From assembly GCA_012840085.1 (NCBI GenBank), contig DUMB01000085.1:1-64000 (forward strand): a stretch of DNA of 64,000 nucleotides, given 5' to 3'. The position numbers were made by a program, and so were the translations under genes. The notes under the pieces are model-generated. The model was not told the DNA's origin and ran no database searches. It saw only the letters and a program-made list of their open reading frames with translations. The stretch comes from Clostridiaceae bacterium. Its GTDB lineage: Bacteria > Bacillota > Clostridia > Acetivibrionales > DUMB01. Below are positions 1 to 64,000 of this stretch, one piece after another. Each line of letters begins with the position of its first letter. Position 1 is the stretch's first letter.

Positions 1-123
1 ACATTTTTCTGGGATTACTACAAAACCGTAACGGCGTAAACTTGGGAACCGCCTAGTACGGGACCGTAGGCTAGGTGGTGTGAGAGGTCGGTAGGTGAAT
101 TAATCACCTACCTCCTACTCGAT
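1..123 (+). ncRNA. 3' end of a group IIC intron (domains V and VI)
   Basis: Positions 49-56 (CCGCCTAG) pair with 71-78 (CTAGGTGG), enclosing a TAC/GTA inner helix and a GG bulge, which is the shape of group II domain V. The lower strand carries CGC rather than AGC, the catalytic triad variant known for bacterial class C introns. Domain VI follows: GGTAGGTGA (90-98) pairs with TCACCTACC (104-112). The intron should end near CTACTCGAT at 115-123. The rest of the intron, with any reverse transcriptase, lies upstream of the window. The exact 3' boundary is estimated. Confidence 0.8.
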
Positions 124-170
124 TATTTAAAGTATAAACTTGTAAATGTATGAATAATAATAAAAAGGAC

Positions 171-231
171 TTGTATTTTAACTGCATATTATGTAAAATA
201 TATTGTATTGTTATGCACATATAAGTTATAA
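171..231 (+). promoter_or_regulatory. Candidate promoters of the amino-acid binding protein gene
   Basis: Two sigma-A-like arrangements are present: TTGTAT (171-176), 17 bp, TAAAAT (194-199); and TTGTAT (203-208), 17 bp, TTATAA (226-231). Either could serve the gene starting at 267. The region is very AT-rich, so chance matches are possible. Confidence 0.4.
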
Positions 232-266
232 GTATAATTTAGTAAGTATAATTAGGGGGAAGAAAT

Positions 267-1199
267 ATGAAAGGTAAGAATTTATTGAAGTTTGCCTCAT
301 TGGTACTTGTCATTTGTATAATGTTTACTTTGGCAGCTTGTGGAGCTAAAACAAATAAAAGTGGAAGTCAAAATAATGATACCCAGAACAATACAGCAGA
401 TACTGATAAAAACACTTCTGAAAATACATCAGACAGCGATTCCAGCAGTGAGTCACAATCAAGTGAAGAAGCAAATGATACATTGTCAAGAGTGAGAAAA
501 GCAGGAAAGATTATAGTTGGAACAAGTGCTGACTATGCACCATATGAATTCCATACAATTATAGACGGAAAAGATACAATCGTAGGTTTCGATATTGAAA
601 TAGCGAAAGAAATAGCAAAAGACCTCGGCGTTGAATTGGAAATACAGGACATGAGCTTTGACGGACTGCTTCAGGCTCTCAACTCTGACAAGGTTGACTT
701 TGTAATTGCAGGTATGACTCCTAATGAAGAAAGGAAAAAGTCAGTAGACTTTACAGACATATATTACACTGCTCAGCAGGGTGTAATGGTAAGAGCTGAA
801 GACAAAGACAAATATAAGACAATTGAAGACCTGAAAGGTAAGAAGGTTGGAGCACAATCAACCACTATACAAGAGGGAATCGTAAAGGAACAGATGCCAG
901 AGTCACAGCTTGTTTCCCTTACAAAAATTCCTGATCTCGTAATGGAACTTCTCAATAAGAAGGTAGAAGCTATAGTTGTTGAGCTGCCCGTAGCTAAGGG
1001 ATATGTAGCCAACAATGGCAAATTGGCTATTTCCGATATTAAGGTTCAGGATGATACAGGTGGGTCCGCTATAGCTGTAAAGAAAGGCAACCCGGAATTG
1101 GTTGAACTGATGAATAACACTCTTAAGCGACTTCAGGAAGATGGTTCTATAGACAGATTCGTTGCAGAAGCAAACGAAATGAATGTAGTCGAAAATTAA
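267..1199 (+). CDS. Amino-acid ABC transporter substrate-binding lipoprotein (family 3)
   Basis: A 310-residue extracellular binding protein that delivers a polar amino acid (glutamine, arginine or similar) to a membrane permease. The first 25 residues form a lipoprotein signal ending LAAC, with Cys25 the likely lipidated residue. A Ser/Asn/Asp/Glu-rich linker of about 45 residues follows, then a family 3 fold beginning with RKAGKIIVGTSADYAP and containing GFDIEIAKEIAKDLG. AGGGGGA precedes the ATG. The permease and ATPase follow after a terminator and a separate promoter, so the binding protein is probably made in excess from its own transcript. The ligand cannot be read from the sequence. 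Confidence 0.9.
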   Translation: MKGKNLLKFASLVLVICIMFTLAACGAKTNKSGSQNNDTQNNTADTDKNTSENTSDSDSSSESQSSEEANDTLSRVRKAGKIIVGTSADYAPYEFHTIIDGKDTIVGFDIEIAKEIAKDLGVELEIQDMSFDGLLQALNSDKVDFVIAGMTPNEERKKSVDFTDIYYTAQQGVMVRAEDKDKYKTIEDLKGKKVGAQSTTIQEGIVKEQMPESQLVSLTKIPDLVMELLNKKVEAIVVELPVAKGYVANNGKLAISDIKVQDDTGGSAIAVKKGNPELVELMNNTLKRLQEDGSIDRFVAEANEMNVVEN

Positions 1200-1286
1200 T
1201 TGCAGAGTTACAGTGACTGGAAGTAAATTCTGTAATTACGTATACAGCAGAACCGATGAAGCTTGGACAATATTTGTGAATAAAGC

Positions 1287-1318
1287 GGGTTGGGCTTTAA
1301 TAGCTCAGCCCCTTTTTG
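1287..1318 (+). terminator. Intrinsic terminator after the binding protein gene
   Basis: GGGTTGGGCT (1287-1296) pairs over 10 bp, with G-T wobbles, with AGCTCAGCCC (1302-1311) around a TTAAT loop, and a T5 run follows. It separates the binding protein from the permease. Confidence 0.85.
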
Positions 1319-1353
1319 TTGTATATTAATTTCCATTCTTTAATAGGTAAAAT

Positions 1354-1461
1354 AACTTATTATGCCGGATAATGAGATAGCATTGTGGAGAGCTCTAGAG
1401 CTAGTCTTTATTGACTTTTAAGCTTGGAACTCCTGCTGCCGAAATGCCGGCACAGTAAGAT
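1354..1461 (+). repeat. Interspersed inverted-end element, copy A (full length)
   Basis: The ends are CTTATTATGCCGG (1356-1368) and CCGGCACAGTAAG (1447-1459), matching as inverted repeats at 11 of 13 positions. Inside are the family core TAATGAGATAGCATTGTG and the 3' motif GAAATGCCGGCA. Related full copies are at 10986-11108 and 60079-60191, with deleted forms at 33329-33375 and 47958-47983. Confidence 0.85.
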
Positions 1462-1549
1462 AATACAAATGACATGTATGGCAATAGGCTTAGGCATTGG
1501 CAGTAACTGCATGCGAAGTGTTTTGGTGTAAGTTTCTCATTCTTTGTTA

Positions 1550-1578
1550 TTTACATAAGCAGAATTCACGTATATAAT
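1550..1578 (+). promoter_or_regulatory. Sigma-A promoter for the permease-ATPase pair
   Basis: TTTACA (1550-1555), 17 bp, TATAAT (1573-1578), about 95 bp upstream of the permease start. With the terminator at 1287 it gives the permease and ATPase their own transcription unit. Confidence 0.65.
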
Positions 1579-1671
1579 TAAGTAGGTATATTGATGCATA
1601 ATAATACGGGCAATAGTGTGTAATTTTATTCAATCTAACTTGTCATATTTTCATAATTGGGGGGAAGAATA

Positions 1672-2343
1672 TTGGATTTTAGTTTTCTTCGGGGATATTA
1701 TGTTTACTTTTTTACAGGAACTGCAAATACGGTAATATTAGCACTTTTTACAGTATTTTTGGGAGTAATTATAGGAACTTTCATTGCATTAATGAAAATT
1801 TCCAGGAACAAAGTTCTAAGTTTTATTGCAACTGCCTATGTGGAATTTATTAGAGGTACTCCGTTAATGGTTCAGTTGTTTATTATTTATTATGGAATTC
1901 CGCTGCCGGTTCCTGACGTTACAATTTTGGGTATGGATATGTCAAGGTTTATTCCTGGTGTTATGGCTCTATCAATAAACAGCGGAGCATATGTAGCTGA
2001 GATTATACGTGCAGGAATACAGGCAATTGACAGGGGTCAGATGGAAGCTGCACGCTCTCTTGGGCTCACCCACTCAATGGCTATGCGTTATATTATTCTT
2101 CCACAGGCTTTACGCAATATTCTTCCTGCCCTTGGCAATGAGTTTGTAGTAGTCATAAAGGAATCTTCCATAGTTTCAATTGTAGGTATTGCAGATCTTA
2201 TGTTTAACACCAATGTGGTAAGGGGAGCACTATACAAGCCAATGGAGCCGCTAATGGTTGCTGCACTGATTTACTTTATACTGACATTTACACTGTCTAA
2301 ATTATTGGGCAAGGCTGAAAGGAGGATGAGGTCAGATGATTGA
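1672..2343 (+). CDS. Amino-acid ABC transporter permease (HisM/GlnP family)
   Basis: A 223-residue inner-membrane permease. It has several hydrophobic helices, the polar amino-acid permease N-terminus ([16 protein letters not shown]) and the cytoplasmic EAA loop ([26 protein letters not shown] in the family position) that docks on the ATPase. I place the start at TTG 1672, because GGGGGGAAG at 1659-1667 is well spaced for it and would lie inside a longer reading frame. The end overlaps the ATPase start by 8 bp, implying translational coupling. It partners the lipoprotein at 267-1199. Confidence 0.92.
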
Positions 2344-3058
2344 AGTAAGAGGATTACATAAGCATTTTGGTAAATTACATGTGCTCAAAGGAATAGATGC
2401 ATCTATTCAGAAAGGTGAGGTTGTCGTTGTAATAGGTCCCAGCGGATCTGGTAAGAGTACATTCCTCAGATGCCTTAATCTCCTTGAACAGCCCACTGAA
2501 GGTGAGATTATTTTCGAAGGAATTAACATAACCAGCAAGGAAAATAATATAAATTTATATCGCCAGAAGATGGGAATGGTATTCCAGCAGTTTAATCTTT
2601 TCCCACATCTTACTGTAATGGGAAATATAACTTTGGCGCCTATGAAATTAAAAAACTTATCAAAAGAAGAGGCTGAGGAAAAGGCACTGAACCTTCTCAG
2701 AAGAATTGGCCTTGAGGATAAGGCAACAAGTTATCCGTCACAGCTGTCAGGCGGCCAGAAACAGAGAATAGCCATAGTAAGGGCATTGGCCATGTCACCT
2801 GATGTAATGCTTTTTGATGAGCCAACTTCGGCTCTTGACCCTGAAATGGTCGGAGAGGTGCTTGATGTTATGAAAGAGCTTGCTGATGATGGAATGACAA
2901 TGGTAGTTGTAACACATGAAATGGGATTTGCAAGAGAGGTAGGCAGCAGGGTGCTGTTTATGGATGATGGAAAGATACTTGAAGAAGCTAAACCTGCAGA
3001 GCTTTTTAATAATCCAAAGCATCCAAGGACGAAGGAATTTCTGGCTAAGGTACTGTGA
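2336..3058 (+). CDS. glnQ: Amino-acid ABC transporter ATP-binding protein (GlnQ type)
   Basis: A 240-residue ATPase powering the adjacent amino-acid importer. Visible motifs are Walker [10 protein letters not shown], the Q-loop [13 protein letters not shown], the ABC signature LSGGQKQR, Walker [17 protein letters not shown] and the switch His in [10 protein letters not shown]. Length and the LEQPTEGEI segment are typical of polar amino-acid ATPases. It starts inside the 3' end of the permease gene. The symbol denotes the family; glutamine specificity is not proven. Confidence 0.93.
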
Positions 3059-3076
3059 TGACAATATTTCGAAATT

Positions 3077-3124
3077 TTGTTATATTATAATTGTTTTGTA
3101 TTATAATAATTGTTGTGTATTATG
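3077..3124. repeat. Short degenerate tandem repeat after the ATPase gene
   Basis: Three imperfect units, TTGTTATATTATAA, TTGTTTTGTATTATAATAA and TTGTTGTGTATTATG, run head to tail shortly after the stop codon. They also contain TATAAT-like hexamers that could act as promoter for the mutarotase gene at 3230. Confidence 0.45.
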
Positions 3125-3229
3125 TGAAGTTACAGATTAGCTTATTGTGCTAGTTTCCTATAGCAGCTGTGCTTGCTTTGGTATGGCACAAAAAGTTAAC
3201 CAGCAAAATTAATAAGAGGAGTGGTTTAT

Positions 3230-3652
3230 GTGCTAAAAGGAATTCCAAGTATTTTGTCTCCCGAGCTACTTAAAATCTTAATGGAAATGGGTCATGGCGA
3301 TGAACTGGTTATTGGCGATGGCAATTTCCCATCAGCAAACTATGCTCAGAGGCTTGTAAGATGTGACGGACACGGTGTACCGGAATTGCTGGAAGCAATA
3401 TTAAAGTTTTATCCCCTTGATACATTTGTAGAATGCCCGGTTTCACTTATGGATGCACCGCAGGAAGTAAAACCTCCCATATGGGATAAATACAAGGAAA
3501 TTATGAAAAAGTATGAAGGAGAGCATAAGATAGAGTATTTGGAAAGATTTGAATTCTATGAGAGGGCAAAAAAGGCTTATGCTATAGTTGCTACAGGTGA
3601 ATCGGCACTTTATGCAAATATAATTCTAAAGAAAGGTGTAATTAAGGAATAA
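3230..3652 (+). CDS. fucU: RbsD/FucU family sugar mutarotase, copy 1
   Basis: A 140-residue protein predicted to interconvert sugar anomers (fucose or ribose mutarotase family) in the cytoplasm. The family N-terminus MLKGIPSILSPELL, the GHGDE motif with the likely catalytic His22, and the DGNFP and YANIILKKG segments are present. I chose GTG 3230 because AGAGGAG (3215-3221) is well placed and the paralog at 21710 begins at the same residue. It lies alone behind an amino-acid transporter, 13 kb from the sugar locus that carries its very similar paralog. Confidence 0.85.
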   Translation: MLKGIPSILSPELLKILMEMGHGDELVIGDGNFPSANYAQRLVRCDGHGVPELLEAILKFYPLDTFVECPVSLMDAPQEVKPPIWDKYKEIMKKYEGEHKIEYLERFEFYERAKKAYAIVATGESALYANIILKKGVIKE

Positions 3653-3669
3653 TACATAAACAAAATATA

Positions 3670-3705
3670 AACAGTGGCGAATATTAATTCTCCACTGTTC
3701 TTTTA
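3670..3705 (+). terminator. Terminator after the mutarotase gene
   Basis: AACAGTGG (3670-3677) pairs with CCACTGTT (3692-3699), followed by CTTTTAAT. Confidence 0.75.
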
Positions 3706-3719
3706 ATGCGACTAAACTT

Positions 3720-3828
3720 AAACTTTGTTCTTTTATTTATGACCCAACTTTGTTTATTTTATTTATGCCTAAACTTTGTTCTTTTATTAATGTCCAGACT
3801 TTGTTTTTCTATTTGTGTCTAAATTTCC
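3720..3828. repeat. Degenerate 25-26 bp tandem repeat, about four units
   Basis: Units start at 3720, 3746, 3771 and 3796, each close to AACTTTGTTCTTTTATTTAT plus a short variable GxCC/T end. A partial fifth unit follows at 3821. The array fills most of the gap between two converging genes and carries no convincing gene. Confidence 0.75.
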
Positions 3829-3942
3829 ATATTTATTTTTACATATCTGTGACCATTATGGAGTATCTGTTTTTATGCAATGTTTTTTATACATTACTTT
3901 TTTATGCAAAATTTTTTGCATTTTGCTGTATCAAAAGCCTAT

Positions 3943-5286
3943 TTAAACAGTAATTCCGATAATCCATACTGCCAATCTGAAATAAATTGTAAGGGTTGTG
4001 GCGTCTACTATAGTAGTTATAAGCGGGCTTGCCATCATCGCCGGGTCAAGTTTCAGCTTTTGAGCTATAATGGGCAGTATACCACCAACTACCTTTGCTG
4101 CAATTATTGTAAGTACAATAGTCAATGACACAGTTAGAGATATAAGAAGCGAATAGCCTTCAAGGGAATATACTCTTATAAAATTAACACAAGCCAGTAA
4201 AACTCCTGTTATAATAGCTATTCTTGCTTCCTTCCACACAACTTTGAATATATCCTTAATACCTATTTCACCAAGAACAAGTCCTCTGATAACAACTGTT
4301 GATGACTGTGAGCCTGCATTACCGCCTGTATCCATTAACATAGGTATAAAAACTGCCAGTGCAACTACAGATTTCAGGGCTAATTCATATTTCTGAATTA
4401 TAAAACCGGTTAAGGTGGAAGAAACCATCAACACCAACAACCACACGATACGTTTACGTGCAAGTGTAAATACACCGGTATTAAGATAGCTTTCTTCAGA
4501 AGGCTGTACTGCTGCCATGCGATAGAAGTCTTCCGTTGCTTCCTCTTCAATTACGTCAACTACGTCATCAATAGTGATTATCCCCACAAGCCGTTTCTCG
4601 TTATCCACTACCGGGACAGCAAGAAGATCGTATTTTTTAAATATGTCTGCAACGTATTCCTGGTCATCGTGGGTTTTGACGTAAATAGAATCCTTTTGCA
4701 TTATATTTTCAATTTTTTCATCGTCACCTGCCAGTACAATATCCTTAAGAGTTACCGTACCTTCCAGATGACGCTCTTCGTCTATTGCATAACATGTATA
4801 GATAGTTTCTTTATCCGGTGCAATTCTCCTGATTTTAGCAAAAGCATCTTTTACATACATATCCTTCTTTAAATCAACAAACTCAGTAGTCATAAGACTG
4901 CCGGCTGAATAATCAGGATACATAAGAAACTGGTTTATCAGCTTGCGCTCCATTTCACTGGTATTTTTCAAAATCTTTTTTACCACATTTGCAGGCATTT
5001 CTTCCAGATAGTCTATTTTGTCGTCGAAGAACAATTCATCAAGAATATCCGAAAGCTCTTTTTCATCAACCAGGGTAGACAATTCAGCCTGCTTTTCCGT
5101 AGAAAGGTAAGAAAACACTTCCGCAGCAATGTCCTTTGGAAGAAGCCTGAAAACCAACAAAGTATCCCTTTCGTTAAGCTCTTCGAGGATACTGGCTATG
5201 TCAACCGACCGAATATTTTGCAATTCCAGTTTTAATCCGGGATAATTTTTTTCTTCAATTAATTTCATAATTACTTCAAGGTTCAA
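3943..5286 (-). CDS. mgtE: MgtE family magnesium transporter, copy 1
   Basis: A 447-residue Mg2+ channel/transporter with an N-terminal cytoplasmic superhelical domain (about residues 1-130), a CBS pair (about 135-260) that senses cytosolic Mg2+, and five C-terminal membrane helices (about 285-447). The pore signature TGGNAGSQ and the membrane Asp in VDATTLTIYF are intact. The start is TTG 5286: GGAGG (complement of 5296-5300) lies 9 bp upstream, whereas the TTG at 5295 abuts it. It is one member of a tandem pair with 5557-6900. No Mg2+ riboswitch was recognised upstream. Confidence 0.9.
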   Translation of the reverse strand: MNLEVIMKLIEEKNYPGLKLELQNIRSVDIASILEELNERDTLLVFRLLPKDIAAEVFSYLSTEKQAELSTLVDEKELSDILDELFFDDKIDYLEEMPANVVKKILKNTSEMERKLINQFLMYPDYSAGSLMTTEFVDLKKDMYVKDAFAKIRRIAPDKETIYTCYAIDEERHLEGTVTLKDIVLAGDDEKIENIMQKDSIYVKTHDDQEYVADIFKKYDLLAVPVVDNEKRLVGIITIDDVVDVIEEEATEDFYRMAAVQPSEESYLNTGVFTLARKRIVWLLVLMVSSTLTGFIIQKYELALKSVVALAVFIPMLMDTGGNAGSQSSTVVIRGLVLGEIGIKDIFKVVWKEARIAIITGVLLACVNFIRVYSLEGYSLLISLTVSLTIVLTIIAAKVVGGILPIIAQKLKLDPAMMASPLITTIVDATTLTIYFRLAVWIIGITV

Positions 5287-5556
5287 TTTCTTCAACCTCC
5301 TTTACAATAAATTTAAGCTTACTTCTTGTAAGAAGTTTAAGCACGCTCTCTGTAAAAAGTAGGAAATGGAAAGAGAGCAAAAAAGACAGCCCCAATATTT
5401 CTGACCGTATATGTACTTTATGGTAGATTCAGATCATAAGGGGTTAATATCTTTTAATGCTATAATCTTTTGTATTATGTGTAAAAATAAAATTAAAATG
5501 TAAGAGAAAGCATTTACTTTTTAAGTTGCCTGTTTAAATGTGTATCGGGAGCTTAT
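5287..5556. other. Intergenic stretch between the two mgtE genes
   Basis: It holds the 5' region of mgtE copy 1. There is an inverted repeat, GCTCTCT (5346-5352) with AGAGAGC about 25 bp on, in the leader. The block near 5466-5511 is repeated upstream of copy 2 near 7057-7105 (shared GTATTATGTGTAA and AAATTAAAATGTAA words). The duplication therefore included the upstream region. No gene is visible. Confidence 0.5.
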
Positions 5557-6900
5557 CTAAACAGTAATGCCAATAATCCATACTGCCAGAGTAAAATAAA
5601 TTGCAAGGGTTGTTGCGTCTACTATAGTAGTTATAAGCGGACTTGCCATCATTGCCGGGTCAAGTTTCAGCTTTTGAGCTATAATGGGCAGTATACCGCC
5701 AATTATTTCCGCTACCATTATTGTAATAACGATAGTTATTGACACAGTTAAAGATATTTGCAGTGAATAGCCCTGAATCAAATAAACTCTCATAAAGTTG
5801 ACAAGTGACAAAATCGAGCCTACAATTAATGCCACCCTTGCTTCTTTCCATATAACAGTAAATATATTTTTAAAGTCTATTTCACCGAGAACAAGTCCTC
5901 TGATAATCAGTGTTGATGCCTGAGAACCTGCATTACCGCCATTATTCATCAGCATAGGTATAAATGATGCCAGTGCTACCACGGATTCCAGGGCAACCTG
6001 GTATTTATCAATTATAAAACCGGTAAATGTTGCAGAAATCATCAACACCAACAGCCATACGATACGTTTACGTGCAAGAGTAAACACATCGGTATCAAGA
6101 TAGCTTTCTTCAGAAGGTTGTACTGCTGCCATGCGATAGAAGTCTTCCGTTGCTTCCTGTTCAATAACATCAACTACGTCGTCAATAGTGATTATACCCA
6201 CAAGCCTTTTTTCGTTATCCACTACCGGGACTGCGAGAAGATCGTATTTTTTAAATATGTCTGCAACATATTCCTGGTCATCGTGGGTTTTGACGTAAAT
6301 AGGATTCTTCTGCATTATATTTTCAATTTTTACATCATCACCGGCCAGTACAATATCCTTAAGAGTCACCGTACCTTCCAGATGGCGCTCTTCATCTATT
6401 GCATAACATGTATAGATAGTTTCTTTATCCGGTGCAATTTTCCTGATTCTGGCGAGGGCATCTTTTGCAAGCATTTCCTTCTTTAAATCAACAAATTCAA
6501 TGGTCATAAGACTGCCGGCTGAATAATCAGGATACATAAGAAACTGGTTTATCAGCTTACGCTCCATTTCGCTGGTATTTTTCAAAATCTTTTTTACCAC
6601 ATTTGCAGGCATTTCTTCCAGATAGTCTATTTTGTCGTCGAAGAACAACTCATCAAGTATATCTGAAAGCTCCTTTTCATCAACCAGGGTAGACAATTCA
6701 GCCTGCTTTTCGCTTGAAAGGTGAGAAAACACATCTGCAGCAATCCCCTTTGAAAGAAGCCTGAAAACCAATAAAGTATCCCTTTCGTTAAGCTCTTCAA
6801 GAATGTGTGCTATGTCAACCGGTCGAATATTTTGCAATTCCTGCTTCAATTCAGGATATCTTTTTTGCTCGATTAATTGCATAACTACTTCCAGGTTCAA
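5557..6900 (-). CDS. mgtE: MgtE family magnesium transporter, copy 2
   Basis: A 447-residue paralog nearly identical to the downstream copy in the N and CBS domains, more diverged in the membrane domain. The start at TTG 6900 has GGAGG 9 bp upstream, as in copy 1. The pore signature reads NNGGNAGSQ where copy 1 has DTGGNAGSQ, so the usual Thr is replaced by Asn. The Mg2+-binding Asp in VDATTLAIYF is retained. The pair is a recent tandem duplication, with copy 2 upstream in transcription order. Altered transport or gating is possible but only inferred. Confidence 0.9.
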   Translation of the reverse strand: MNLEVVMQLIEQKRYPELKQELQNIRPVDIAHILEELNERDTLLVFRLLSKGIAADVFSHLSSEKQAELSTLVDEKELSDILDELFFDDKIDYLEEMPANVVKKILKNTSEMERKLINQFLMYPDYSAGSLMTIEFVDLKKEMLAKDALARIRKIAPDKETIYTCYAIDEERHLEGTVTLKDIVLAGDDVKIENIMQKNPIYVKTHDDQEYVADIFKKYDLLAVPVVDNEKRLVGIITIDDVVDVIEQEATEDFYRMAAVQPSEESYLDTDVFTLARKRIVWLLVLMISATFTGFIIDKYQVALESVVALASFIPMLMNNGGNAGSQASTLIIRGLVLGEIDFKNIFTVIWKEARVALIVGSILSLVNFMRVYLIQGYSLQISLTVSITIVITIMVAEIIGGILPIIAQKLKLDPAMMASPLITTIVDATTLAIYFTLAVWIIGITV

Positions 6901-6914
6901 TTTCTTCAACCTCC

Positions 6915-7226
6915 TTTACGAATATTTTAAGCATATATTTCGTCAAAAAGTTATAAACCAATGACACACAGTAAAGCTGTCACCAATTTGGTTTATAGAC
7001 ACCTTCCCCGTAGATTTTCGGAAATAGCAGGGCTAGCCGCTTTTGACGCCATACTCTTTTTTGTATTATGTGTAAGATATAAATTAAAATGTAAAAGAGG
7101 TACAAGATTACTGTAATCAACCATGCAGGATGGATCTGTCGTACAATGCGGGCATAGGCCGAGTAAGACAAATCAACCCTGAAATACAGTTATACCATGG
7201 AATACAGCTATACCATACAATAAGGA
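6915..7226. other. Intergenic stretch upstream of mgtE copy 2
   Basis: An imperfect inverted repeat lies at about 6956-6996 (AAACCAATGACA with TGTCA then TTGGTTT). Near 7185-7250 there are several AATACAGxTATACCAT-like words. A 63-codon minus-strand frame exists at 6980-7171, but it has no convincing ribosome site and I do not call it a gene. Confidence 0.4.
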
Positions 7227-7325
7227 TCAGCCATACAGGATGACACTTAGGCGGCAGAACACAGCTATCCCTGTATTATATAAATTATTATAATAACCCT
7301 TATGACTACCAGGGCCAGCGTCCAT
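7227..7325 (-). CDS. Small 32-residue ORF with its own promoter
   Basis: The predicted peptide starts MDAGPGSHKGYYNNLYN and ends with the hydrophobic tail CRLSVILYG. GGAGGTGG lies 5-7 bp before the ATG, and a TTGCAT-17-TATAAT promoter lies 45-70 bp upstream. I do not recognise the family. The Gly/Tyr/Asn-rich start followed by a hydrophobic segment recalls very small sporulation or membrane peptides. It may also be the leader ORF of the transcript that continues into mgtE copy 2. Support comes from the signals, not from homology. Confidence 0.45.
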   Translation of the reverse strand: MDAGPGSHKGYYNNLYNTGIAVFCRLSVILYG

Positions 7326-7368
7326 TCTACCACCTCCAATAAGATCAGAATTTTGATTTTACATAAGT

Positions 7369-7397
7369 ATTATATGTCTTAATTCCTGGTAATGCAA
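7369..7397 (-). promoter_or_regulatory. Sigma-A promoter reading toward the small ORF and mgtE
   Basis: On the minus strand TTGCAT (complement of 7392-7397), 17 bp, TATAAT (complement of 7369-7374). It is divergent from the ytrH promoter. Confidence 0.6.
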
Positions 7398-7415
7398 TAA
7401 AAAATTTGCAATGAC

Positions 7416-7445
7416 GTAATATTTATGACAACATTTTCATAAATT
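7416..7445 (+). promoter_or_regulatory. Sigma-E-like sporulation promoter of ytrH-ytrI
   Basis: GTAATATT (7416-7423), 14 bp, CATAAATT (7438-7445) fits the mother-cell sigma-E pattern (ATATT near -35, CATA near -10, 14 bp spacing). It lies 36 bp before ytrH. ytrHI is a sigma-E operon in Bacillus subtilis. Confidence 0.5.
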
Positions 7446-7481
7446 TAATTGTATTATGGCTAATCAACGGCTGGTGATTAA

Positions 7482-7820
7482 ATGAATGAATTCTTGAACA
7501 ATACAATATACAACTTTCTTATAGCTTTTGGTGTAATAACCGGTGCAAGTATTTTTGCGGGGATAGCAGCCTTGATAAACGATCATCCCCCTCTGAAAAC
7601 AATGCTGGATATAGCCAGTTCAATTAAAATTTGGGCTGTCGCTGTTGCCCTTGGTGGTACATTTTCATCTTTTGAAGTAATTGAAAAGGGAATCTTTAAG
7701 GGAGAGATCAAGTCAATAATAAAACAGGCAATATATGTGGTTGTTGCAGTAATAGGAGCAAATGTAGGCTTCAATTTTATTAAACTTATTACAAGGTGTG
7801 GGGAGATGTGGACAAAATAA
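7482..7820 (+). CDS. ytrH: Sporulation membrane protein YtrH
   Basis: A 112-residue membrane protein of the YtrH family, made in the mother cell and needed for efficient sporulation in Bacillus. It has three to four hydrophobic segments: about residues 9-31, 46-62 with the AVALGGTFSSFEVIEKG motif, and 83-104. The predicted sigma-E promoter lies directly upstream. Its end overlaps the next gene by 13 bp, the conserved ytrH-ytrI arrangement. Confidence 0.8.
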   Translation: MNEFLNNTIYNFLIAFGVITGASIFAGIAALINDHPPLKTMLDIASSIKIWAVAVALGGTFSSFEVIEKGIFKGEIKSIIKQAIYVVVAVIGANVGFNFIKLITRCGEMWTK

Positions 7821-8272
7821 AAAGGCGTTCAGCACTGGCTATATTTCTGATAACAGGGTTCATAACCGGATTTCTTACCGGTGCGGCAGCTGTGGGCACT
7901 CTTGCAAGCTACAGAATTGACAGCTATCATGCCAGGATACGGGAACTTGAAATAAGTCTGGAGGACAGGGATGTTCAGCTCGAGAAGCTTAAGGAATCAA
8001 TAAATAAAAGCCGTTTTGTTCTGAAAGATATAGAAATAGTACTTGAATATGATGGAGATGAAATAGACCGAATGACAATAGAAAAGCATATAAAGAATAA
8101 ATACAGGAATCTTTTGGGTAAGGAAGTCAGAAATATAGACACAGATATTCTAATAGAAGTAATAGACAAAAGAATATTTAAACTGGAAGAGAGAGAATAC
8201 AGTCTGAAGGTTAACAGGCTTGTGCTGGCTGAGATACTAAAGCTTTGGATATCTGCGGAAGAAAAAAGTTGA
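7808..8272 (+). CDS. ytrI: YtrI-like sporulation protein with one membrane anchor
   Basis: A 154-residue protein with a basic N-terminus, one membrane helix (about residues 8-32, glycine-rich) and a charged helical, probably coiled-coil region at about 45-75. The C-terminal domain is EKHIKNKYRNLLGKEV onward. GTG 7808 is chosen because GGGGAG (7799-7804) precedes it; an upstream GTG at 7796 would overlap that ribosome site. Coupling to ytrH supports the assignment, since the sequence alone is poorly conserved. Confidence 0.65.
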   Translation: MDKIKRRSALAIFLITGFITGFLTGAAAVGTLASYRIDSYHARIRELEISLEDRDVQLEKLKESINKSRFVLKDIEIVLEYDGDEIDRMTIEKHIKNKYRNLLGKEVRNIDTDILIEVIDKRIFKLEEREYSLKVNRLVLAEILKLWISAEEKS

Positions 8273-8397
8273 TTATCCCGAATATTTTTGGGATTTATGG
8301 CAAATTATACAGTAAGACGTTGTACAAGCCTAAAAAAGGGTATATATAGTATTGTAAGAAAAGTTCGGAAAAATACTATAAGAACAGGAGGTTTTTT

Positions 8398-9621
8398 ATG
8401 AGCGAGGTCATTAACAATAGGGAGTACAGGCAGAAAGTATTAAAAGAGTTGATAATGGAGCTCCATAACGGCAAAAGCGTGGAGGAGGTAAAACCCAGGT
8501 TCGAAAAGCTTATTAAGGGAATATCTCCAAGTGAGATATCGGAAATGGAGAACGCTCTTATAATGGAGGGGATGCCGCTGGAACATGTTCAAAAACTTTG
8601 CGATGTACACGCAGCTGTATTTAAAGGCTCCATTGAGGAAATTCACAGTACCAAGGATCCTTCTGAAATTCCGGGACACCCGCTTCACACCTTTAAGATG
8701 GAGAACAGGGAAATTGAAAAGCTTATAAACGAGAGAATAAAGCCTCATCTTGCCGAATTCAAAAATAATGACAACGGAGATATAGTTAAAAACTTACTTG
8801 AGGATTTTAACCTTCTGTTAGAAGTAAGAAAACATTACAGCAGGAAAGAAAATCTTCTGTTTCCTTACCTGGAGAAATATGGAATAATGGCTCCTCCAAA
8901 AGTAATGTGGGGAGTGGATGATGAAATAAGAGCCGGCATAAAAGAAGTAATATCGCAGCTGTCCGACTACAAGGGAGACCGTGAAAATGTTGCCGATAAG
9001 ATTGAAGATGCAGTAAATAGAGTATTGGAAATGATTTTTAAAGAAGAAAACATATTATTCCCTATGGCTATAGAATCATTGTCGGAGGATGAATGGCTTA
9101 AGATCGCCCGGGAAAGTGACGAAATAGGTTATTGCCTGACGATGCCTCAAGAAACATGGAAACCTGAAAGAGTAAACATTGAACAGAAAATGGAGAAAGA
9201 AGGCCTGGAGAAAGTCGAGGAAGGGTATGTCAAATTTGAGACCGGTACATTGACTTATAAGGAAATTGAGTGCATGCTAAATACTTTGCCCTTTGATATA
9301 ACCTTCGTGGACAAGGATGGCATAGTTAAATATTTCTCCCAGGGTAAGGAAAGGATTTTTGCAAGGACAAAAGCGGTTATAGGAAGGACAGTACAAAACT
9401 GTCATCCACCTGCAAGCATACATGCTGTGGAGCAGGTGGTTGATGACCTTAGATCAGGAAGAAAAGACCATGTGGACTTTTGGATTCAAATGGGAGACGT
9501 TTATGCACTCATCAGATATTTTGCAGTAAGAAATAACAAGGGAGAGTTCCTTGGAATTCTGGAAGTTACTCAAAATATCAAGCCCATTAAGGATATAAAG
9601 GGTGAAAAAAGGCTTATTTAA
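8398..9621 (+). CDS. DUF438 / hemerythrin-like / PAS domain protein
   Basis: A 407-residue cytoplasmic protein. Order: DUF438 helical domain (about 1-75), a hemerythrin HHE-like four-helix domain (about 95-225) with candidate metal ligands in GHPLHTFKMENREIE, HYSRKENLLFP and KEENILFPMA, and a PAS domain (about 290-400) with FVDKDGIVKYFS. Hemerythrin domains bind a di-iron centre that senses O2 or NO, and PAS domains bind small ligands, so a redox or gas sensor is likely. There is no output domain. AGGAGG precedes the ATG. Its stop overlaps the stop of the converging carboxypeptidase gene. Confidence 0.82.
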   Translation: MSEVINNREYRQKVLKELIMELHNGKSVEEVKPRFEKLIKGISPSEISEMENALIMEGMPLEHVQKLCDVHAAVFKGSIEEIHSTKDPSEIPGHPLHTFKMENREIEKLINERIKPHLAEFKNNDNGDIVKNLLEDFNLLLEVRKHYSRKENLLFPYLEKYGIMAPPKVMWGVDDEIRAGIKEVISQLSDYKGDRENVADKIEDAVNRVLEMIFKEENILFPMAIESLSEDEWLKIARESDEIGYCLTMPQETWKPERVNIEQKMEKEGLEKVEEGYVKFETGTLTYKEIECMLNTLPFDITFVDKDGIVKYFSQGKERIFARTKAVIGRTVQNCHPPASIHAVEQVVDDLRSGRKDHVDFWIQMGDVYALIRYFAVRNNKGEFLGILEVTQNIKPIKDIKGEKRLI

Positions 9622-10906
9622 ATCTTTTTGAGGCATAAATTCTTCTTGATATTATTCTCAATGAAATCCTCATAATAATAAAGATAGCAACTAATGTAAG
9701 TATAATTGTTATGATGTTTTTCAGGGTATTATTTTGAGAAATGCCCTTTTTGATTTCTTCATTTATATCATTTTTAGGTGCTGCTTCAATAGATTTTGAA
9801 GCTATTATATCAACTTTGCCAAGCAGGGTGCCGTTTCTGGTACATTCAATGTAGCCCAGTACCTGGCCTGCCTGTACAGGGGCAACTATTTGGGGGTCAA
9901 TAACTTTATTAACGCTTATGTTCCATTTGCTTTTATCTATTGGCAGCACACATTCCAATTCATCAGAAGTGACGAGATCCAGCATTTCTGTATTGTCTTC
10001 CGCTTCGGAAACATACACGGATTTTACTGTCTGGTTTTTGTCTATAACCTTTTGCAGAGCAAAGTTTTTAAAACCATATTCCAGTAGTTTTTCAGAATAT
10101 GTATATGAGTTTTCTGTCGGGGTTGTTTGCATTACACCCATGACAACTCCAATTAACTCCATACCTTCATCATTTATTGCCGAAGATACGAGATTCTGTC
10201 CGGCCGGGCCAGTATATCCCGTCTTTATGCCGGTTACACGAAAGAGTTCGTTCTTGGAATTTCTTAAAAGCTTATTGGTGGAATATAAAACCGGCCAATC
10301 ATCATGTTTGTTTGTCGGTGGCATTTGATAGCTTTTCTTTTCAACGATTTTTCTGAATTCTTCATTGCGCATGGCATATACCGCAATTTTTGCCATATCT
10401 GCTGCAGTCGTATAGTGGTTATCATCATGCGCACCGCAAGGATTTTCAAAATGGGTGTCTAAAGCCCCAATTTCACGGGCTTTCTCATTCATGAGATCGA
10501 TGAAATCCTGACGGGTATCACATAAATTTTCTGCAATAATATTGGCAGTTTCATTTGCAGAACTAATGAGCATTGCATCCAGCAAATTTCTCATGGGAAT
10601 TTGCTCACCGGGCATTATACCTATATTCATGCCGTCTTTTCCTATATCATAAACTGCTTCTTTGCTTGCAGTCATTATTTGATCCGGATCTCCCAGTTCA
10701 AGGGCGAGTATTGCTGTCATAATTTTTGTTGTACTTGCAGGATACAGTCTCGTTTCGGTGGCGTTATGCTCATAAAGAACCTGACCGGTCTTTGCATCAA
10801 CAAGTATGTACGCACGTGCGTTAAAGTTAAGCTCTTCTGCGCTTACTGAAATAAAATTACATACAAAAACAAGTAATGTCATCATAAAAGTAAAATACCT
10901 TTTCAT
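9614..10906 (-). CDS. D-alanyl-D-alanine carboxypeptidase (DacF-like, low-mass PBP)
   Basis: A 430-residue exported peptidoglycan carboxypeptidase that trims the terminal D-Ala of stem peptides. It has a signal peptide (residues 1-23), the SxxK motif STTK (Ser58, Lys61), SAN in the SSANETAN segment and KTG in IKTGYTG. A beta-rich C-terminal domain and a C-terminal anchor helix (about 400-420) follow. The start is ATG 10906 because GGAGG sits just before it; the TTG at 10918 overlaps that site. The sequence resembles the sporulation-associated DacF branch, but a vegetative role is possible. Confidence 0.9.
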   Translation of the reverse strand: MKRYFTFMMTLLVFVCNFISVSAEELNFNARAYILVDAKTGQVLYEHNATETRLYPASTTKIMTAILALELGDPDQIMTASKEAVYDIGKDGMNIGIMPGEQIPMRNLLDAMLISSANETANIIAENLCDTRQDFIDLMNEKAREIGALDTHFENPCGAHDDNHYTTAADMAKIAVYAMRNEEFRKIVEKKSYQMPPTNKHDDWPVLYSTNKLLRNSKNELFRVTGIKTGYTGPAGQNLVSSAINDEGMELIGVVMGVMQTTPTENSYTYSEKLLEYGFKNFALQKVIDKNQTVKSVYVSEAEDNTEMLDLVTSDELECVLPIDKSKWNISVNKVIDPQIVAPVQAGQVLGYIECTRNGTLLGKVDIIASKSIEAAPKNDINEEIKKGISQNNTLKNIITIILTLVAIFIIMRISLRIISRRIYASKRFK

Positions 10907-10985
10907 TAGTACCTCCAAAACCTGTCACTGGTAATCTTGCATAAATTAACACGCGAAGCTGCCATTTATACGGTATATCTGATTC

Positions 10986-11108
10986 AACTTGTTCGCCAGC
11001 TAATGAGATAGCATTGTGGAGAGTTTTAGGTATATTTTTATAAGCTCTAAAGCCCTAAACTCCTGCCTTAGATGAACTCTTGCCATAGAAATGCCGGCAC
11101 TGCAAGTT
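10986..11108 (+). repeat. Interspersed inverted-end element, copy B (full length)
   Basis: The ends AACTTGTTCGCCAGC (10986-11000) and GCCGGCACTGCAAGTT (to 11108) are inverted repeats. The core TAATGAGATAGCATTGTG follows the left end. An inner helix GAGTTTTAGG / CCCTAAACTC is present here but built from different bases in copies A and C. Confidence 0.85.
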
Positions 11109-11294
11109 GTTTTTAATAATTTCACAATAAGAAGTATACCAGAAAAATATTCAAAAATGTATACTTTTAGGAAAAGATATGACTTGAAAAAAAAGGAAAT
11201 TAGGTTCTGCTTCAGAACATATCTGTATTGTTTGAAATAGTAATAAATGGTATAATATGTAATACAAGCTAATAATCGTGCAGGTGAATAATTT

Positions 11295-12077
11295 ATGAAA
11301 TTTTATATACTGAACAGGGAAATAACCGTAAAAAGTGATGTTATCATAACATTGGCTGTTTTTTTGGCAGTGCTTATTGGAATGGCTGTATATGCAATAA
11401 CTGCAAAAGGCGGAGATATTGTCATCTATGGGGATGGAGAAATAGAAGACTTTTCTGACAATCATACTAATTCAGATAAGAATTCTAAATTGAGCTCGGA
11501 AAAAACTGCTGGTGATGAAGTTGAAGCAGGTAATACTGAGAAGGTCAGCAGTGAGAATGACAATGAGCATAATAAAACTGAAGAAATAAAAGTCTATGTC
11601 ATCGGCTGTGTAAAAAATCCAGGAATAGTAACTTTAAAGAAAGGCCAGCTTATAGATGATGCAGTCAAAGCGGCAGGAGGGCTGACAGATGATGCAGATA
11701 TCTATAACATTAACCTTGTGTACAGCCTTAATGAAAACATGATGCTCCGTATAAAATCTAAGAACGAAGTGAATGAAGAAGAAAATGAAGGCGAAATGCG
11801 TGAAGAAGGGAAGGGGGTAGCCATAATTACCGATGAAGGTGCCGGAGTTAATACTGCCGGGCAAGGTACAAGCAATAAGACAGGAAAGATCAACATAAAT
11901 ACTGCATCTGTGAATGAACTTGATACCCTGCCGGGAATAGGAATTGCCACAGCAAATGATATCATTGCGTATAGAGAGGCAAACGGGAAATTCAAGTCTA
12001 TTGAAGACATTATGAAAGTACCCCGGATAAAAGAAAACAGGTTTAATAATATAAAAGATTTTATTACAGTTGACTAA
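11295..12077 (+). CDS. comEA: ComEA-like protein (SLBB plus helix-hairpin-helix)
   Basis: A 260-residue protein with one N-terminal membrane anchor (about 14-36), an acidic Ser/Glu-rich linker (about 45-95), an SLBB domain (IKVYVIGCVKNPGIVTLKKG, about 97-150) and a C-terminal helix-hairpin-helix DNA-binding domain (INTASVNELDTLPGIGIATA). ComEA proteins bind incoming DNA at the outer face of the membrane during transformation. No other competence gene is nearby, so its role here is not certain. A weak CAGGTGA ribosome site precedes the ATG. Confidence 0.85.
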   Translation: MKFYILNREITVKSDVIITLAVFLAVLIGMAVYAITAKGGDIVIYGDGEIEDFSDNHTNSDKNSKLSSEKTAGDEVEAGNTEKVSSENDNEHNKTEEIKVYVIGCVKNPGIVTLKKGQLIDDAVKAAGGLTDDADIYNINLVYSLNENMMLRIKSKNEVNEEENEGEMREEGKGVAIITDEGAGVNTAGQGTSNKTGKININTASVNELDTLPGIGIATANDIIAYREANGKFKSIEDIMKVPRIKENRFNNIKDFITVD

Positions 12078-12084
12078 TTATATA

Positions 12085-12160
12085 GCGGATTAACCAGTAT
12101 GATTAATTACACAGCAGATTAACCAGTGCGTAAAACTACATTGTTGATGAACCGGTGCAG
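12085..12160. repeat. Three degenerate direct repeats after comEA, period about 29-30
   Basis: GCGGATTAACCAGTAT (12085), GCAGATTAACCAGTGC (12114) and TTGATGAACCGGTGCAG (12144) are spaced 29-30 bp apart, starting just after the comEA stop. Confidence 0.55.
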
Positions 12161-12200
12161 AAAGCTGCAACAGTCAGGCAAGTAAGGGCTAAAGCAACGT

Positions 12201-12350
12201 TTACCCGTTCATAACAGGCAGAATGATAAGTGAAGATATCAGATAACCTATTGCCAGCACAAGACTGGGCAGAACAAATATAAAAAGGAAATAGTTTCTT
12301 ATTTTTTTTCTTCTGTACCTTTTGAATTTTTCCACTCTTTTCGTTCTCAT
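12201..12350 (-). CDS. Small single-pass membrane protein, 49 residues
   Basis: Reading MRTKRVEKFKRYRRKK, then a hydrophobic stretch (IRNYFLFIFVLPSLVLAIGY) and ending LPVMNG. A strong AGGAAGGAG ribosome site lies before the ATG at 12350. The very basic start plus one helix predicts an N-in membrane anchor. Its start resembles that of the 91-residue protein at 43401 (RLERFREARKYRRK), hinting at a shared anchor type. It could be a truncated remnant of a larger anchored protein. Function unknown. It points away from the hisS promoter. Confidence 0.6.
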   Translation of the reverse strand: MRTKRVEKFKRYRRKKIRNYFLFIFVLPSLVLAIGYLISSLIILPVMNG

Positions 12351-12481
12351 AATCTTACTCCTTCCTCTTTAGTTTGCCACTTTATACCATGATTATACCA
12401 TGGATTCCTGTTTTACAAATATTTCCGGGAAATGATGTACAACAAGTTACGTTGCCCTGATAAAGTTTATTTGTTTATATA

Positions 12482-12510
12482 TTGACAATAGCTGCCTGCA
12501 TATTTAAAAT
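12482..12510 (+). promoter_or_regulatory. Sigma-A promoter of hisS-aspS
   Basis: TTGACA (12482-12487), 17 bp, TAAAAT (12505-12510). Transcription should start near 12517, giving a leader of about 145 nt before hisS. Confidence 0.75.
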
Positions 12511-12516
12511 ATAAGT

Positions 12517-12663
12517 ATCATGTAACCTCGTCTGTTCAGATTTAATTGAACCAGAGTGGGCGATATAAGCCTATTTTAGGGTGACACAGCGGGAATTAAT
12601 CCTCTCGTCCCTGGTATGTCAGTTGGACGGGGGGTTTTTTAATATGTTTATGGAGGTTTGAAA
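12517..12663 (+). promoter_or_regulatory. T-box-like attenuator leader of hisS-aspS
   Basis: A terminator CCTCTCGTCC (12601-12610) / GGACGGGGGG (12625-12634) with T6 competes with an antiterminator in which AGGG (12578-12581) pairs with CCCT (12609-12612) and GCG (12589-12591) with CGT (12606-12608). The 7-nt bulge reads TGACACA where T-boxes have TGGNACC, and the leader is too short for a standard Stem I. It is either a diverged T-box or a remnant with attenuator function. Confidence 0.6.
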
Positions 12664-13923
12664 ATGTTAACAAAAGCGCCAAAAGGGACTAAAGACATTC
12701 TTCCATCTGAGGTCTATAAATGGCAGTATATTGAAAGCATAATAGCAGATGTATGCAGAAGTTTTGGCTATAAAGAAATTCGTATTCCCGTATTTGAGCA
12801 TACAGAGTTATTTCAGAGAGGCGTAGGAGACACAACGGATATAGTGCAGAAGGAAATGTATACTTTCCTTGACAAAGGGGGAAGAAGCATTACCTTAAGG
12901 CCGGAAGGAACTGCGGGAGTTGTCAGGAGCTACATAGAGCACGGAATGTCTTCTTTGCCACAGCCTATAAAGCTGTACTACAACATAACTGCTTACAGGC
13001 ATGAGAACGTTCAGAAAGGCCGTTACAGAGAGTTTCACCAATTTGGGGTGGAAGCATTTGGTGCAAAAGGTCCGTCAATTGATGTTGAAGTTATCAGTAT
13101 ATTGGACCTGCTCTTTAAAAAGTTGGGCATAAAGGGTGTAGAACTGAATATCAACAGTATAGGATGTCCTGTCTGCAGGAGAGAATACAATATAAAACTG
13201 AAAGAATTTGTTAAGCCTGTTATTGAACATTTATGTGAGAACTGCAAAACCAGATATGAGAGAAACCCCTTGCGTATTTTGGACTGCAAGGAAGATAAGT
13301 GCAAGAGCTATTTAAAAGATGCTCCTGCATTGATTGATAACTTGTGTGATGAGTGTACTGAGCATTTTGAAGGTTTAAAAGCAGGACTTGATAATTTGGG
13401 AATAGAATACAAAGTTGAGAAAAACATAGTTAGGGGTCTTGATTATTATACAAAAACTGTATTTGAGTTTGTTTCCAAAAACGTCGGAACTCAGGGTACC
13501 ATATGCGGAGGCGGCCGGTATGATGGCCTGATTGAGACCTGCGGTGGTACTCCGACACCGGGAATAGGTTTTGCACTTGGAATGGAAAGACTTCTTCTTG
13601 AAATGGAAAGTCAGGGTATAGCAATACCTAATGATGAAGATATAGAAATATATGTGGCTACAATAGGTGAAAAGGCAGACAGATATGCCAGCAAACTTGT
13701 GTACCGGTTAAGAAGTGAAGGAATAAGTGCAGAAAAAGATCTGATGGGGAGAAGTCTTAAAGCCCAGATGAAGCATGCTGACAAACTGGGAGTAAAATAT
13801 GTGGTGGTACTGGGTGATGATGAGATAGACAGCAACAGGACCGTGCTTAAGAATATGAAAACCGGACAACAAAAGGACGTAAGCCTTGATTCCATCCTGG
13901 ATCGCTTAAGAAGAAAGGAATAG
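12664..13923 (+). CDS. hisS: Histidyl-tRNA synthetase
   Basis: A 419-residue class II synthetase charging tRNA-His. It shows class II motif 1 near residues 45-60, motif 2 in the YRHENVQKGRYREFHQ region and the histidine-A motif GLDYYTKTVFEF. Motif 3 follows as GIGFALGMERLLL, then the anticodon-binding domain from about residue 320. It has the usual bacterial length. GGAGG at 12652-12656 favours ATG 12664 over a TTG six bases upstream. It forms an operon with aspS, 19 bp downstream, a pairing common in Firmicutes. Confidence 0.96.
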   Translation: MLTKAPKGTKDILPSEVYKWQYIESIIADVCRSFGYKEIRIPVFEHTELFQRGVGDTTDIVQKEMYTFLDKGGRSITLRPEGTAGVVRSYIEHGMSSLPQPIKLYYNITAYRHENVQKGRYREFHQFGVEAFGAKGPSIDVEVISILDLLFKKLGIKGVELNINSIGCPVCRREYNIKLKEFVKPVIEHLCENCKTRYERNPLRILDCKEDKCKSYLKDAPALIDNLCDECTEHFEGLKAGLDNLGIEYKVEKNIVRGLDYYTKTVFEFVSKNVGTQGTICGGGRYDGLIETCGGTPTPGIGFALGMERLLLEMESQGIAIPNDEDIEIYVATIGEKADRYASKLVYRLRSEGISAEKDLMGRSLKAQMKHADKLGVKYVVVLGDDEIDSNRTVLKNMKTGQQKDVSLDSILDRLRRKE

Positions 13924-13942
13924 TTAATGGAGGAAGGATAAT

Positions 13943-15736
13943 ATGAGCGAATCTATTTATGGTTTAAAAAGGACACATATGTGTACCGAATTAAGTGCCC
14001 GAAACATTGGGGAAAAAGTTACTGTTATGGGCTGGGTTCATAAAAGCAGAAATCTTGGCGGAGTAATATTTGTCAGTTTAAGAGACAGAACCGGGCTGCT
14101 TCAGGTAACTTTTTACAGCGAGCAAGATGAAGAACTTTTTAAAAAGGCTGAAACATTAAAAAGTGAGTTTGTAATTGCCGTAGTTGGCACTGTAGCCGGA
14201 AGGACACCTGAAAACATAAACCCCAAAATGAAAACCGGAGAAATAGAGGTTATCGGCGAGGAATTGAGAGTTTTGAACAGTGCTGAGACACCCCCGATAT
14301 ATATTGAAGAAGATCTGGATGCTAATGAAGCCATAAGGCTTAAATACAGATATCTTGATCTCAGAAGGCCTGATATGCAGAGGAATCTTTTATTAAGACA
14401 CAGGGTAGCAAAAATTGCCAGAGACTATTTTGACGAGCAGGGCTTTGTTGAGATCGAGACGCCAATGCTTACAAAAAGTACACCTGAAGGTGCAAGGGAT
14501 TACCTGGTACCCAGCAGGGTTCATCCTGGGAAGTTTTATGCACTGCCTCAATCACCGCAGCTTTTCAAACAGTTGCTCATGGTTTCAGGTTATGACAGGT
14601 ATTTTCAGATAGCAAAATGTTTCAGGGATGAAGATTTAAGGGCTGACAGGCAACCTGAATTTACCCAGATTGACATTGAAATGTCTTTTGTGGATGTTGA
14701 TGATGTTCTTACGGTAAATGAAGGATTTATCAAGAGGGTGTTCAAGGAAGCCCTTGGAGTGGATGTTGAAACTCCCTTCGTAAGAATGTCATATAAAGAG
14801 GCCATGGAAAGATATGGTTCGGACAAACCTGATATAAGATTCGGCCTTGAACTTGTTAATCTATCTGATATAGCTGAAAATTGCGGATTTAAAGTGTTCT
14901 CAGATGCAGTAAAAAGCGGTGGAAGCGTACGTGCCATAAATGCCAAAGGTTGCGGTGCAAAATTCAGCAGGCGTGAAATAGACAGCCTTGCGGATGTGGT
15001 AAAGACATACAGGGCAAAGGGCCTGGCATGGATTGCTGTGGAAGAGAACGGTTTAAAATCCCCGATAACCAAGTTTTTGAGTGAAGATGAAGTTAAAGCG
15101 ATACTGGAAAGAATGAAAGCTGAACCTGGCGATCTTATTTGTTTTGTAGCGGACAGGAATGATATTGTATGTACATCACTCGGCCAACTGCGCCTTGAAA
15201 TTGCCAGAAGGCTTAACATTCTTGATAATAAAGTGTTCAAATTTTTGTGGGTAACTGAATTTCCGCTCTTCGAATACGATGAAGAAGAAAAGCGCTGGGT
15301 TGCTATGCACCATCCATTTACATCGCCTATGGATGAAGATATACCCAAGCTTGATACTAACCCGGGTGAAGTTCGTGCAAAAGCGTATGATATAATTCTT
15401 AATGGAGTCGAGCTGGGAGGCGGAAGTATAAGAATACACAGCCAGGAACTGCAATCCAAAATGTTCAGCCTGATAGGTTTTACCAAGGAACAGGCCTGGG
15501 AAAGATTTGGCTTCCTGCTTGAGGCCTTTAAATATGGTACACCGCCTCACGGTGGCATGGCATATGGCCTTGACAGGCTGATAATGCTTATGGCCGGAGC
15601 AAGCAGTATCAGGGATGTTATAGCATTTCCAAAGGTACAGAATGCTTCATGCCTTATGACAAATGCTCCTGATTATGTTGATGAGAAACAGCTTGAGGAA
15701 CTGCATATAAATATAAAGACAGAAGTTGAGAGTTAG
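13943..15736 (+). CDS. aspS: Aspartyl-tRNA synthetase
   Basis: A 597-residue bacterial-type class II synthetase: OB-fold anticodon-binding domain (about 1-110), catalytic core with FVEIETPMLTKSTPEGARDY and FRDEDLRADRQPEFTQID, the GAD insertion domain (about 290-420), and motif 3 GLDRLIMLMAG near residue 540. The length and GAD domain mark the bacterial form. Whether it also charges tRNA-Asn depends on genes not in this window. GGAGGAAGGA precedes the ATG. It is cotranscribed with hisS. Confidence 0.96.
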   Translation: MSESIYGLKRTHMCTELSARNIGEKVTVMGWVHKSRNLGGVIFVSLRDRTGLLQVTFYSEQDEELFKKAETLKSEFVIAVVGTVAGRTPENINPKMKTGEIEVIGEELRVLNSAETPPIYIEEDLDANEAIRLKYRYLDLRRPDMQRNLLLRHRVAKIARDYFDEQGFVEIETPMLTKSTPEGARDYLVPSRVHPGKFYALPQSPQLFKQLLMVSGYDRYFQIAKCFRDEDLRADRQPEFTQIDIEMSFVDVDDVLTVNEGFIKRVFKEALGVDVETPFVRMSYKEAMERYGSDKPDIRFGLELVNLSDIAENCGFKVFSDAVKSGGSVRAINAKGCGAKFSRREIDSLADVVKTYRAKGLAWIAVEENGLKSPITKFLSEDEVKAILERMKAEPGDLICFVADRNDIVCTSLGQLRLEIARRLNILDNKVFKFLWVTEFPLFEYDEEEKRWVAMHHPFTSPMDEDIPKLDTNPGEVRAKAYDIILNGVELGGGSIRIHSQELQSKMFSLIGFTKEQAWERFGFLLEAFKYGTPPHGGMAYGLDRLIMLMAGASSIRDVIAFPKVQNASCLMTNAPDYVDEKQLEELHINIKTEVES

Positions 15737-15846
15737 AGGCCTTATATTGAAGGCTGAAGGAAAATGAGGACATTTCTTAATGTAAGGAGAGTATATCCTG
15801 CTTAAAAGAGTGTCCTCTTACTTTATATTTGAAGGGAGATGTACCG

Positions 15847-16368
15847 ATGACGGGAAAAACTGTTGTCAGGGAAACACTTGACTGGATTTTACACATTGTT
15901 ATAGCTGTTGTCATTGGATTTCTTATAGTGACATTTGTCGCTCAGAGAACCATAGTACATGATGTATCTATGCAGCCTACCCTATATGAGGGTGACAACC
16001 TCATTGTGGAGAAAATCAGCCCCAGGATTAATAATCTGAAACGGGGAGATATTATTGTATTCCATGAACCTCAGGGAGATAGGCAGCTTATAAAGAGATT
16101 GATAGCGGTTGCAGGTGACACGGTAGAAATAAAGGATGGAAAAGTTTTTGTAAATGGAGAAGCTCTTGAGGAAAATTATATAAAGGGAGACTTTACGCCG
16201 CAGGGTGAATACAGCATTCTTACAGTTGGAGAGGGTAAATTGTTTGTTTTGGGAGATAACAGAATGAACAGCCGTGACAGCAGGAGCTTTGGCACTATTG
16301 ACATCAGCCAGGTGACAGGTAAGGCTATATTAAGGTTTTACCCCTTTAATAAAATAGGTATACTATAA
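15847..16368 (+). CDS. lepB: Signal peptidase I
   Basis: A 173-residue type I signal peptidase with one N-terminal membrane helix (about 13-32). The catalytic Ser41 is in SMQPTL and the general-base Lys83 in IKRLIAVAGD, followed by the GDNRMNSRDSRSFG box. It cleaves signal peptides from exported proteins at the outer membrane face. The short length is usual for Gram-positive enzymes. ATG 15847 is preceded by AAGGGAG; the in-frame TTG 18 bp upstream overlaps that site. A 28-bp perfect hairpin follows the gene. Confidence 0.94.
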   Translation: MTGKTVVRETLDWILHIVIAVVIGFLIVTFVAQRTIVHDVSMQPTLYEGDNLIVEKISPRINNLKRGDIIVFHEPQGDRQLIKRLIAVAGDTVEIKDGKVFVNGEALEENYIKGDFTPQGEYSILTVGEGKLFVLGDNRMNSRDSRSFGTIDISQVTGKAILRFYPFNKIGIL

Positions 16369-16412
16369 GCAGTTACCAGACAAGGGTTATAAACAAGAGG
16401 GACGGTTTTTCT

Positions 16413-16472
16413 AGACAAGGGGGACGGTTCTTCTGTCTGAAAGCTCAGACAGAAGAACCGTCCCCCTTGTCT
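16413..16472. repeat. 28-bp perfect inverted repeat (4-nt loop) after lepB
   Basis: The left arm 16413-16440 begins AGACAAGGGGGACGGTTC; the right arm 16445-16472 is its exact complement; the loop is AAGC. A degraded half copy (ACAAGAGGGACGGTTTTTC) lies just upstream at 16393-16411. It may stop transcription in both directions but has no T run. GGGGACGGTTCT-type repeats recur in many Firmicutes genomes. Confidence 0.9.
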
Positions 16473-16484
16473 GTTTATTGCCTA

Positions 16485-16513
16485 TTGCAATTTCTAAATA
16501 TATTATTTATAAT
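16485..16513 (+). promoter_or_regulatory. Sigma-A promoter of the lacI-type gene
   Basis: TTGCAA (16485-16490), 17 bp, TATAAT (16508-16513). The operator at 16519-16538 covers the predicted start point. Confidence 0.75.
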
Positions 16514-16518
16514 AGTTA

Positions 16519-16538
16519 TTAGAAAAACGTTTTTTTAA
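16519..16538. promoter_or_regulatory. LacI-family operator 1 (autoregulatory)
   Basis: TAGAAAAAC / GTTTTTTTA around a central CG, one mismatch from perfect symmetry. It lies immediately downstream of the -10 box and matches operator 2 at 17719, consistent with self-repression. Confidence 0.75.
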
Positions 16539-16577
16539 CTAATTAATATTTTTACTATTTGACAAGGACGTGAATAA

Positions 16578-17627
16578 ATGGCAAGTATAAAAGACGTGGC
16601 AAAAAGAGCCGGAGTTTCTATTTCTACCGTATCCAATGTAATCAATGGCACCAAACATGTAAGCGATAAATTAAAGCAAAAAATACTGGATGCTATTAAT
16701 GAACTAAATTACGAAGTGGATCCTGTTGCACGAAGCCTCAAGAGTAAGAAGACCATGACCATCGGAGTTATAATTACCAGCATTAACCGCATCTTTTTTC
16801 CGCAGGTTTTAAGAGGAATTCAGGACGAGGCTTCCAGAAACGGGTACAATATTACTTTTTACAACACAGATGACAGCTTTGAAAAGGAAAGACACTATAT
16901 TCAAATGCTTGAAAATAATTGGGTAGACGGTATTATTGTAGACTCAGTGGCGGATAGTGAAAACAAGGATTATTTTATAAGCCTTTCAAATCTTGGCAGC
17001 TCCAAAAAGCGTATTCCCGTTATCAGTTTAGAGCGGAGAATAGACGGTTTTGGGATAGACTCGATAGCTGTCAACAACCACTTAGGGGGAAGAATGGCAA
17101 CACAGCATCTTATTGAACTGGGATGCAAAAAAATTGCCCATATTACAGGGCCATCAGGCTCATGCATGTCGCAGGACAGGCTCAGTGGCTACAAAGAAGA
17201 GCTTTTGAGAAACGGACTGGATATCGATAACGCCAGGATATACAGCGGCGACTTTTCTCCTCCCAGCGGGTATCAGGCTATGAAGCAACTGCTGATAAGC
17301 GGGATTGAAGTTGACGGAGTGTTTGCCGCAAACGACCAGATGGCAATAGGGGCAATAAAAGCCATAAGGGAGCATGGATATAGAATTCCCGAAGATATAA
17401 AGATTGTTGGTTTTGATAACAGCTTTGTCGCATCTATAGTAGAGCCTTCACTTACTACTGTAAATGTTCCCAAATACAAGCTTGGTGCAACTGCAGTCCA
17501 GCTGCTGCTAAAAAGGATAAACGGAGACACAGATGATGCAGACTTTGTTGAACTGCCTGTAAATCTGATTGTACGCCAGTCGACAGACCTGCATGGCGAT
17601 AAGAATTGGGATTTATATGGTTGGTGA
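16578..17627 (+). CDS. LacI/GalR-family repressor of the sugar locus
   Basis: A 349-residue repressor. The N-terminal helix-turn-helix is ASIKDVAKRAGVSISTVSNVING, with the hinge helix near residues 47-57 (DPVARSLKSKK). A periplasmic-binding-protein-like effector domain fills about 60-335. The palindrome TAGAAAAACGTTTTTCTA occurs both before this gene and before the catabolic operon it precedes, so it most likely represses both and is released by a sugar or sugar phosphate. The central CG is typical of LacI-family sites. It lies in the same direction as its target, about 210 bp upstream. Confidence 0.92.
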   Translation: MASIKDVAKRAGVSISTVSNVINGTKHVSDKLKQKILDAINELNYEVDPVARSLKSKKTMTIGVIITSINRIFFPQVLRGIQDEASRNGYNITFYNTDDSFEKERHYIQMLENNWVDGIIVDSVADSENKDYFISLSNLGSSKKRIPVISLERRIDGFGIDSIAVNNHLGGRMATQHLIELGCKKIAHITGPSGSCMSQDRLSGYKEELLRNGLDIDNARIYSGDFSPPSGYQAMKQLLISGIEVDGVFAANDQMAIGAIKAIREHGYRIPEDIKIVGFDNSFVASIVEPSLTTVNVPKYKLGATAVQLLLKRINGDTDDADFVELPVNLIVRQSTDLHGDKNWDLYGW

Positions 17628-17718
17628 GTTGCCGGTCTTATTGCTGATAAGCCTTATTGCTTGTGTTTATTGTCTGTAAGTTGTTATTGTCAAAACAAGA
17701 TTTATTTTTTTTAGCAAA

Positions 17719-17736
17719 TAGAAAAACGTTTTTCTA
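17719..17736. promoter_or_regulatory. LacI-family operator 2 before the catabolic operon
   Basis: TAGAAAAACGTTTTTCTA is a perfect 18-bp palindrome, the same site as before the repressor gene. A weak TTGTCA (17687) with a poor -10 lies just upstream. Confidence 0.8.
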
Positions 17737-17836
17737 ATTCGGGAGTGCTATTGAATCTGAGTATAGATTTGTGAGTGCTTTTAAGTCGGAGTACCGGCTC
17801 AAATATAAATTTTATTAGAATGAAGGGGTGTCAAGC

Positions 17837-19051
17837 ATGAGTAAAACAAAAGTAATACGTGAAACCTTTGAGAAGAATGAAGGGATACTAAGATTGATTC
17901 CTGTTTTTGTACCGCGCCGTTTCTCAAAAGCAGGACGACGTCTCCGCCTCCATCCGGACGATTATTATGCGCTTGGAACGAAACGTGGTTCAATCAAGGA
18001 GCGCTGGTTTTCATCAGTAATTCCGGCAATGAACGGAGAACTGGCTCCAGAAGACGAGGGAATGAGTTATGTTGCAGTAAGTGAAAAAATTGAGGACAAA
18101 ATTTTGTTTAAAGATTTTGTAGATGAACTTGGAGCGGAATTAATAGGTGAAGAGTTGAAACAAAAATATGGTACCTGGCCAATGTATTCCAAGTTCTTTG
18201 ACTATGAAGATCCCCTGTTCCATCACCTGCACCTGGACTTTGATGCCGCAGCACTTGTTGGAAGGCTTGGAAAGCCGGAAGCTTATTATTACCCGCCTCA
18301 GCTCAACAACTATCCTGGAAATTTTCCGCATACATATTTCGGATTTGACCCAGATGTGACAATTGAAGAAGTACGGGCAAGACTTGTCGATTATGAGAAA
18401 CGTGATATTCGCATCACTGAGCTTTCACGTGCTTACAGGATTGAGTTGGGTACAGGCTGGTATACTCCGCCGGGAGTATTGCATGCACCAGGTTCCTATC
18501 TTACTTACGAGCCACAATGGAACAGTGATGTGAATTCAGTATATGAAAACATCACTGCAGGAGAAGTTTACCCCTATGAGTTCCTGGTTGAAAACTGCCC
18601 GGAAGACAAAAAATACGACATTGATTATATCTTAAGCCTTATGGATTGGGAGAAGAATATTGACCCTAACTACAGAAAGCACTACTTCAGGCCCCCTGTT
18701 GTATGCAAGCATTCTGATGAAAAGCATGTTGAGAAATGGATAGTCTACGCAAATGATTACATAGGAGCAAAGGAACTGACCGTTATGCCGGGACAGACAG
18801 TAGTGGTGAAGGATGAAGCCGCTTATGGCTGCATAATTGTACAAGGACATGGAAAATTTGGCGTTTATGATGCAGAGGCAGCAATTATGCTAAGGTTTGG
18901 TCAGATGAGTGCAGATGAGTATTTTGTAAGCGAACAGGCGGCACGCAAGGGTGTAACTATTACAAATGTAAGCAAGTGGGAGCCTCTTGTTATGCTGAAG
19001 CATTTTGGCCCAAACCATCCCGATATGCCTAAAACAGTACCTGGAGTATAA
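17837..19051 (+). CDS. Phosphomannose-isomerase-like cupin protein, copy 1
   Basis: A 404-residue cytoplasmic protein with features of type I phosphomannose isomerase-like cupins. Metal-site candidates are HHLH (about residues 127-130), the Glu of GKPEAYYY (about 146) and the His of PPGVLHAPG (about 215), mirroring the QVHP, KTE and GTVHA sites of that enzyme. A second cupin barrel follows (ELTVMPGQTVVVKDEAAYG). It is more than 400 residues long, far above the small D-lyxose isomerase cupins. I infer an aldose-ketose isomerase acting before the kinase. GAAGGGG supports ATG 17837 over GTG 17828. A paralog is at 34431. Confidence 0.75.
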   Translation: MSKTKVIRETFEKNEGILRLIPVFVPRRFSKAGRRLRLHPDDYYALGTKRGSIKERWFSSVIPAMNGELAPEDEGMSYVAVSEKIEDKILFKDFVDELGAELIGEELKQKYGTWPMYSKFFDYEDPLFHHLHLDFDAAALVGRLGKPEAYYYPPQLNNYPGNFPHTYFGFDPDVTIEEVRARLVDYEKRDIRITELSRAYRIELGTGWYTPPGVLHAPGSYLTYEPQWNSDVNSVYENITAGEVYPYEFLVENCPEDKKYDIDYILSLMDWEKNIDPNYRKHYFRPPVVCKHSDEKHVEKWIVYANDYIGAKELTVMPGQTVVVKDEAAYGCIIVQGHGKFGVYDAEAAIMLRFGQMSADEYFVSEQAARKGVTITNVSKWEPLVMLKHFGPNHPDMPKTVPGV

Positions 19052-19129
19052 CCGAACAAAGCTCGCAGAAATCGCAGAAATAGCAGATATTGCTGAAGTT
19101 CATAGAAATAGCAGAAAGGGGAAATATAC

Positions 19130-19975
19130 TTGCGTTCATATAGTTTAGGGCTTTATGAGAAGTCCATGCCCAACACCCTGACCATAGGAGAAAAGCTGAG
19201 GGAAACAAGGGAAGCAGGCTTTGATTTTATGGAGATAAGCATTGATGAGACAGATGAGAAGCTAGAGCGTCTGAAGTGGGATAGCAGCAAAAGGCAGGAG
19301 GTTGTGCGGGAAATGTGGAAGGCTTGCACAAAAATACTGACCATGTGCTTAAGCGGACATAGAAAATACCCCATTGGCAGTGAGGATAAAAAAACACGGG
19401 ACAGGGGCATGGAGATAATGTCTGACGCTATCAACTTTGCCGTTGACATTGGAGTCAGAATAATACAAATCGCAGGATATGACGAGTATTATAAACCATC
19501 CAATGACAATACAAGGAAACTCTTCTTTGATAACCTCAGGCAAAGTGTAAAAATTGCTGCACAAAAAGGTGTTATCCTGGCTTTTGAAACTATGGAAACT
19601 GAGCTTATGAATACCGTGGGAAAAGCCATGTGGTATGTAAATGCAGTCAACTCACCATATCTGCAAATGTATCCCGACCTTGGAAATATAACCAATGCGT
19701 CGTTAATGTATGGAAGTTCGGTTTCAGAGGACCTGAGAAAAGGCAGGGGACATATAGCTGCATTGCACTTAAAGGAAACGGCACCAGGGAAGTTCAGGGA
19801 AGTACCATTTGGTACAGGTCATGTGAATTTTGCCGAAGGTATAAAGACTGCAGGTGAACTGGGCGTAAATCTGTATGTCGGTGAATTCTGGTATGTGGGC
19901 AATGATGATTGGAAGGATCAGCTTAAGTCTGCAAATACATTCCTGAAATCCAAACTTTCTGAATGTTATAGGTAA
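19130..19975 (+). CDS. ulaE: L-xylulose/L-ribulose 5-phosphate 3-epimerase family protein
   Basis: A 281-residue TIM-barrel epimerase of the UlaE/SgbU family, which interconverts L-xylulose 5-phosphate and L-ribulose 5-phosphate. The N-terminus YSLGLYEKSMP, the metal ligands ETME, YPDLGN, HLKET and GEFWYVG, and the length are family-typical. The start is TTG 19130 with AAGGGG 8 bp upstream. It lies between the cupin and the FGGY kinase under the LacI operator, which fits a route from an L-pentulose to a pentose phosphate intermediate. No L-ribulose-5-phosphate 4-epimerase (AraD) is in the window. Confidence 0.85.
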   Translation: MRSYSLGLYEKSMPNTLTIGEKLRETREAGFDFMEISIDETDEKLERLKWDSSKRQEVVREMWKACTKILTMCLSGHRKYPIGSEDKKTRDRGMEIMSDAINFAVDIGVRIIQIAGYDEYYKPSNDNTRKLFFDNLRQSVKIAAQKGVILAFETMETELMNTVGKAMWYVNAVNSPYLQMYPDLGNITNASLMYGSSVSEDLRKGRGHIAALHLKETAPGKFREVPFGTGHVNFAEGIKTAGELGVNLYVGEFWYVGNDDWKDQLKSANTFLKSKLSECYR

Positions 19976-20017
19976 CGTAAATGTAGTTTACTATCCTTAT
20001 ATGAAGGGGTGAAAAAA

Positions 20018-21532
20018 ATGCCAAATTACTATATGGGTATCGATAACGGCGGTACACTCTGCAAGGCTGTTATTTTCAGCAGTGACGGACGGGAGGTGGC
20101 AAGCGCGTCCAGCGGGCAGAATATGATAACTCCCCAGGCCGGATTTACAGAACGTGACATGGATGAGCTATGGAGTACCAACTGTAAGGTAATCAGAGAG
20201 GCTATTGCAAAAGCAGGCATAAAACCGGAAGAAATCAAAGGAGTAGCGTGTACCGGACACGGCAAGGGATTGTACCTGTGGGGCAAGGACGGCAAGCCTT
20301 GCTGCAACGGAATTGTGTCCACAGACAGCCGAGCCTGGGCATATCCTGAAAAGTGGAACAAAGACGGAACTGCAGACAGGGTTTTTGAGAAGACATTTCA
20401 AAAGATTCTCGCGTGCCAGCCGGTTTCGTTGCTGTGCTGGTTAAAGGACAACAAACCGGAGATAATATCGAACATAAAGTGGATCTTTGAAGTAAAGGAT
20501 TATATACGATTTAAGCTCACCGGAGAGGCTTTTGCCGAAATTACCGATTATTCCGGTTCAAATCTCATGAACATAAGAGACGTGTGCTTTGACCGTGAGC
20601 TGCTGGATGAGTACGGACTTGGAGAACTTTATGATGCGTTGCCGCCTCTGAAATGGTCAACCGATCCCTGTGGAACTGTAAGCAAGACTGCAAGTGAAGA
20701 GACAGGTCTTGCAGAGGGTACAATGGTTGCCGGAGGCATGTTTGACATAGACGCATGTGCTGTGGCTATGGATATCACCAATGAGGACAATATTGCAGTC
20801 ATAGCGGGTACCTGGAGTATAAACGAATACATATCCAGAAAGCCTGTATTAAATAAAAGCATAATGATGAATTCCCTGTACTGCATAAACGGCTATTACC
20901 TCATAGAGGAGTGCAGTCCAACCTCTGCAGGAAACCATTCATGGTTTGTGGACATGTTCATGGGAGAGGAAAAGAGTAAAGCCAGGGAACTGGGTATGAA
21001 TGTGTACAAGTATTATGATGAAATGGCCGCAAAGGTAGCACCTGACGAACAGAACATCATTTTTCTCCCATATATTTTTGGTTCAAATTACAATCCTCAA
21101 GCCAAGGCAGTCCTTATAGGGCTTGACAGCCACCACACTAAAGAACATATTGCGAGAGCGGTGCTGGAAGGAATAGTTTTCTGCCACATGGTTCACATGG
21201 AGAAGCTTCTTGCCAACAGGCAGTCAACAAGGGCTGTAAGGCTTGCCGGAGGCGCAGCGAACTCTATGGTATGGGCACAGATATTTGCTGATGTATTCAG
21301 ACTGCCGGTTGAGATTATAGACACCAAGGAGCTTGGAACATTAGGCTGTGCAATGGCTGCTGCCGTAGCTGCAGGGGAGTACAGGGACTTGAAGGAAGCA
21401 GCACAAAAAATGGTTAAGATAGAATGCCGCATTGAACCAAACCCGGAGAATGCTGCCATATACGGGAAGAAGTATCAAATTTACAAGAAAATAAGCGAGT
21501 CTCTCGAGGGCGTGTGGAAGGATTTTAGCTGA
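20018..21532 (+). CDS. FGGY-family carbohydrate kinase (L-xylulokinase-like)
   Basis: A 504-residue sugar kinase. The N-terminal ATPase-fold domain begins YYMGIDNGGTLCKAVIF and includes GVACTGHGKGLYLWG; the C-terminal domain has the glycine-rich ADP site RLAGGAANSMVWAQIFAD. Length and the GIDNGGT start match L-xylulose kinase (LyxK/AraB-like FGGY members), and the adjacent 3-epimerase supports an L-ketopentose substrate, though FGGY specificity is hard to read from sequence. ATG 20018 follows GAAGGGG; an in-frame GTG at 20009 overlaps the site. Confidence 0.85.
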   Translation: MPNYYMGIDNGGTLCKAVIFSSDGREVASASSGQNMITPQAGFTERDMDELWSTNCKVIREAIAKAGIKPEEIKGVACTGHGKGLYLWGKDGKPCCNGIVSTDSRAWAYPEKWNKDGTADRVFEKTFQKILACQPVSLLCWLKDNKPEIISNIKWIFEVKDYIRFKLTGEAFAEITDYSGSNLMNIRDVCFDRELLDEYGLGELYDALPPLKWSTDPCGTVSKTASEETGLAEGTMVAGGMFDIDACAVAMDITNEDNIAVIAGTWSINEYISRKPVLNKSIMMNSLYCINGYYLIEECSPTSAGNHSWFVDMFMGEEKSKARELGMNVYKYYDEMAAKVAPDEQNIIFLPYIFGSNYNPQAKAVLIGLDSHHTKEHIARAVLEGIVFCHMVHMEKLLANRQSTRAVRLAGGAANSMVWAQIFADVFRLPVEIIDTKELGTLGCAMAAAVAAGEYRDLKEAAQKMVKIECRIEPNPENAAIYGKKYQIYKKISESLEGVWKDFS

Positions 21533-21709
21533 GAATTATCGAAATAATATATATGATAATAATGTAAATGTTTTAATGATCTTAAATCAAATCTGAAACT
21601 ACCGGAATAAGGCAACTCAGTTACACATTAGAAAATGTAAGCGGTATTGACAGAGCCGGCATGATCATTGAAATAAAATCCAATTAAAGATAAGAAGGGA
21701 TTAATGGAT

Positions 21710-22141
21710 ATGTTGAAAGGAATACCTTCAATTTTATCACCTGAGCTGCTTAAGATACTTATGGAGATGGGCCATGGTGACGAAATAGTCATAGGAGACG
21801 GGAATTTTCCGGCTGCCAGCCATGCCCAAAGGCTTGTCCGGTGCGACGGGCATGGTGTGCCTGAAGTTCTTGAAGCTGTTCTCAAGTTTTTTCCGCTGGA
21901 TACTTTCGTAGATAAACCTGTTGCATTGATGGAAAAAGTTCCCGGGGACAATTATGAACCTGTTATATGGGAAACTTACAAAAGCATTGTACGCAGTTTT
22001 GATGAAAGGGCGGCAGATTTCGAGTATGTTGAGAGATTTCAATTCTATGAAAGGACAAAGAAAGCTTATGCAGTTATAGCTACCGGAGAAACCGCCCGAT
22101 ATGCAAATATAATACTGAAAAAGGGTATTATTGCCGAGTAA
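21710..22141 (+). CDS. fucU: RbsD/FucU family sugar mutarotase, copy 2
   Basis: A 143-residue mutarotase, closely similar to the copy at 3230, starting MLKGIPSILSPELL with the catalytic-motif His in GHGDE. It presumably speeds anomer conversion of the sugar handled by the operon so that the isomerase or kinase receives the right form. ATG 21710 is preferred: AGAAGGGA is 9 bp upstream, against 3 bp for the ATG at 21704. A terminator follows, marking the end of the LacI-controlled operon. A 177-bp spacer separates it from the kinase gene. Confidence 0.85.
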   Translation: MLKGIPSILSPELLKILMEMGHGDEIVIGDGNFPAASHAQRLVRCDGHGVPEVLEAVLKFFPLDTFVDKPVALMEKVPGDNYEPVIWETYKSIVRSFDERAADFEYVERFQFYERTKKAYAVIATGETARYANIILKKGIIAE

Positions 22142-22172
22142 GATATAAGCGGCACATAACCGAATTAATAAG

Positions 22173-22203
22173 GCTGGCAGTATTTGCATACTGCCGGCTT
22201 TTA
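22173..22203 (+). terminator. Terminator of the LacI-controlled operon
   Basis: GCTGGCAGTAT (22173-22183) pairs with ATACTGCCGGC (22188-22198) around TTGC, followed by TTTT. Confidence 0.85.
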
Positions 22204-22255
22204 ATAAAGTTGAAGTTAAATTATAAAGAGCAACTAATAGCAAAACGGGGGAAAA

Positions 22256-24022
22256 ATGTTAACTGTATTTAACAATTTAAGCATTAAATACAAATTGTTT
22301 ATCTATTTCATGGTGTTGGTGCTGCTTACTATATTAACCATAGGTTTTCTTACAAATATTGTTTTCTCAAATGCAATGGAAAAATTGGCAAATGAGTCTG
22401 CCCTCCATGCTATCAGTCAGGCTAATATAAGTGTGGAAACCAGCATCCGGAACATGGAAAACATAATGGATATTATTGCAAGAAACCCTCATGTACTGAA
22501 ATTCATAAGAATGAAAATTGTTGACCCGTCTGATGAACGTTATGAAGTGGAATCAAATGTGCGCAGTCTGCTGGCCGGATTTACCCAATACTACTATGAT
22601 ATAGAAAGCATTGCCATCGTAAATAAAAATGACCTGTTTATAAGCAATGAAATGTACAAAGTTGAAAATGATCCTCTTATTGATGAAGGCTGGTATATAA
22701 AGTGTATTGATCATCCTGATGTTCTTCACATCCTGGGAAGGCCTTTCGGAAGAAATTTGACGGAATATAAAAAAGTGAGTACAGATGAAATTTTTTCTAT
22801 TGCTAAAGCAGTCAGAGACCCTTCAAACAATGAAGTAAGCGGTGTAATATTGATAGACCTGAGAATTAAAATATTGGAAAATATCATAAAAGATATCCAG
22901 CTGGGAAAAAGCGGTTTCGTGTATATTGCAGATTCCAACGGTGATGTGGTATATGCTCCGGTTAATCATGTGGTACCAAGAATCAAAAGGCAGTGGTTTT
23001 CAGATGAGAGAGTTTTCAACAAATATATTTTAGGGCAGCACTATCAGTTCATATATACATCATCGTTTTACACTAAATGGAAAGTTATTGGAGTTTTTTC
23101 CCTGAATGAGACTTTAAAAGAAGTGGTAAACATACGCAATTATACCTTGGTGATTTTATTAGTTATTAGTGTGATTGCCCTTGGACTGTCATTTATACTT
23201 TCTTCTTCCATTGCCAAGCCTATCAGCAAATTGAGAAGACTGATGAAAAAAGCAGAATCGGGAGATTTATCGGTAAGCTTTGATGTAATGTATAATGATG
23301 AAATAGGCCATTTGGGAAGAAGTTTTAATGCAATGATCAATGAAATAAGAAATCTCATTGAAGTAGTATACAAGGAGCAGAAAAGCAAGAGGGAAGCAGA
23401 ACTTAGAATACTTCAATCCCAAATAAAACCTCATTTCCTGTATAACACACTTGACACAATTCATTGGATGGCCAAGAAATATGGTGCCACCGATGTGATA
23501 CAGGTAATAAATGCCCTTACAAAATTATTCAGGATTTCCCTTAGCAAAGGGAATGAAGTAATAACGCTGTCAGAAGAACTGGAACATGTAAAGAGTTACC
23601 TGCTTATACAAAAAGTAAGATATGAAGAAATGCTGGAGTATGAGATAATAGTGCAAAACGACTTAAATAAGCTTTATATTCAGAAGATCATTCTCCAGCC
23701 AATAGTTGAAAATGCCATATACCATGGAATAAAAGCAAAAGGTGAACCAGGCAAAATAGTGGTGACAGCTTCTGTTGAAGATAACACACTTGTTTTGAGA
23801 GTAAAGGATGATGGAGTAGGGATTAAGGATAACGAACTGGAAGCCATTAATAATACTCTGGAGAATCTAAGCGGGAAGAGAACCGGATATGGATTGTTCA
23901 ATGTGAACGAGCGGATAAGATTATCATATGGGAATGAATACGGTATAACTTTGAAAAGTGCACCTGGGAAAGGTACCGAGGTAATAATAAGGCATCCTGT
24001 AATGAAAACTCCGAAAGGGTGA
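22256..24022 (+). CDS. YesM/LytS-type sensor histidine kinase
   Basis: A 588-residue membrane kinase: helix 1 (about 13-35), an extracellular Cache-like sensor domain (about 36-288), helix 2 (about 290-312) and HAMP (about 313-365). The His_kinase domain carries the phospho-acceptor His393 in QIKPHFLYNTLDTIHW, and the HATPase domain has the N box VENAIYHGIK, DDGVGI and GYGLFNV. The class regulates carbohydrate uptake in Firmicutes. It is followed after 6 bp by its response regulator and then a membrane-anchored sugar-binding protein that probably presents the ligand to its outer domain. Confidence 0.92.
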   Translation: MLTVFNNLSIKYKLFIYFMVLVLLTILTIGFLTNIVFSNAMEKLANESALHAISQANISVETSIRNMENIMDIIARNPHVLKFIRMKIVDPSDERYEVESNVRSLLAGFTQYYYDIESIAIVNKNDLFISNEMYKVENDPLIDEGWYIKCIDHPDVLHILGRPFGRNLTEYKKVSTDEIFSIAKAVRDPSNNEVSGVILIDLRIKILENIIKDIQLGKSGFVYIADSNGDVVYAPVNHVVPRIKRQWFSDERVFNKYILGQHYQFIYTSSFYTKWKVIGVFSLNETLKEVVNIRNYTLVILLVISVIALGLSFILSSSIAKPISKLRRLMKKAESGDLSVSFDVMYNDEIGHLGRSFNAMINEIRNLIEVVYKEQKSKREAELRILQSQIKPHFLYNTLDTIHWMAKKYGATDVIQVINALTKLFRISLSKGNEVITLSEELEHVKSYLLIQKVRYEEMLEYEIIVQNDLNKLYIQKIILQPIVENAIYHGIKAKGEPGKIVVTASVEDNTLVLRVKDDGVGIKDNELEAINNTLENLSGKRTGYGLFNVNERIRLSYGNEYGITLKSAPGKGTEVIIRHPVMKTPKG

Positions 24023-24028
24023 TGTAGA

Positions 24029-25240
24029 ATGTTTAAGGTTTTAATTGCCGATGATGAACCTAAGATAAGGAAGGGTCTCTATGAAGCGATAGATTGGGAA
24101 AGTCTGAATATGACTGTTGCAGGTGTTGCGCGAGACGGACGGGAGGCGCTGGCAATTGCAGAAAAAGAAAAACCGGATATTTGCCTTATAGATATTTGCA
24201 TGCCTTTTGTCAACGGCTTTGAACTTATAGACGGCCTGAAGAAGCTGAACCCTGATTCTGTTAACATTATAGTTACAGGCTATGATGAATTCGAATATGC
24301 CCAGAAGGCTGTTAAGCTTGGCGTTTTCGATTATATATTAAAGCCTGTTTCAGAAGAAGAACTTCTGCGAATTGTTATAAAAGCCAAGACTACACTTGAG
24401 GAAGCCATTACAAGAGAAAAAAGATATGAATGGGCTAATGCACAATTAAAAAAAAGCATGCCCTTTCTGAAAGAGAAGTTTATAAATGACTGGCTCAATG
24501 GAATGCTTACAGTGGAAGAAATTGACGAGCAGCTGGATTTTCATAATATATCAATAGGCCCGGATATTGGTATGATAATTGTAAAGACCAGGGGAGTAGT
24601 GATTACCGGTAAGGCGAATATTGAATGGGAAAGGCAGCTTCTTGTGTTTGCAATTCAAAATATATTTGAAGAGATGCTTGAGCCATTCAAATCTTTTATT
24701 ACTGCAAGGGATGCGGGGGAAAACCTTGTAGCCCTGGTCAGTGTGAATGACAGGAAGGCGTGGGGGAATTTCCGCCAGGCATTGCAGGAGAGCGTGGAAA
24801 AGTATCTTAACCACAGGGTGGAAGTTTATCAGGAGTATATCCGGGAAGGAAAAGAAGGAGTCAGCTGCACATATGAGGATATACTTAAAACAATGAGAAA
24901 AAACAGCTGCTGTCTGCCTGTAATTAAAAAGATCAAAGCATATGTTGAAAAAAATTATCATGATCCCGAACTGAGCTTGCAGAGAATAGCAGATGAAATG
25001 GAAATCAGCATAAGCCATCTTAGCAAGTTGTTTAAACAGGAAACAGGCATGTCATTTATTGATTATCTCATAAAAACCCGCATCATGGAATCAATAAAAC
25101 TGATGAGTGACCCGAACATGAAGATATACGAGATTGCTGAGAAAGTGGGTTACAGCAGCCAGCATTATTTCTGCGCGGCCTTTAAAAAAGTTTTAGGCTT
25201 TTCGCCTACGGAATACAGAAATAAAGAGCTGATAAAATAG
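24029..25240 (+). CDS. YesN-type AraC-family response regulator
   Basis: A 403-residue regulator. The receiver domain (1-120) has the acidic DDEP, phospho-acceptor Asp55 in LIDICMPF and Lys in YILKPVSEEEL. A variable linker region follows, then a C-terminal AraC DNA-binding domain (about 300-400) with SHLSKLFKQETG and AEKVGYSSQHYFCAAFKKVLGFSPTEYR in the family position. Phosphorylated by the upstream kinase, it should activate the transporter genes downstream. Its likely target is the promoter region before 26403. Confidence 0.93.
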   Translation: MFKVLIADDEPKIRKGLYEAIDWESLNMTVAGVARDGREALAIAEKEKPDICLIDICMPFVNGFELIDGLKKLNPDSVNIIVTGYDEFEYAQKAVKLGVFDYILKPVSEEELLRIVIKAKTTLEEAITREKRYEWANAQLKKSMPFLKEKFINDWLNGMLTVEEIDEQLDFHNISIGPDIGMIIVKTRGVVITGKANIEWERQLLVFAIQNIFEEMLEPFKSFITARDAGENLVALVSVNDRKAWGNFRQALQESVEKYLNHRVEVYQEYIREGKEGVSCTYEDILKTMRKNSCCLPVIKKIKAYVEKNYHDPELSLQRIADEMEISISHLSKLFKQETGMSFIDYLIKTRIMESIKLMSDPNMKIYEIAEKVGYSSQHYFCAAFKKVLGFSPTEYRNKELIK

Positions 25241-25269
25241 CACCCTTAATCGAAGAAGGAGTGGCATTA

Positions 25270-26229
25270 ATGTGGAAAAATAAATATTTTAAGGTGTTTG
25301 CAGCGGCCTGTATACTTGCAGCAGCACTCATTATTTATCTGAATATATATAGAAGTTTGGATTATAAAGAAGAAGGGATAAGATACATTATTGGGGTATC
25401 TCAGCCTGATTTGCTGAGTCCCTGGCAGCTTGCCCTGAATGAAGAGATAAAAAAAGAGGCTGAAAAATATCCGGACATCAAAGTGATTTTTAGTGACGCA
25501 GGAAGCGATGAAATAAAGCAGAAAAGGGACATTGAAAATATGCTTGAGCAGAAGATCGACGTTTTGATTGTGGTACCATACAACGGAAAATATTTGGATG
25601 GCACAATAAGCAATATAAATAAAGACGGCATCCCTGTAATAGTTTTGGAAGATTCCTCAGAGATAGAGGACTATACGGTAAATATATACTGTGATAATTA
25701 CAAAATAGGCAGGGAAGCAGGAAAGTATATCTGTGAGCTTTTAGGGGAAAAAGGCGGAACAGTGCTTGAAATATTAGGGGATCCGGATTCACCTGTTTCG
25801 ATGAAAAGAAGAAAAGGATTCAGTGAAGCTATAAAAGAAAACCCTGCTGTAAACCTTGAATACGTAATGCTTGGTTACTGGTCCAGAGACAAGACTGAGG
25901 AAAGGGTAATGGAAATCTATAAAAAACAGCCTGCCGTTGATGCTGTATTTGCCCACAATGATGATATGGCAATAGGGGCATGGAGGATCGCTACCTATGA
26001 AGATATAAATGCAATATTTATAGGTGTCGGAGGAACTGACAGGAAAAAAACAGGTTTGAAAGCAGTTGAAAACGGTATTCTCAATGCAACTTTTATTTAT
26101 CCTACAGGTGGTAGTGAAGCAATTGAAAATGCAATAAAAATATTGGAAGGTCAACATGTACCAAAGATAATTGAACTTCCCGCAATGAGAGTTACAAAAG
26201 ATAATATTTATTCAGGCAATATCTATTAA
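25270..26229 (+). CDS. Membrane-anchored sugar-binding protein, XylFII-like sensor partner
   Basis: A 319-residue periplasmic-binding-protein fold of the ribose/xylose class. It has an uncleaved-looking N-terminal membrane helix (about 7-25) and no lipobox Cys, unlike the three transport lipoproteins nearby. Family marks are IGVSQPDLLSPWQLALNEEI, VDVLIVVPYN-like and AVFAHNDDMAIGAW segments. Its place directly after a YesM-YesN pair and before the transporter copies the clostridial XylFII-LytS-YesN xylose sensor, in which XylFII binds sugar and drives the kinase. ATG 25270 follows AAGGAG. Confidence 0.8.
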   Translation: MWKNKYFKVFAAACILAAALIIYLNIYRSLDYKEEGIRYIIGVSQPDLLSPWQLALNEEIKKEAEKYPDIKVIFSDAGSDEIKQKRDIENMLEQKIDVLIVVPYNGKYLDGTISNINKDGIPVIVLEDSSEIEDYTVNIYCDNYKIGREAGKYICELLGEKGGTVLEILGDPDSPVSMKRRKGFSEAIKENPAVNLEYVMLGYWSRDKTEERVMEIYKKQPAVDAVFAHNDDMAIGAWRIATYEDINAIFIGVGGTDRKKTGLKAVENGILNATFIYPTGGSEAIENAIKILEGQHVPKIIELPAMRVTKDNIYSGNIY

Positions 26230-26242
26230 CAATAATATCAAG

Positions 26243-26311
26243 CCCAAAATATATTTTCCTCAAAATATATTTACCCCAAAATATTTAAACAAAATATTTA
26301 CCCAAAAATCC
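26243..26311. repeat. Degenerate 14-18 bp tandem repeat
   Basis: About four units of CCAAAATATATTTACC-like sequence (26243, 26261, 26276, 26290) follow soon after the stop of the sensor-binding protein. The array precedes the predicted start region of the transporter transcript. Confidence 0.6.
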
Positions 26312-26341
26312 TTAAAAAATAACAAAACAATGTAAAGACGC

Positions 26342-26400
26342 TGTACCCTCTTATCAATATACTTAAGACTGTAAATACTTTATTTATTGAGGAGGGTACA
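26342..26400 (+). promoter_or_regulatory. Inverted repeat overlapping the ribosome site of the transporter binding-protein gene
   Basis: TGTACCCTC (26342-26350) is the exact complement of GAGGGTACA (26392-26400), which contains most of the Shine-Dalgarno sequence GGAGGG, 6 bp before ATG 26403. A transcript starting upstream could fold to hide the ribosome site; one starting inside the loop could not. Confidence 0.5.
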
Positions 26401-26402
26401 AA

Positions 26403-27419
26403 ATGTTTAAAAAATTCTTATGTATTCTTTTGGCTGTATGCATGATCGCCGTATTGTTTGGCGCATGCGGAAAGAAAGCTGAACCGGTTCAGAAAGAAGA
26501 TTCCGGTACAACTCAGGAAACTCAGAAGGAACAAAATGAAGCAAGCAGCGATGATGGAAAAATTGTTATAGGGTTATCCATTTCTGGTTTTGCAGCTCCT
26601 TATTTTAAGGCCATGGTTGCAGCAGCCGAAGAAGAAGCCAAAAAACAAAATGTTGAGCTGAAGGTCCTGGATGCAGAATGGGACACTCAGAAACAGGCAA
26701 GCCAGGTAGAAAGCCTTATAGCTCAAAAGGTTGACGTAATTGAAATCGTTCCGTGTGATTCTAAAGCAATAATCCCTTCAATGAAAAAAGTAAAAGAAGC
26801 AGGCATACCTCTTATAGTTGTAAATACTCAGCATGATCCTGAAGCAGAAGACCTTATAGTTACATTCGTAGGTGCAAGTATGGAAGAAGAAGCTGCTATT
26901 GCAGCCAAATCCGTTAAGGACATACTTGGTGAAAAGGGTGGAAATGTCGTAATAATTGAAGGAGCAGCCGGTTCCTTCCCGGCAATTCACAGAACCAGCG
27001 GTTTTAAGGATGCCATAAAGGACAATCCCAACATCAAAATTCTTACAGCTCAGAATGCCGGATGGGACAGGTCACAGGCAATGAGTGTTATGGAGGACTT
27101 CCTTACCAGATATCCCGATATTAATGTTGTATATGCTCATGACGACAACATGGCTATAGGAGCCATACAAGCAATTAAAGCAGCCGGAAGGCTCAATGAA
27201 ATGTCTGTTGTATCCATTAGCGGTACTATTGAAGGCTATGATGCTATCCGCAATGGCGAGCTGTACAGTACAGTTTCACAGCCACCGGATTGGGAGGGTA
27301 TGATGGCTGTACAAGCAGCTGTTAAGTTGTTGAATGGTGAAAAACTTGAGAAATGGATCAAGACTCCTATAGCTGAAGTTACAAAGGAAAATGTAGATCA
27401 GTTCAAGGGAGTATGGTAA
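26403..27419 (+). CDS. Sugar ABC transporter substrate-binding lipoprotein, paralog 1
   Basis: A 338-residue ribose/xylose-class binding lipoprotein with a lipobox ending LFGAC (Cys22), an acidic linker to about residue 50 and a two-lobed fold starting KIVIGLSISGFAAPYFK. The VYAHDDNMAIGAI segment is the ligand-proximal family motif. As the first gene of the transporter cluster it is the main receptor for the double ATPase and paired permeases downstream. It is clearly paralogous to the lipoprotein at 33404 (shared STVSQPPDWEG and DSKA.IP segments). A strong hairpin follows. Confidence 0.93.
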   Translation: MFKKFLCILLAVCMIAVLFGACGKKAEPVQKEDSGTTQETQKEQNEASSDDGKIVIGLSISGFAAPYFKAMVAAAEEEAKKQNVELKVLDAEWDTQKQASQVESLIAQKVDVIEIVPCDSKAIIPSMKKVKEAGIPLIVVNTQHDPEAEDLIVTFVGASMEEEAAIAAKSVKDILGEKGGNVVIIEGAAGSFPAIHRTSGFKDAIKDNPNIKILTAQNAGWDRSQAMSVMEDFLTRYPDINVVYAHDDNMAIGAIQAIKAAGRLNEMSVVSISGTIEGYDAIRNGELYSTVSQPPDWEGMMAVQAAVKLLNGEKLEKWIKTPIAEVTKENVDQFKGVW

Positions 27420-27427
27420 TTCTGTAA

Positions 27428-27468
27428 AACCTTACTGTGCATGTGTTATACACATGCACAGTAAGGTT
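27428..27468. repeat. 19-bp perfect hairpin between binding-protein and ATPase genes
   Basis: AACCTTACTGTGCATGTGT (27428-27446) is exactly complementary to 27450-27468 around TAT. No T run follows, so it may protect the upstream mRNA end or dampen downstream expression. The outer AACCTTACTGTGC resembles the ends of the interspersed element. Confidence 0.85.
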
Positions 27469-27513
27469 AAAGAATTGTACAAAGTTTAAAAGAATTGTAC
27501 AAGGAGAGTTTGT

Positions 27514-29007
27514 ATGGGAAATGATATTATTCTTGAAATGAAAAATATATGCAAAAGCTTTCCTGGAGTTGTAGCTCTCAATAATGTAAGCCTGTCAATA
27601 AAAAGAGGGGAAGTTCATGCGCTTTGTGGTGAAAATGGTGCAGGCAAATCCACTCTTATGAAAATTCTTTACGGCATATATCGTGCGGATTCAGGTGAAA
27701 TATGGATTAACGGCGAAAAAAGAAATATTACATCTCCCGTAAAGGCGCAGGAAAACGGGTTGAGTATAATTTTCCAGGAGTTCAACCTTGTGGATACTCT
27801 TTCAGTAGCGGAAAATATATTTCTTGGAAGGCTGAAAACCACCAAGTCCGGTAAAATTGACTGGAAAAGCATAGAGAAAGATGCCGCAGAATTAATGCTT
27901 CATATCGGTTGTGACATTGACCCTAAGACACCTGTAGGCAGTTTGAGCGTCTCTCAAAAGCAGATGGTTGAAATTGCAAAGGCTTTGTCTTATAACGCGG
28001 AAATTATTGTCATGGATGAACCTTCGGCAACGCTTACAGACAGGGAAATGGAAAACCTGTACAGAATTATACAGGAATTGAAGGAAAAGAAAATAACGAT
28101 AATATACATATCACATAAGATGGATGAAATATTCAAAATTACCGATCGGGTGACCGTACTTCGTGACGGAGTTGTAATCTGTACCCTTGATACATGCAAA
28201 ACCTGCAGAGAAGAAATTGTAAGCAACATGGTAGGAAGATGCCTGGGGCAGGAATATCCGAAAAGGGAAAACTACTCAGGTGAGAAGGTACTGGAAGTCA
28301 AAAATATTAACAGAAAAGGGGTACTGAATGATGTCAGCTTCTGCCTTCACAGAGGCGAGGTGTTAGGAATAGCAGGGCTTGTGGGTGCGGGCAGGACAGA
28401 ACTGGTGAGAGCAATTTTTGGAGCTGACAGAATAAGCAGCGGAAAAGTGTTTGTCAACGGAAAAGAGGTTAGAATTAAATCTCCAATTGATGCAATTCGC
28501 AATGGAATTGCGTTGTTGACAGAGGACAGAAAGCAGCAGGGTTTAATTCTCAATAATACGGTGAAAGAAAACATATCTATAACAAATCTTAAGGACATCG
28601 TCAAATTCGGTCTTTTAATGAACAGCAAGGAAAACAATATAGCAAAAGAATATGTTGACAGGCTGTCTGTTAAAACTTCTTCCATAAACCAAAAATGCAT
28701 CAATCTGAGCGGAGGCAACCAGCAAAAGGTAGTGCTTGCAAAATGGCTTTATTCAAATGCTGACATACTGATTCTTGATGAACCCACAAGAGGTATAGAT
28801 GTAGGTGCGAAGCAAGAAATCTACCACATAATAAATGAGCTTGTAAAGATGGGAAAAGCTGTTATTATGATATCCTCAGAGATACCTGAAGTTCTGGCAT
28901 TAAGCGACAGGATACTGGTCATGCATAAAGGCAGGATCACAAGAGAATTCAAAAACGAATCCAGGAATGTAACACCGGAACAGGTCATGAACTGTGCAAT
29001 TGGTTGA
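27514..29007 (+). CDS. Sugar ABC transporter ATPase with two ATP-binding domains (RbsA/XylG type)
   Basis: A 497-residue double ATPase. Domain 1 has Walker A GENGAGKST, signature LSVSQKQ and Walker B IIVMDEPSATLT. Domain 2 starts near residue 255, has a degenerate Walker A (GLVGAGRTE, usual for this family), signature LSGGNQQK and Walker B ILILDEPTRGIDVG. It energises the two permeases directly downstream. AAGGAGAG precedes the ATG. Such fused ATPases serve ribose, xylose, galactose and AI-2 type importers. Confidence 0.94.
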   Translation: MGNDIILEMKNICKSFPGVVALNNVSLSIKRGEVHALCGENGAGKSTLMKILYGIYRADSGEIWINGEKRNITSPVKAQENGLSIIFQEFNLVDTLSVAENIFLGRLKTTKSGKIDWKSIEKDAAELMLHIGCDIDPKTPVGSLSVSQKQMVEIAKALSYNAEIIVMDEPSATLTDREMENLYRIIQELKEKKITIIYISHKMDEIFKITDRVTVLRDGVVICTLDTCKTCREEIVSNMVGRCLGQEYPKRENYSGEKVLEVKNINRKGVLNDVSFCLHRGEVLGIAGLVGAGRTELVRAIFGADRISSGKVFVNGKEVRIKSPIDAIRNGIALLTEDRKQQGLILNNTVKENISITNLKDIVKFGLLMNSKENNIAKEYVDRLSVKTSSINQKCINLSGGNQQKVVLAKWLYSNADILILDEPTRGIDVGAKQEIYHIINELVKMGKAVIMISSEIPEVLALSDRILVMHKGRITREFKNESRNVTPEQVMNCAIG

Positions 29008-29033
29008 TGCGAAAGATATAGGGGGGAAAATAA

Positions 29034-30005
29034 GTGGAAGTTGGCACTCAAAAGTTAAACACGAGTAACCTGAAAATTAATGACTTTTTGAAAAAGTATA
29101 AAATGTTGCTGGTATTTGTAGGAATGATAATAATATCATCTATAATTTCAGATGTATTTATGACCAGCAGGAATATATCCAATATAATGCGGCAGGTGTC
29201 TGTCAACGGCATATTGGCATGCGGAATGACTTTTGTTATGCTCACCGGGGGCTTTGATCTGTCCGTTGGTTCGCTCATTTCGGTTTCAGCGGTAGTAGCA
29301 ATAGGAATGCAAGATTACTTTGGAGTTGCCGGGGCTATTATTATTGCCCTTGTAATAGGCGCTATAGCCGGAAGCTTGAATGGTATATTACTCTCTAAAA
29401 TAAATGCGAACTCCGGAGATGCATTTATGATTACCCTTGGTTCTCAGCTTGTGTTTGCAGGCGCTGCTCTGCTGTACACAAATGCACGTGTCCTGCCGGG
29501 AAGCAAATCTGAATTCTATAACAGCCTTGGACAGGGGACTTTGTTTGGCTTCATTCCTACGCCGGTTTTCATTTTTTTAATTATAACAATTATTTCTCAC
29601 TTCATACTCAGCTATACAAGCTTCGGAAGGAAGATTCATCTACTGGGAGGAAATTATGAGGCAGCCAGGCTTTCCGGGGTCAGGGTATACTTCTATAAGG
29701 CAATAGTCTACTCCATTGTAGGCTTTACGGCGGCTATAGCAGGAATAATACTCAGTTCCAGGACACTTGGAGGTTCTCCCCTTGCGGGCGTGGGTTATGA
29801 ACTGGATGCCATTGCAGCAGTTATTGTCGGGGGAACCAGCCTGGCAGGCGGTGAAGGAAGCGTAATGAGAACCCTTCTGGGGGTATTTATCATTGGTGTT
29901 TTGAGCAACATACTGAATCTTATAGGCCTGTCATCTTTTAATCAGATGATTGTAAAGGGAATTGTTATTGTTTTGGCAGTATGGCTTGACGTTAAAAAAC
30001 AGTAA
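29034..30005 (+). CDS. Sugar ABC transporter permease 1 (RbsC type)
   Basis: A 323-residue inner-membrane permease with about eight to ten hydrophobic helices and the family motif GMTFVMLTGGFDLSVGSLIS. It also has the conserved DAIAAVIVGGTSLAGGEGS loop near residue 265, which contacts the ATPase. It starts at GTG 29034 after AGGGGGGAAA. It most likely forms a heterodimer with the permease that starts 22 bp downstream. Confidence 0.92.
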   Translation: MEVGTQKLNTSNLKINDFLKKYKMLLVFVGMIIISSIISDVFMTSRNISNIMRQVSVNGILACGMTFVMLTGGFDLSVGSLISVSAVVAIGMQDYFGVAGAIIIALVIGAIAGSLNGILLSKINANSGDAFMITLGSQLVFAGAALLYTNARVLPGSKSEFYNSLGQGTLFGFIPTPVFIFLIITIISHFILSYTSFGRKIHLLGGNYEAARLSGVRVYFYKAIVYSIVGFTAAIAGIILSSRTLGGSPLAGVGYELDAIAAVIVGGTSLAGGEGSVMRTLLGVFIIGVLSNILNLIGLSSFNQMIVKGIVIVLAVWLDVKKQ

Positions 30006-30026
30006 TTTGGCGATGGGGGTGAATTT

Positions 30027-30977
30027 ATGAATAAACAAGCCGTTAAAATTGGAAACTTTTTGCTTAAGGAGAAGGTGTTCAGCAGCTCTGTTTTGCTGCT
30101 AATTGCCATATCCATTGCCTCACCGTATTTTTTAAGTGTGGACAATTTGAGAAATCTTGCTGTACAAATTGCTGTTTATGGAATTGTTGGTCTTGGTATG
30201 ACCTTTGCAATTATTGGAGGAGAGTTTGACCTGGCTGCAGGTTCCATGATATCTATTTCAGGAGTTCTTGCCGTCGGCCTTGAACCCAAGATTGGCCTCG
30301 GACCTGCGCTTGTTGTTGCCATGCTGTCAGGATTGGTCTTTGGCTGTATAAATGGCTTGCTGATATCAAAAGCCGGAATTAATTCATTCATTGTAACTTT
30401 TGGCAGCATGGTTACGGTAAAAGGGCTTGCATTGACTATTGCCAACGGCAGGCCTATAACAAGTCAGAGTGAAGCTTTAAACAACTTTGGTGATTTAAGG
30501 GTGATTGGCATTCCGGTTATGTTTTTAATATTTGTAATACTTCTTGTAGTGTGCCATTATATTTTGACATATACAAGGTTTGGACGCAACATCTACGCTG
30601 TTGGAGGTAATTTGGATGTTGCAAAGGCAACAGGATTAAACGTTGCTTTTTATAAAGCAATACTTTTTATATTAACAGGTTTATTTTCCGCGTTAGTTGG
30701 TATTTTACTGGCAGCCAGGCTTAATACAGGTTCTCCGATCCAGGGGGATGATATTACTTTAACTGTAATTGCCAGTGTTGTTATCGGCGGAACAAGTCTT
30801 TCCGGCGGCAAAGGAAATACCGCAAGGACACTGCTGGGTGTTTTTATTATGATGCTGCTTTCAAATTCTTTTGACCTTCTTGGGATACAGCCATATATAC
30901 AGAAGGTTATAAAAGGGCTTATTATCATATCTGTTGTTGCATTTGACAGTTACAATAAAAAACGAATTGAAAGGTAA
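30027..30977 (+). CDS. Sugar ABC transporter permease 2 (RbsC type)
   Basis: A 316-residue permease paralogous to the one upstream, with GMTFAIIGGEFDLAAGSMIS and VIASVVIGGTSLSGGKGN. The ribose system of Escherichia coli uses one permease as a homodimer; having two adjacent, diverged copies points to a heterodimer as in autoinducer-2 or some pentose importers. GGGGGTGA precedes the ATG. Confidence 0.92.
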   Translation: MNKQAVKIGNFLLKEKVFSSSVLLLIAISIASPYFLSVDNLRNLAVQIAVYGIVGLGMTFAIIGGEFDLAAGSMISISGVLAVGLEPKIGLGPALVVAMLSGLVFGCINGLLISKAGINSFIVTFGSMVTVKGLALTIANGRPITSQSEALNNFGDLRVIGIPVMFLIFVILLVVCHYILTYTRFGRNIYAVGGNLDVAKATGLNVAFYKAILFILTGLFSALVGILLAARLNTGSPIQGDDITLTVIASVVIGGTSLSGGKGNTARTLLGVFIMMLLSNSFDLLGIQPYIQKVIKGLIIISVVAFDSYNKKRIER

Positions 30978-30991
30978 AAAGGAGGATCAAA

Positions 30992-32236
30992 ATGAATACA
31001 AGGGAAAGATTTCTTGAAGTTATGAAAAATTTCAACACGTCGGTACCCACAATGAAATGGGAATTCGGCTACTGGGGAGAAACAATTAACAAGTGGTATA
31101 AAAGCGGATTGCCCAAAGAGAATCCAGCGCCCATTCCAAGAGAATATACCAGCCCATCCTCGTCAATATATACTATGTCGTGGACATGTGAGAATAAATA
31201 TGTTGCTGAAGGAGAATATCCAAACGGTTTTGTGCACATGGCGGGAGGCTTGTATTGGCCTACACAGGGATTTGCCCTGGACCAGGATGTCAGGGATTAC
31301 TTCGGAATGGATCAGACGCAGCAGCTGGTAGACCTTAACTTGTTTTTCTATCCCATGTTTGAACCTAAAGTTCTTGAAGAAGACGATGAAATGCTTAAGT
31401 ATCAAGATATAGACGGAGTTGTCAGACTGTTCCTGAAGAAAAGCGCAACCATGGCTTCAGGCTGGGAGTGGCCGATAAAGGACTGGAAGTCATGGGAGCA
31501 GCTTAAAGAAGAAAGAATCAATATGGATAAAATTAGAGAAAGGCTTCCTAAAAATTGGGCTCAGAAAGTCAAGGAATATAAGAACAGAGATTATCCGTTG
31601 GGTTTAGGGGGTTACCCGTTGGGCTTTTTCGGCACCCTGGCACATCTGATAGGTTATGACAAGCTATTCTTTATGTATTATGATGAACCAAAGCTGGTTC
31701 ACGATATTATAGACACATTTACCAACCTGTGGATTGCTGTTTTTGAAGAAGTACTGGCTGAGGTGGAAATAGACCATATGCAGATATGGGAAGATATCTC
31801 CTTCGGTTCGGGTTGCATGCTTTCAGACGCTATAATGAGAGAATTTATGCTGCCATACTATAAAAGGCTCACAGGTTTCCTTAAAAGCCATGGAGTTGAC
31901 CTCATATTTGTTGATACAGACGGTTATTGCATGAAAATTATACCGTTCTTTATAGAGGCAGGGGCTACAGGCATGTTTCCATTTGAAGTGCACTGCGGGA
32001 TGGATGTGGTCAAGGTTAGGAAGGAGTTCCCGGAACTTGCCATAATGGGCGGCATACCAAAATCTGAAATCCAAAAAGGCAAGAAGAGAATAGATCAGAT
32101 TCTTGAGCCGGTAAAGGAAGTACTTAAAACAGGAGGATACATACCTTTTGGAGACCACTTCATACCTCCGGAAGTTGAATGGGAAGATTTTAAATATTAC
32201 AGAACCAGGCTTAATGAGATTATTGACAGGGTATAG
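30992..32236 (+). CDS. Uroporphyrinogen decarboxylase-like (URO-D superfamily) protein
   Basis: A 414-residue TIM-barrel-like protein of the URO-D/cobalamin methyltransferase superfamily. It opens MNTRERFLEVM, as these proteins do, and ends with GGYIPFGDHFIPPEV, the region that carries the conserved late-barrel motif. It is not the heme enzyme: it is longer and lacks the usual N-terminal FMRQAGR motif. Members of this family occur in sugar and aromatic operons with unknown roles. It is 14 bp after the permease with GGAGG, so it is cotranscribed with the transporter. Confidence 0.75.
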   Translation: MNTRERFLEVMKNFNTSVPTMKWEFGYWGETINKWYKSGLPKENPAPIPREYTSPSSSIYTMSWTCENKYVAEGEYPNGFVHMAGGLYWPTQGFALDQDVRDYFGMDQTQQLVDLNLFFYPMFEPKVLEEDDEMLKYQDIDGVVRLFLKKSATMASGWEWPIKDWKSWEQLKEERINMDKIRERLPKNWAQKVKEYKNRDYPLGLGGYPLGFFGTLAHLIGYDKLFFMYYDEPKLVHDIIDTFTNLWIAVFEEVLAEVEIDHMQIWEDISFGSGCMLSDAIMREFMLPYYKRLTGFLKSHGVDLIFVDTDGYCMKIIPFFIEAGATGMFPFEVHCGMDVVKVRKEFPELAIMGGIPKSEIQKGKKRIDQILEPVKEVLKTGGYIPFGDHFIPPEVEWEDFKYYRTRLNEIIDRV

Positions 32237-32322
32237 CAGCCAAGTAAATGTTTTCTGTTTTATTTCTTTGTATTTTATTTTACAATAAAGTTATACATAT
32301 ATTTGCGAAGGGAAGATACAGT

Positions 32323-33330
32323 TTGCCGAAAGCAAAAAAGGTATTTGTATTCATACTATTCATTATAATGTCTACTGCAGTGCTGACGGGATGCAGCAAA
32401 CCAAAAATGATTGAAAAAATCGAGACAGAGGATGCAGTATCGGAAGAACGGATAATAAGGAATCAACAGGTAAAGCAGGAAAGACAAATTACAATAGGAG
32501 TATCTCTTTTATCCTTTGACAACATATTTATTGCTGATGTGAAAAATGCAATGGAAGCAAAAGCAAAAGAACTGGGTGTATCGCTTATTATAAGCGACGG
32601 TCAGAACAGTACGGAGAAACAGGTCAGCCATGTAGAGAACTTTATCGCACAGATGGTAGATGTTATAATACTCAATCCCAATTCAATGGTCGGATGCAAG
32701 CCAGCCGTAGAGTCGGCAAACAGAGCAGGCATACCTATAATTACTGTAAATACATTGGTTGAAAATCAGGATAAGTGTGTCGCTTTTGTCGGGTCTGATG
32801 CAGTTGAATCAGGAAGGATACAAATGGAATATGCAGCAAGGCTTCTCGGCGGAAAAGGTGATGTTATCATTCTAAAAGGGCCGCTGGGTCATGAAGCGGA
32901 AATTGGCAGGAGTAAGGGCATGAAGGAAATTCTGGATAAAAATCCTGGAATTAATGTTGTATATGAACAATCTGCAAACTGGTCACGGGGTGAAGGCAGA
33001 ATTATAGTGGAAAACTGCCTGAATTCAGGAAAACACATAGATGCAGTTATCTCGCAAAATGATGAGATGGCCCTGGGTGCTCTGGAAGCAATTAATAAGT
33101 TTAATCTCACGGGTAAAATCAAAGTGTTCGGTATAGATGCAATTCCTGAAGCATTAAAACAAATCAATGAGGGAAACATGCACGGCACAGTATTTCAGGA
33201 TGCAAAGGGCCAGGGAGCCATGGCTATACAAACAGCGGTCAAAGTAGCCAAAGGCGAAAGAGTGGAAAGCAACATTTATATACCTTATGTGTTGGTCACA
33301 AAGTATGATGTGTCAAAGTATTTAAATTAA
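32323..33330 (+). CDS. Sugar-binding lipoprotein, paralog 2
   Basis: A 335-residue ribose-class binding lipoprotein, lipobox ending LTGC (Cys24), fold from about residue 55 (ITIGVSLLSFDNIFIADV) and the family motif AVISQNDEMALGALEA. Start TTG 32323 is preferred: GAAGGGAAG precedes it and the signal peptide then has normal length, whereas the frame extends 25 codons upstream without a ribosome site. It is more distant from the other two binding lipoproteins and may bring a different ligand to the same permease. Confidence 0.85.
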   Translation: MPKAKKVFVFILFIIMSTAVLTGCSKPKMIEKIETEDAVSEERIIRNQQVKQERQITIGVSLLSFDNIFIADVKNAMEAKAKELGVSLIISDGQNSTEKQVSHVENFIAQMVDVIILNPNSMVGCKPAVESANRAGIPIITVNTLVENQDKCVAFVGSDAVESGRIQMEYAARLLGGKGDVIILKGPLGHEAEIGRSKGMKEILDKNPGINVVYEQSANWSRGEGRIIVENCLNSGKHIDAVISQNDEMALGALEAINKFNLTGKIKVFGIDAIPEALKQINEGNMHGTVFQDAKGQGAMAIQTAVKVAKGERVESNIYIPYVLVTKYDVSKYLN

Positions 33331-33375
33331 CTTGTTGTGCCGGCATTTCGACAGCAGGAGCCGGCACAATAGGTT
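33329..33375 (-). repeat. Interspersed element, deleted form D
   Basis: Inverted ends AACTTGTTGTGCCGGC (33329-33344) and GCCGGCACAATAGGTT (33360-33375) flank the complement of TCCTGCTGTCGAAATGCC, the 3' part of the full element. The core and middle are missing. It lies between the genes for binding lipoproteins 2 and 3. Confidence 0.8.
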
Positions 33376-33403
33376 AAATCAATTATATATGAAGTAAAGC
33401 CTG

Positions 33404-34399
33404 ATGGTTAAGAGAGCTGTTACTTTATCCCAAATAGTGTTTATGCTGGTAATGTTGTTTACATTGCCGCTTGCCGGGTGTAATAATTCGCAACCCGGTA
33501 TATCAGACATCAGTGCTCCGGATTTGGATAATAAGCATTCCAAAGTAATTGGCTTTTCAGTAGCGGGATTCACAGCACTATATTTTAAGGTTTTAATAGA
33601 ATATGCCAGGCTTGAAGCTATTAAACATGATGCAGAGCTGGTGGTTTTGGACGCAAAGTGGAGTAATGAAAGGCAGAAAGAGCATATAGAGGAGTTTATA
33701 AAGCTTCATGTGGATGCCATTTGTGTAATTCCTGTCGATTCCAAAGCTGTAATTCCTGCATTTAGACAGATCAAGGAAGCCGGAATACCTCTTATTGATG
33801 TAAATGTACAAAACGACCCTGAAGCAGATGAACTCATTGATGCTTTTGTCGGTGCCAGCATGGACGAAGAAGCTGCCCTGGCCGCTGAATCCATTATTAA
33901 ACTCCTGGGTGAGAACGGTGGGAATGTCGTCATGCTTGAAGGTGCGGAAGGAAACTTTGCCACCATCCACAGAGCACTTGGGTTCGAGAATTCTATCAGG
34001 GAATATCCAAACATAAGGATTATAGCAAGGGAATATACAGGATGGGAAAGGGCAAAGGCAAAAAGTGCCATGAGAGAGATTCTTTCCAGGCACAAAAGAA
34101 TAGATGCCCTGTATGCCCAGGATGACAATATTGCAATAGGCGCAATAGAAGCAATAAAGGAAGCCGGCAGGGCAGGTGAATTTCCTGTTGTATCAATAAG
34201 CGGAAATATCGATGGATATGAAGCGGTGAAAAGGGGAGAAATATACAGTACTGTATCCCAGCCGCCTGATTGGGAGGGGATCACTGCCGTTCAGGTAGCT
34301 GTTAAATTAATTAATGGCGAAAAAGTTGATAAATGGGTAAAAACGCCCGTGCAACAGGTTACAAGAGAGAATGTGGTTTATTTCAAAGGATTGTGGTAA
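33404..34399 (+). CDS. Sugar-binding lipoprotein, paralog 3
   Basis: A 331-residue ribose-class binding lipoprotein with a lipobox ending LAGC (Cys26). It tracks paralog 1 at 26403 along its whole length, sharing FKVL/FKAM, VLDAKW/VLDAEW, PVDSKAVIPA and STVSQPPDWEG segments. It therefore arose by duplication inside the locus. The ribosome site before ATG 33404 is weak, and an interspersed element lies just upstream, so its expression may be low. It may widen the ligand range or replace paralog 1 under other conditions. Confidence 0.85.
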   Translation: MVKRAVTLSQIVFMLVMLFTLPLAGCNNSQPGISDISAPDLDNKHSKVIGFSVAGFTALYFKVLIEYARLEAIKHDAELVVLDAKWSNERQKEHIEEFIKLHVDAICVIPVDSKAVIPAFRQIKEAGIPLIDVNVQNDPEADELIDAFVGASMDEEAALAAESIIKLLGENGGNVVMLEGAEGNFATIHRALGFENSIREYPNIRIIAREYTGWERAKAKSAMREILSRHKRIDALYAQDDNIAIGAIEAIKEAGRAGEFPVVSISGNIDGYEAVKRGEIYSTVSQPPDWEGITAVQVAVKLINGEKVDKWVKTPVQQVTRENVVYFKGLW

Positions 34400-34430
34400 G
34401 TAACCAGCGGGTTGCAGGTGTGGAGGTATA

Positions 34431-35648
34431 ATGATGAATAATAATATGATTATACATAAAGCAATTGAAAAAGGTGAAGGAATATTAAGGTTTGCCCCAA
34501 CATGGGTTCCCAGGTCTTTTTGCAGACCAGGGAGAAGAATCAAGCTGCATCCGGATGACTATTACATTTTAGGTCCTGAGCGCGGAGGAATTGATGAAAG
34601 ATGGCTTGCTTCTACCACTCCGGCTGATAATGGACCGGGGACACCTTCTGATGAAGGATTGAGCTATATTGTTGCAGATGATGAGGGAAAGGAAAAGGTT
34701 TTATTGGCAGAAGCTGTTGAATTGTTAAAAGGGGAGGTTATTGGAGAAGAGTTGTGGTCAAAATATGAAAAGTGGCCTATGTTTTCAAAATTCTTCGATA
34801 ACCTGGGACCTCTTCCTCATCATGTACATCACCGGGCAGAGCATGCTGCAAGGGTTGGTCAGGAGGGAAAACCCGAAATGTATTTCTTTCCTTCGCAGTT
34901 GAATAATCATGGAGGCGAGTTTCCATTCACATTCTTTGGCTTAAATCCTGGAACAAGCAAAGAGGAAGTGAAGGAGTGCCTTATGAATTTTGCAAAGGGT
35001 GATAACAGACTGCTGGAACTGTCCAGATCTTACAAGCTGTCGGTTGATACCGGTTGGGATGTTCCGCCCGGAGTGCTTCATGCGCCGGGGAGCTTGTGTA
35101 CATATGAACCTCAATTTGCATCTGATGTATATGCCATGTACCAGTCTGTCCTCTACGGAGGCCACTGTGTTCCGGAATCTCTTTTGTGGAAGGACACACC
35201 ACAGGAAGAATTGAATAATTTTGATTACCTGATTGAAGTTTTGGACTGGGAACTCAATGTTGACCCTGATTTCTACAAGAACCGTTTTATGGCTCCAAAG
35301 CCTGTTAAGAATGTGGATGAAATGAAAGAGGAAGGTTATATAGAAGAATGGATTTGCTATAAATGCAGGGAAGTGAGTGCAAAAAGGCTCACAGTACTGC
35401 CGGGGAAAACAGTTACAATAAAGGACAATGCGGCATATGGATTCATACTGATTCAAGGGCATGGAAAGTGTGGTGTGTGGGATATTGAAACACCTGCATT
35501 GATAAGGTACGGACAGTTGACCAGTGATGAATTCTTTGTGACAGAAAAAGCGGCCAGGAAGGGAGTTTGCATACATAATCCTTCTAAGTCCGACCCTATT
35601 GTAATGCTGAAGCACTTTGCCGAAAACCCGGATCTTGTAATTGAATGA
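34431..35648 (+). CDS. Phosphomannose-isomerase-like cupin protein, copy 2
   Basis: A 405-residue paralog of the cupin at 17837. The candidate metal site is kept: HHVHH near residues 123-127, the Glu of GKPEMYFFP and the His of PPGVLHAPG. The second barrel (LTVLPGKTVTIKDNAAYG) and the C-terminal MLKHF are shared as well. GGAGG precedes the ATG pair. It is the last gene of the transporter unit and is followed by a terminator. Two isomerase-like copies under different regulators suggest different substrates or conditions. Confidence 0.75.
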   Translation: MMNNNMIIHKAIEKGEGILRFAPTWVPRSFCRPGRRIKLHPDDYYILGPERGGIDERWLASTTPADNGPGTPSDEGLSYIVADDEGKEKVLLAEAVELLKGEVIGEELWSKYEKWPMFSKFFDNLGPLPHHVHHRAEHAARVGQEGKPEMYFFPSQLNNHGGEFPFTFFGLNPGTSKEEVKECLMNFAKGDNRLLELSRSYKLSVDTGWDVPPGVLHAPGSLCTYEPQFASDVYAMYQSVLYGGHCVPESLLWKDTPQEELNNFDYLIEVLDWELNVDPDFYKNRFMAPKPVKNVDEMKEEGYIEEWICYKCREVSAKRLTVLPGKTVTIKDNAAYGFILIQGHGKCGVWDIETPALIRYGQLTSDEFFVTEKAARKGVCIHNPSKSDPIVMLKHFAENPDLVIE

Positions 35649-35665
35649 CAGAAATAAAATGACAT

Positions 35666-35822
35666 GAAGCAAGAATAACAGGAAATAAGAATAAAAGGAA
35701 ATATGAATAACAGGCAGTAAGAATAACTGAAATAAATATAACAGAAAAATGATAAAATGAGCAAAGAATAAAACAAGCAAAGAATAAAACAGACAAAATT
35801 TATCAGGCAATAAATATAAGCA
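35666..35822. repeat. Degenerate tandem repeat of about 16 bp after the second cupin gene
   Basis: Units such as GAAGCAAGAATAACAG, GAAATAAGAATAAAAG, GAAATATGAATAACAG and GCAGTAAGAATAACTG run head to tail from shortly after the stop codon to the terminator. About nine imperfect units. Confidence 0.7.
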
Positions 35823-35828
35823 GACCGG

Positions 35829-35870
35829 CTCCTCCCACGGTAGAATAAGTCTACCGAAGGAGGAGTTTTT
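35829..35870 (+). terminator. Terminator of the transporter-cupin operon
   Basis: CTCCTCC (35829-35835) and GGTAGA (35839-35844) pair with TCTACC (35850-35855) and GGAGGAG (35859-35865) around small internal loops; T5 follows. The 35871-36133 stretch beyond it is AT-rich, with a TATAAT at 35952 as the only promoter-like word. Confidence 0.9.
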
Positions 35871-36133
35871 CATGATAGCATGAATATATAAAGACTTTTA
35901 ATTTCGATAACTACTTGCATTAATGATTTACTTTTTAATATACTTATGTGCTATAATTAAATGCAAAAGTACTGTAAAAATATAACTTGCTTATTTACAG
36001 CTTTAATTTTTTTGGGTAGTGAAATTTTTATGCAGCTATATTAAGCATATATATTAAGCAGATATATTATTCAGACATATCAAAAAGCAAATTGCTTAAC
36101 TATTTTTTTAACTATGTTTTTATTATTTTATTA

Positions 36134-36165
36134 GGGAGGCAGGATAAACAGTTAATAAACTGTTT
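36134..36165 (+). promoter_or_regulatory. Shine-Dalgarno site separated from its start codon by a hairpin
   Basis: GGGAGG (36134-36139) is followed 6 bp later by a perfect 8-bp hairpin, AAACAGTT (36146-36153), loop AATA, AACTGTTT (36158-36165). GTG 36166 starts right after it. With the hairpin looped out, SD-to-GTG spacing is about 6 nt. Confidence 0.6.
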
Positions 36166-39100
36166 GTGAGTCTTATGAGCAAAGTTTTATATGTGGGGTT
36201 GGATGTAGGTTCTACTACTGCAAAGGTTGCTGTTCTGGATAAAGACTGTAATTTAATTTTCAGCAAATATCAGAGACACTACCTGGACATTAAGAAAACT
36301 ATATATTCTCTTTTGCAGGAAACATACAGCAAATTCAGGGGAGCTGACGTTTGCGTTACCGTAACAGGTTCTGCGGGCATTTCTGTATCAAAATGGCTTG
36401 GACTGCCTTTTATTCAAGAAGTAATAGCAGGTACCAGGGCTGTTGAAAAATTTATTCCTCAAACCGATGTTTCCATAGAACTCGGGGGTGAGGACGCCAA
36501 AATTACCTATTTCAAGGGAGGAGTAGAGCAAAGGATGAATGGCACATGTGCAGGAGGCACAGGTGCATTTATAGACCAGATGGCTACACTACTTCATACA
36601 GATGCCGCAGGCCTTAATGAACTGGCTAAGGGTTGTAAAACAATATACCCCATTGCTGCAAGATGTGGCGTTTTTGCCAAGACCGATGTTCAGCCGTTGC
36701 TAAATGAAGGAGCAGCAAAAGAGGATATAGCAGCTTCCATTTTTCAGTCTGTAGTTAATCAGACAATCAGCGGACTTGCATGTGGGAAACCTATAAGAGG
36801 TAATGTAGCATTCCTGGGAGGACCCCTATATTATCTTTCAGAGCTTCGTAAAAGATTTATTGAGACTTTAAAATTGTCAGATGATCAGGTAATATTTCCT
36901 AAGAACTCTCAGCTTTTTGTAGCCATTGGGGCAGCTACTGCTTCGATGGATGCTGCTGCAATGCCCATAAGACAGTTGATTGAAAGAGCAGAGACATTGG
37001 AAGATGCGCAAAGCTTTGAAGTTGAGCGGTTAAGGCCTCTTTTTAAAGATGAAAGCGAACTGCGGGCTTTCAGAGAAAGGCACAGTAAAAACAGGGTGAA
37101 GACAAAAGTTCTGAAAACTTTTAATGGAAGGTGTTTCCTTGGCCTGGATGCCGGTTCGACTACGACAAAAGCTGTCTTGATTGATGAAGAAGGCGCAATT
37201 TTATATTCATATTACGGAAGCAATGCCGGCAGTCCTTTAATTTCTGTAGTTGAAGTACTCAAGGACGTTTACAGCCGCCTGCCTCAGGGAGCGGAAATAG
37301 TAAATTCCACTGTTACGGGTTATGGAGAGGGATTAATAAAATCAGCCCTGCGTGTCGATATTGGTGAAATTGAAACGGTGGCACACTATAAGGCTGCAGA
37401 CAGCTTCCTGCCGGGAGTGGAGTTTGTTCTTGATATTGGCGGGCAGGATATGAAATCCATGAGAATAAAGAATGGAGTTATCAGCAGTGTCATGCTGAAC
37501 GAAGCCTGCTCCTCAGGGTGCGGATCTTTTATTGAAACTTTTGCTCATTCCCTGAACATGACTGTTAAGGAATTTGCAGATCAGGCTCTGATGGCGGAAA
37601 ACCCTGTGGATTTAGGTTCAAGGTGTACAGTATTTATGAATTCAAGAGTGAAACAAGCTCAGAAAGAAGGGGCTACAGTTGGAGATATTTCAGCGGGCCT
37701 GTCTTACTCAGTTATAAAAAATGCCCTGTTCAAGGTCATAAAAATAAAGAATCCTGAAGATTTCGGCAAAAAGATAGTTGTGCAGGGAGGCACCTTCTTT
37801 AATGATGCAGTGCTAAGGTGCTTCGAACTGATATCTGAGAGGGAAGTTGTGCGTCCTGATATTGCGGGGCTGATGGGGGCATATGGGGCTGCAATCATTT
37901 CCCGCGAAAGGTATGTTGAAGGACACAAAAGCTCTCTGATGAAGCCCGAAGAAATAAAGAACTTTGATGCCCAGGTAACAATGAAAAGGTGCGGTCTCTG
38001 CGCAAACAATTGCCAGCTTACGGTGAACAAATTTAATGACGGAAGGGAATTTATATCGGGAAACAGGTGTGACAGAGGAGCAGGAATTGAAAATACAAGA
38101 GAAGAAATTCCCAACCTCTTTGATTATAAATATAAAAGGCTTTTTGCTTACAGGCCTCTGCCGGAAAAGGAGGCGAAAAGAGGTACTGTAGGCATACCAA
38201 GAGTGCTTAACATATATGAAAACTATCCTTTTTGGTTTACGTTTTTTACTCATTTAGGATTCAGAGTAGAACTTTCACCAAGGTCATCAGATAAAATATA
38301 TCAGATGGGAATGGAGACCATATCTTCAGAGTCTGTGTGCTATCCGGCAAAGCTTGTGCACGGGCATGTTATGAGTCTTGTAAGAAAAGGTATAAAGTTC
38401 ATATTCTATCCATGTGTTCCCTATGAAAGGAAAGAAGATGAGGGAGCCAACAACAATTATAATTGTCCTATAGTTACTTCATATTCTGAAGTTATAAAAA
38501 ATAATATGGATGTACTCAGGGAAAATGGTATCAAATTTATGAATCCCTTTTTGCCGTACAACAATAAACAAAAGTTAAAGAAAAGGTTATTCAGTGAATT
38601 AAGAGAGTTTGACATATCAATGGAGGAAATTTCAGAAGCGGCTGAAGCTGCATGGGCGGAGGATGAAAAATTTAAAAAGGATATAAGGCAAAAAGGCGAG
38701 GAAGTTCTTAAGTATCTCGAAAGGACAGGCAAAAAGGGAATTGTCCTGGCAGGACGGCCTTATCACATTGATCCCGAAATAAACCACGGCATACCTGGCA
38801 TTATAACAAGCAATGGTATGGCCGTGCTTACCGAAGATTCCATATCGCATCTGGGAGAGGTAGAAAGGCCCTTAAGGGTAGTAGACCAATGGATGTATCA
38901 CACAAGGCTTTATAAAGCAGCAAGCTTTGTAAAAACGCGTAAGGACCTAGAGCTTGTGCAGCTTACTTCCTTTGGTTGCGGCCTTGATGCGGTTACTACT
39001 GACCAGGTGGAAGAAATACTGGAGTCAAGCGGGAAAATCTATACTTTGATAAAGATTGATGAAGGCAAAAACCTGGGGGCGGCACGCATAAGAATCCGCT

Positions 39101-40473
39101 CACTGAAAGCTGCTGTGGATGAGAGAGAGAAAAGGGGATATGCTCTTCAAAAAGGCAGTTCCAGCATTAAGAGGATTGTCTTTACGAAAGAAATGAGAAA
39201 AAATCATACCATTCTTTCTCCTCAGATGTCTCCTATACATTTCCAGTTCCTGGAGGCGGCTTTTAGAGCAGCCGGGTACAATGTTGAGATATTGCCTTCA
39301 GTTGATGCAGAAGCGGTAAATGAAGGGTTGAAATATGTTAACAATGACGCCTGCTATCCTTCAATAATTGTTGTGGGGCAGATGATTGAAGCGCTGAAGT
39401 CAGGGAAATACGACCCTGAAAATACCTCCCTGATTATTACCCAGACAGGCGGAGGATGCAGGGCTACCAATTATATAGGTTTTCTGAGAAAAGCACTGAA
39501 AGATGCAGGATTTCATAAAGTACCTGTAATATCCCTTAATACACTTGGGTTGGAAAAAAACCCGGGGTTTGCAATAACGCCTGAGCTGGTCAATAAAAGC
39601 TTGATGGGACTTATATACGGTGATCTGCTGATGAAGGTACTTTACAGGGTGAGGCCCTATGAGAGAATTGTGGGATCAGCCAATACTCTTTATGAAAAAT
39701 GGGTAAAAAGATGCAAAGAATCAGTAATTGACGGAAAGCACAGTACGTTCAGAAAAAATATAAATGAGATAGTTAAGGATTTTGATAACATTGAATTAAC
39801 AAATGAGATTAAGCCCAGAGTAGGTCTTGTAGGAGAGATATTGGTCAAATATCACCCTACTGCCAATAATGATATTGTATCAATAATTGAAGGCGAAGGT
39901 GCGGAGGCAGTAGTTCCGGATCTTACAGGATTTATTCTTTATTGTGCTTATAATGCAAATTTCAAATATAAATATCTGGACGGAAAACTGTCGACAGCAG
40001 TTGTAAACAACGCTGCCATAAAGGGAATAGAATATTACAGGCATGAGATGAAAAAGGCCCTGAAAAGAAGTAAACGCTTTGAAGCTCCACCCAGCATCAG
40101 GAACCTTGCCGCATGGGCATCCAGAATTCTTTCAATAGGCAATCATACGGGAGAAGGGTGGCTTCTGACGGCTGAGATGATAGAATTGTTAAAAGCCGGC
40201 ATAAATAATATAGTTTGTATGCAGCCCTTTGCATGCCTGCCTAATCACGTGACCGGAAAGGGTATGATTAAGGAGCTCAAGAGATTATTCCCTCAGGCTA
40301 ATATCGTTGCTGTGGATTATGACCCCGGCGCCAGTGAAGTGAACCAGTTGAACAGGATAAAACTCATGCTTTCTACAGCCTTTAAAAACATGGGGGAGGG
40401 AGTCATTAAAGCGGTCAAAGATGTAAAAGATACAGCCATGTCAATGAAAAAAGAAGTAGGGACAGCTCAGTGA
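36166..40473 (+). CDS. Giant acyl-CoA dehydratase activase-like protein (BcrAD/BadFG plus DUF2229)
   Basis: A 1435-residue cytoplasmic protein with two ASKHA ATPase units in tandem: unit 1 from [12 protein letters not shown] with GGEDAKI and [15 protein letters not shown]; unit 2 from [12 protein letters not shown] with DIGGQDMKS and [13 protein letters not shown]. The Cys residues in those motifs are the [4Fe-4S] ligand positions of 2-hydroxyacyl-CoA dehydratase activators. A Cys-rich [12 protein letters not shown] segment and a dehydratase-like DUF2229 half follow. The family fuses activator and dehydratase-like parts; the substrate is unknown. No partner genes are nearby. The start is GTG 36166 or ATG 36175. 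Confidence 0.88.
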
Positions 40474-40496
40474 AACAAGCAGTGAAATATATAAAA

Positions 40497-40545
40497 ACAG
40501 ATAAAAAGGAACCAGTTTCACCAGTTCCTTTTTATCTGTATTTTC
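40497..40545. terminator. Terminator, probably bidirectional
   Basis: ACAGATAAAAAGGAAC (40497-40512) is exactly complementary to GTTCCTTTTTATCTGT (40524-40539), a 16-bp stem. It lies between the giant activase and the converging small gene, whose stop codon falls inside the hairpin. Confidence 0.85.
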
Positions 40546-40672
40546 GAGGCTTTTTCTGATTTTTCTGTCTTGCGTCATGCTTTTTAACCGACCATGTGAA
40601 CATGAGGCCGAAAACTGCAAAAGCAGCAAGAGTGGCAATTAGAATAATAATTTGCGTTGTAATGGGTATCAC
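40532..40672 (-). CDS. Small single-pass membrane protein, 46 residues
   Basis: Reads MIPITTQIIILIATLAAFAV, then FGLMFTWSVKKHDARQ and a basic tail ending KKPRKYR. One hydrophobic helix (about residues 5-25) is followed by a positively charged C-terminus, giving an N-out/C-in membrane peptide. The start is GTG 40672 with only a weak ribosome site. A good TTGAAT-17-TATAAT promoter lies upstream and an inverted repeat CACTATTTGT / ACAAATAGTG (40693-40721) is in the leader. Family unknown; the signals support a real gene. Confidence 0.55.
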   Translation of the reverse strand: MIPITTQIIILIATLAAFAVFGLMFTWSVKKHDARQKNQKKPRKYR

Positions 40673-40734
40673 CTATTTCATTCAGATTTTCTCACTATTT
40701 GTTTTTGTTGGACAAATAGTGTAGTATGGCAACA

Positions 40735-40763
40735 ATTATACACATAAAATTAAAACAATTCAA
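40735..40763 (-). promoter_or_regulatory. Promoter of the 46-residue membrane protein
   Basis: On the minus strand TTGAAT (complement of 40758-40763), 17 bp, TATAAT (complement of 40735-40740). A 10-bp inverted repeat at 40693-40721 lies in the leader just upstream of the ORF. Confidence 0.65.
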
Positions 40764-40795
40764 GAGAAATAATTTGGGGGACATTTTCCCTAAAG

Positions 40796-41033
40796 ACCGG
40801 CTATGATCTAATAGATGACTGTTGGCCTGAGTACGTGGAGCAATTGGGGATTGAACGCACAATGCTTCCCAATATTGTTGCGCCGGGATAATTTATTGGC
40901 AAAGTATCTAAGGAAGCAGTTGAAGAATTGGGCCTGTCTACTGCTACATGTGTCATGGCAGGCGCAACAGACGGATATGCATCTGCGCTTGCGGCAGGTG
41001 CTGTACACGTGGGAAGCTGGGCAACGATAATTT
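40796..41033 (+). pseudogene. FGGY carbohydrate kinase fragment (decayed)
   Basis: Translation from ACC 40796 gives TGYDLIDDCWPEYVEQLGI and, after an in-frame stop following NIVAPG, KEAVEELGLSTATCVMAGATDGYASALAAG. That is the middle of an FGGY kinase. Both ends are missing, and it runs into a phosphohexomutase fragment at about 41033. It is not a piece of the intact kinase at 20018 in any obvious way. Confidence 0.75.
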
Positions 41034-41616
41034 GTTGACGATAGGGGAAGAGCGATAAACAGTGAACGCAGCTTTGCCGTATTTATCAGGGAATACCTGA
41101 AAGAAGCTCCTTCATCGGTTGTATATGATATAAAATCCTCTTCAGTTGTAACAGATACTGTACTCGAACTGGGAGGAGAACCAATACTTGAGCGCAGCGG
41201 ACATGCTTTTATAAAAAAGACATTTTTAGAGAAAAATTCTGCTCTTGCAGGTGAGATCAGTGGTCACTTTTTCTTCCGGGAATTAGGCTATGATGACGGT
41301 ATCTATGCGGCACTCAGAATGGCGCAGATTTTGGCCAAATCAGGAGAGAAGCTTTCCGACATTATTAACAGGATACCCAGCACACTTATAACTCCTGATA
41401 TACGTGTGTTCTGCCCTTATGACAAAAAAATATAAAATTTCCCTTATGGACGGTGTCAGAGTTGATTTCCCATATGGCTGGCTGCTTGTGAGAAAATCAG
41501 TTACAGAAGAGGGCATCACAATAAGAATCGAGGCCAAAAATGAAGAAAACATGAATAAGATAAAGTCATTGATACTGGAGGTTTTAACAGAGATACCTGA
41601 AGAATTGCTATTGTAA
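41034..41616 (+). pseudogene. Phosphomannomutase/phosphoglucomutase fragment (decayed)
   Basis: Frame 41034-41435 encodes DDRGRAINSERSFAVFIREY, then AGEISGHFFFRELGYDDGIY and ends in DKKI-stop. The continuation MDGVRVDFPYGWLLVRKSVT is found one frame on (to 41616), with the shift at an A7 run (41424-41430). The N-terminal half with the phosphoserine and most of the metal loop is gone. Intact relatives have about 450 residues. It could be a relic of a sugar-phosphate gene pair. Confidence 0.8.
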
Positions 41617-41715
41617 GTAAGTAAAAGATAATAAAAACAAAAGTGAAAAAATAAGAGGGCGTCTTGATTAAGTACAAGCAGGCGGGGGAAATAGGTCTGT
41701 AAAATTTGATGACGG

Positions 41716-41865
41716 ATGTATGGCTATCAAGGTTTTGGGTATTTGCCGGAAGAAATGACTTTAAACTCAGGATTTGTGGTTGTAAACGGTGTACAAATGA
41801 AAAACTATTACAATGAGGAGCACGATGCCGGCCTGGACTGCAATAATCTAAATTTCATATCATAA
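41716..41865 (+). CDS. Short ORF or gene remnant, 49 residues
   Basis: Starts MYGYQGFGYLPEEMTLNSGF and ends LDCNNLNFIS. It is Tyr/Gly/Asn-rich, with no membrane segment and only a weak ribosome site. It sits between decayed genes and spoIIP, so it may be another fragment. Not recognised. The flanks 41617-41715 and 41866-42050 hold no other gene that I can see. Confidence 0.3.
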   Translation: MYGYQGFGYLPEEMTLNSGFVVVNGVQMKNYYNEEHDAGLDCNNLNFIS

Positions 41866-42072
41866 TAATATATTTGAATTTTCTATTATTTCCCGTTGAT
41901 TGTTATATTTAACTCACCATCATTAAGTCTCATCTCCTTAAGTATCATAACACTTTATATTTCAAACTGTGGATTTTTTGATTGTCATAATATTACTCCG
42001 GTTTGAATACTTATTAGAGTACAAGTTTATTAGTTGTTTTGATATTACAATAGCCTAAAGGCGGGGGAAAAA

Positions 42073-43365
42073 ATGACTCGTAGATACGCAGAGAAAAAGA
42101 AAAGGGAAAGAATCCGGAAAATAATTTCCATACCCATTTTCATTATTTTTGCCGTTGCTGCGGTATATACAGGAATGGCTGCAGGAGATTTGATTTTCAG
42201 TATTGACAGTGGAATAGTTGAAAGTATTGATTCGCAGACCTTTAAGGACACACTGAACACAACCTTTCCAATTATTGATACGATATATAACAGTGGAAAC
42301 ATAAACGTATCACTTTCCAGTGAAATTGGCAGGTTAATAAGAAACATATTCGATTTTGACCTGGGAACACCAATTACTATTTTAAATGCGCAGTCTTCAC
42401 TGTTTAACAGGTATTATTATAACGAATACCAGTTATTGCTGGCACAAGGTTATGAAGAAAAAGGAAAGGAATTCGATGTTGCGGACAATAATAAAACGGA
42501 CAAGGAAGACAAGCAGCTGCAGCCGGATGAAACTGACACAACTCCGAGACAGGAAGATAACATCATATCTGACGGCGTAGCAAGCAGCATTTTTTTCGAT
42601 GAAGCGGATGAACAAAAGGACTTCTCGGATAAAAAATCCATTTCTGCCGGAGAAGTCACTATTCAGAACCAATCTGATATAAAGATTGAAAAATCCGACA
42701 TAGATGCAATGCTTAAGGAACCTTTAAATATAAAATTTGACAGAAAAGGACCCAAGATATTAATATACCACACCCACACTTCGGAAGGGTATGTCAGAAA
42801 TGCATCAGAGCTGGGTAAGAATAAAAAGGAATCTCCCAGCTATACCAGTGATGTGAAGTACAGTGTAGTAAGAGTGGGAGACCAATTGGCTGAATATCTT
42901 GGAAAGACATACGGTATTGAAGTTATTCATAACGGTACGGTACATGGCAATTACAGCAAGTCGCTGAAAACCGTAGAGAGTTATTTAAAAAGCTATCCAT
43001 CAATAAAAATAATATTTGATATTCACAGAGATGGTCTTGCTGCAGATAAGCCAAAATTGAGGCTGACAAAAGAGATAAACGGGAAGAATGCCGCCCAGGT
43101 GATGTTCGTTGTTGGTACAAACGGGTCAGGATTAAAACATCCTAATTGGAAGAATAATCTAAAGCTGGCGGTGAAGCTGCAGCAAAAACTGAACGAAGAG
43201 GCTCCAGGCCTCGCAAGGCCTATATACATAAGCAATAACAGGTATAACCAGCACATGGCCAATGGCGCTTTGATTATTGAGATTGGTGCAGACGGGAATA
43301 CTATAGAAGAAGCTCTGGAAACAACAAAATATGTTGCAAAAGCTATAAGTGAAGTTATTAAATAG
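42073..43365 (+). CDS. spoIIP: Stage II sporulation protein P (peptidoglycan amidase)
   Basis: A 430-residue mother-cell membrane enzyme that, with SpoIID and SpoIIM, dissolves septal peptidoglycan during engulfment. A membrane helix lies near residues 14-36, then a polar linker (about 130-220) and the amidase domain from KILIYHTHTSEGY (zinc His) through IIFDIHRDG to the conserved SNNRYNQHMANGALIIEIG. The order is typical of the family. GGCGGGGGAAA precedes the ATG. It is followed by a small membrane protein and lepA, as in related clostridia. Confidence 0.93.
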   Translation: MTRRYAEKKKRERIRKIISIPIFIIFAVAAVYTGMAAGDLIFSIDSGIVESIDSQTFKDTLNTTFPIIDTIYNSGNINVSLSSEIGRLIRNIFDFDLGTPITILNAQSSLFNRYYYNEYQLLLAQGYEEKGKEFDVADNNKTDKEDKQLQPDETDTTPRQEDNIISDGVASSIFFDEADEQKDFSDKKSISAGEVTIQNQSDIKIEKSDIDAMLKEPLNIKFDRKGPKILIYHTHTSEGYVRNASELGKNKKESPSYTSDVKYSVVRVGDQLAEYLGKTYGIEVIHNGTVHGNYSKSLKTVESYLKSYPSIKIIFDIHRDGLAADKPKLRLTKEINGKNAAQVMFVVGTNGSGLKHPNWKNNLKLAVKLQQKLNEEAPGLARPIYISNNRYNQHMANGALIIEIGADGNTIEEALETTKYVAKAISEVIK

Positions 43366-43400
43366 ATGAAAGCGGGGAATAATAAAAATGGTGATATAAA

Positions 43401-43676
43401 ATGAGCAGACTGGAAAGATTCAGGGAAGCCAGAAAGTATAGGAGAAAAATATTTTCTTCTATTTTTTTATTTTTTTTAGTGCTTATTACAGGTATATGTA
43501 TTGTTGATTATACGACAAATTCTCTGTTGAAAGATGAAAACTGTATTAATATTTTTTCCATTCAAAGCGGGGATTCGTATATTGAGATAGCCTTTATGAA
43601 CAATGCGCTCAGGTTGGATACAACATATATCGAAAAGGACAGGAAAAAAATCATGGAGTTTCTTTTCGGATATTAA
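43401..43676 (+). CDS. Small membrane-anchored protein, 91 residues
   Basis: A basic start (SRLERFREARKYRRK), one hydrophobic helix (about 16-36) and an extracytoplasmic domain of about 50 residues with NIFSIQSGDSYIEIAFMNNA. It is 35 bp downstream of spoIIP and could be cotranscribed, hinting at a sporulation role; family not recognised. The ribosome site is weak. Its first 15 residues resemble the 49-residue membrane protein at 12201-12350. Confidence 0.6.
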   Translation: MSRLERFREARKYRRKIFSSIFLFFLVLITGICIVDYTTNSLLKDENCINIFSIQSGDSYIEIAFMNNALRLDTTYIEKDRKKIMEFLFGY

Positions 43677-43707
43677 TTTATTGTTCACTTGTTACGAGTT
43701 ATGCTAT

Positions 43708-43957
43708 AATATGAAAGCGTAGCGACATGGTAAACATGGCAGTTAATATGAAAGCGGAGCTTTCATATTATGCGCAACTGCCTGTTTGCGCAGCAAACAA
43801 ATGGCAGGCGCATTAAAAAAGTATTAATTGCCATCGCCCTGCTTTCATTGATTCTTCTGTTGCGGTCTTGCGGGATTCATTCCCGAAAGCCGCAACATGG
43901 CAATTAATATGAAAGCGTAGCAGAAACATGGCAGTTAACAGGTCAGTAGTGAAATGC
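43708..43957. repeat. Cluster of direct and inverted repeats before lepA
   Basis: AATATGAAAGCGTAGC recurs near 43708 and 43905, and CATGGCAGTTAATATGAAAGC-like words recur four times. Hairpins are TAATATGAAAGC (43744-43755) with GCTTTCATATTA (43759-43770), a GC-rich arm pair around 43771-43812, and GTTGCGG/CCGCAAC at about 43859-43896. No gene is visible in this 319-bp gap. Confidence 0.75.
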
Positions 43958-43995
43958 CACCATAGATAGTGTTTGAGTTATGGAGGAATTAGTTG

Positions 43996-45807
43996 ATGGC
44001 AAGTGAAAGACAGAAGAAAATACGCAATTTTTGTATAATAGCACATATAGATCACGGAAAATCCACGCTGGCCGACAGGCTTATTGAGAAGACAGGTGTC
44101 GTAAGTGAAAGGGAAATGAGCGACCAGATTCTTGATAACATGGATTTGGAGCGTGAAAGGGGAATTACAATAAAGGCGCAGGCAGTAAGAATGGCATATA
44201 AAGCAAGTGACGGAGAGGAGTATATATTTAATCTGATAGATACACCGGGACATGTTGACTTTAATTATGAAGTATCCAGGAGCCTTGCAGCCTGTGAGGG
44301 TGCTGTGCTTGTTGTGGATGCGGCTCAGGGAATAGAGGCTCAGACACTGGCCAATACGTATCTTGCACTTGAACATGACCTTGAGTTGCTCCCCGTAATA
44401 AACAAAATTGATCTCCCAAGCGCACGGCCAGATTATGTCAAAAAGGAAATAGAGGATGTCATAGGCCTTGATGCATCTGACGCACCGCTGATTTCAGCAA
44501 AAAACGGTATCAATATTGATGAAGTTCTGGAACAAATTGTGACCAAGCTGCCGCACCCTGAAGGTGATGAAAATGCTCCTCTAAGGGCATTGATATTCGA
44601 TTCTTTTTACGACAGCTACAGGGGAGTTATAGTGTATGTAAGAGTTAAAGAGGGCAGACTCAGGGCTGGCGATGAAATAAGAATGATGAATACCGGAAAG
44701 GAATTCCAGGTTGTCGAGGTAGGATATTTCAGGCCCGGTACGCTTGTGCCATGTGAAGAACTGGCTGCCGGTGATGTTGGATACATCACTGCCAGTATAA
44801 AGAATGTGCGGGATACCAGGGTGGGAGATACGATAACCCTTGTATCAAATCCGGCCAAAGAACCGCTCCCGGGGTATAAAAAAGTAAACCCCATGGTATT
44901 CTGCGGAGTATATCCAGCGGACGGAGCTAAATATGATGACTTGAGAGATGCTTTGGAAAAGCTGCAGCTGAATGATGCATCGCTGCTCTTTGAGCCTGAG
45001 ACATCTGCGGCTCTTGGCTTTGGATTCCGATGCGGCTTCCTCGGTCTTTTGCACATGGAAATAATACAAGAGAGACTTGAGCGGGAATATGACCTTGACC
45101 TGGTTACTACAGCACCAAGTGTTGTTTACAAGGTCGTAAAATCAAACGGGGAAACATTGCTTATAGATAATCCTACAAATATGCCGCCTGCAGCAAGTAT
45201 AGAATATATGGAGGAGCCTATAGTAAAGGCTTCCATAATGACACCCAGTGAATTTGTAGGCAACATAATGGAACTTTCCCAGGAAAGACGCGGAATTTTC
45301 AAGGATATGAGTTATATAGACGAAAGCAGGGTAATACTGACTTACGAGCTTCCCCTTAATGAAATAATCTATGACTTCTTTGATGCTCTTAAGTCAAGGA
45401 CAAAAGGTTATGCATCTCTTGATTACGAGCTTATTGGATACAAGAGATCGGAGCTCGTTAAGCTTGATATTTTGCTAAACGGCGAGATTGTGGATGCTCT
45501 TTCATTTATCGTACACAAAGACAAGGCATATTCAAGGGGCAGGCGTATCGCCGAAAAACTCAAGGAGGCAATACCCAGACAGCAGTTTGAAATTCCCATA
45601 CAGGCATGTATAGGCGGAAAGATTATCGCCAGAGAGACAGTTAAGGCATATAGAAAGGATGTTCTTGCAAAGTGCTATGGCGGTGACATAACAAGAAAGA
45701 AAAAGCTTCTTGAGAAACAAAAAGAGGGAAAGAAGCGCATGAGGCAGGTAGGCAGCGTGGAAGTACCGCAGGAAGCTTTTATGAGTGTCCTGAAGTTAGA
45801 CACGTGA
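43996..45807 (+). CDS. lepA: Elongation factor 4 (LepA) GTPase
   Basis: A 603-residue ribosome-associated GTPase that acts on stalled or mistranslocated ribosomes. G motifs: [28 protein letters not shown] and SAK. Domain II, the EF-G-like domains and the LepA-specific C-terminal domain ([20 protein letters not shown]) are all present, giving normal length. ATG 43996 follows GGAGG at 9 bp; a TTG codon is one position upstream. Confidence 0.97.
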
Positions 45808-45811
45808 TGAA

Positions 45812-45930
45812 AGTTGGAATTTTGACAGAATCTAGAAACATGACAGAAGTTAGATAATTGATAAGAGTTATATAATTTATAAAAGTCAGACGATTTATAG
45901 AATTAAATAGTTTATAGAAATTAAATAATT
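45812..45930. repeat. Degenerate 18-bp tandem repeat after lepA
   Basis: About seven units, for example AAGTTAGATAATTGATA, AGAGTTATATAATTTATA, AAAGTCAGACGATTTATA, GAATTAAATAGTTTATA, start right after the lepA stop and run up to the next ribosome site. Confidence 0.7.
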
Positions 45931-45999
45931 AAAGGAGGTCAAACGGGCGTACAAACTGCCGGAGTTAATGCAGTGTGTACGCCTGTCTAAATTGATACA
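45931..45999 (+). promoter_or_regulatory. Strong ribosome site and long hairpin before the PHP gene
   Basis: AAAGGAGGTC (45931-45940) has no start codon at normal spacing. GGCGTACA (45946-45953) pairs with TGTACGCC (45976-45983), continued inward by ACTGC/GCAGT after one mismatch. The PHP ATG is at 46000. A 10-codon frame (ATG 45968, MQCVRLSKLI) ends on TGA overlapping that ATG. Confidence 0.55.
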
Positions 46000-46797
46000 A
46001 TGAAATACGATACACATGTTCATTCAACATTTTCACCAGATGCAGTATCCACATTTGAAGATTATTCACGGAAAATTGACGAAGGAAAGGTTTGTGGCAT
46101 TGGATTTACTGAACATGTTGATTTTTTGCCTGAGTGTGGAGCATATGGCTTTTTTGATTACAATGCATTTATGGAAAAGATAAATGAATACCGCAACAAA
46201 GGATATGAGTTCCATGCAGGGGCGGAGATAGACTATGTAAAATCAGTGGAGGAAGAAATAAAAACCCATTTGCAGTTTCATTCATATGAGTATACCATTT
46301 GTTCCGTCCATATGATCAACAGAATATCTGTATCAAACAGCAAGAAGCGTGAAGATCTCAATACTGATGCTGCAATACTGGATATGCTGGAAAAGTACTA
46401 TAACGAGGTGTATTCGGGTGTGAAGAACGGCATGTTCGATATAATAGCCCACATAGGAATATACAGACGGTCACTGAAAGAAGAGTACGTGAATGAAAAA
46501 ATCGAACTGGTAATAAAAGAATATGACAATGAGCTTGCGAAAGCATGTGCAAACTCCGACAAAATTATAGAGGTGAATTCATCAGGGCTGAATTCACCGA
46601 TAGCTTCAACCTTTCCGAATGTCGATTTTCTAAAACTGTATTATGAATATGGGGGAAGAAAAGTAAGTATGGGAAGCGATGCCCATAATGCAGAAAATGT
46701 TGCTTTTGGGTTTGATATTGTAGAAGACATTCTCAGGGAAATAGGATTCAGATATATATACATTCCATGGGAAAAGGGCAGGACTGTTAAGATATGA
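46000..46797 (+). CDS. PHP-domain phosphatase (histidinol-phosphatase HisJ family)
   Basis: A 265-residue metal-dependent PHP hydrolase: YDTHVHSTFSPDA supplies the first metal His residues, with FTEHVDF, AGAEIDY, ICSVHM, IAHIG and GSDAHN for the rest. HisJ-type enzymes release phosphate from histidinol phosphate, but this family also covers other phosphoesterases, and no histidine gene other than hisS (33 kb away) is here. The stop overlaps the hemW start (ATGA), so the two are translationally coupled. Confidence 0.8.
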   Translation: MKYDTHVHSTFSPDAVSTFEDYSRKIDEGKVCGIGFTEHVDFLPECGAYGFFDYNAFMEKINEYRNKGYEFHAGAEIDYVKSVEEEIKTHLQFHSYEYTICSVHMINRISVSNSKKREDLNTDAAILDMLEKYYNEVYSGVKNGMFDIIAHIGIYRRSLKEEYVNEKIELVIKEYDNELAKACANSDKIIEVNSSGLNSPIASTFPNVDFLKLYYEYGGRKVSMGSDAHNAENVAFGFDIVEDILREIGFRYIYIPWEKGRTVKI

Positions 46798-47951
46798 ATA
46801 AAATTAGGAGCAACGAAAGTAAAACACTTGGTCTATATATACACATTCCTTTTTGCAAGTCAAAATGTCTTTACTGCGATTTTAATTCCTTTGCAGGAAT
46901 GGAAATGCTGATAGAACCGTATTTTAATGCTCTCAAGAAGGAAATTGAGTTATATGCAGGCAGGCTGGAAGACTGCCTGGTTAAGACAATATTTATCGGA
47001 GGAGGTACCCCCTCTTTTGTTGATGCAGCTTTTATCTCTGATTTGCTTCATATCTGCGAACGCAATTTTACTTTAAAAAAAGATACTGAAATAAGCATGG
47101 AGGCAAACCCCGGAACGCTGTCCCGCGAGAAACTGGAAACATATATGAAGGCAGGAATCAACAGGCTTAGTATTGGACTACAGGCGTGGCAGAACAAAAT
47201 GCTCAAGTTTATTGGCAGAATTCATACTGTTGAGGAATTCCTGGACAACTTCAGGCAAGCAAGGGATGAGGGGTTTAAAAATATAAATATAGATCTGATA
47301 TTCGGACTTCCCGGTCAGACAATGGCTGATTGGAAGGAGACTGTTGACAGTGTAGCCGGATTGAATCCTGAACATGTATCATGCTATAGCCTCAAAATCG
47401 AGAAGGATACACCTTTCTGGGAAATGCTTGAAACGGGGAAGATATCTCAGGCAGAAGACGAAATGGACAGGGAAATGTACTATTACGCAAAAGAAAAGTT
47501 TAACGGCAAGGGTATGAAACATTATGAGATTTCCAACTTTGCATATCCTGGCTTTGAGTGTGAGCATAATCTAATATATTGGAAAGCTGAAGAGTATATT
47601 GGAATAGGTGCAGGTTCTCATTCATATATCAATGGGGAAAGGTATAATAACGTTTATGATATTTGCAGATATATTAAAGAAGTGACAAACGGGATAATTC
47701 CCCTGGAAAATGTTGAAAGAATAGATTTCCGGGACAGGGTATCCGAATTCATTATACTTGGACTCAGACTGATTGAAGGTATAAGCACTGTAGAATTCAG
47801 GAAAAAGTTCGGCTGTGATATTTCCGACATTTATGGCAGGCAATTGCTGAAATTGACTGAAAGGGGATTAATTGAACAAAAGGGCAATAACATAATGCTC
47901 ACCGGCAAGGGTCTCGATCTGGCAAATCAGGTATTTATTGAATTTGTGTGA
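46794..47951 (+). CDS. hemW: HemW-like radical SAM heme chaperone
   Basis: A 385-residue radical SAM protein with the [4Fe-4S] motif CKSKCLYCDF (CxxxCxxC) near residue 20, IFIGGGTPS, EANPGT and NIDLIFGLPGQT. The shorter N-terminus and the CDF triplet point to HemW rather than the coproporphyrinogen III oxidase HemN. HemW binds heme and hands it to respiratory proteins. It overlaps the PHP gene by 4 bp and lies before hrcA, the usual clostridial order. Confidence 0.9.
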   Translation: MNKIRSNESKTLGLYIHIPFCKSKCLYCDFNSFAGMEMLIEPYFNALKKEIELYAGRLEDCLVKTIFIGGGTPSFVDAAFISDLLHICERNFTLKKDTEISMEANPGTLSREKLETYMKAGINRLSIGLQAWQNKMLKFIGRIHTVEEFLDNFRQARDEGFKNINIDLIFGLPGQTMADWKETVDSVAGLNPEHVSCYSLKIEKDTPFWEMLETGKISQAEDEMDREMYYYAKEKFNGKGMKHYEISNFAYPGFECEHNLIYWKAEEYIGIGAGSHSYINGERYNNVYDICRYIKEVTNGIIPLENVERIDFRDRVSEFIILGLRLIEGISTVEFRKKFGCDISDIYGRQLLKLTERGLIEQKGNNIMLTGKGLDLANQVFIEFV

Positions 47952-47957
47952 CTAATA

Positions 47958-47983
47958 AACTTGTTATGTTGGCACAACAAGTT
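47958..47983. repeat. Interspersed element, minimal form E (fused ends only)
   Basis: AACTTGTTATG joined by TT to GGCACAACAAGTT: left and right ends of the family directly fused, with the whole interior missing. Confidence 0.65.
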
Positions 47984-48010
47984 AAATTAATATGCATGCA
48001 ATCCTTAAAA

Positions 48011-48045
48011 CCACTTGACAAAAAAAATACCAAGTGGTATTTTTA
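48011..48045 (+). terminator. Terminator after hemW
   Basis: CCACTTG (48011-48017) pairs with CAAGTGG (48031-48037), followed by TATTTTT. A TATAAT at 48049-48054 next to it may be the heat-shock operon -10 box. Confidence 0.6.
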
Positions 48046-48053
48046 ATGTATAA

Positions 48054-48080
48054 TTAGCACTCGACAAACTAGAGTGCTAA
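48054..48080. promoter_or_regulatory. CIRCE operator of the heat-shock operon
   Basis: TTAGCACTC (48054-48062), 9 bp, GAGTGCTAA (48072-48080): the perfect HrcA-binding inverted repeat. It overlaps the predicted transcription start and lies 15 bp before the hrcA start. Confidence 0.97.
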
Positions 48081-48094
48081 CAAAGGGGTGCTTA

Positions 48095-49147
48095 ATGATG
48101 TTATTAGATGATAGGAAACAAAGAATACTTCAAGCTATTATCGACGATTACATCAGCACTGCAGAGCCTGTAGGCTCCAGAACCGTTGCCAGGAAGCACG
48201 AATTGGGATTAAGTTCAGCTACTATCAGAAACGAAATGGCTGACCTTGAAGAAATGGGGTACTTATCCCAACCTCATACGTCAGCTGGTAGGATACCATC
48301 AGATAAGGGTTACAGATTCTACGTAGATAAGTTGATGAAGGTCAGGGAACTAAGCGCAGATGAGACAGAAAGCCTGAGAAAGGCTATGGAAGTACGTATA
48401 AGTGAAGTAAACCAGCTTTTAAAACAAGCATCCTCTGTTATGTCCAGGTTTACGAACTACACTTCCGTAGCAGTGACCCCACAAATGAAAAAGAGCGTCA
48501 TTAAGGCCATACAGACTTTACCTATAGATACCGGCAAAGCCCTTGTTGTTGTTGTCACTAACGCAGGCGTTATAAGGAACAGTATTGTAAAAATTTCTGA
48601 AAGTATATTGCCGGATACTTTGACACGAATAGCAAATTTTTTAAATGACAAACTTAGTAATATGACAATAGAGAAAGTTGACAAGTCAATATTTAATGAA
48701 ATAGAACGGGAACTTGTCATTCCAGGCAAGGTAGTTAAGCCGATATTGGACGCTGTTACGCATTGTATAAAGCAAATTGATTGTCCGGAAGTTTATCTTG
48801 ATGGTGCAATAAACATATTCAATCATCCTGAATTCAGGGATATATCAAAAGCCAAGGAATTCTTAAGTGTACTGGATGAGAAATATGTTTTGTACAGCAT
48901 TATGGATAGCGTTTCCAATGACCGTTTAATAAATGTACTAATTGGAGCTGAAAATAAAGTTGAAGAGATAAAGGACTGCAGTCTTGTTACCACAACTTAC
49001 AGTCTGGGAGGTATGACAATCGGTTCGATAGGTGTCATAGGTCCAACCAGAATGGAGTATTCGAAAGTTATATCCTCCATGAAGTTTATAAGGGAGAAGT
49101 TGAATCAGGAGATTAACAAACTTCTTGGAGATGTTGATGAAGATTAA
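48095..49147 (+). CDS. hrcA: Heat-inducible transcription repressor HrcA
   Basis: A 350-residue repressor that binds CIRCE and controls this operon. The N-terminal winged helix (DDRKQRILQAIIDDYI, SRTVARKHELGLSSATIRNEM), the LSQPHTSAGRIPSDKGYRFYVD segment and the C-terminal GAF-like dimer domain with GSIGVIGPTRMEY are present. I chose ATG 48095 after AAAGGGG; the frame extends to a GTG inside CIRCE, which is unlikely to be used. Confidence 0.95.
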   Translation: MMLLDDRKQRILQAIIDDYISTAEPVGSRTVARKHELGLSSATIRNEMADLEEMGYLSQPHTSAGRIPSDKGYRFYVDKLMKVRELSADETESLRKAMEVRISEVNQLLKQASSVMSRFTNYTSVAVTPQMKKSVIKAIQTLPIDTGKALVVVVTNAGVIRNSIVKISESILPDTLTRIANFLNDKLSNMTIEKVDKSIFNEIERELVIPGKVVKPILDAVTHCIKQIDCPEVYLDGAINIFNHPEFRDISKAKEFLSVLDEKYVLYSIMDSVSNDRLINVLIGAENKVEEIKDCSLVTTTYSLGGMTIGSIGVIGPTRMEYSKVISSMKFIREKLNQEINKLLGDVDED

Positions 49148-49158
49148 AAGATCATCAG

Positions 49159-49209
49159 GTGGCTGTCAGGGTTTTCGATACATTTCGTACATTCGAAAAC
49201 CTCTGCCAC
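49159..49209 (+). other. Hairpin between hrcA and grpE
   Basis: GTGGC (49159-49163) with GCCAC (49205-49209), and GGTTTTCGA (49170-49178) with TCGAAAACC (49193-49201), no T run. Likely an mRNA processing or stability element. Confidence 0.7.
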
Positions 49210-49258
49210 TTACATAACACTTACATAAAATATTTAGCAGGGAGGAAAATTAACTTAA

Positions 49259-49888
49259 ATGGATAAAGATAAAACGGTGAATGAAACTTGTGAGACAGCT
49301 GAAGTGAACAAGAGTGAAGAAGTAGATATAAAAGATGAGGGGGCACAAGACAATCAAGAAAATCAAGAGAATCAGAAGAGTTCTGAAGCAACCGGGCAGG
49401 AAACAGAAGTATCTGAAAACTCTGAGATTGAGTCTTTGAAAGCCTCACTTGAAGAAAAAACAAAACGGTGTGATGAGTATAAAGACATGCTTCAGAGATT
49501 GGCAGCAGAATTCGATAACTACAAAAAAAGGACTGCAAGAGAAAAAGAAGCTTTATATTTCGATGCTTTAAGTGATGTAGTTTCTGAGTTTCTTCCGGTT
49601 ATAGACAATATTGAAAGAGCGATAAACGCTTGCAAAAGTGAAAATTCCCAGGAATCAATGCTTGAAGGTATTGAGTTGATCAACAGGCAGGTAAAAGAGA
49701 CTTTGAAGAAACTTGGAGTTGAGCAAATTGACTGTGTAGGTAAAAGGTTTGATCCTAACTTGCATGAAGCCGTAATGCATATTGAAGATGATACATATGA
49801 ACAGAACGTAGTAGTTGAAGAGTTTCAGAAAGGGTATATCTTTAAAGATAAAGTAATAAGGCACAGCATAGTTAAAGTAGCGAACTGA
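49259..49888 (+). CDS. grpE: GrpE nucleotide exchange factor
   Basis: A 209-residue co-chaperone that releases ADP from DnaK. A long acidic N-terminal tail (about 1-60) precedes a coiled coil (KDMLQRLAAEFDNYKKRTARE) and the beta-wing domain with VGKRFDPNLHEAVMHIED and the ending KVIRHSIVKVAN. GGAGG is 13 bp before ATG 49259, a little far. It is second in the CIRCE-controlled operon. Confidence 0.95.
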   Translation: MDKDKTVNETCETAEVNKSEEVDIKDEGAQDNQENQENQKSSEATGQETEVSENSEIESLKASLEEKTKRCDEYKDMLQRLAAEFDNYKKRTAREKEALYFDALSDVVSEFLPVIDNIERAINACKSENSQESMLEGIELINRQVKETLKKLGVEQIDCVGKRFDPNLHEAVMHIEDDTYEQNVVVEEFQKGYIFKDKVIRHSIVKVAN

Positions 49889-52010
<2,122 letters not shown>

Positions 52011-52061
52011 GCTCAAAATGGCAGTTGATTTGTAATACACGGATAATTTCTGCATTTAAAT

Positions 52062-52096
52062 AATAAGCTAAAGTCAGGTATTGACTTTGGCTTATT
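52062..52096 (+). terminator. Hairpin after dnaK
   Basis: AATAAGCTAAAGTCA (52062-52076) pairs over 15 bp (one wobble) with TGACTTTGGCTTATT (52082-52096). The T tract is weak, so it may attenuate transcription into dnaJ rather than stop it. Confidence 0.7.
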
Positions 52097-52244
52097 TAAT
52101 GCAGCATGAAAGCTTTTAGTTATGCCTGTTCTTGAGAATGCGGACTGAAGCCTGACGAAGATGAACTGTAAATGGAATATTACATGTGATATAATAATGC
52201 AGGTATTTTTGAGAAAATCCCTGTCATAGAATGGAGTTGATTGG

Positions 52245-53393
52245 GTGGCTGATAAGAGAGATTACTATGAAGTATTAGGTTTAGACAGAAATGCAAGTGA
52301 AGAAGACATAAAAAAGGCATACAGGAAACTGGCAAAGAAGTATCATCCTGACCTTAATCCCGGCGACAAAGCTGCTGAAGCAAAGTTCAAAGAGATAAAT
52401 GAGGCTTATGAAGTATTGAGCGATCCTAAGAAAAAAGAGCAGTATGACAGGTTTGGCCATGCAGGTATGGATGGCAATGGCTTTGGAGGTTTCGGTGGTT
52501 TTGGCGGCGGATTTGAAGATTTTGATTTTGGCGGGATTGGAGATATATTTGAATCTTTCTTTGGTGGTACAGGTTTCGGCAGATCCAGAAGCAGAACCGG
52601 TCCCCAGAAAGGTGCTGATATAAAATACTCTATGGAGGTTTCCTTCGAAGAAGCTGCATTTGGTACTGAGAAGGAGATAAGTGTAAACAGGATGGAGACG
52701 TGTACTACATGCGGCGGATCAGGTGCTAAACCAGGTACTTCACCCACGACCTGTACTCGCTGCAATGGTACAGGCCAGATTCAGTATAAACAGAGCACAC
52801 CATTTGGGCACTTTGTTAATGTAAAAACTTGTGATGTGTGCCATGGAGAGGGCAAAGTAATTACTAATCCGTGTCAAACATGCAATGGCAGAGGAAAGGT
52901 AAGAAAAAAGGTAAATATAAAAGTGCGTATTCCTGCGGGAATAGATGACGGACAAACAATTTCTCTCAGAGGAGAAGGAGAAGCAGGCACAAGAGGAGGC
53001 CCTTCGGGAGACCTGTTTATTTTGATAAGAGTGAGACCTCATCCTTTATTTAAAAGACAGGGTAATGATGTGGTATGCGAAATACCTATTACATTTGTCC
53101 AGGCGGCACTTGGTACAGAACTTGAAGTACCTACGCTGGATGGCAAGGTCAAGTACAATATTCCTGAAGGAACTCAGACAGGTACTGTCTTCAGATTAAG
53201 AGGAAAGGGAATTCCCTTCCTGAGGGGAAGCGGACGAGGAGACCAGTATGTCAAGGTACATGTTGAGGTTCCTAAAAAGCTGAATGAGAAGCAGAAAAAT
53301 GCACTGAGGGCGTTTGCTGAACTGCTGGGCGATGAGGCGTATGAACAGCGCAAAGGTTTTTTTGATAAGATGAAAGATGCTCTGGGAATGTAA
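52245..53393 (+). CDS. dnaJ: Chaperone DnaJ (type I Hsp40)
   Basis: A 382-residue co-chaperone that stimulates DnaK. J domain (1-70) with HPD in [11 protein letters not shown], Gly/Phe-rich region (about 75-115), and four zinc-finger repeats: [27 protein letters not shown] and CQTCNGRGK. The C-terminal substrate-binding domains follow. The start is GTG 52245 with a modest GGAG site. It is fourth in the heat-shock cluster. Confidence 0.97.
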
Positions 53394-53430
53394 TGAGGAA
53401 GGGAGCACCTTGGTTTAACGGAGGATAATT

Positions 53431-54375
53431 ATGAAATGGATTGAAGTTAGAATAACAACTACTGCTGAAGCCAGTGATGCTGTAAGTGAAATGCTTACGC
53501 AAATAGGAGCAGGCGGAGTGGTAATACAGGACCCGAATGAAATTAGAAGGGAAATATCCAGGCCTGATTCTCTTGATTATACTGATGACAACTTTTTGGA
53601 TTCTCTTGGTACTGATGTAAATATAATGGCATACTTTGACAGCGAGGTGAACAAGGAGAATCTGAAAAATCTTATAAATGAAAAGCTCCGCTTTATATCG
53701 GAATTTCTGGATGTCGGCAAAGGCTTTTCAGGCATGAGCGAGGTCAACGATGAAGACTGGGCAAATGCCTGGAGAAAGTATTACAAGCCCTTCCATCTTT
53801 CAGAACGTATTGTGGTAAAGCCATCCTGGGAGGATTTTAACGCAGGGGATAAAGATATTGTAATAGAGCTGGATCCCGGAATGGCTTTTGGCACCGGGAC
53901 GCATGAGACCACAAAAATGTGTGCGGTGCTTGTTGATAAATACATTAAAAAAGATGATGTTGTGATGGATATTGGGTGCGGTACAGGAATTCTTTCCATA
54001 GTTGCCGCAAAACTGGGTGCATCGGAAATTGTTGCTGTTGATATTGATGAAGTAGCAGTAAAGGTAACAAAGGAAAACTGCAGAATTAACGGAACTGATC
54101 ATGTAGTTAATGCTTTTCAAGGGACAATTAAAGATATAAAAGATATAAAGGCGGATCTGATTGTTGCCAATATTATTGCAGACGTAATAATTGATATGGC
54201 AAAAGATGTATCTGACTATTTAAAAACAGACGGGTTATTTATTACTTCCGGAATAATAAAAGAAAGAAAGCAGCAAGTTATTGAGGAATATCAAAAGTGT
54301 GGATTCTTTTTAGCAGAATCTATGGAAACTGGTGAATGGGTGGCGATGGTTTTTAAATGCCGAGATTCTTTGTAA
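53431..54375 (+). CDS. prmA: Ribosomal protein L11 methyltransferase
   Basis: A 314-residue SAM-dependent methyltransferase that modifies ribosomal protein L11. The N-terminal substrate domain starts MKWIEVRITTTAEA. The Rossmann domain has DPGMAFGTGTHETT, VMDIGCGTGILSIVAAKLGA and the catalytic region IVANIIADVI. GGAGG precedes the ATG. It follows dnaJ by 37 bp and overlaps rsmE by 19 bp, the common dnaJ-prmA-rsmE order. Confidence 0.95.
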   Translation: MKWIEVRITTTAEASDAVSEMLTQIGAGGVVIQDPNEIRREISRPDSLDYTDDNFLDSLGTDVNIMAYFDSEVNKENLKNLINEKLRFISEFLDVGKGFSGMSEVNDEDWANAWRKYYKPFHLSERIVVKPSWEDFNAGDKDIVIELDPGMAFGTGTHETTKMCAVLVDKYIKKDDVVMDIGCGTGILSIVAAKLGASEIVAVDIDEVAVKVTKENCRINGTDHVVNAFQGTIKDIKDIKADLIVANIIADVIIDMAKDVSDYLKTDGLFITSGIIKERKQQVIEEYQKCGFFLAESMETGEWVAMVFKCRDSL

Positions 54376-55130
54376 AGCCTGAAAATATACTCTCCGACAG
54401 TATTATTATAGACGGAGACGATGTTAAACATATAAAAAATGTGTTGAGGTTGAGGTGCAATGATATTATAACTTTATGTGACGGAATGGGCACCGACTTC
54501 ACTGCAAGAATCGAAAAATTTGAATCAAATCTGATATATGCAGATATAATAGATAGAAGAGAAAATACCACAGAGCCTCCAATAGAAGTGGCTTTATTTC
54601 AGGGTATTCCAAAATCGGATAAGATGGATCTGATTATACAGAAAAGTGTTGAGCTTGGGGTAACGCGTATCGTTCCTGTTATTACAGACAGGACGGTTGT
54701 TGTCTTAAGAACTGAAAAAGATAAAGCATCAAAAACCAACAGATGGCAAAGAATAGCCATGGAAGCTGCAAAACAGTCTAACAGGGGCATAATCCCGATT
54801 GTGGATTTGCCCCTGGATTTTAATAAGGCATTGGAATCTGCAAAAGAAATGCAGCTTGGAATTATCCCATATGAAAAAGAAAATGAGAAAAGTCTGAAAG
54901 TAGTATTAAAAGATTTCAGTGCCAAAAGTATTGCTGTTTTTATCGGCCCTGAAGGAGGTTTTTCTCAGGATGAGATAGATGAAGCAATATCAGCAGGAAT
55001 GAAACCTGTAAGCCTGGGGCCAAGGATTCTGAGAACCGAAACCGCAGGGATTGCTGTTTTGTCGGTGGTTATGTACGAGTTCGGAGGCTTTGACTGCTTG
55101 AATGAGGAAAGAGGGAGCAAAACGAAGTAA
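54357..55130 (+). CDS. rsmE: 16S rRNA m3U1498 methyltransferase RsmE
   Basis: A 257-residue SPOUT-fold methyltransferase for 16S rRNA U1498. The N-terminal PUA-like domain starts PRFFVKPENI. The C-terminal trefoil-knot SAM site has FIGPEGGFSQDEID and SLGPRILRTETAGIAVLS. It starts inside the prmA 3' end, so it is translationally coupled and has no independent spacer. Confidence 0.95.
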   Translation: MPRFFVKPENILSDSIIIDGDDVKHIKNVLRLRCNDIITLCDGMGTDFTARIEKFESNLIYADIIDRRENTTEPPIEVALFQGIPKSDKMDLIIQKSVELGVTRIVPVITDRTVVVLRTEKDKASKTNRWQRIAMEAAKQSNRGIIPIVDLPLDFNKALESAKEMQLGIIPYEKENEKSLKVVLKDFSAKSIAVFIGPEGGFSQDEIDEAISAGMKPVSLGPRILRTETAGIAVLSVVMYEFGGFDCLNEERGSKTK

Positions 55131-55296
55131 ACACGAGTAAACGAGAAAAAATGTGTAAAAATTGCCTTATAAGTCTTTTCAAACTAAAGAAGTATGTTAT
55201 AATACTAAACTAGAGCAAGGATTTTTCAAATGCGGCACAGCAAAGTTAAGTTTCCCTGCTTCGTTGTGTTTCGTTTGAAGAAGGGATGGTTTGGAC

Positions 55297-56175
55297 ATGA
55301 TAAGAAGTATGACAGGATTTGGAAGAGGAGAATATGAGAATGGAGGTAGAAAATACGTTGTAGAAATCAAGACGGTAAATCACAGGTATGCTGATATATT
55401 TGTAAAAGTTCCGCGGCAGATATCTTTTATTGAAGACAGAGTCAGACAGACAGTGAGCAAGAACCTTTCAAGAGGGAAAATAGATGTATTTGTAAATTAT
55501 GAATCCAATGAAGAAAATTCTAAATTGGTTTTAATAGACGAAGTTCTGGCAGAGAGCTATATTAATGCTGTCAGATTTTTAAGAGACAATTTTGGTCTTC
55601 AGGATGATATTTCAACCTCCCTGATATCCAGATTTCCTGACGTGCTTAAGGTCGAAAAGGCCGAAGAGGATGTGGATGAAATATGGGAAGGTTTGAAAAT
55701 TGCGCTGGATGAAGCAATCAGTTGTGTTATAAAAATGCGTGAAAACGAAGGAGAAGGACTTAAAAAGGACTTTCTGAAAAAAGCTGCTTATGTGGAAAGC
55801 CTGGTTGAAGAAATATCCAAAAGAGCTCCTGAAGTTGTCAAAGATTACAAGCAAAGATTGGAAACACGGATAAAGGAACTGCTTGAGCAGCAAACTATTG
55901 ATGAAAGCCGTCTTGCTATGGAAGTAGCTATATTTGCAGACAGGTGCAGTATTGATGAGGAACTGGTAAGAATAAAGAGCCATATTAATCAGTTGAGGGA
56001 AATTCTGGATATGGATCAGCCAATAGGCAGAAAGCTGGATTTTTTGATTCAGGAAATGAACAGGGAAATAAATACAATAGGCTCTAAGGCAAATGATCTA
56101 ATAATAACAAAAAATGTAATTGAAATAAAAAGTGAAATCGAAAAAATAAGGGAACAAATACAAAATGTTGAATGA
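55297..56175 (+). CDS. yicC: YicC family endoribonuclease-like protein
   Basis: A 292-residue protein of the YicC/YloC family: N-terminal MIRSMTGFGRGE and KTVNHRYADIFVKVP, C-terminal DUF1732-like end IGRKLDFLIQEMNREINTIGSKA. Family members act in RNA decay. AAGGGATGG precedes ATG 55297, while a TTG two codons up is too close. A TATAAT at 55198-55203 with a weak TTTTCA upstream is the likely promoter of the yicC-remA-gmk-rpoZ-coaBC unit. Confidence 0.92.
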   Translation: MIRSMTGFGRGEYENGGRKYVVEIKTVNHRYADIFVKVPRQISFIEDRVRQTVSKNLSRGKIDVFVNYESNEENSKLVLIDEVLAESYINAVRFLRDNFGLQDDISTSLISRFPDVLKVEKAEEDVDEIWEGLKIALDEAISCVIKMRENEGEGLKKDFLKKAAYVESLVEEISKRAPEVVKDYKQRLETRIKELLEQQTIDESRLAMEVAIFADRCSIDEELVRIKSHINQLREILDMDQPIGRKLDFLIQEMNREINTIGSKANDLIITKNVIEIKSEIEKIREQIQNVE

Positions 56176-56190
56176 AAGGGAGGTTTAGCG

Positions 56191-56463
56191 ATGAAGCTTA
56201 TAAATATTGGTTTCGGAAATATTGTATCTGCAAACAGACTAGTTGCTATCGTAAGTCCTGAATCTGCGCCCATAAAGAGAATTATTCAGGAAGCAAGAGA
56301 CAGAGGCATGTTAATAGATGCAACCTATGGAAGAAGGACAAGAGCTGTTATTATTACAGACAGCGATCATATAATACTTTCAGCAGTACAGCCTGAAACA
56401 GTTGCCCATAGGTTGAACACCAAAGACAGTGAAATGGATATAGAAACTGAAACTATAGAATAA
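56191..56463 (+). CDS. remA: RemA/DUF370 family DNA-binding regulator
   Basis: A 90-residue protein starting [20 protein letters not shown] with [32 protein letters not shown], the highly conserved RemA pattern. In Bacillus RemA activates biofilm matrix and osmoprotection genes; in clostridia the role is less known. It lies between yicC and gmk, its conserved position. GGGAGG precedes the ATG. Confidence 0.93.
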
Positions 56464-56493
56464 CAAGTTTAAGAGGGGTATAGGAGACGAAAA

Positions 56494-57108
56494 ATGTTTC
56501 AGAAAGGTTTACTGGTAGTGTTATCAGCTCCTTCCGGTACCGGCAAGAGCACTGTTGCAAGATTGCTGGTTCAGAGGAATAGCAGGTTGAGGCTGTCTGT
56601 TTCAGCTACAACAAGAGAACCACGCAAGGGTGAAGTAGAGGGGAAGGACTATTTTTACAAGACTGTAGATGAATTCAAAAGTATGATAGAAAATGATGAA
56701 TTTGTCGAATGGGTTGAGTATTGCGGGAATTACTACGGAACTCCAAAGAAATATATCGAGGATTCCATTGAAAATGGTTTTGACGTACTGCTTGAAATTG
56801 AGGTTGAGGGTGCCGCCAAAATTAAAGAAAAATACCCTGATTGTGTCTTAATATTTATGCTGCCTCCTTCTTTTGATGAGTTAAAAAAGAGAATAGAAGG
56901 AAGGGGAACTGAAAAGCCTGAGGTGATTGAAAACCGCTTAAATCAGGCCCGAAGAGAAATAAAATGTATTGACATGTATGATTATTTTGTAATAAACGAC
57001 TCAATAGATAACGCTATAAACAGCGTAAATATAATTCTTCAGGCAGAAAAGTCAAAAGTAAAGAGAAATAAAGATTTATTGGAACACATTGGTTTTGACA
57101 GGAGGTAA
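56494..57108 (+). CDS. gmk: Guanylate kinase
   Basis: A 204-residue enzyme converting GMP and ATP to GDP and ADP. P-loop SAPSGTGKST, GMP-site SATTREPRKGEVEGKDYFY, EWVEYCGNYYGTPK and the lid region RGTEKPEVIENRLNQAR are present. Normal length. It is followed 6 bp later by rpoZ, the standard gmk-rpoZ pairing. Confidence 0.96.
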   Translation: MFQKGLLVVLSAPSGTGKSTVARLLVQRNSRLRLSVSATTREPRKGEVEGKDYFYKTVDEFKSMIENDEFVEWVEYCGNYYGTPKKYIEDSIENGFDVLLEIEVEGAAKIKEKYPDCVLIFMLPPSFDELKKRIEGRGTEKPEVIENRLNQARREIKCIDMYDYFVINDSIDNAINSVNIILQAEKSKVKRNKDLLEHIGFDRR

Positions 57109-57114
57109 TTTTGC

Positions 57115-57321
57115 ATGATAGAACCGTCAATTAACAGTTTGCTGGAAAAGGTGGACAGCAGATATACTCTTGTTATAGTTACCGCAAAAAGAGCAAGGCA
57201 GCTTGTTGATGGAGCTGGAAAGGTGACAGCTTCTGAATCTGATAAACCTGTCACTGTGGCAATTAACGAAATAAATGAAGGAAAGGTTACTTATACACGT
57301 ACTAAAACCGGTATAAAGTAA
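57115..57321 (+). CDS. rpoZ: RNA polymerase omega subunit
   Basis: A 68-residue omega subunit that helps assemble RNA polymerase. Family segments are MIEPSINSLL, the RYTLVIVTAKRARQL helix and KPVTVAINEINEGKV. ACAGGAGG precedes the ATG. Stop and next gene start are separated by about 33 bp. Confidence 0.95.
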   Translation: MIEPSINSLLEKVDSRYTLVIVTAKRARQLVDGAGKVTASESDKPVTVAINEINEGKVTYTRTKTGIK

Positions 57322-57354
57322 TGTTTGGCTTGTGTTTGGTCGGGAGGTGTGTGC

Positions 57355-58653
57355 GTGCTGCAGAAAAAGACTGTAGTAGTAGGTGTATGCGGCGGAATAG
57401 CGGCATACAAGGCTGTTGAAGTTGTAAGCAGATTAAAGAAGCTTGGTGCAGATGTCAATGTCATTATGACTGAAAATGCATCAAAATTTGTAGCACCCCT
57501 TACTTTTCAGACAATCTCCCACAATCCTGTTGTTATAGATATGTTTGAAAAGCCGGTTCGTTGGGATATTGAACATATTTCGCTGGCTCAAAAAGCGGAT
57601 GTGTTTTTAATAGTACCTGCTACTGCAAATGTTATAGGAAAGGTAGCGGGAGGAATAGCCGATGATATGCTTACGACTACTATTATGGCTACAAAGGCTC
57701 CGGTAGTCTTTGCTCCGGCTATGAACCATAACATGTATGAAAATGTAATTGTACAGAAAAACATTGAAACACTAAAATCAGCAGGATACTTATTTATTGA
57801 ACCCGATAAAGGGCTTATGGCTTGTGGAACATATGGGAAAGGGCGGCTCCCGGAGCCTGAAACCATAGTACAGGCTGTAGTTGATGTGCTTGCCGGGAAG
57901 CAGAATATTTCAATTACTGAAATATCCTGCAACGTTGCAAGTGGTGTGGGTGGCAAAAGTGATTTATCCAATGCTGAAGGCGAGATAAATCAAGACATGA
58001 AAGGTTTGAGGGTACTTGTCACTGCTGGGCCGACTATCGAGCCTATCGATCCAGTGAGATTTATCACCAACCATTCCTCAGGCAAGATGGGATACGCCAT
58101 TGCTTCACATGCTGCGGCCAGAGGAGCTGATGTATTGCTCATATCCGGCCCTGTGCATATACCCGGGCCTGAGAATGTGAACGTTATAAATGTTAATACT
58201 GCGCAGGAAATGTACGATAAAGTGATGGAATATTTTCCTGATTCTGACATTATGATTTTTGCAGCAGCTGTAGCTGATTACCGCTGCGCAGAAATTCACA
58301 GCAACAAAATCAAGAAGAACGATGAAGAAATATCCATAAGGCTTGTTAAAAATCCCGACATTGCAAAGGAAATTGGAGCATTGAAGGGTGACAGGGTACA
58401 TATCGGCTTTAGCGCAGAAACGGAAAATCTTCTGGATAACGCAGTAAAAAAACTCCAATCCAAGAATTTTGACATGATAGTAGCAAATGATGTTACTATG
58501 GAAGGAGCGGGTTTTGGTACTGATACAAATATAGTGAAAATAGTAAGCGGTGACGGCAGCATCAGAGAGCTGGGAAAAATGAGCAAGTATGATGTTGCAG
58601 GTGAAATTCTGAATGAAGCATTGAATATATTGAAAAGGAAAAAGGGCAAATAG
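57355..58653 (+). CDS. coaBC: Bifunctional CoaBC (phosphopantothenoylcysteine decarboxylase/synthetase)
   Basis: A 432-residue coenzyme A biosynthesis enzyme. The CoaC flavin domain has [15 protein letters not shown], the catalytic His in [20 protein letters not shown] and the Cys of [13 protein letters not shown]. The CoaB domain begins [19 protein letters not shown] with [12 protein letters not shown] and ends with the nucleotide-binding part containing [16 protein letters not shown] 57355 is chosen since GGGAGG (57342-57347) is 7 bp upstream. Confidence 0.95.
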
Positions 58654-58672
58654 GATAGGGAGGAAATGGACA

Positions 58673-60061
58673 ATGGCTGTTGAAAAAACTATGGAAAAGA
58701 TTGTTTCGCTGGCAAAAAACAGAGGGTTTATCTACCCGGGTTCTGATATTTACGGTGGATTGGCAAATGCCTGGGACTATGGCCCATTAGGAGTGGAGCT
58801 AAAAAATAATGTAAAAAGAGCATGGTGGAAAAAGTTTATCCAGGAGAGCCCTTATAATGTTGGTGTTGACTGCGCTATTCTTATGAATCCCCAGGTGTGG
58901 GTTGCATCTGGGCATGTTGGCGGTTTCAGCGACCCGCTGATTGACTGTAAAGATTGCAAAACCCGTCATAGGGCTGACAAGCTGATTGAAGAGTGGAATA
59001 AGCAAAATAATATAAATATGCCTGTTGACGGTTGGAGCAATGAGCAATTGATGGATTATATCCAGAAAAATGGTGTACAATGTCCCGAATGCGGATCTAC
59101 AAACTTTACCGGCATAAGAAAGTTTAATCTTATGTTTAAGACTTTCCAGGGTGTGACGGAGGATTCCAAGGCAGAAATATATTTGAGGCCTGAGACAGCT
59201 CAGGGAATTTTCGTGAATTTTAAAAACGTTCAGAGGACTACCAGAAAAAAGATACCCTTTGGAATAGGCCAGATAGGAAAATCCTTCAGAAATGAAATAA
59301 CACCTGGTAATTTTATTTTCAGAACCAGAGAATTTGAGCAAATGGAGCTTGAATTTTTCTGTGAACCAGGAACTGATCTGGAATGGTTTGCATATTGGAA
59401 AGAATTCTGCATTAACTGGCTTTTGAATCTTGGAATTAAGAAAGAAAGCATTCGTACGAGAGACCATAGCAAAGAGGAACTTTCGCACTACAGCAATGCT
59501 ACTACAGACATAGAATTTAAATTCCCGTTTGGCTGGGGAGAACTCTGGGGCATCGCAGACAGGACAGATTTTGACCTGAAACAGCATATGGAGCATTCAA
59601 AAGAAGATTTGTCATATTTTGATCCTACTACTAATGAAAAATATATACCTTACTGTGTAGAACCTTCGCTGGGAGCAGACAGGGTAACTCTTGCATTCCT
59701 GTGTGATGCATATGACGAAGAAGAAGTTGCAGAAGGGGATGTGAGAACCGTACTGCGCTTCCATCCCGCACTTGCACCTGTCAAGATTGCGGTGCTGCCT
59801 CTTTCAAAGAAACTGGGTGAAAACGCATTCAAGGTATACGAATCTCTTATCAAAAAGTATGTTTGTGAATATGATGAGACTGGAAGCATAGGCAAAAGAT
59901 ACAGACGCCAGGATGAAATCGGAACACCGTATTGCATTACTTATGATTTTGATTCACTCAATGATAACAGTGTCACAATCAGAGACAGAGATTCTATGCA
60001 ACAGGTAAGGATTCCTATTGATGAACTTGATAAGTATTTTGCGGATAAATTTGATTTTTAA
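58673..60061 (+). CDS. glyS: Glycyl-tRNA synthetase, single-chain (alpha2) type
   Basis: A 462-residue class II synthetase of the eukaryote/archaeal-like homodimeric type, not the bacterial alpha2beta2 GlyQS. Marks are the N-terminal [60 protein letters not shown] and the anticodon domain after about residue 360. GGGAGG precedes the ATG. It follows coaBC by 20 bp. No T-box is visible before it, though glycyl genes often have one. Confidence 0.95.
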
Positions 60062-60078
60062 CAATGATTTTTTAAAAT

Positions 60079-60191
60079 AACTTGTTGTGCCAGGTAATGA
60101 GATAGCATTGTGTATAGCTTTAAAGATAGTTTTTGTTAGCTCTTAAGCCCGGAAGTCCTGCTATCGAAATGCCGGCATAACAAATCAAGTT
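60079..60191 (+). repeat. Interspersed inverted-end element, copy C (full length)
   Basis: The ends AACTTGTTGTGCCAGG (60079-60094) and CCGGCATAACAAATCAAGTT (to 60191) are inverted. The core TAATGAGATAGCATTGTG and the 3' motif GAAATGCCGGCA are present. It lies 18 bp after the glyS stop. Confidence 0.85.
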
Positions 60192-60220
60192 GAATGCATA
60201 ATTATGCATGTAGTATTTTG

Positions 60221-60250
60221 GTGCCAGGTCAAAGTTACCTGGCACTTATT
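60221..60250 (+). terminator. Hairpin between glyS and ppdK
   Basis: GTGCCAGGT (60221-60229) pairs with ACCTGGCAC (60237-60245); TTATTATA follows. The remainder up to ppdK holds a TATAAT at 60395-60400 as likely -10, with no clear -35. Confidence 0.7.
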
Positions 60251-60516
60251 ATATACGCCAATAAAATTAAAGTGCTTAAGCTTAGTTAAATTACGGCAGG
60301 TATAAATTTTATAAACTTGGGCAAGTTTTATATTGCTTATTATTTCTATTTTAAGAAACTTTAAAAAATAGATGAAAATTATTCATTTTATTGTTATAAT
60401 AGTATCCGGTTAAATTTTGATTAAAAATTAATTAGATAGTTTCTACCAATGGGTAATCCATAATTATAGATGTAGAACTGTGGAATGAAATTAAAGAACA
60501 CTGGGAGGTATAATTC

Positions 60517-63174
60517 ATGACAAAGTACGTTTATCTCTTTAGCGAAGGAAATGCTTCAATGAGAAACCTGCTTGGTGGTAAAGGTGCTAACCTTGCCGAA
60601 ATGACAGGATTAGGACTTCCTGTTCCAAGAGGATTTACTGTAACGACCGAAGCTTGTACCAGGTACTATAACGACGGAAAAGTTATTGCAAAAGAAATCG
60701 AAGATCAGATTTATGAAGCTTTAAGAAAGACTGAAGAAATTGTAGGCAAAAAGTTTGGAGATCCATCCAATCCATTCCTTGTTTCAGTACGATCTGGCGC
60801 AAGGGCTTCCATGCCTGGAATGATGGATACAATTCTTAACCTTGGTTTGAATGATGAAGTCGTAGAGGGACTTGCAAAGCTGACAAACAATGAAAGGTTT
60901 GCTTATGACAGCTACAGAAGGTTCATCCAGATGTTCAGCGATGTTGTTATGGAAGTGGAAAAGTCCAAGTTCGAAAAGATTTTAGATGCAGTTAAGGAAG
61001 AGAACGGTGCAAAGACTGATACAGATCTTACAGCAGAAAATCTTAAAGAAGTAGTAAGACGTTACAAAGAACTCTTCAAACAGGAAAAAGGTTTTGATTT
61101 CCCAATGGATCCGAAAGAGCAGTTAATGGAGGCTGTAAAGGCTGTATTCCGTTCATGGGATAACCCAAGAGCTATTGTATATAGGAGACTGAATGATATA
61201 CCAAGTGATTGGGGTACCGCTGTTAATGTTCAGGAAATGGTATATGGCAACATGGGCAATGATTCAGGTACTGGTGTTGCATTTACAAGAAACCCTGCAA
61301 CCGGAGAAAAGAAATTATACGGCGAATTCCTCATGAATGCCCAGGGAGAAGACGTAGTTGCCGGTATAAGGACACCTCAGAGCATAGACCAGCTTAAAGA
61401 AATAATGCCTGATATATACAAACAGTTTACTGAAATTGCTGAGAAACTTGAAAGGCATTACAGAGATATGCAGGACATGGAGTTTACAATTGAAAGAGGA
61501 AAACTCTTCATGCTCCAGACAAGAAACGGAAAGAGAACTGCTGCAGCTGCTCTGAAAATTGCCGTAGACCTTGTAGCAGAAGGTATGGTAACTAAGGAAG
61601 AAGCAATAATGAAGGTTGATCCAAAGCAGCTTGACACACTTTTGCATCCTGCTTTCGAACCTAAAGCACTTAAAGCTGCTGTACCTATTGCAAAAGGATT
61701 GCCCGCTTCACCTGGTGCAGCAACAGGACGTATTTACTTTACTGCTGAAGAAGCCGTTGAAGCTGCAAAAGGCGGCGAAAAGAAGATTATACTTGTAAGA
61801 TTGGAAACTTCACCGGAAGATATTGAAGGTATGCATGTATCACAGGGTATACTTACAGGACGCGGCGGAATGACTTCCCATGCTGCAGTTGTTGCCCGTG
61901 GAATGGGAACATGCTGTGTTGCAGGCTGCAGTGAAATAAGAATAAATGAAGAAGAAAAATACTTCATTGACAAAACAGGAAAGAAATATGTAGAAGGCGA
62001 CTGGATTTCACTTGACGGTTCCACAGGTAATGTATATGGTGAACAGCTTCCTACTACAGAGCCTGACGTAACAGGAGATTTTGCTACTCTGATGGAATGG
62101 GCAGATGAAATAAGAAAACTGAGAGTAAGAACAAATGCAGATACGCCAAGAGACGCTGCTGTAGCAGTGAAGTTTGGTGCCGAGGGTATTGGACTTTGCC
62201 GTACAGAGCATATGTTCTTTGATGCTGACAGAATTCCTGCCATGAGAGAAATGATAGTGGCAAGAACTGAGGAACAGAGAAGAAAGGCTCTTGATAAACT
62301 CCTTCCAATGCAGAGAGCTGACTTCGAAGGATTGTTTACAGAGATGAAGGGACATCCTGTTACAATCAGATTGCTTGATCCTCCGCTTCACGAGTTCCTG
62401 CCACAGGAAGATGAAGATATTGAAGCTCTTGCAAAAGAGATGGGAATTGCATTTGAAGAACTAAAGGCTATAGTCAAGGATTTACATGAATTTAATCCTA
62501 TGATGGGCCACAGAGGCTGCCGTCTTGCAGTTACCTATCCTGAAATTGCAGAAATGCAGACAAGAGCAATCATTGAAGCTGCTATTAACGTAAATAAGAA
62601 AGGTATGAACGTAACTCCTGAGATAATGATTCCTCTTGTAGGAGAAGTTAAGGAATTAAAGTATGTTAAAGACGTTGTAGTAAAGACAGCTAATGAAGTC
62701 ATTGCTCAATCAGGAATTAAACTTGAATACAAGGTTGGTACAATGATTGAAATACCAAGGGCTGCAATTACTGCTGATGAGATTGCCAAGGAAGCCGAAT
62801 TCTTCTCATTTGGTACCAACGACCTAACACAGATGACTTTCGGTTTCAGCCGTGACGATGCAGGAAAATTCCTGGAAGAATACTACAATAAGAAGATATA
62901 TGAATTTGACCCGTTTGCAAAACTTGACCAGAAAGGTGTCGGCAAGTTAGTAGAAATTGCAACAAAACTGGGTAGGGAGACAAGACCGGATATCAAGCTT
63001 GGTATTTGCGGAGAACATGGTGGAGATCCTTCATCAATCGAATTCTGCCACAAGATGGGCTTGAACTATGTATCCTGCTCACCTTACCGCGTACCTATAG
63101 CAAGACTTGCAGCTGCTCAGGCCGCTGTAATAAACAAATCAGGCGACGATGCAAATTCAGTTGGTCAAAGATAA
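60517..63174 (+). CDS. ppdK: Pyruvate, phosphate dikinase
   Basis: An 885-residue enzyme interconverting PEP, AMP and PPi with pyruvate, ATP and Pi; in many clostridia it works in glycolysis or the malate shunt. ATP-grasp domain from GGKGANLAEMTGLGLPVPRG, the swivel domain with catalytic His in GILTGRGGMTSHAAVVARG, and the C-terminal PEP barrel with CGEHGGDPSSIEFCHKMGL. The full family length is present. GGGAGG precedes the ATG. It is monocistronic, with a terminator at 63276. Confidence 0.97.
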   Translation: MTKYVYLFSEGNASMRNLLGGKGANLAEMTGLGLPVPRGFTVTTEACTRYYNDGKVIAKEIEDQIYEALRKTEEIVGKKFGDPSNPFLVSVRSGARASMPGMMDTILNLGLNDEVVEGLAKLTNNERFAYDSYRRFIQMFSDVVMEVEKSKFEKILDAVKEENGAKTDTDLTAENLKEVVRRYKELFKQEKGFDFPMDPKEQLMEAVKAVFRSWDNPRAIVYRRLNDIPSDWGTAVNVQEMVYGNMGNDSGTGVAFTRNPATGEKKLYGEFLMNAQGEDVVAGIRTPQSIDQLKEIMPDIYKQFTEIAEKLERHYRDMQDMEFTIERGKLFMLQTRNGKRTAAAALKIAVDLVAEGMVTKEEAIMKVDPKQLDTLLHPAFEPKALKAAVPIAKGLPASPGAATGRIYFTAEEAVEAAKGGEKKIILVRLETSPEDIEGMHVSQGILTGRGGMTSHAAVVARGMGTCCVAGCSEIRINEEEKYFIDKTGKKYVEGDWISLDGSTGNVYGEQLPTTEPDVTGDFATLMEWADEIRKLRVRTNADTPRDAAVAVKFGAEGIGLCRTEHMFFDADRIPAMREMIVARTEEQRRKALDKLLPMQRADFEGLFTEMKGHPVTIRLLDPPLHEFLPQEDEDIEALAKEMGIAFEELKAIVKDLHEFNPMMGHRGCRLAVTYPEIAEMQTRAIIEAAINVNKKGMNVTPEIMIPLVGEVKELKYVKDVVVKTANEVIAQSGIKLEYKVGTMIEIPRAAITADEIAKEAEFFSFGTNDLTQMTFGFSRDDAGKFLEEYYNKKIYEFDPFAKLDQKGVGKLVEIATKLGRETRPDIKLGICGEHGGDPSSIEFCHKMGLNYVSCSPYRVPIARLAAAQAAVINKSGDDANSVGQR

Positions 63175-63275
63175 AAAATCTTGTGCATCTTGTGCATTAA
63201 GTGTACAAAAGATTTTGTGTACTAATTGTACCAATGGTTTGAGAGGATTTTACGAGAATTGAATTAGTACAAAAT

Positions 63276-63327
63276 AATTAGGGTATTGTCCTTAGTGATT
63301 TTAAGGTTCAGTACCCTAATTTTTTAT
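63276..63327 (+). terminator. Terminator of ppdK
   Basis: AATTAGGGTA (63276-63285) pairs with TACCCTAATT (63312-63321), with an inner CCTTA/TTAAGG helix and a T run to 63326. Confidence 0.9.
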
Positions 63328-63369
63328 TAATGTCTCGCATAAAAATATAAAAAACTATTAAAAGTTTGT

Positions 63370-63398
63370 TTGACAAGGGAAATAAGTTGTGTTATAAT
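63370..63398 (+). promoter_or_regulatory. Consensus sigma-A promoter
   Basis: TTGACA (63370-63375), 17 bp, TATAAT (63393-63398): perfect -35, -10 and spacing. Start near 63405; it would transcribe the small ORF and the tryptophan T-box. Confidence 0.9.
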
Positions 63399-63430
63399 CT
63401 ACCAAAATAGTTTTAATTTGTTTAGGCTGA

Positions 63431-63538
63431 TTGGTAATTTCACTGGTTGTGCTGGAAAAGATTGTTCTTGTAATTGTAATTAAGATTATTTCTTTAATGA
63501 TTGTCCTTGGAATGTGGAAAAGACTATTAAAAAAATAG
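63431..63538 (+). CDS. Small hydrophobic cationic peptide ORF, 35 residues
   Basis: The frame from TTG 63431 (or GTG 63449) reads MVISLVVLEKIVLVIVIKII and ends MWKRLLKK. That is one long hydrophobic stretch with a strongly basic tail, a composition seen in type I toxin peptides and small membrane regulators. A consensus promoter lies about 25 bp before it. GTTGTGCT (63446-63453) and AGCACAAC (63537-63544) form an inverted repeat around it. The ribosome site is poor (TAGGCTGA), so translation is uncertain. The alternative is plain leader RNA of the T-box transcript. Confidence 0.35.
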   Translation: MVISLVVLEKIVLVIVIKIISLMIVLGMWKRLLKK

Positions 63539-63615
63539 CACAACTAAAAATAGACTGGCATAATTATATAAACAAATAAACTTGCATAATTATAATTAAA
63601 AATTGTGTTAAACCG

Positions 63616-63877
63616 ATGAGCAAGAGGAGTAAGAATAATTATTTGTATACAGAGAGCTGCCGTTGGTGCGAGTGCAGTTACAAAGGTTATTCCGAATGGA
63701 CTTGCGAGGGAAGCCCGAAATCGAAAGAGAGTAGGCGCTTACGGGGGGCCGGCCCGTTATAAGGAGGATGCATATGATGGTATGCAAAAATGAGTGGGCG
63801 TAGAAATACGCCAATTTGGGTGGCACCGCAGAAGTGTAAGCTTTTGTCCCTGTTATGGGAACAAAAGCTTTTTTTAT
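63616..63877 (+). promoter_or_regulatory. Tryptophan-specific T-box riboswitch
   Basis: Stem I base GCAAG (63620-63624) / CTTGC (63701-63705), AGTAAG element, and a specifier loop GAA-TGG-AC with the Trp codon TGG at 63697-63699. The T-box GGGTGGCACCGC is at 63818-63829. The antiterminator pairs GGG with CCC (63848-63850); the competing terminator is AAGCTTTTGTCCC (63838-63850) with GGGAACAAAAGCTT (63857-63870) and T8. The TGGC bulge fits a G73 discriminator, as in tRNA-Trp. The regulated gene (trpS, trp genes or a tryptophan transporter) lies beyond the window. Confidence 0.92.
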
Positions 63878-64000
63878 TACCAATAAATCCTTTTTGATGT
63901 ACTGCAGTACTAGTGAAATAAAAACTTTATATGGAATTAATAAAAAATTTTACCTGGAAGAAGAAATCTTGAAGAAGCAATTTTATTATCTTAGCTTTTA
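63878..64000. other. Stretch after the T-box terminator
   Basis: GTACTGCAGTAC near 63899 is a short palindrome. No start codon with a ribosome site is recognisable before the window ends. Confidence 0.4.

Follow-up and report, generated by a model that had tools for sequence, protein, structure and literature searches.

Apex-deleted copies of a structured MITE family in a 64,000-nt window, and a core fold that covaries between genomes

In the window, by which we mean the whole stretch of 64,000 nt that was analyzed, a 14-mer, AATGAGATAGCATT, occurs exactly 3 times (at positions 1371, 11002, and 60096; 0.07 occurrences expected), each time within an imperfect palindrome. These occurrences lie in 3 copies of one element (A, B, and C), the limits of which were set by genome-wide alignment, and a fourth copy was found that was absent from the list of the original prediction. 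The features are as follows.

1352–1463, + strand: copy A, an apex-deleted compact member
1371–1446: match of the core model R1 in copy A (46.2 bits, E 2e-9)
10984–11110, + strand: copy B, apex-deleted and decayed, with a duplication of approximately 17 nt in its right arm; outer arms CAACTTGTT and GCACTGCAAGTTG
11002–11015, + strand: AATGAGATAGCATT in copy B, the left arm of the second helix and not a local hairpin
11002–11076: weak match of the core model R1 in copy B (23.2 bits, E 0.0021)
33327–33378, − strand: fourth copy, consisting of the outer arms and part of the right arm, with the interior lost
60077–60188, + strand: copy C, an apex-deleted compact member
60096–60171: match of the core model R1 in copy C (44.0 bits, E 7.5e-9)
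63607–63854, + strand: a T-box leader (RF00230, 117 bits)

The fourth copy matches the long form of the element at 91% over 34 nt (33360–33327, BLAST). When the window region was used as a BLAST query, 37 places were hit across the whole host genome (G000; 4.09 Mb in 108 contigs), and searches with the left and the right half recovered 43 paired copies plus solo ends. We take the family in this genome to comprise at least 43 paired copies, dispersed and intergenic. Their length goes from approximately 112 nt for the compact copies up to approximately 309 nt for the long ones, the longer copies having an extra 60 to 200 nt at the apex. The compact consensus of approximately 112 nt folds as a single hairpin (−61.7 kcal/mol for a 122-nt consensus with flanks). 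Judged from their alignment, A, B, and C derive by apical deletion from a long-hairpin core of approximately 140 nt. Because A and C carry an identical 61-nt apical deletion, a compact, apex-less founder probably spread in the host genome.

It had been argued from copies A, B, and C that an inner helix is kept by different bases in each copy, next to an invariant AATG-AGATAG-CATT hairpin, and that structure is therefore under selection. The arms quoted for the 3 copies are indeed present in the sequences, and upon folding the copies individually, A (z −3.3) and C (z −3.6) surpassed their shuffles. Copy B did not: its fold (−31.2 kcal/mol vs −27.6 kcal/mol for shuffles, z −1.17) was equalled by 29 of 200 shuffled sequences, and the pairing of GAGTTTTAGG with CCCTAAACTC, which had been read as the homologous inner helix of this copy, is instead a register created by the duplication in its right arm. 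Nor is the small hairpin invariant, because it varies among family members (AATGAGACAG, AATTAGATAG, and others). The AGATAGCA part of this segment pairs long-range with TGCTATC, and it is at this GATAGCA/TGCTATC helix that covariation between genera is seen. A lack of covarying pairs among a larger set of copies, which the original prediction itself had named as counter-evidence, is what was obtained within the host genome: in 33 copies, no base pair was significant when G-test values with average-product correction were compared with a null of substitutions reshuffled over a tree (an R-scape-like test written for this analysis). Single changes at the pairs of these copies included 71 wobble-keeping vs 78 pair-breaking transitions, divergence was 0.124 in paired vs 0.119 in unpaired columns, and the inner helix was the fastest-diverging part (0.169). 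This suggests that the resident copies are simply decaying, as neutral intergenic DNA would. The site in the window is an ordinary decayed MITE copy. Selection on structure is thus unsupported from A, B, and C (no covariation and equal transitions among the 33 resident copies), but it is supported for the family by covariation of the intact long form across the class.

In its complete form, the element consists of an outer inverted repeat around the core of approximately 140 nt, with no gene. The core folds as one long rod, in which short helices alternate with purine-rich, mostly 3x3 internal loops and which also contains a U.U mismatch and a small apical hairpin. Genome G003 has longer homologues, and G013 and G037 have homologues whose arms differ considerably; the predicted rod is the same in all of them (z −8 to −9.6). 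When 6 members were aligned on sequence alone, double changes were present at 20 of the 40 pairs. Among 34 diverse members with a mean identity of 59%, 27 of the 40 pairs covary significantly, and each of the 26 highest-ranking column pairs is a predicted base pair; the underlying alignment (A3) was fitted to the covariance model and so favours the pairs of the model, and the sequence-only alignment agrees with it. Paired cells amounted to 94%, dropping to 34% to 41% once the partners were slid. The GGA/GGA, GAA/GAG, and U.U mismatches are retained by members that share only 59% identity. Covariation above the phylogenetic null is therefore seen between genomes and not within the host genome, and it does not separate RNA from single-stranded DNA. 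The comparison points clearly to a family fold kept by evolution in the relatives. Comparing resident copies can mislead in such a case, because they are in decay and the structure is retained by the lineages that spread. At 2 loci of genome G137 (L246 and L253), the same extra hairpin of approximately 50 nt replaces part of the right apical arm.

The covariance model R1, built from the core, was used to search genomes. It matched 32 of the 391 genomes of the class (approximately 8%) and 4 genomes outside it, most of them multi-copy (40 copies in G042 and 19 in G137). No family of Rfam 15 matches the core at or near its gathering score, and no description of the element was found in open-licence papers. 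The element was not found either in plasmid, phage, and viral collections, where 5 viral matches to the short GATAGC pattern lack the palindrome and the single match to the apex pattern is not matched by R1. An exact-pattern scan of genome contigs gave 2 matches in records from other phyla. Tandem arrays of units of approximately 200 to 220 nt, each with a structured core, were seen at L203 (G201) and L298 (G500).

The G042 copies have the form GGGTGCAT...ATGCACCC and measure 197 to 202 nt, and in the sequence analyzed, 20 elements of this length are flanked by 9-bp duplications in which at least 7 positions agree; ten shorter copies also have 9-bp duplications, nine of them perfect. The same genome holds a 920-bp relative with the same ends that carries a fragment of an ISKra4-family transposase, as well as an intact ISKra4 element of 1,641 bp that has GGGTGCAT ends and is flanked by a perfect duplication of 9 bp. 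Three 1,636-bp ISKra4 elements with GGGTGCAT ends were found in G137, 2 of them with perfect duplications. The intact transposases of the elements of both genomes are 454 to 456 amino acids long, and in each genome the subterminal sequences of these insertion sequences (IS) are similar to the ends of the MITEs found there. We class the family as MITEs because its members are short and multi-copy, have no transposase gene, have terminal inverted repeats and, in G042, are flanked by 9-bp target duplications; in G042 and G137 they also share their termini with an autonomous ISKra4 element of the same genome. These sequence comparisons, with matching ends in 2 genomes and duplications in one (G042), show the core to be moved in trans in relatives by ISKra4-family DDE transposases. 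Hence, the proposal of an RNA or a folded transposition substrate is supported for the family, the core of which moves as a transposon with IS ends and 9-bp duplications, but not as something derived from A, B, and C.

The terminal inverted repeats differ between genomes, being TTAACTTGTTGTGCCAG/CTGGCACAACAAGTTAA in the host genome and GGGTGCAT in G042. In G137 the same core is found inside two kinds of MITE, some having GGGTGCAT ends and others TTGTGCTAG ends, indicating that it does not depend on a single transposase. TTGTGC-type ends flank the core in the host genome, in G003, and in part of the G137 copies. Because the assembly of the host genome gave no match to an ISKra4- or ISLre2-type transposase and its copies have TTGTGC-type ends, we did not file the window copies under ISKra4, and the family is probably immobile in this genome. 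The flanks TTAANTTAA give a hint only of target duplications there (z about 3 among 384 tests). No transposase for the TTGTGC-type ends was found in the host genome or in G003. The ISLre2 elements of G003 were rejected as mobiliser of these ends because they have other ends themselves. A likeness of TTTAAC...GTTAAA to integron attC sites was also dropped, since the G042 form has GGGTGCAT ends and 9-bp duplications.

None of the 75 copies with usable flanks lies inside an open reading frame. Relative to their neighbours, 22 are co-directional, 29 antisense, 14 divergent, and 10 convergent; as this shows no orientation bias, a terminator, leader, or 3′UTR role was rejected. The median distance from copy to gene is 54 to 130 bp, and similar closeness to genes has been reported for ISLre2 and ISKra4 generally (PMC9208149). 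Over 20 loci, no cis protein partner and no recurring neighbour gene family was shared. A replication-strand role in G042 was rejected as well, as no bias was seen by GC skew (22 vs 18).

The unbiased orientation to neighbour genes, which are themselves not shared, speaks against the core being a small structured RNA that serves the cell and hitch-hikes on MITEs, with the fold selected for what the transcript does in the host. The neutral decay of the resident copies in the host genome and the low share of G.U pairs (only approximately 2%) point the same way, and, going by these sequence data, we consider such a host RNA unlikely. It would nevertheless account for the strong covariation and the conserved internal loops, and it agrees with the excess of G.U over A.C at consensus pairs (30 vs 12) and with the better folding of the + strand in 29 of 32 members (by a mean of −8.9 kcal/mol), although this advantage stems partly from the purine-rich internal loops. 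The few G.U pairs are also what would be expected if the fold acted as a single-stranded DNA hairpin, in replication or transposition, that is recognized by a protein. Of the triloops, 41 of 48 are GNA, and of the tetraloops, 8 of 11 are GNNA and none is GNRA; this GNA and GNNA rule is the one that DNA mini-hairpins of exceptional stability follow (PMC4686876). Furthermore, remnants of 37 and 46 nt in G042 have perfect 9-bp duplications and junctions at short direct repeats, and look like the product of slippage deletion of an extruded DNA palindrome. Against this, the loop counts are phylogenetically non-independent, G042 orientation is unrelated to replication direction, and no protein partner was found. 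A DNA hairpin of this kind is a real possibility, if one to which we give less than even chances; loop types and remnants lean towards single-stranded DNA without settling the matter against RNA. Of the 37-nt remnants (GGGTGCAT...GCACCC), most of which have perfect 9-bp duplications, examples are at L307, L310, L311, L313, L318, L359, and L376, and the end counts of G042 (209 ends vs 40 cores) suggest that their number is of the order of 100.

Covariation could also arise without any structural function, through DNA template switching between the arms or through the presence of the same transposase-binding site in both arms. Both template switching and paired transposase sites are known for inverted repeats, and most of the changes observed here replace one Watson-Crick pair completely by another, G.U intermediates being few. 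However, these processes would make the internal loops complementary too, whereas the loops keep their GGA/GGA, GAA/GAG, and U.U mismatches. Because mismatched loops are preserved, neither process is sufficient, and we regard this explanation as very improbable.

The reading that we favour, and consider likely, is that of a MITE family in which the fold is selected in the spreading lineages and not in the resident copies. The fold would be required for, or would favour, the spread of the element, with selection acting among active lineages, and each inserted copy would then decay as neutral intergenic DNA. The folded species would be one particular strand, as single-stranded DNA or RNA. Because covariation between lineages coincides with neutral decay within one genome, we take the fold to serve propagation of the element, which, granted the MITE reading, seems somewhat more probable than the reverse; a similar covariation pattern would be expected if a few master copies had a function in the host. 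A further-reaching and rather doubtful idea is that the core represents a functional folded nucleic acid not described before, which may act as single-stranded DNA; paired with the ends of unrelated transposons, it would be a structural module spreading across Clostridia-type genomes independently of any one transposase.

Like the IS-derived MITEs of the ISKra4 family, the element is gene-less, intergenic, and present in many copies, with IS-matching terminal inverted repeats and a 9-bp duplication. It differs from them in that its interior is a conserved covarying rod that does not come from the IS interior, and in that the same core is also found with other termini, those of the TTGTGC type mentioned above. 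REP/REPIN sequences with their RAYT transposases are likewise dispersed intergenic palindromes selected as replicating lineages, but the element is much longer (approximately 180 to 200 nt), has DDE-type duplications of 9 bp, and has no RAYT. The intergenic stem-loop repeats of Borrelia plasmids are dispersed inverted repeats with compensatory changes that have been discussed as MITE-like (PMC2674063); they share dispersal and compensatory changes with the element, but are short stem-loops of 34 to 60 nt with no demonstrated transposase (PMC2674063). What we describe is a strongly covarying structured sequence, unlisted in Rfam, that sits, often in dozens of copies, within transposons that have no room for a gene, which raises the question of why a gene-less transposon has so elaborate a fold. 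We regard the family as a new and widespread structured MITE variant that is worth a proper description.

The Clostridiales-2 RNA (RF02937) is likewise a multi-copy structured sequence of the same group of genomes, but its fold and sequence differ and the core is not matched by it. One Clostridiales-2 RNA is nested antisense in the apex of a 309-nt copy of the host genome (L017 1625–1704, − strand, equal to G000:C63:36202–36281), and the family has 22 matches in G013. The Clostridiales-2 RNA family may itself be mobile.
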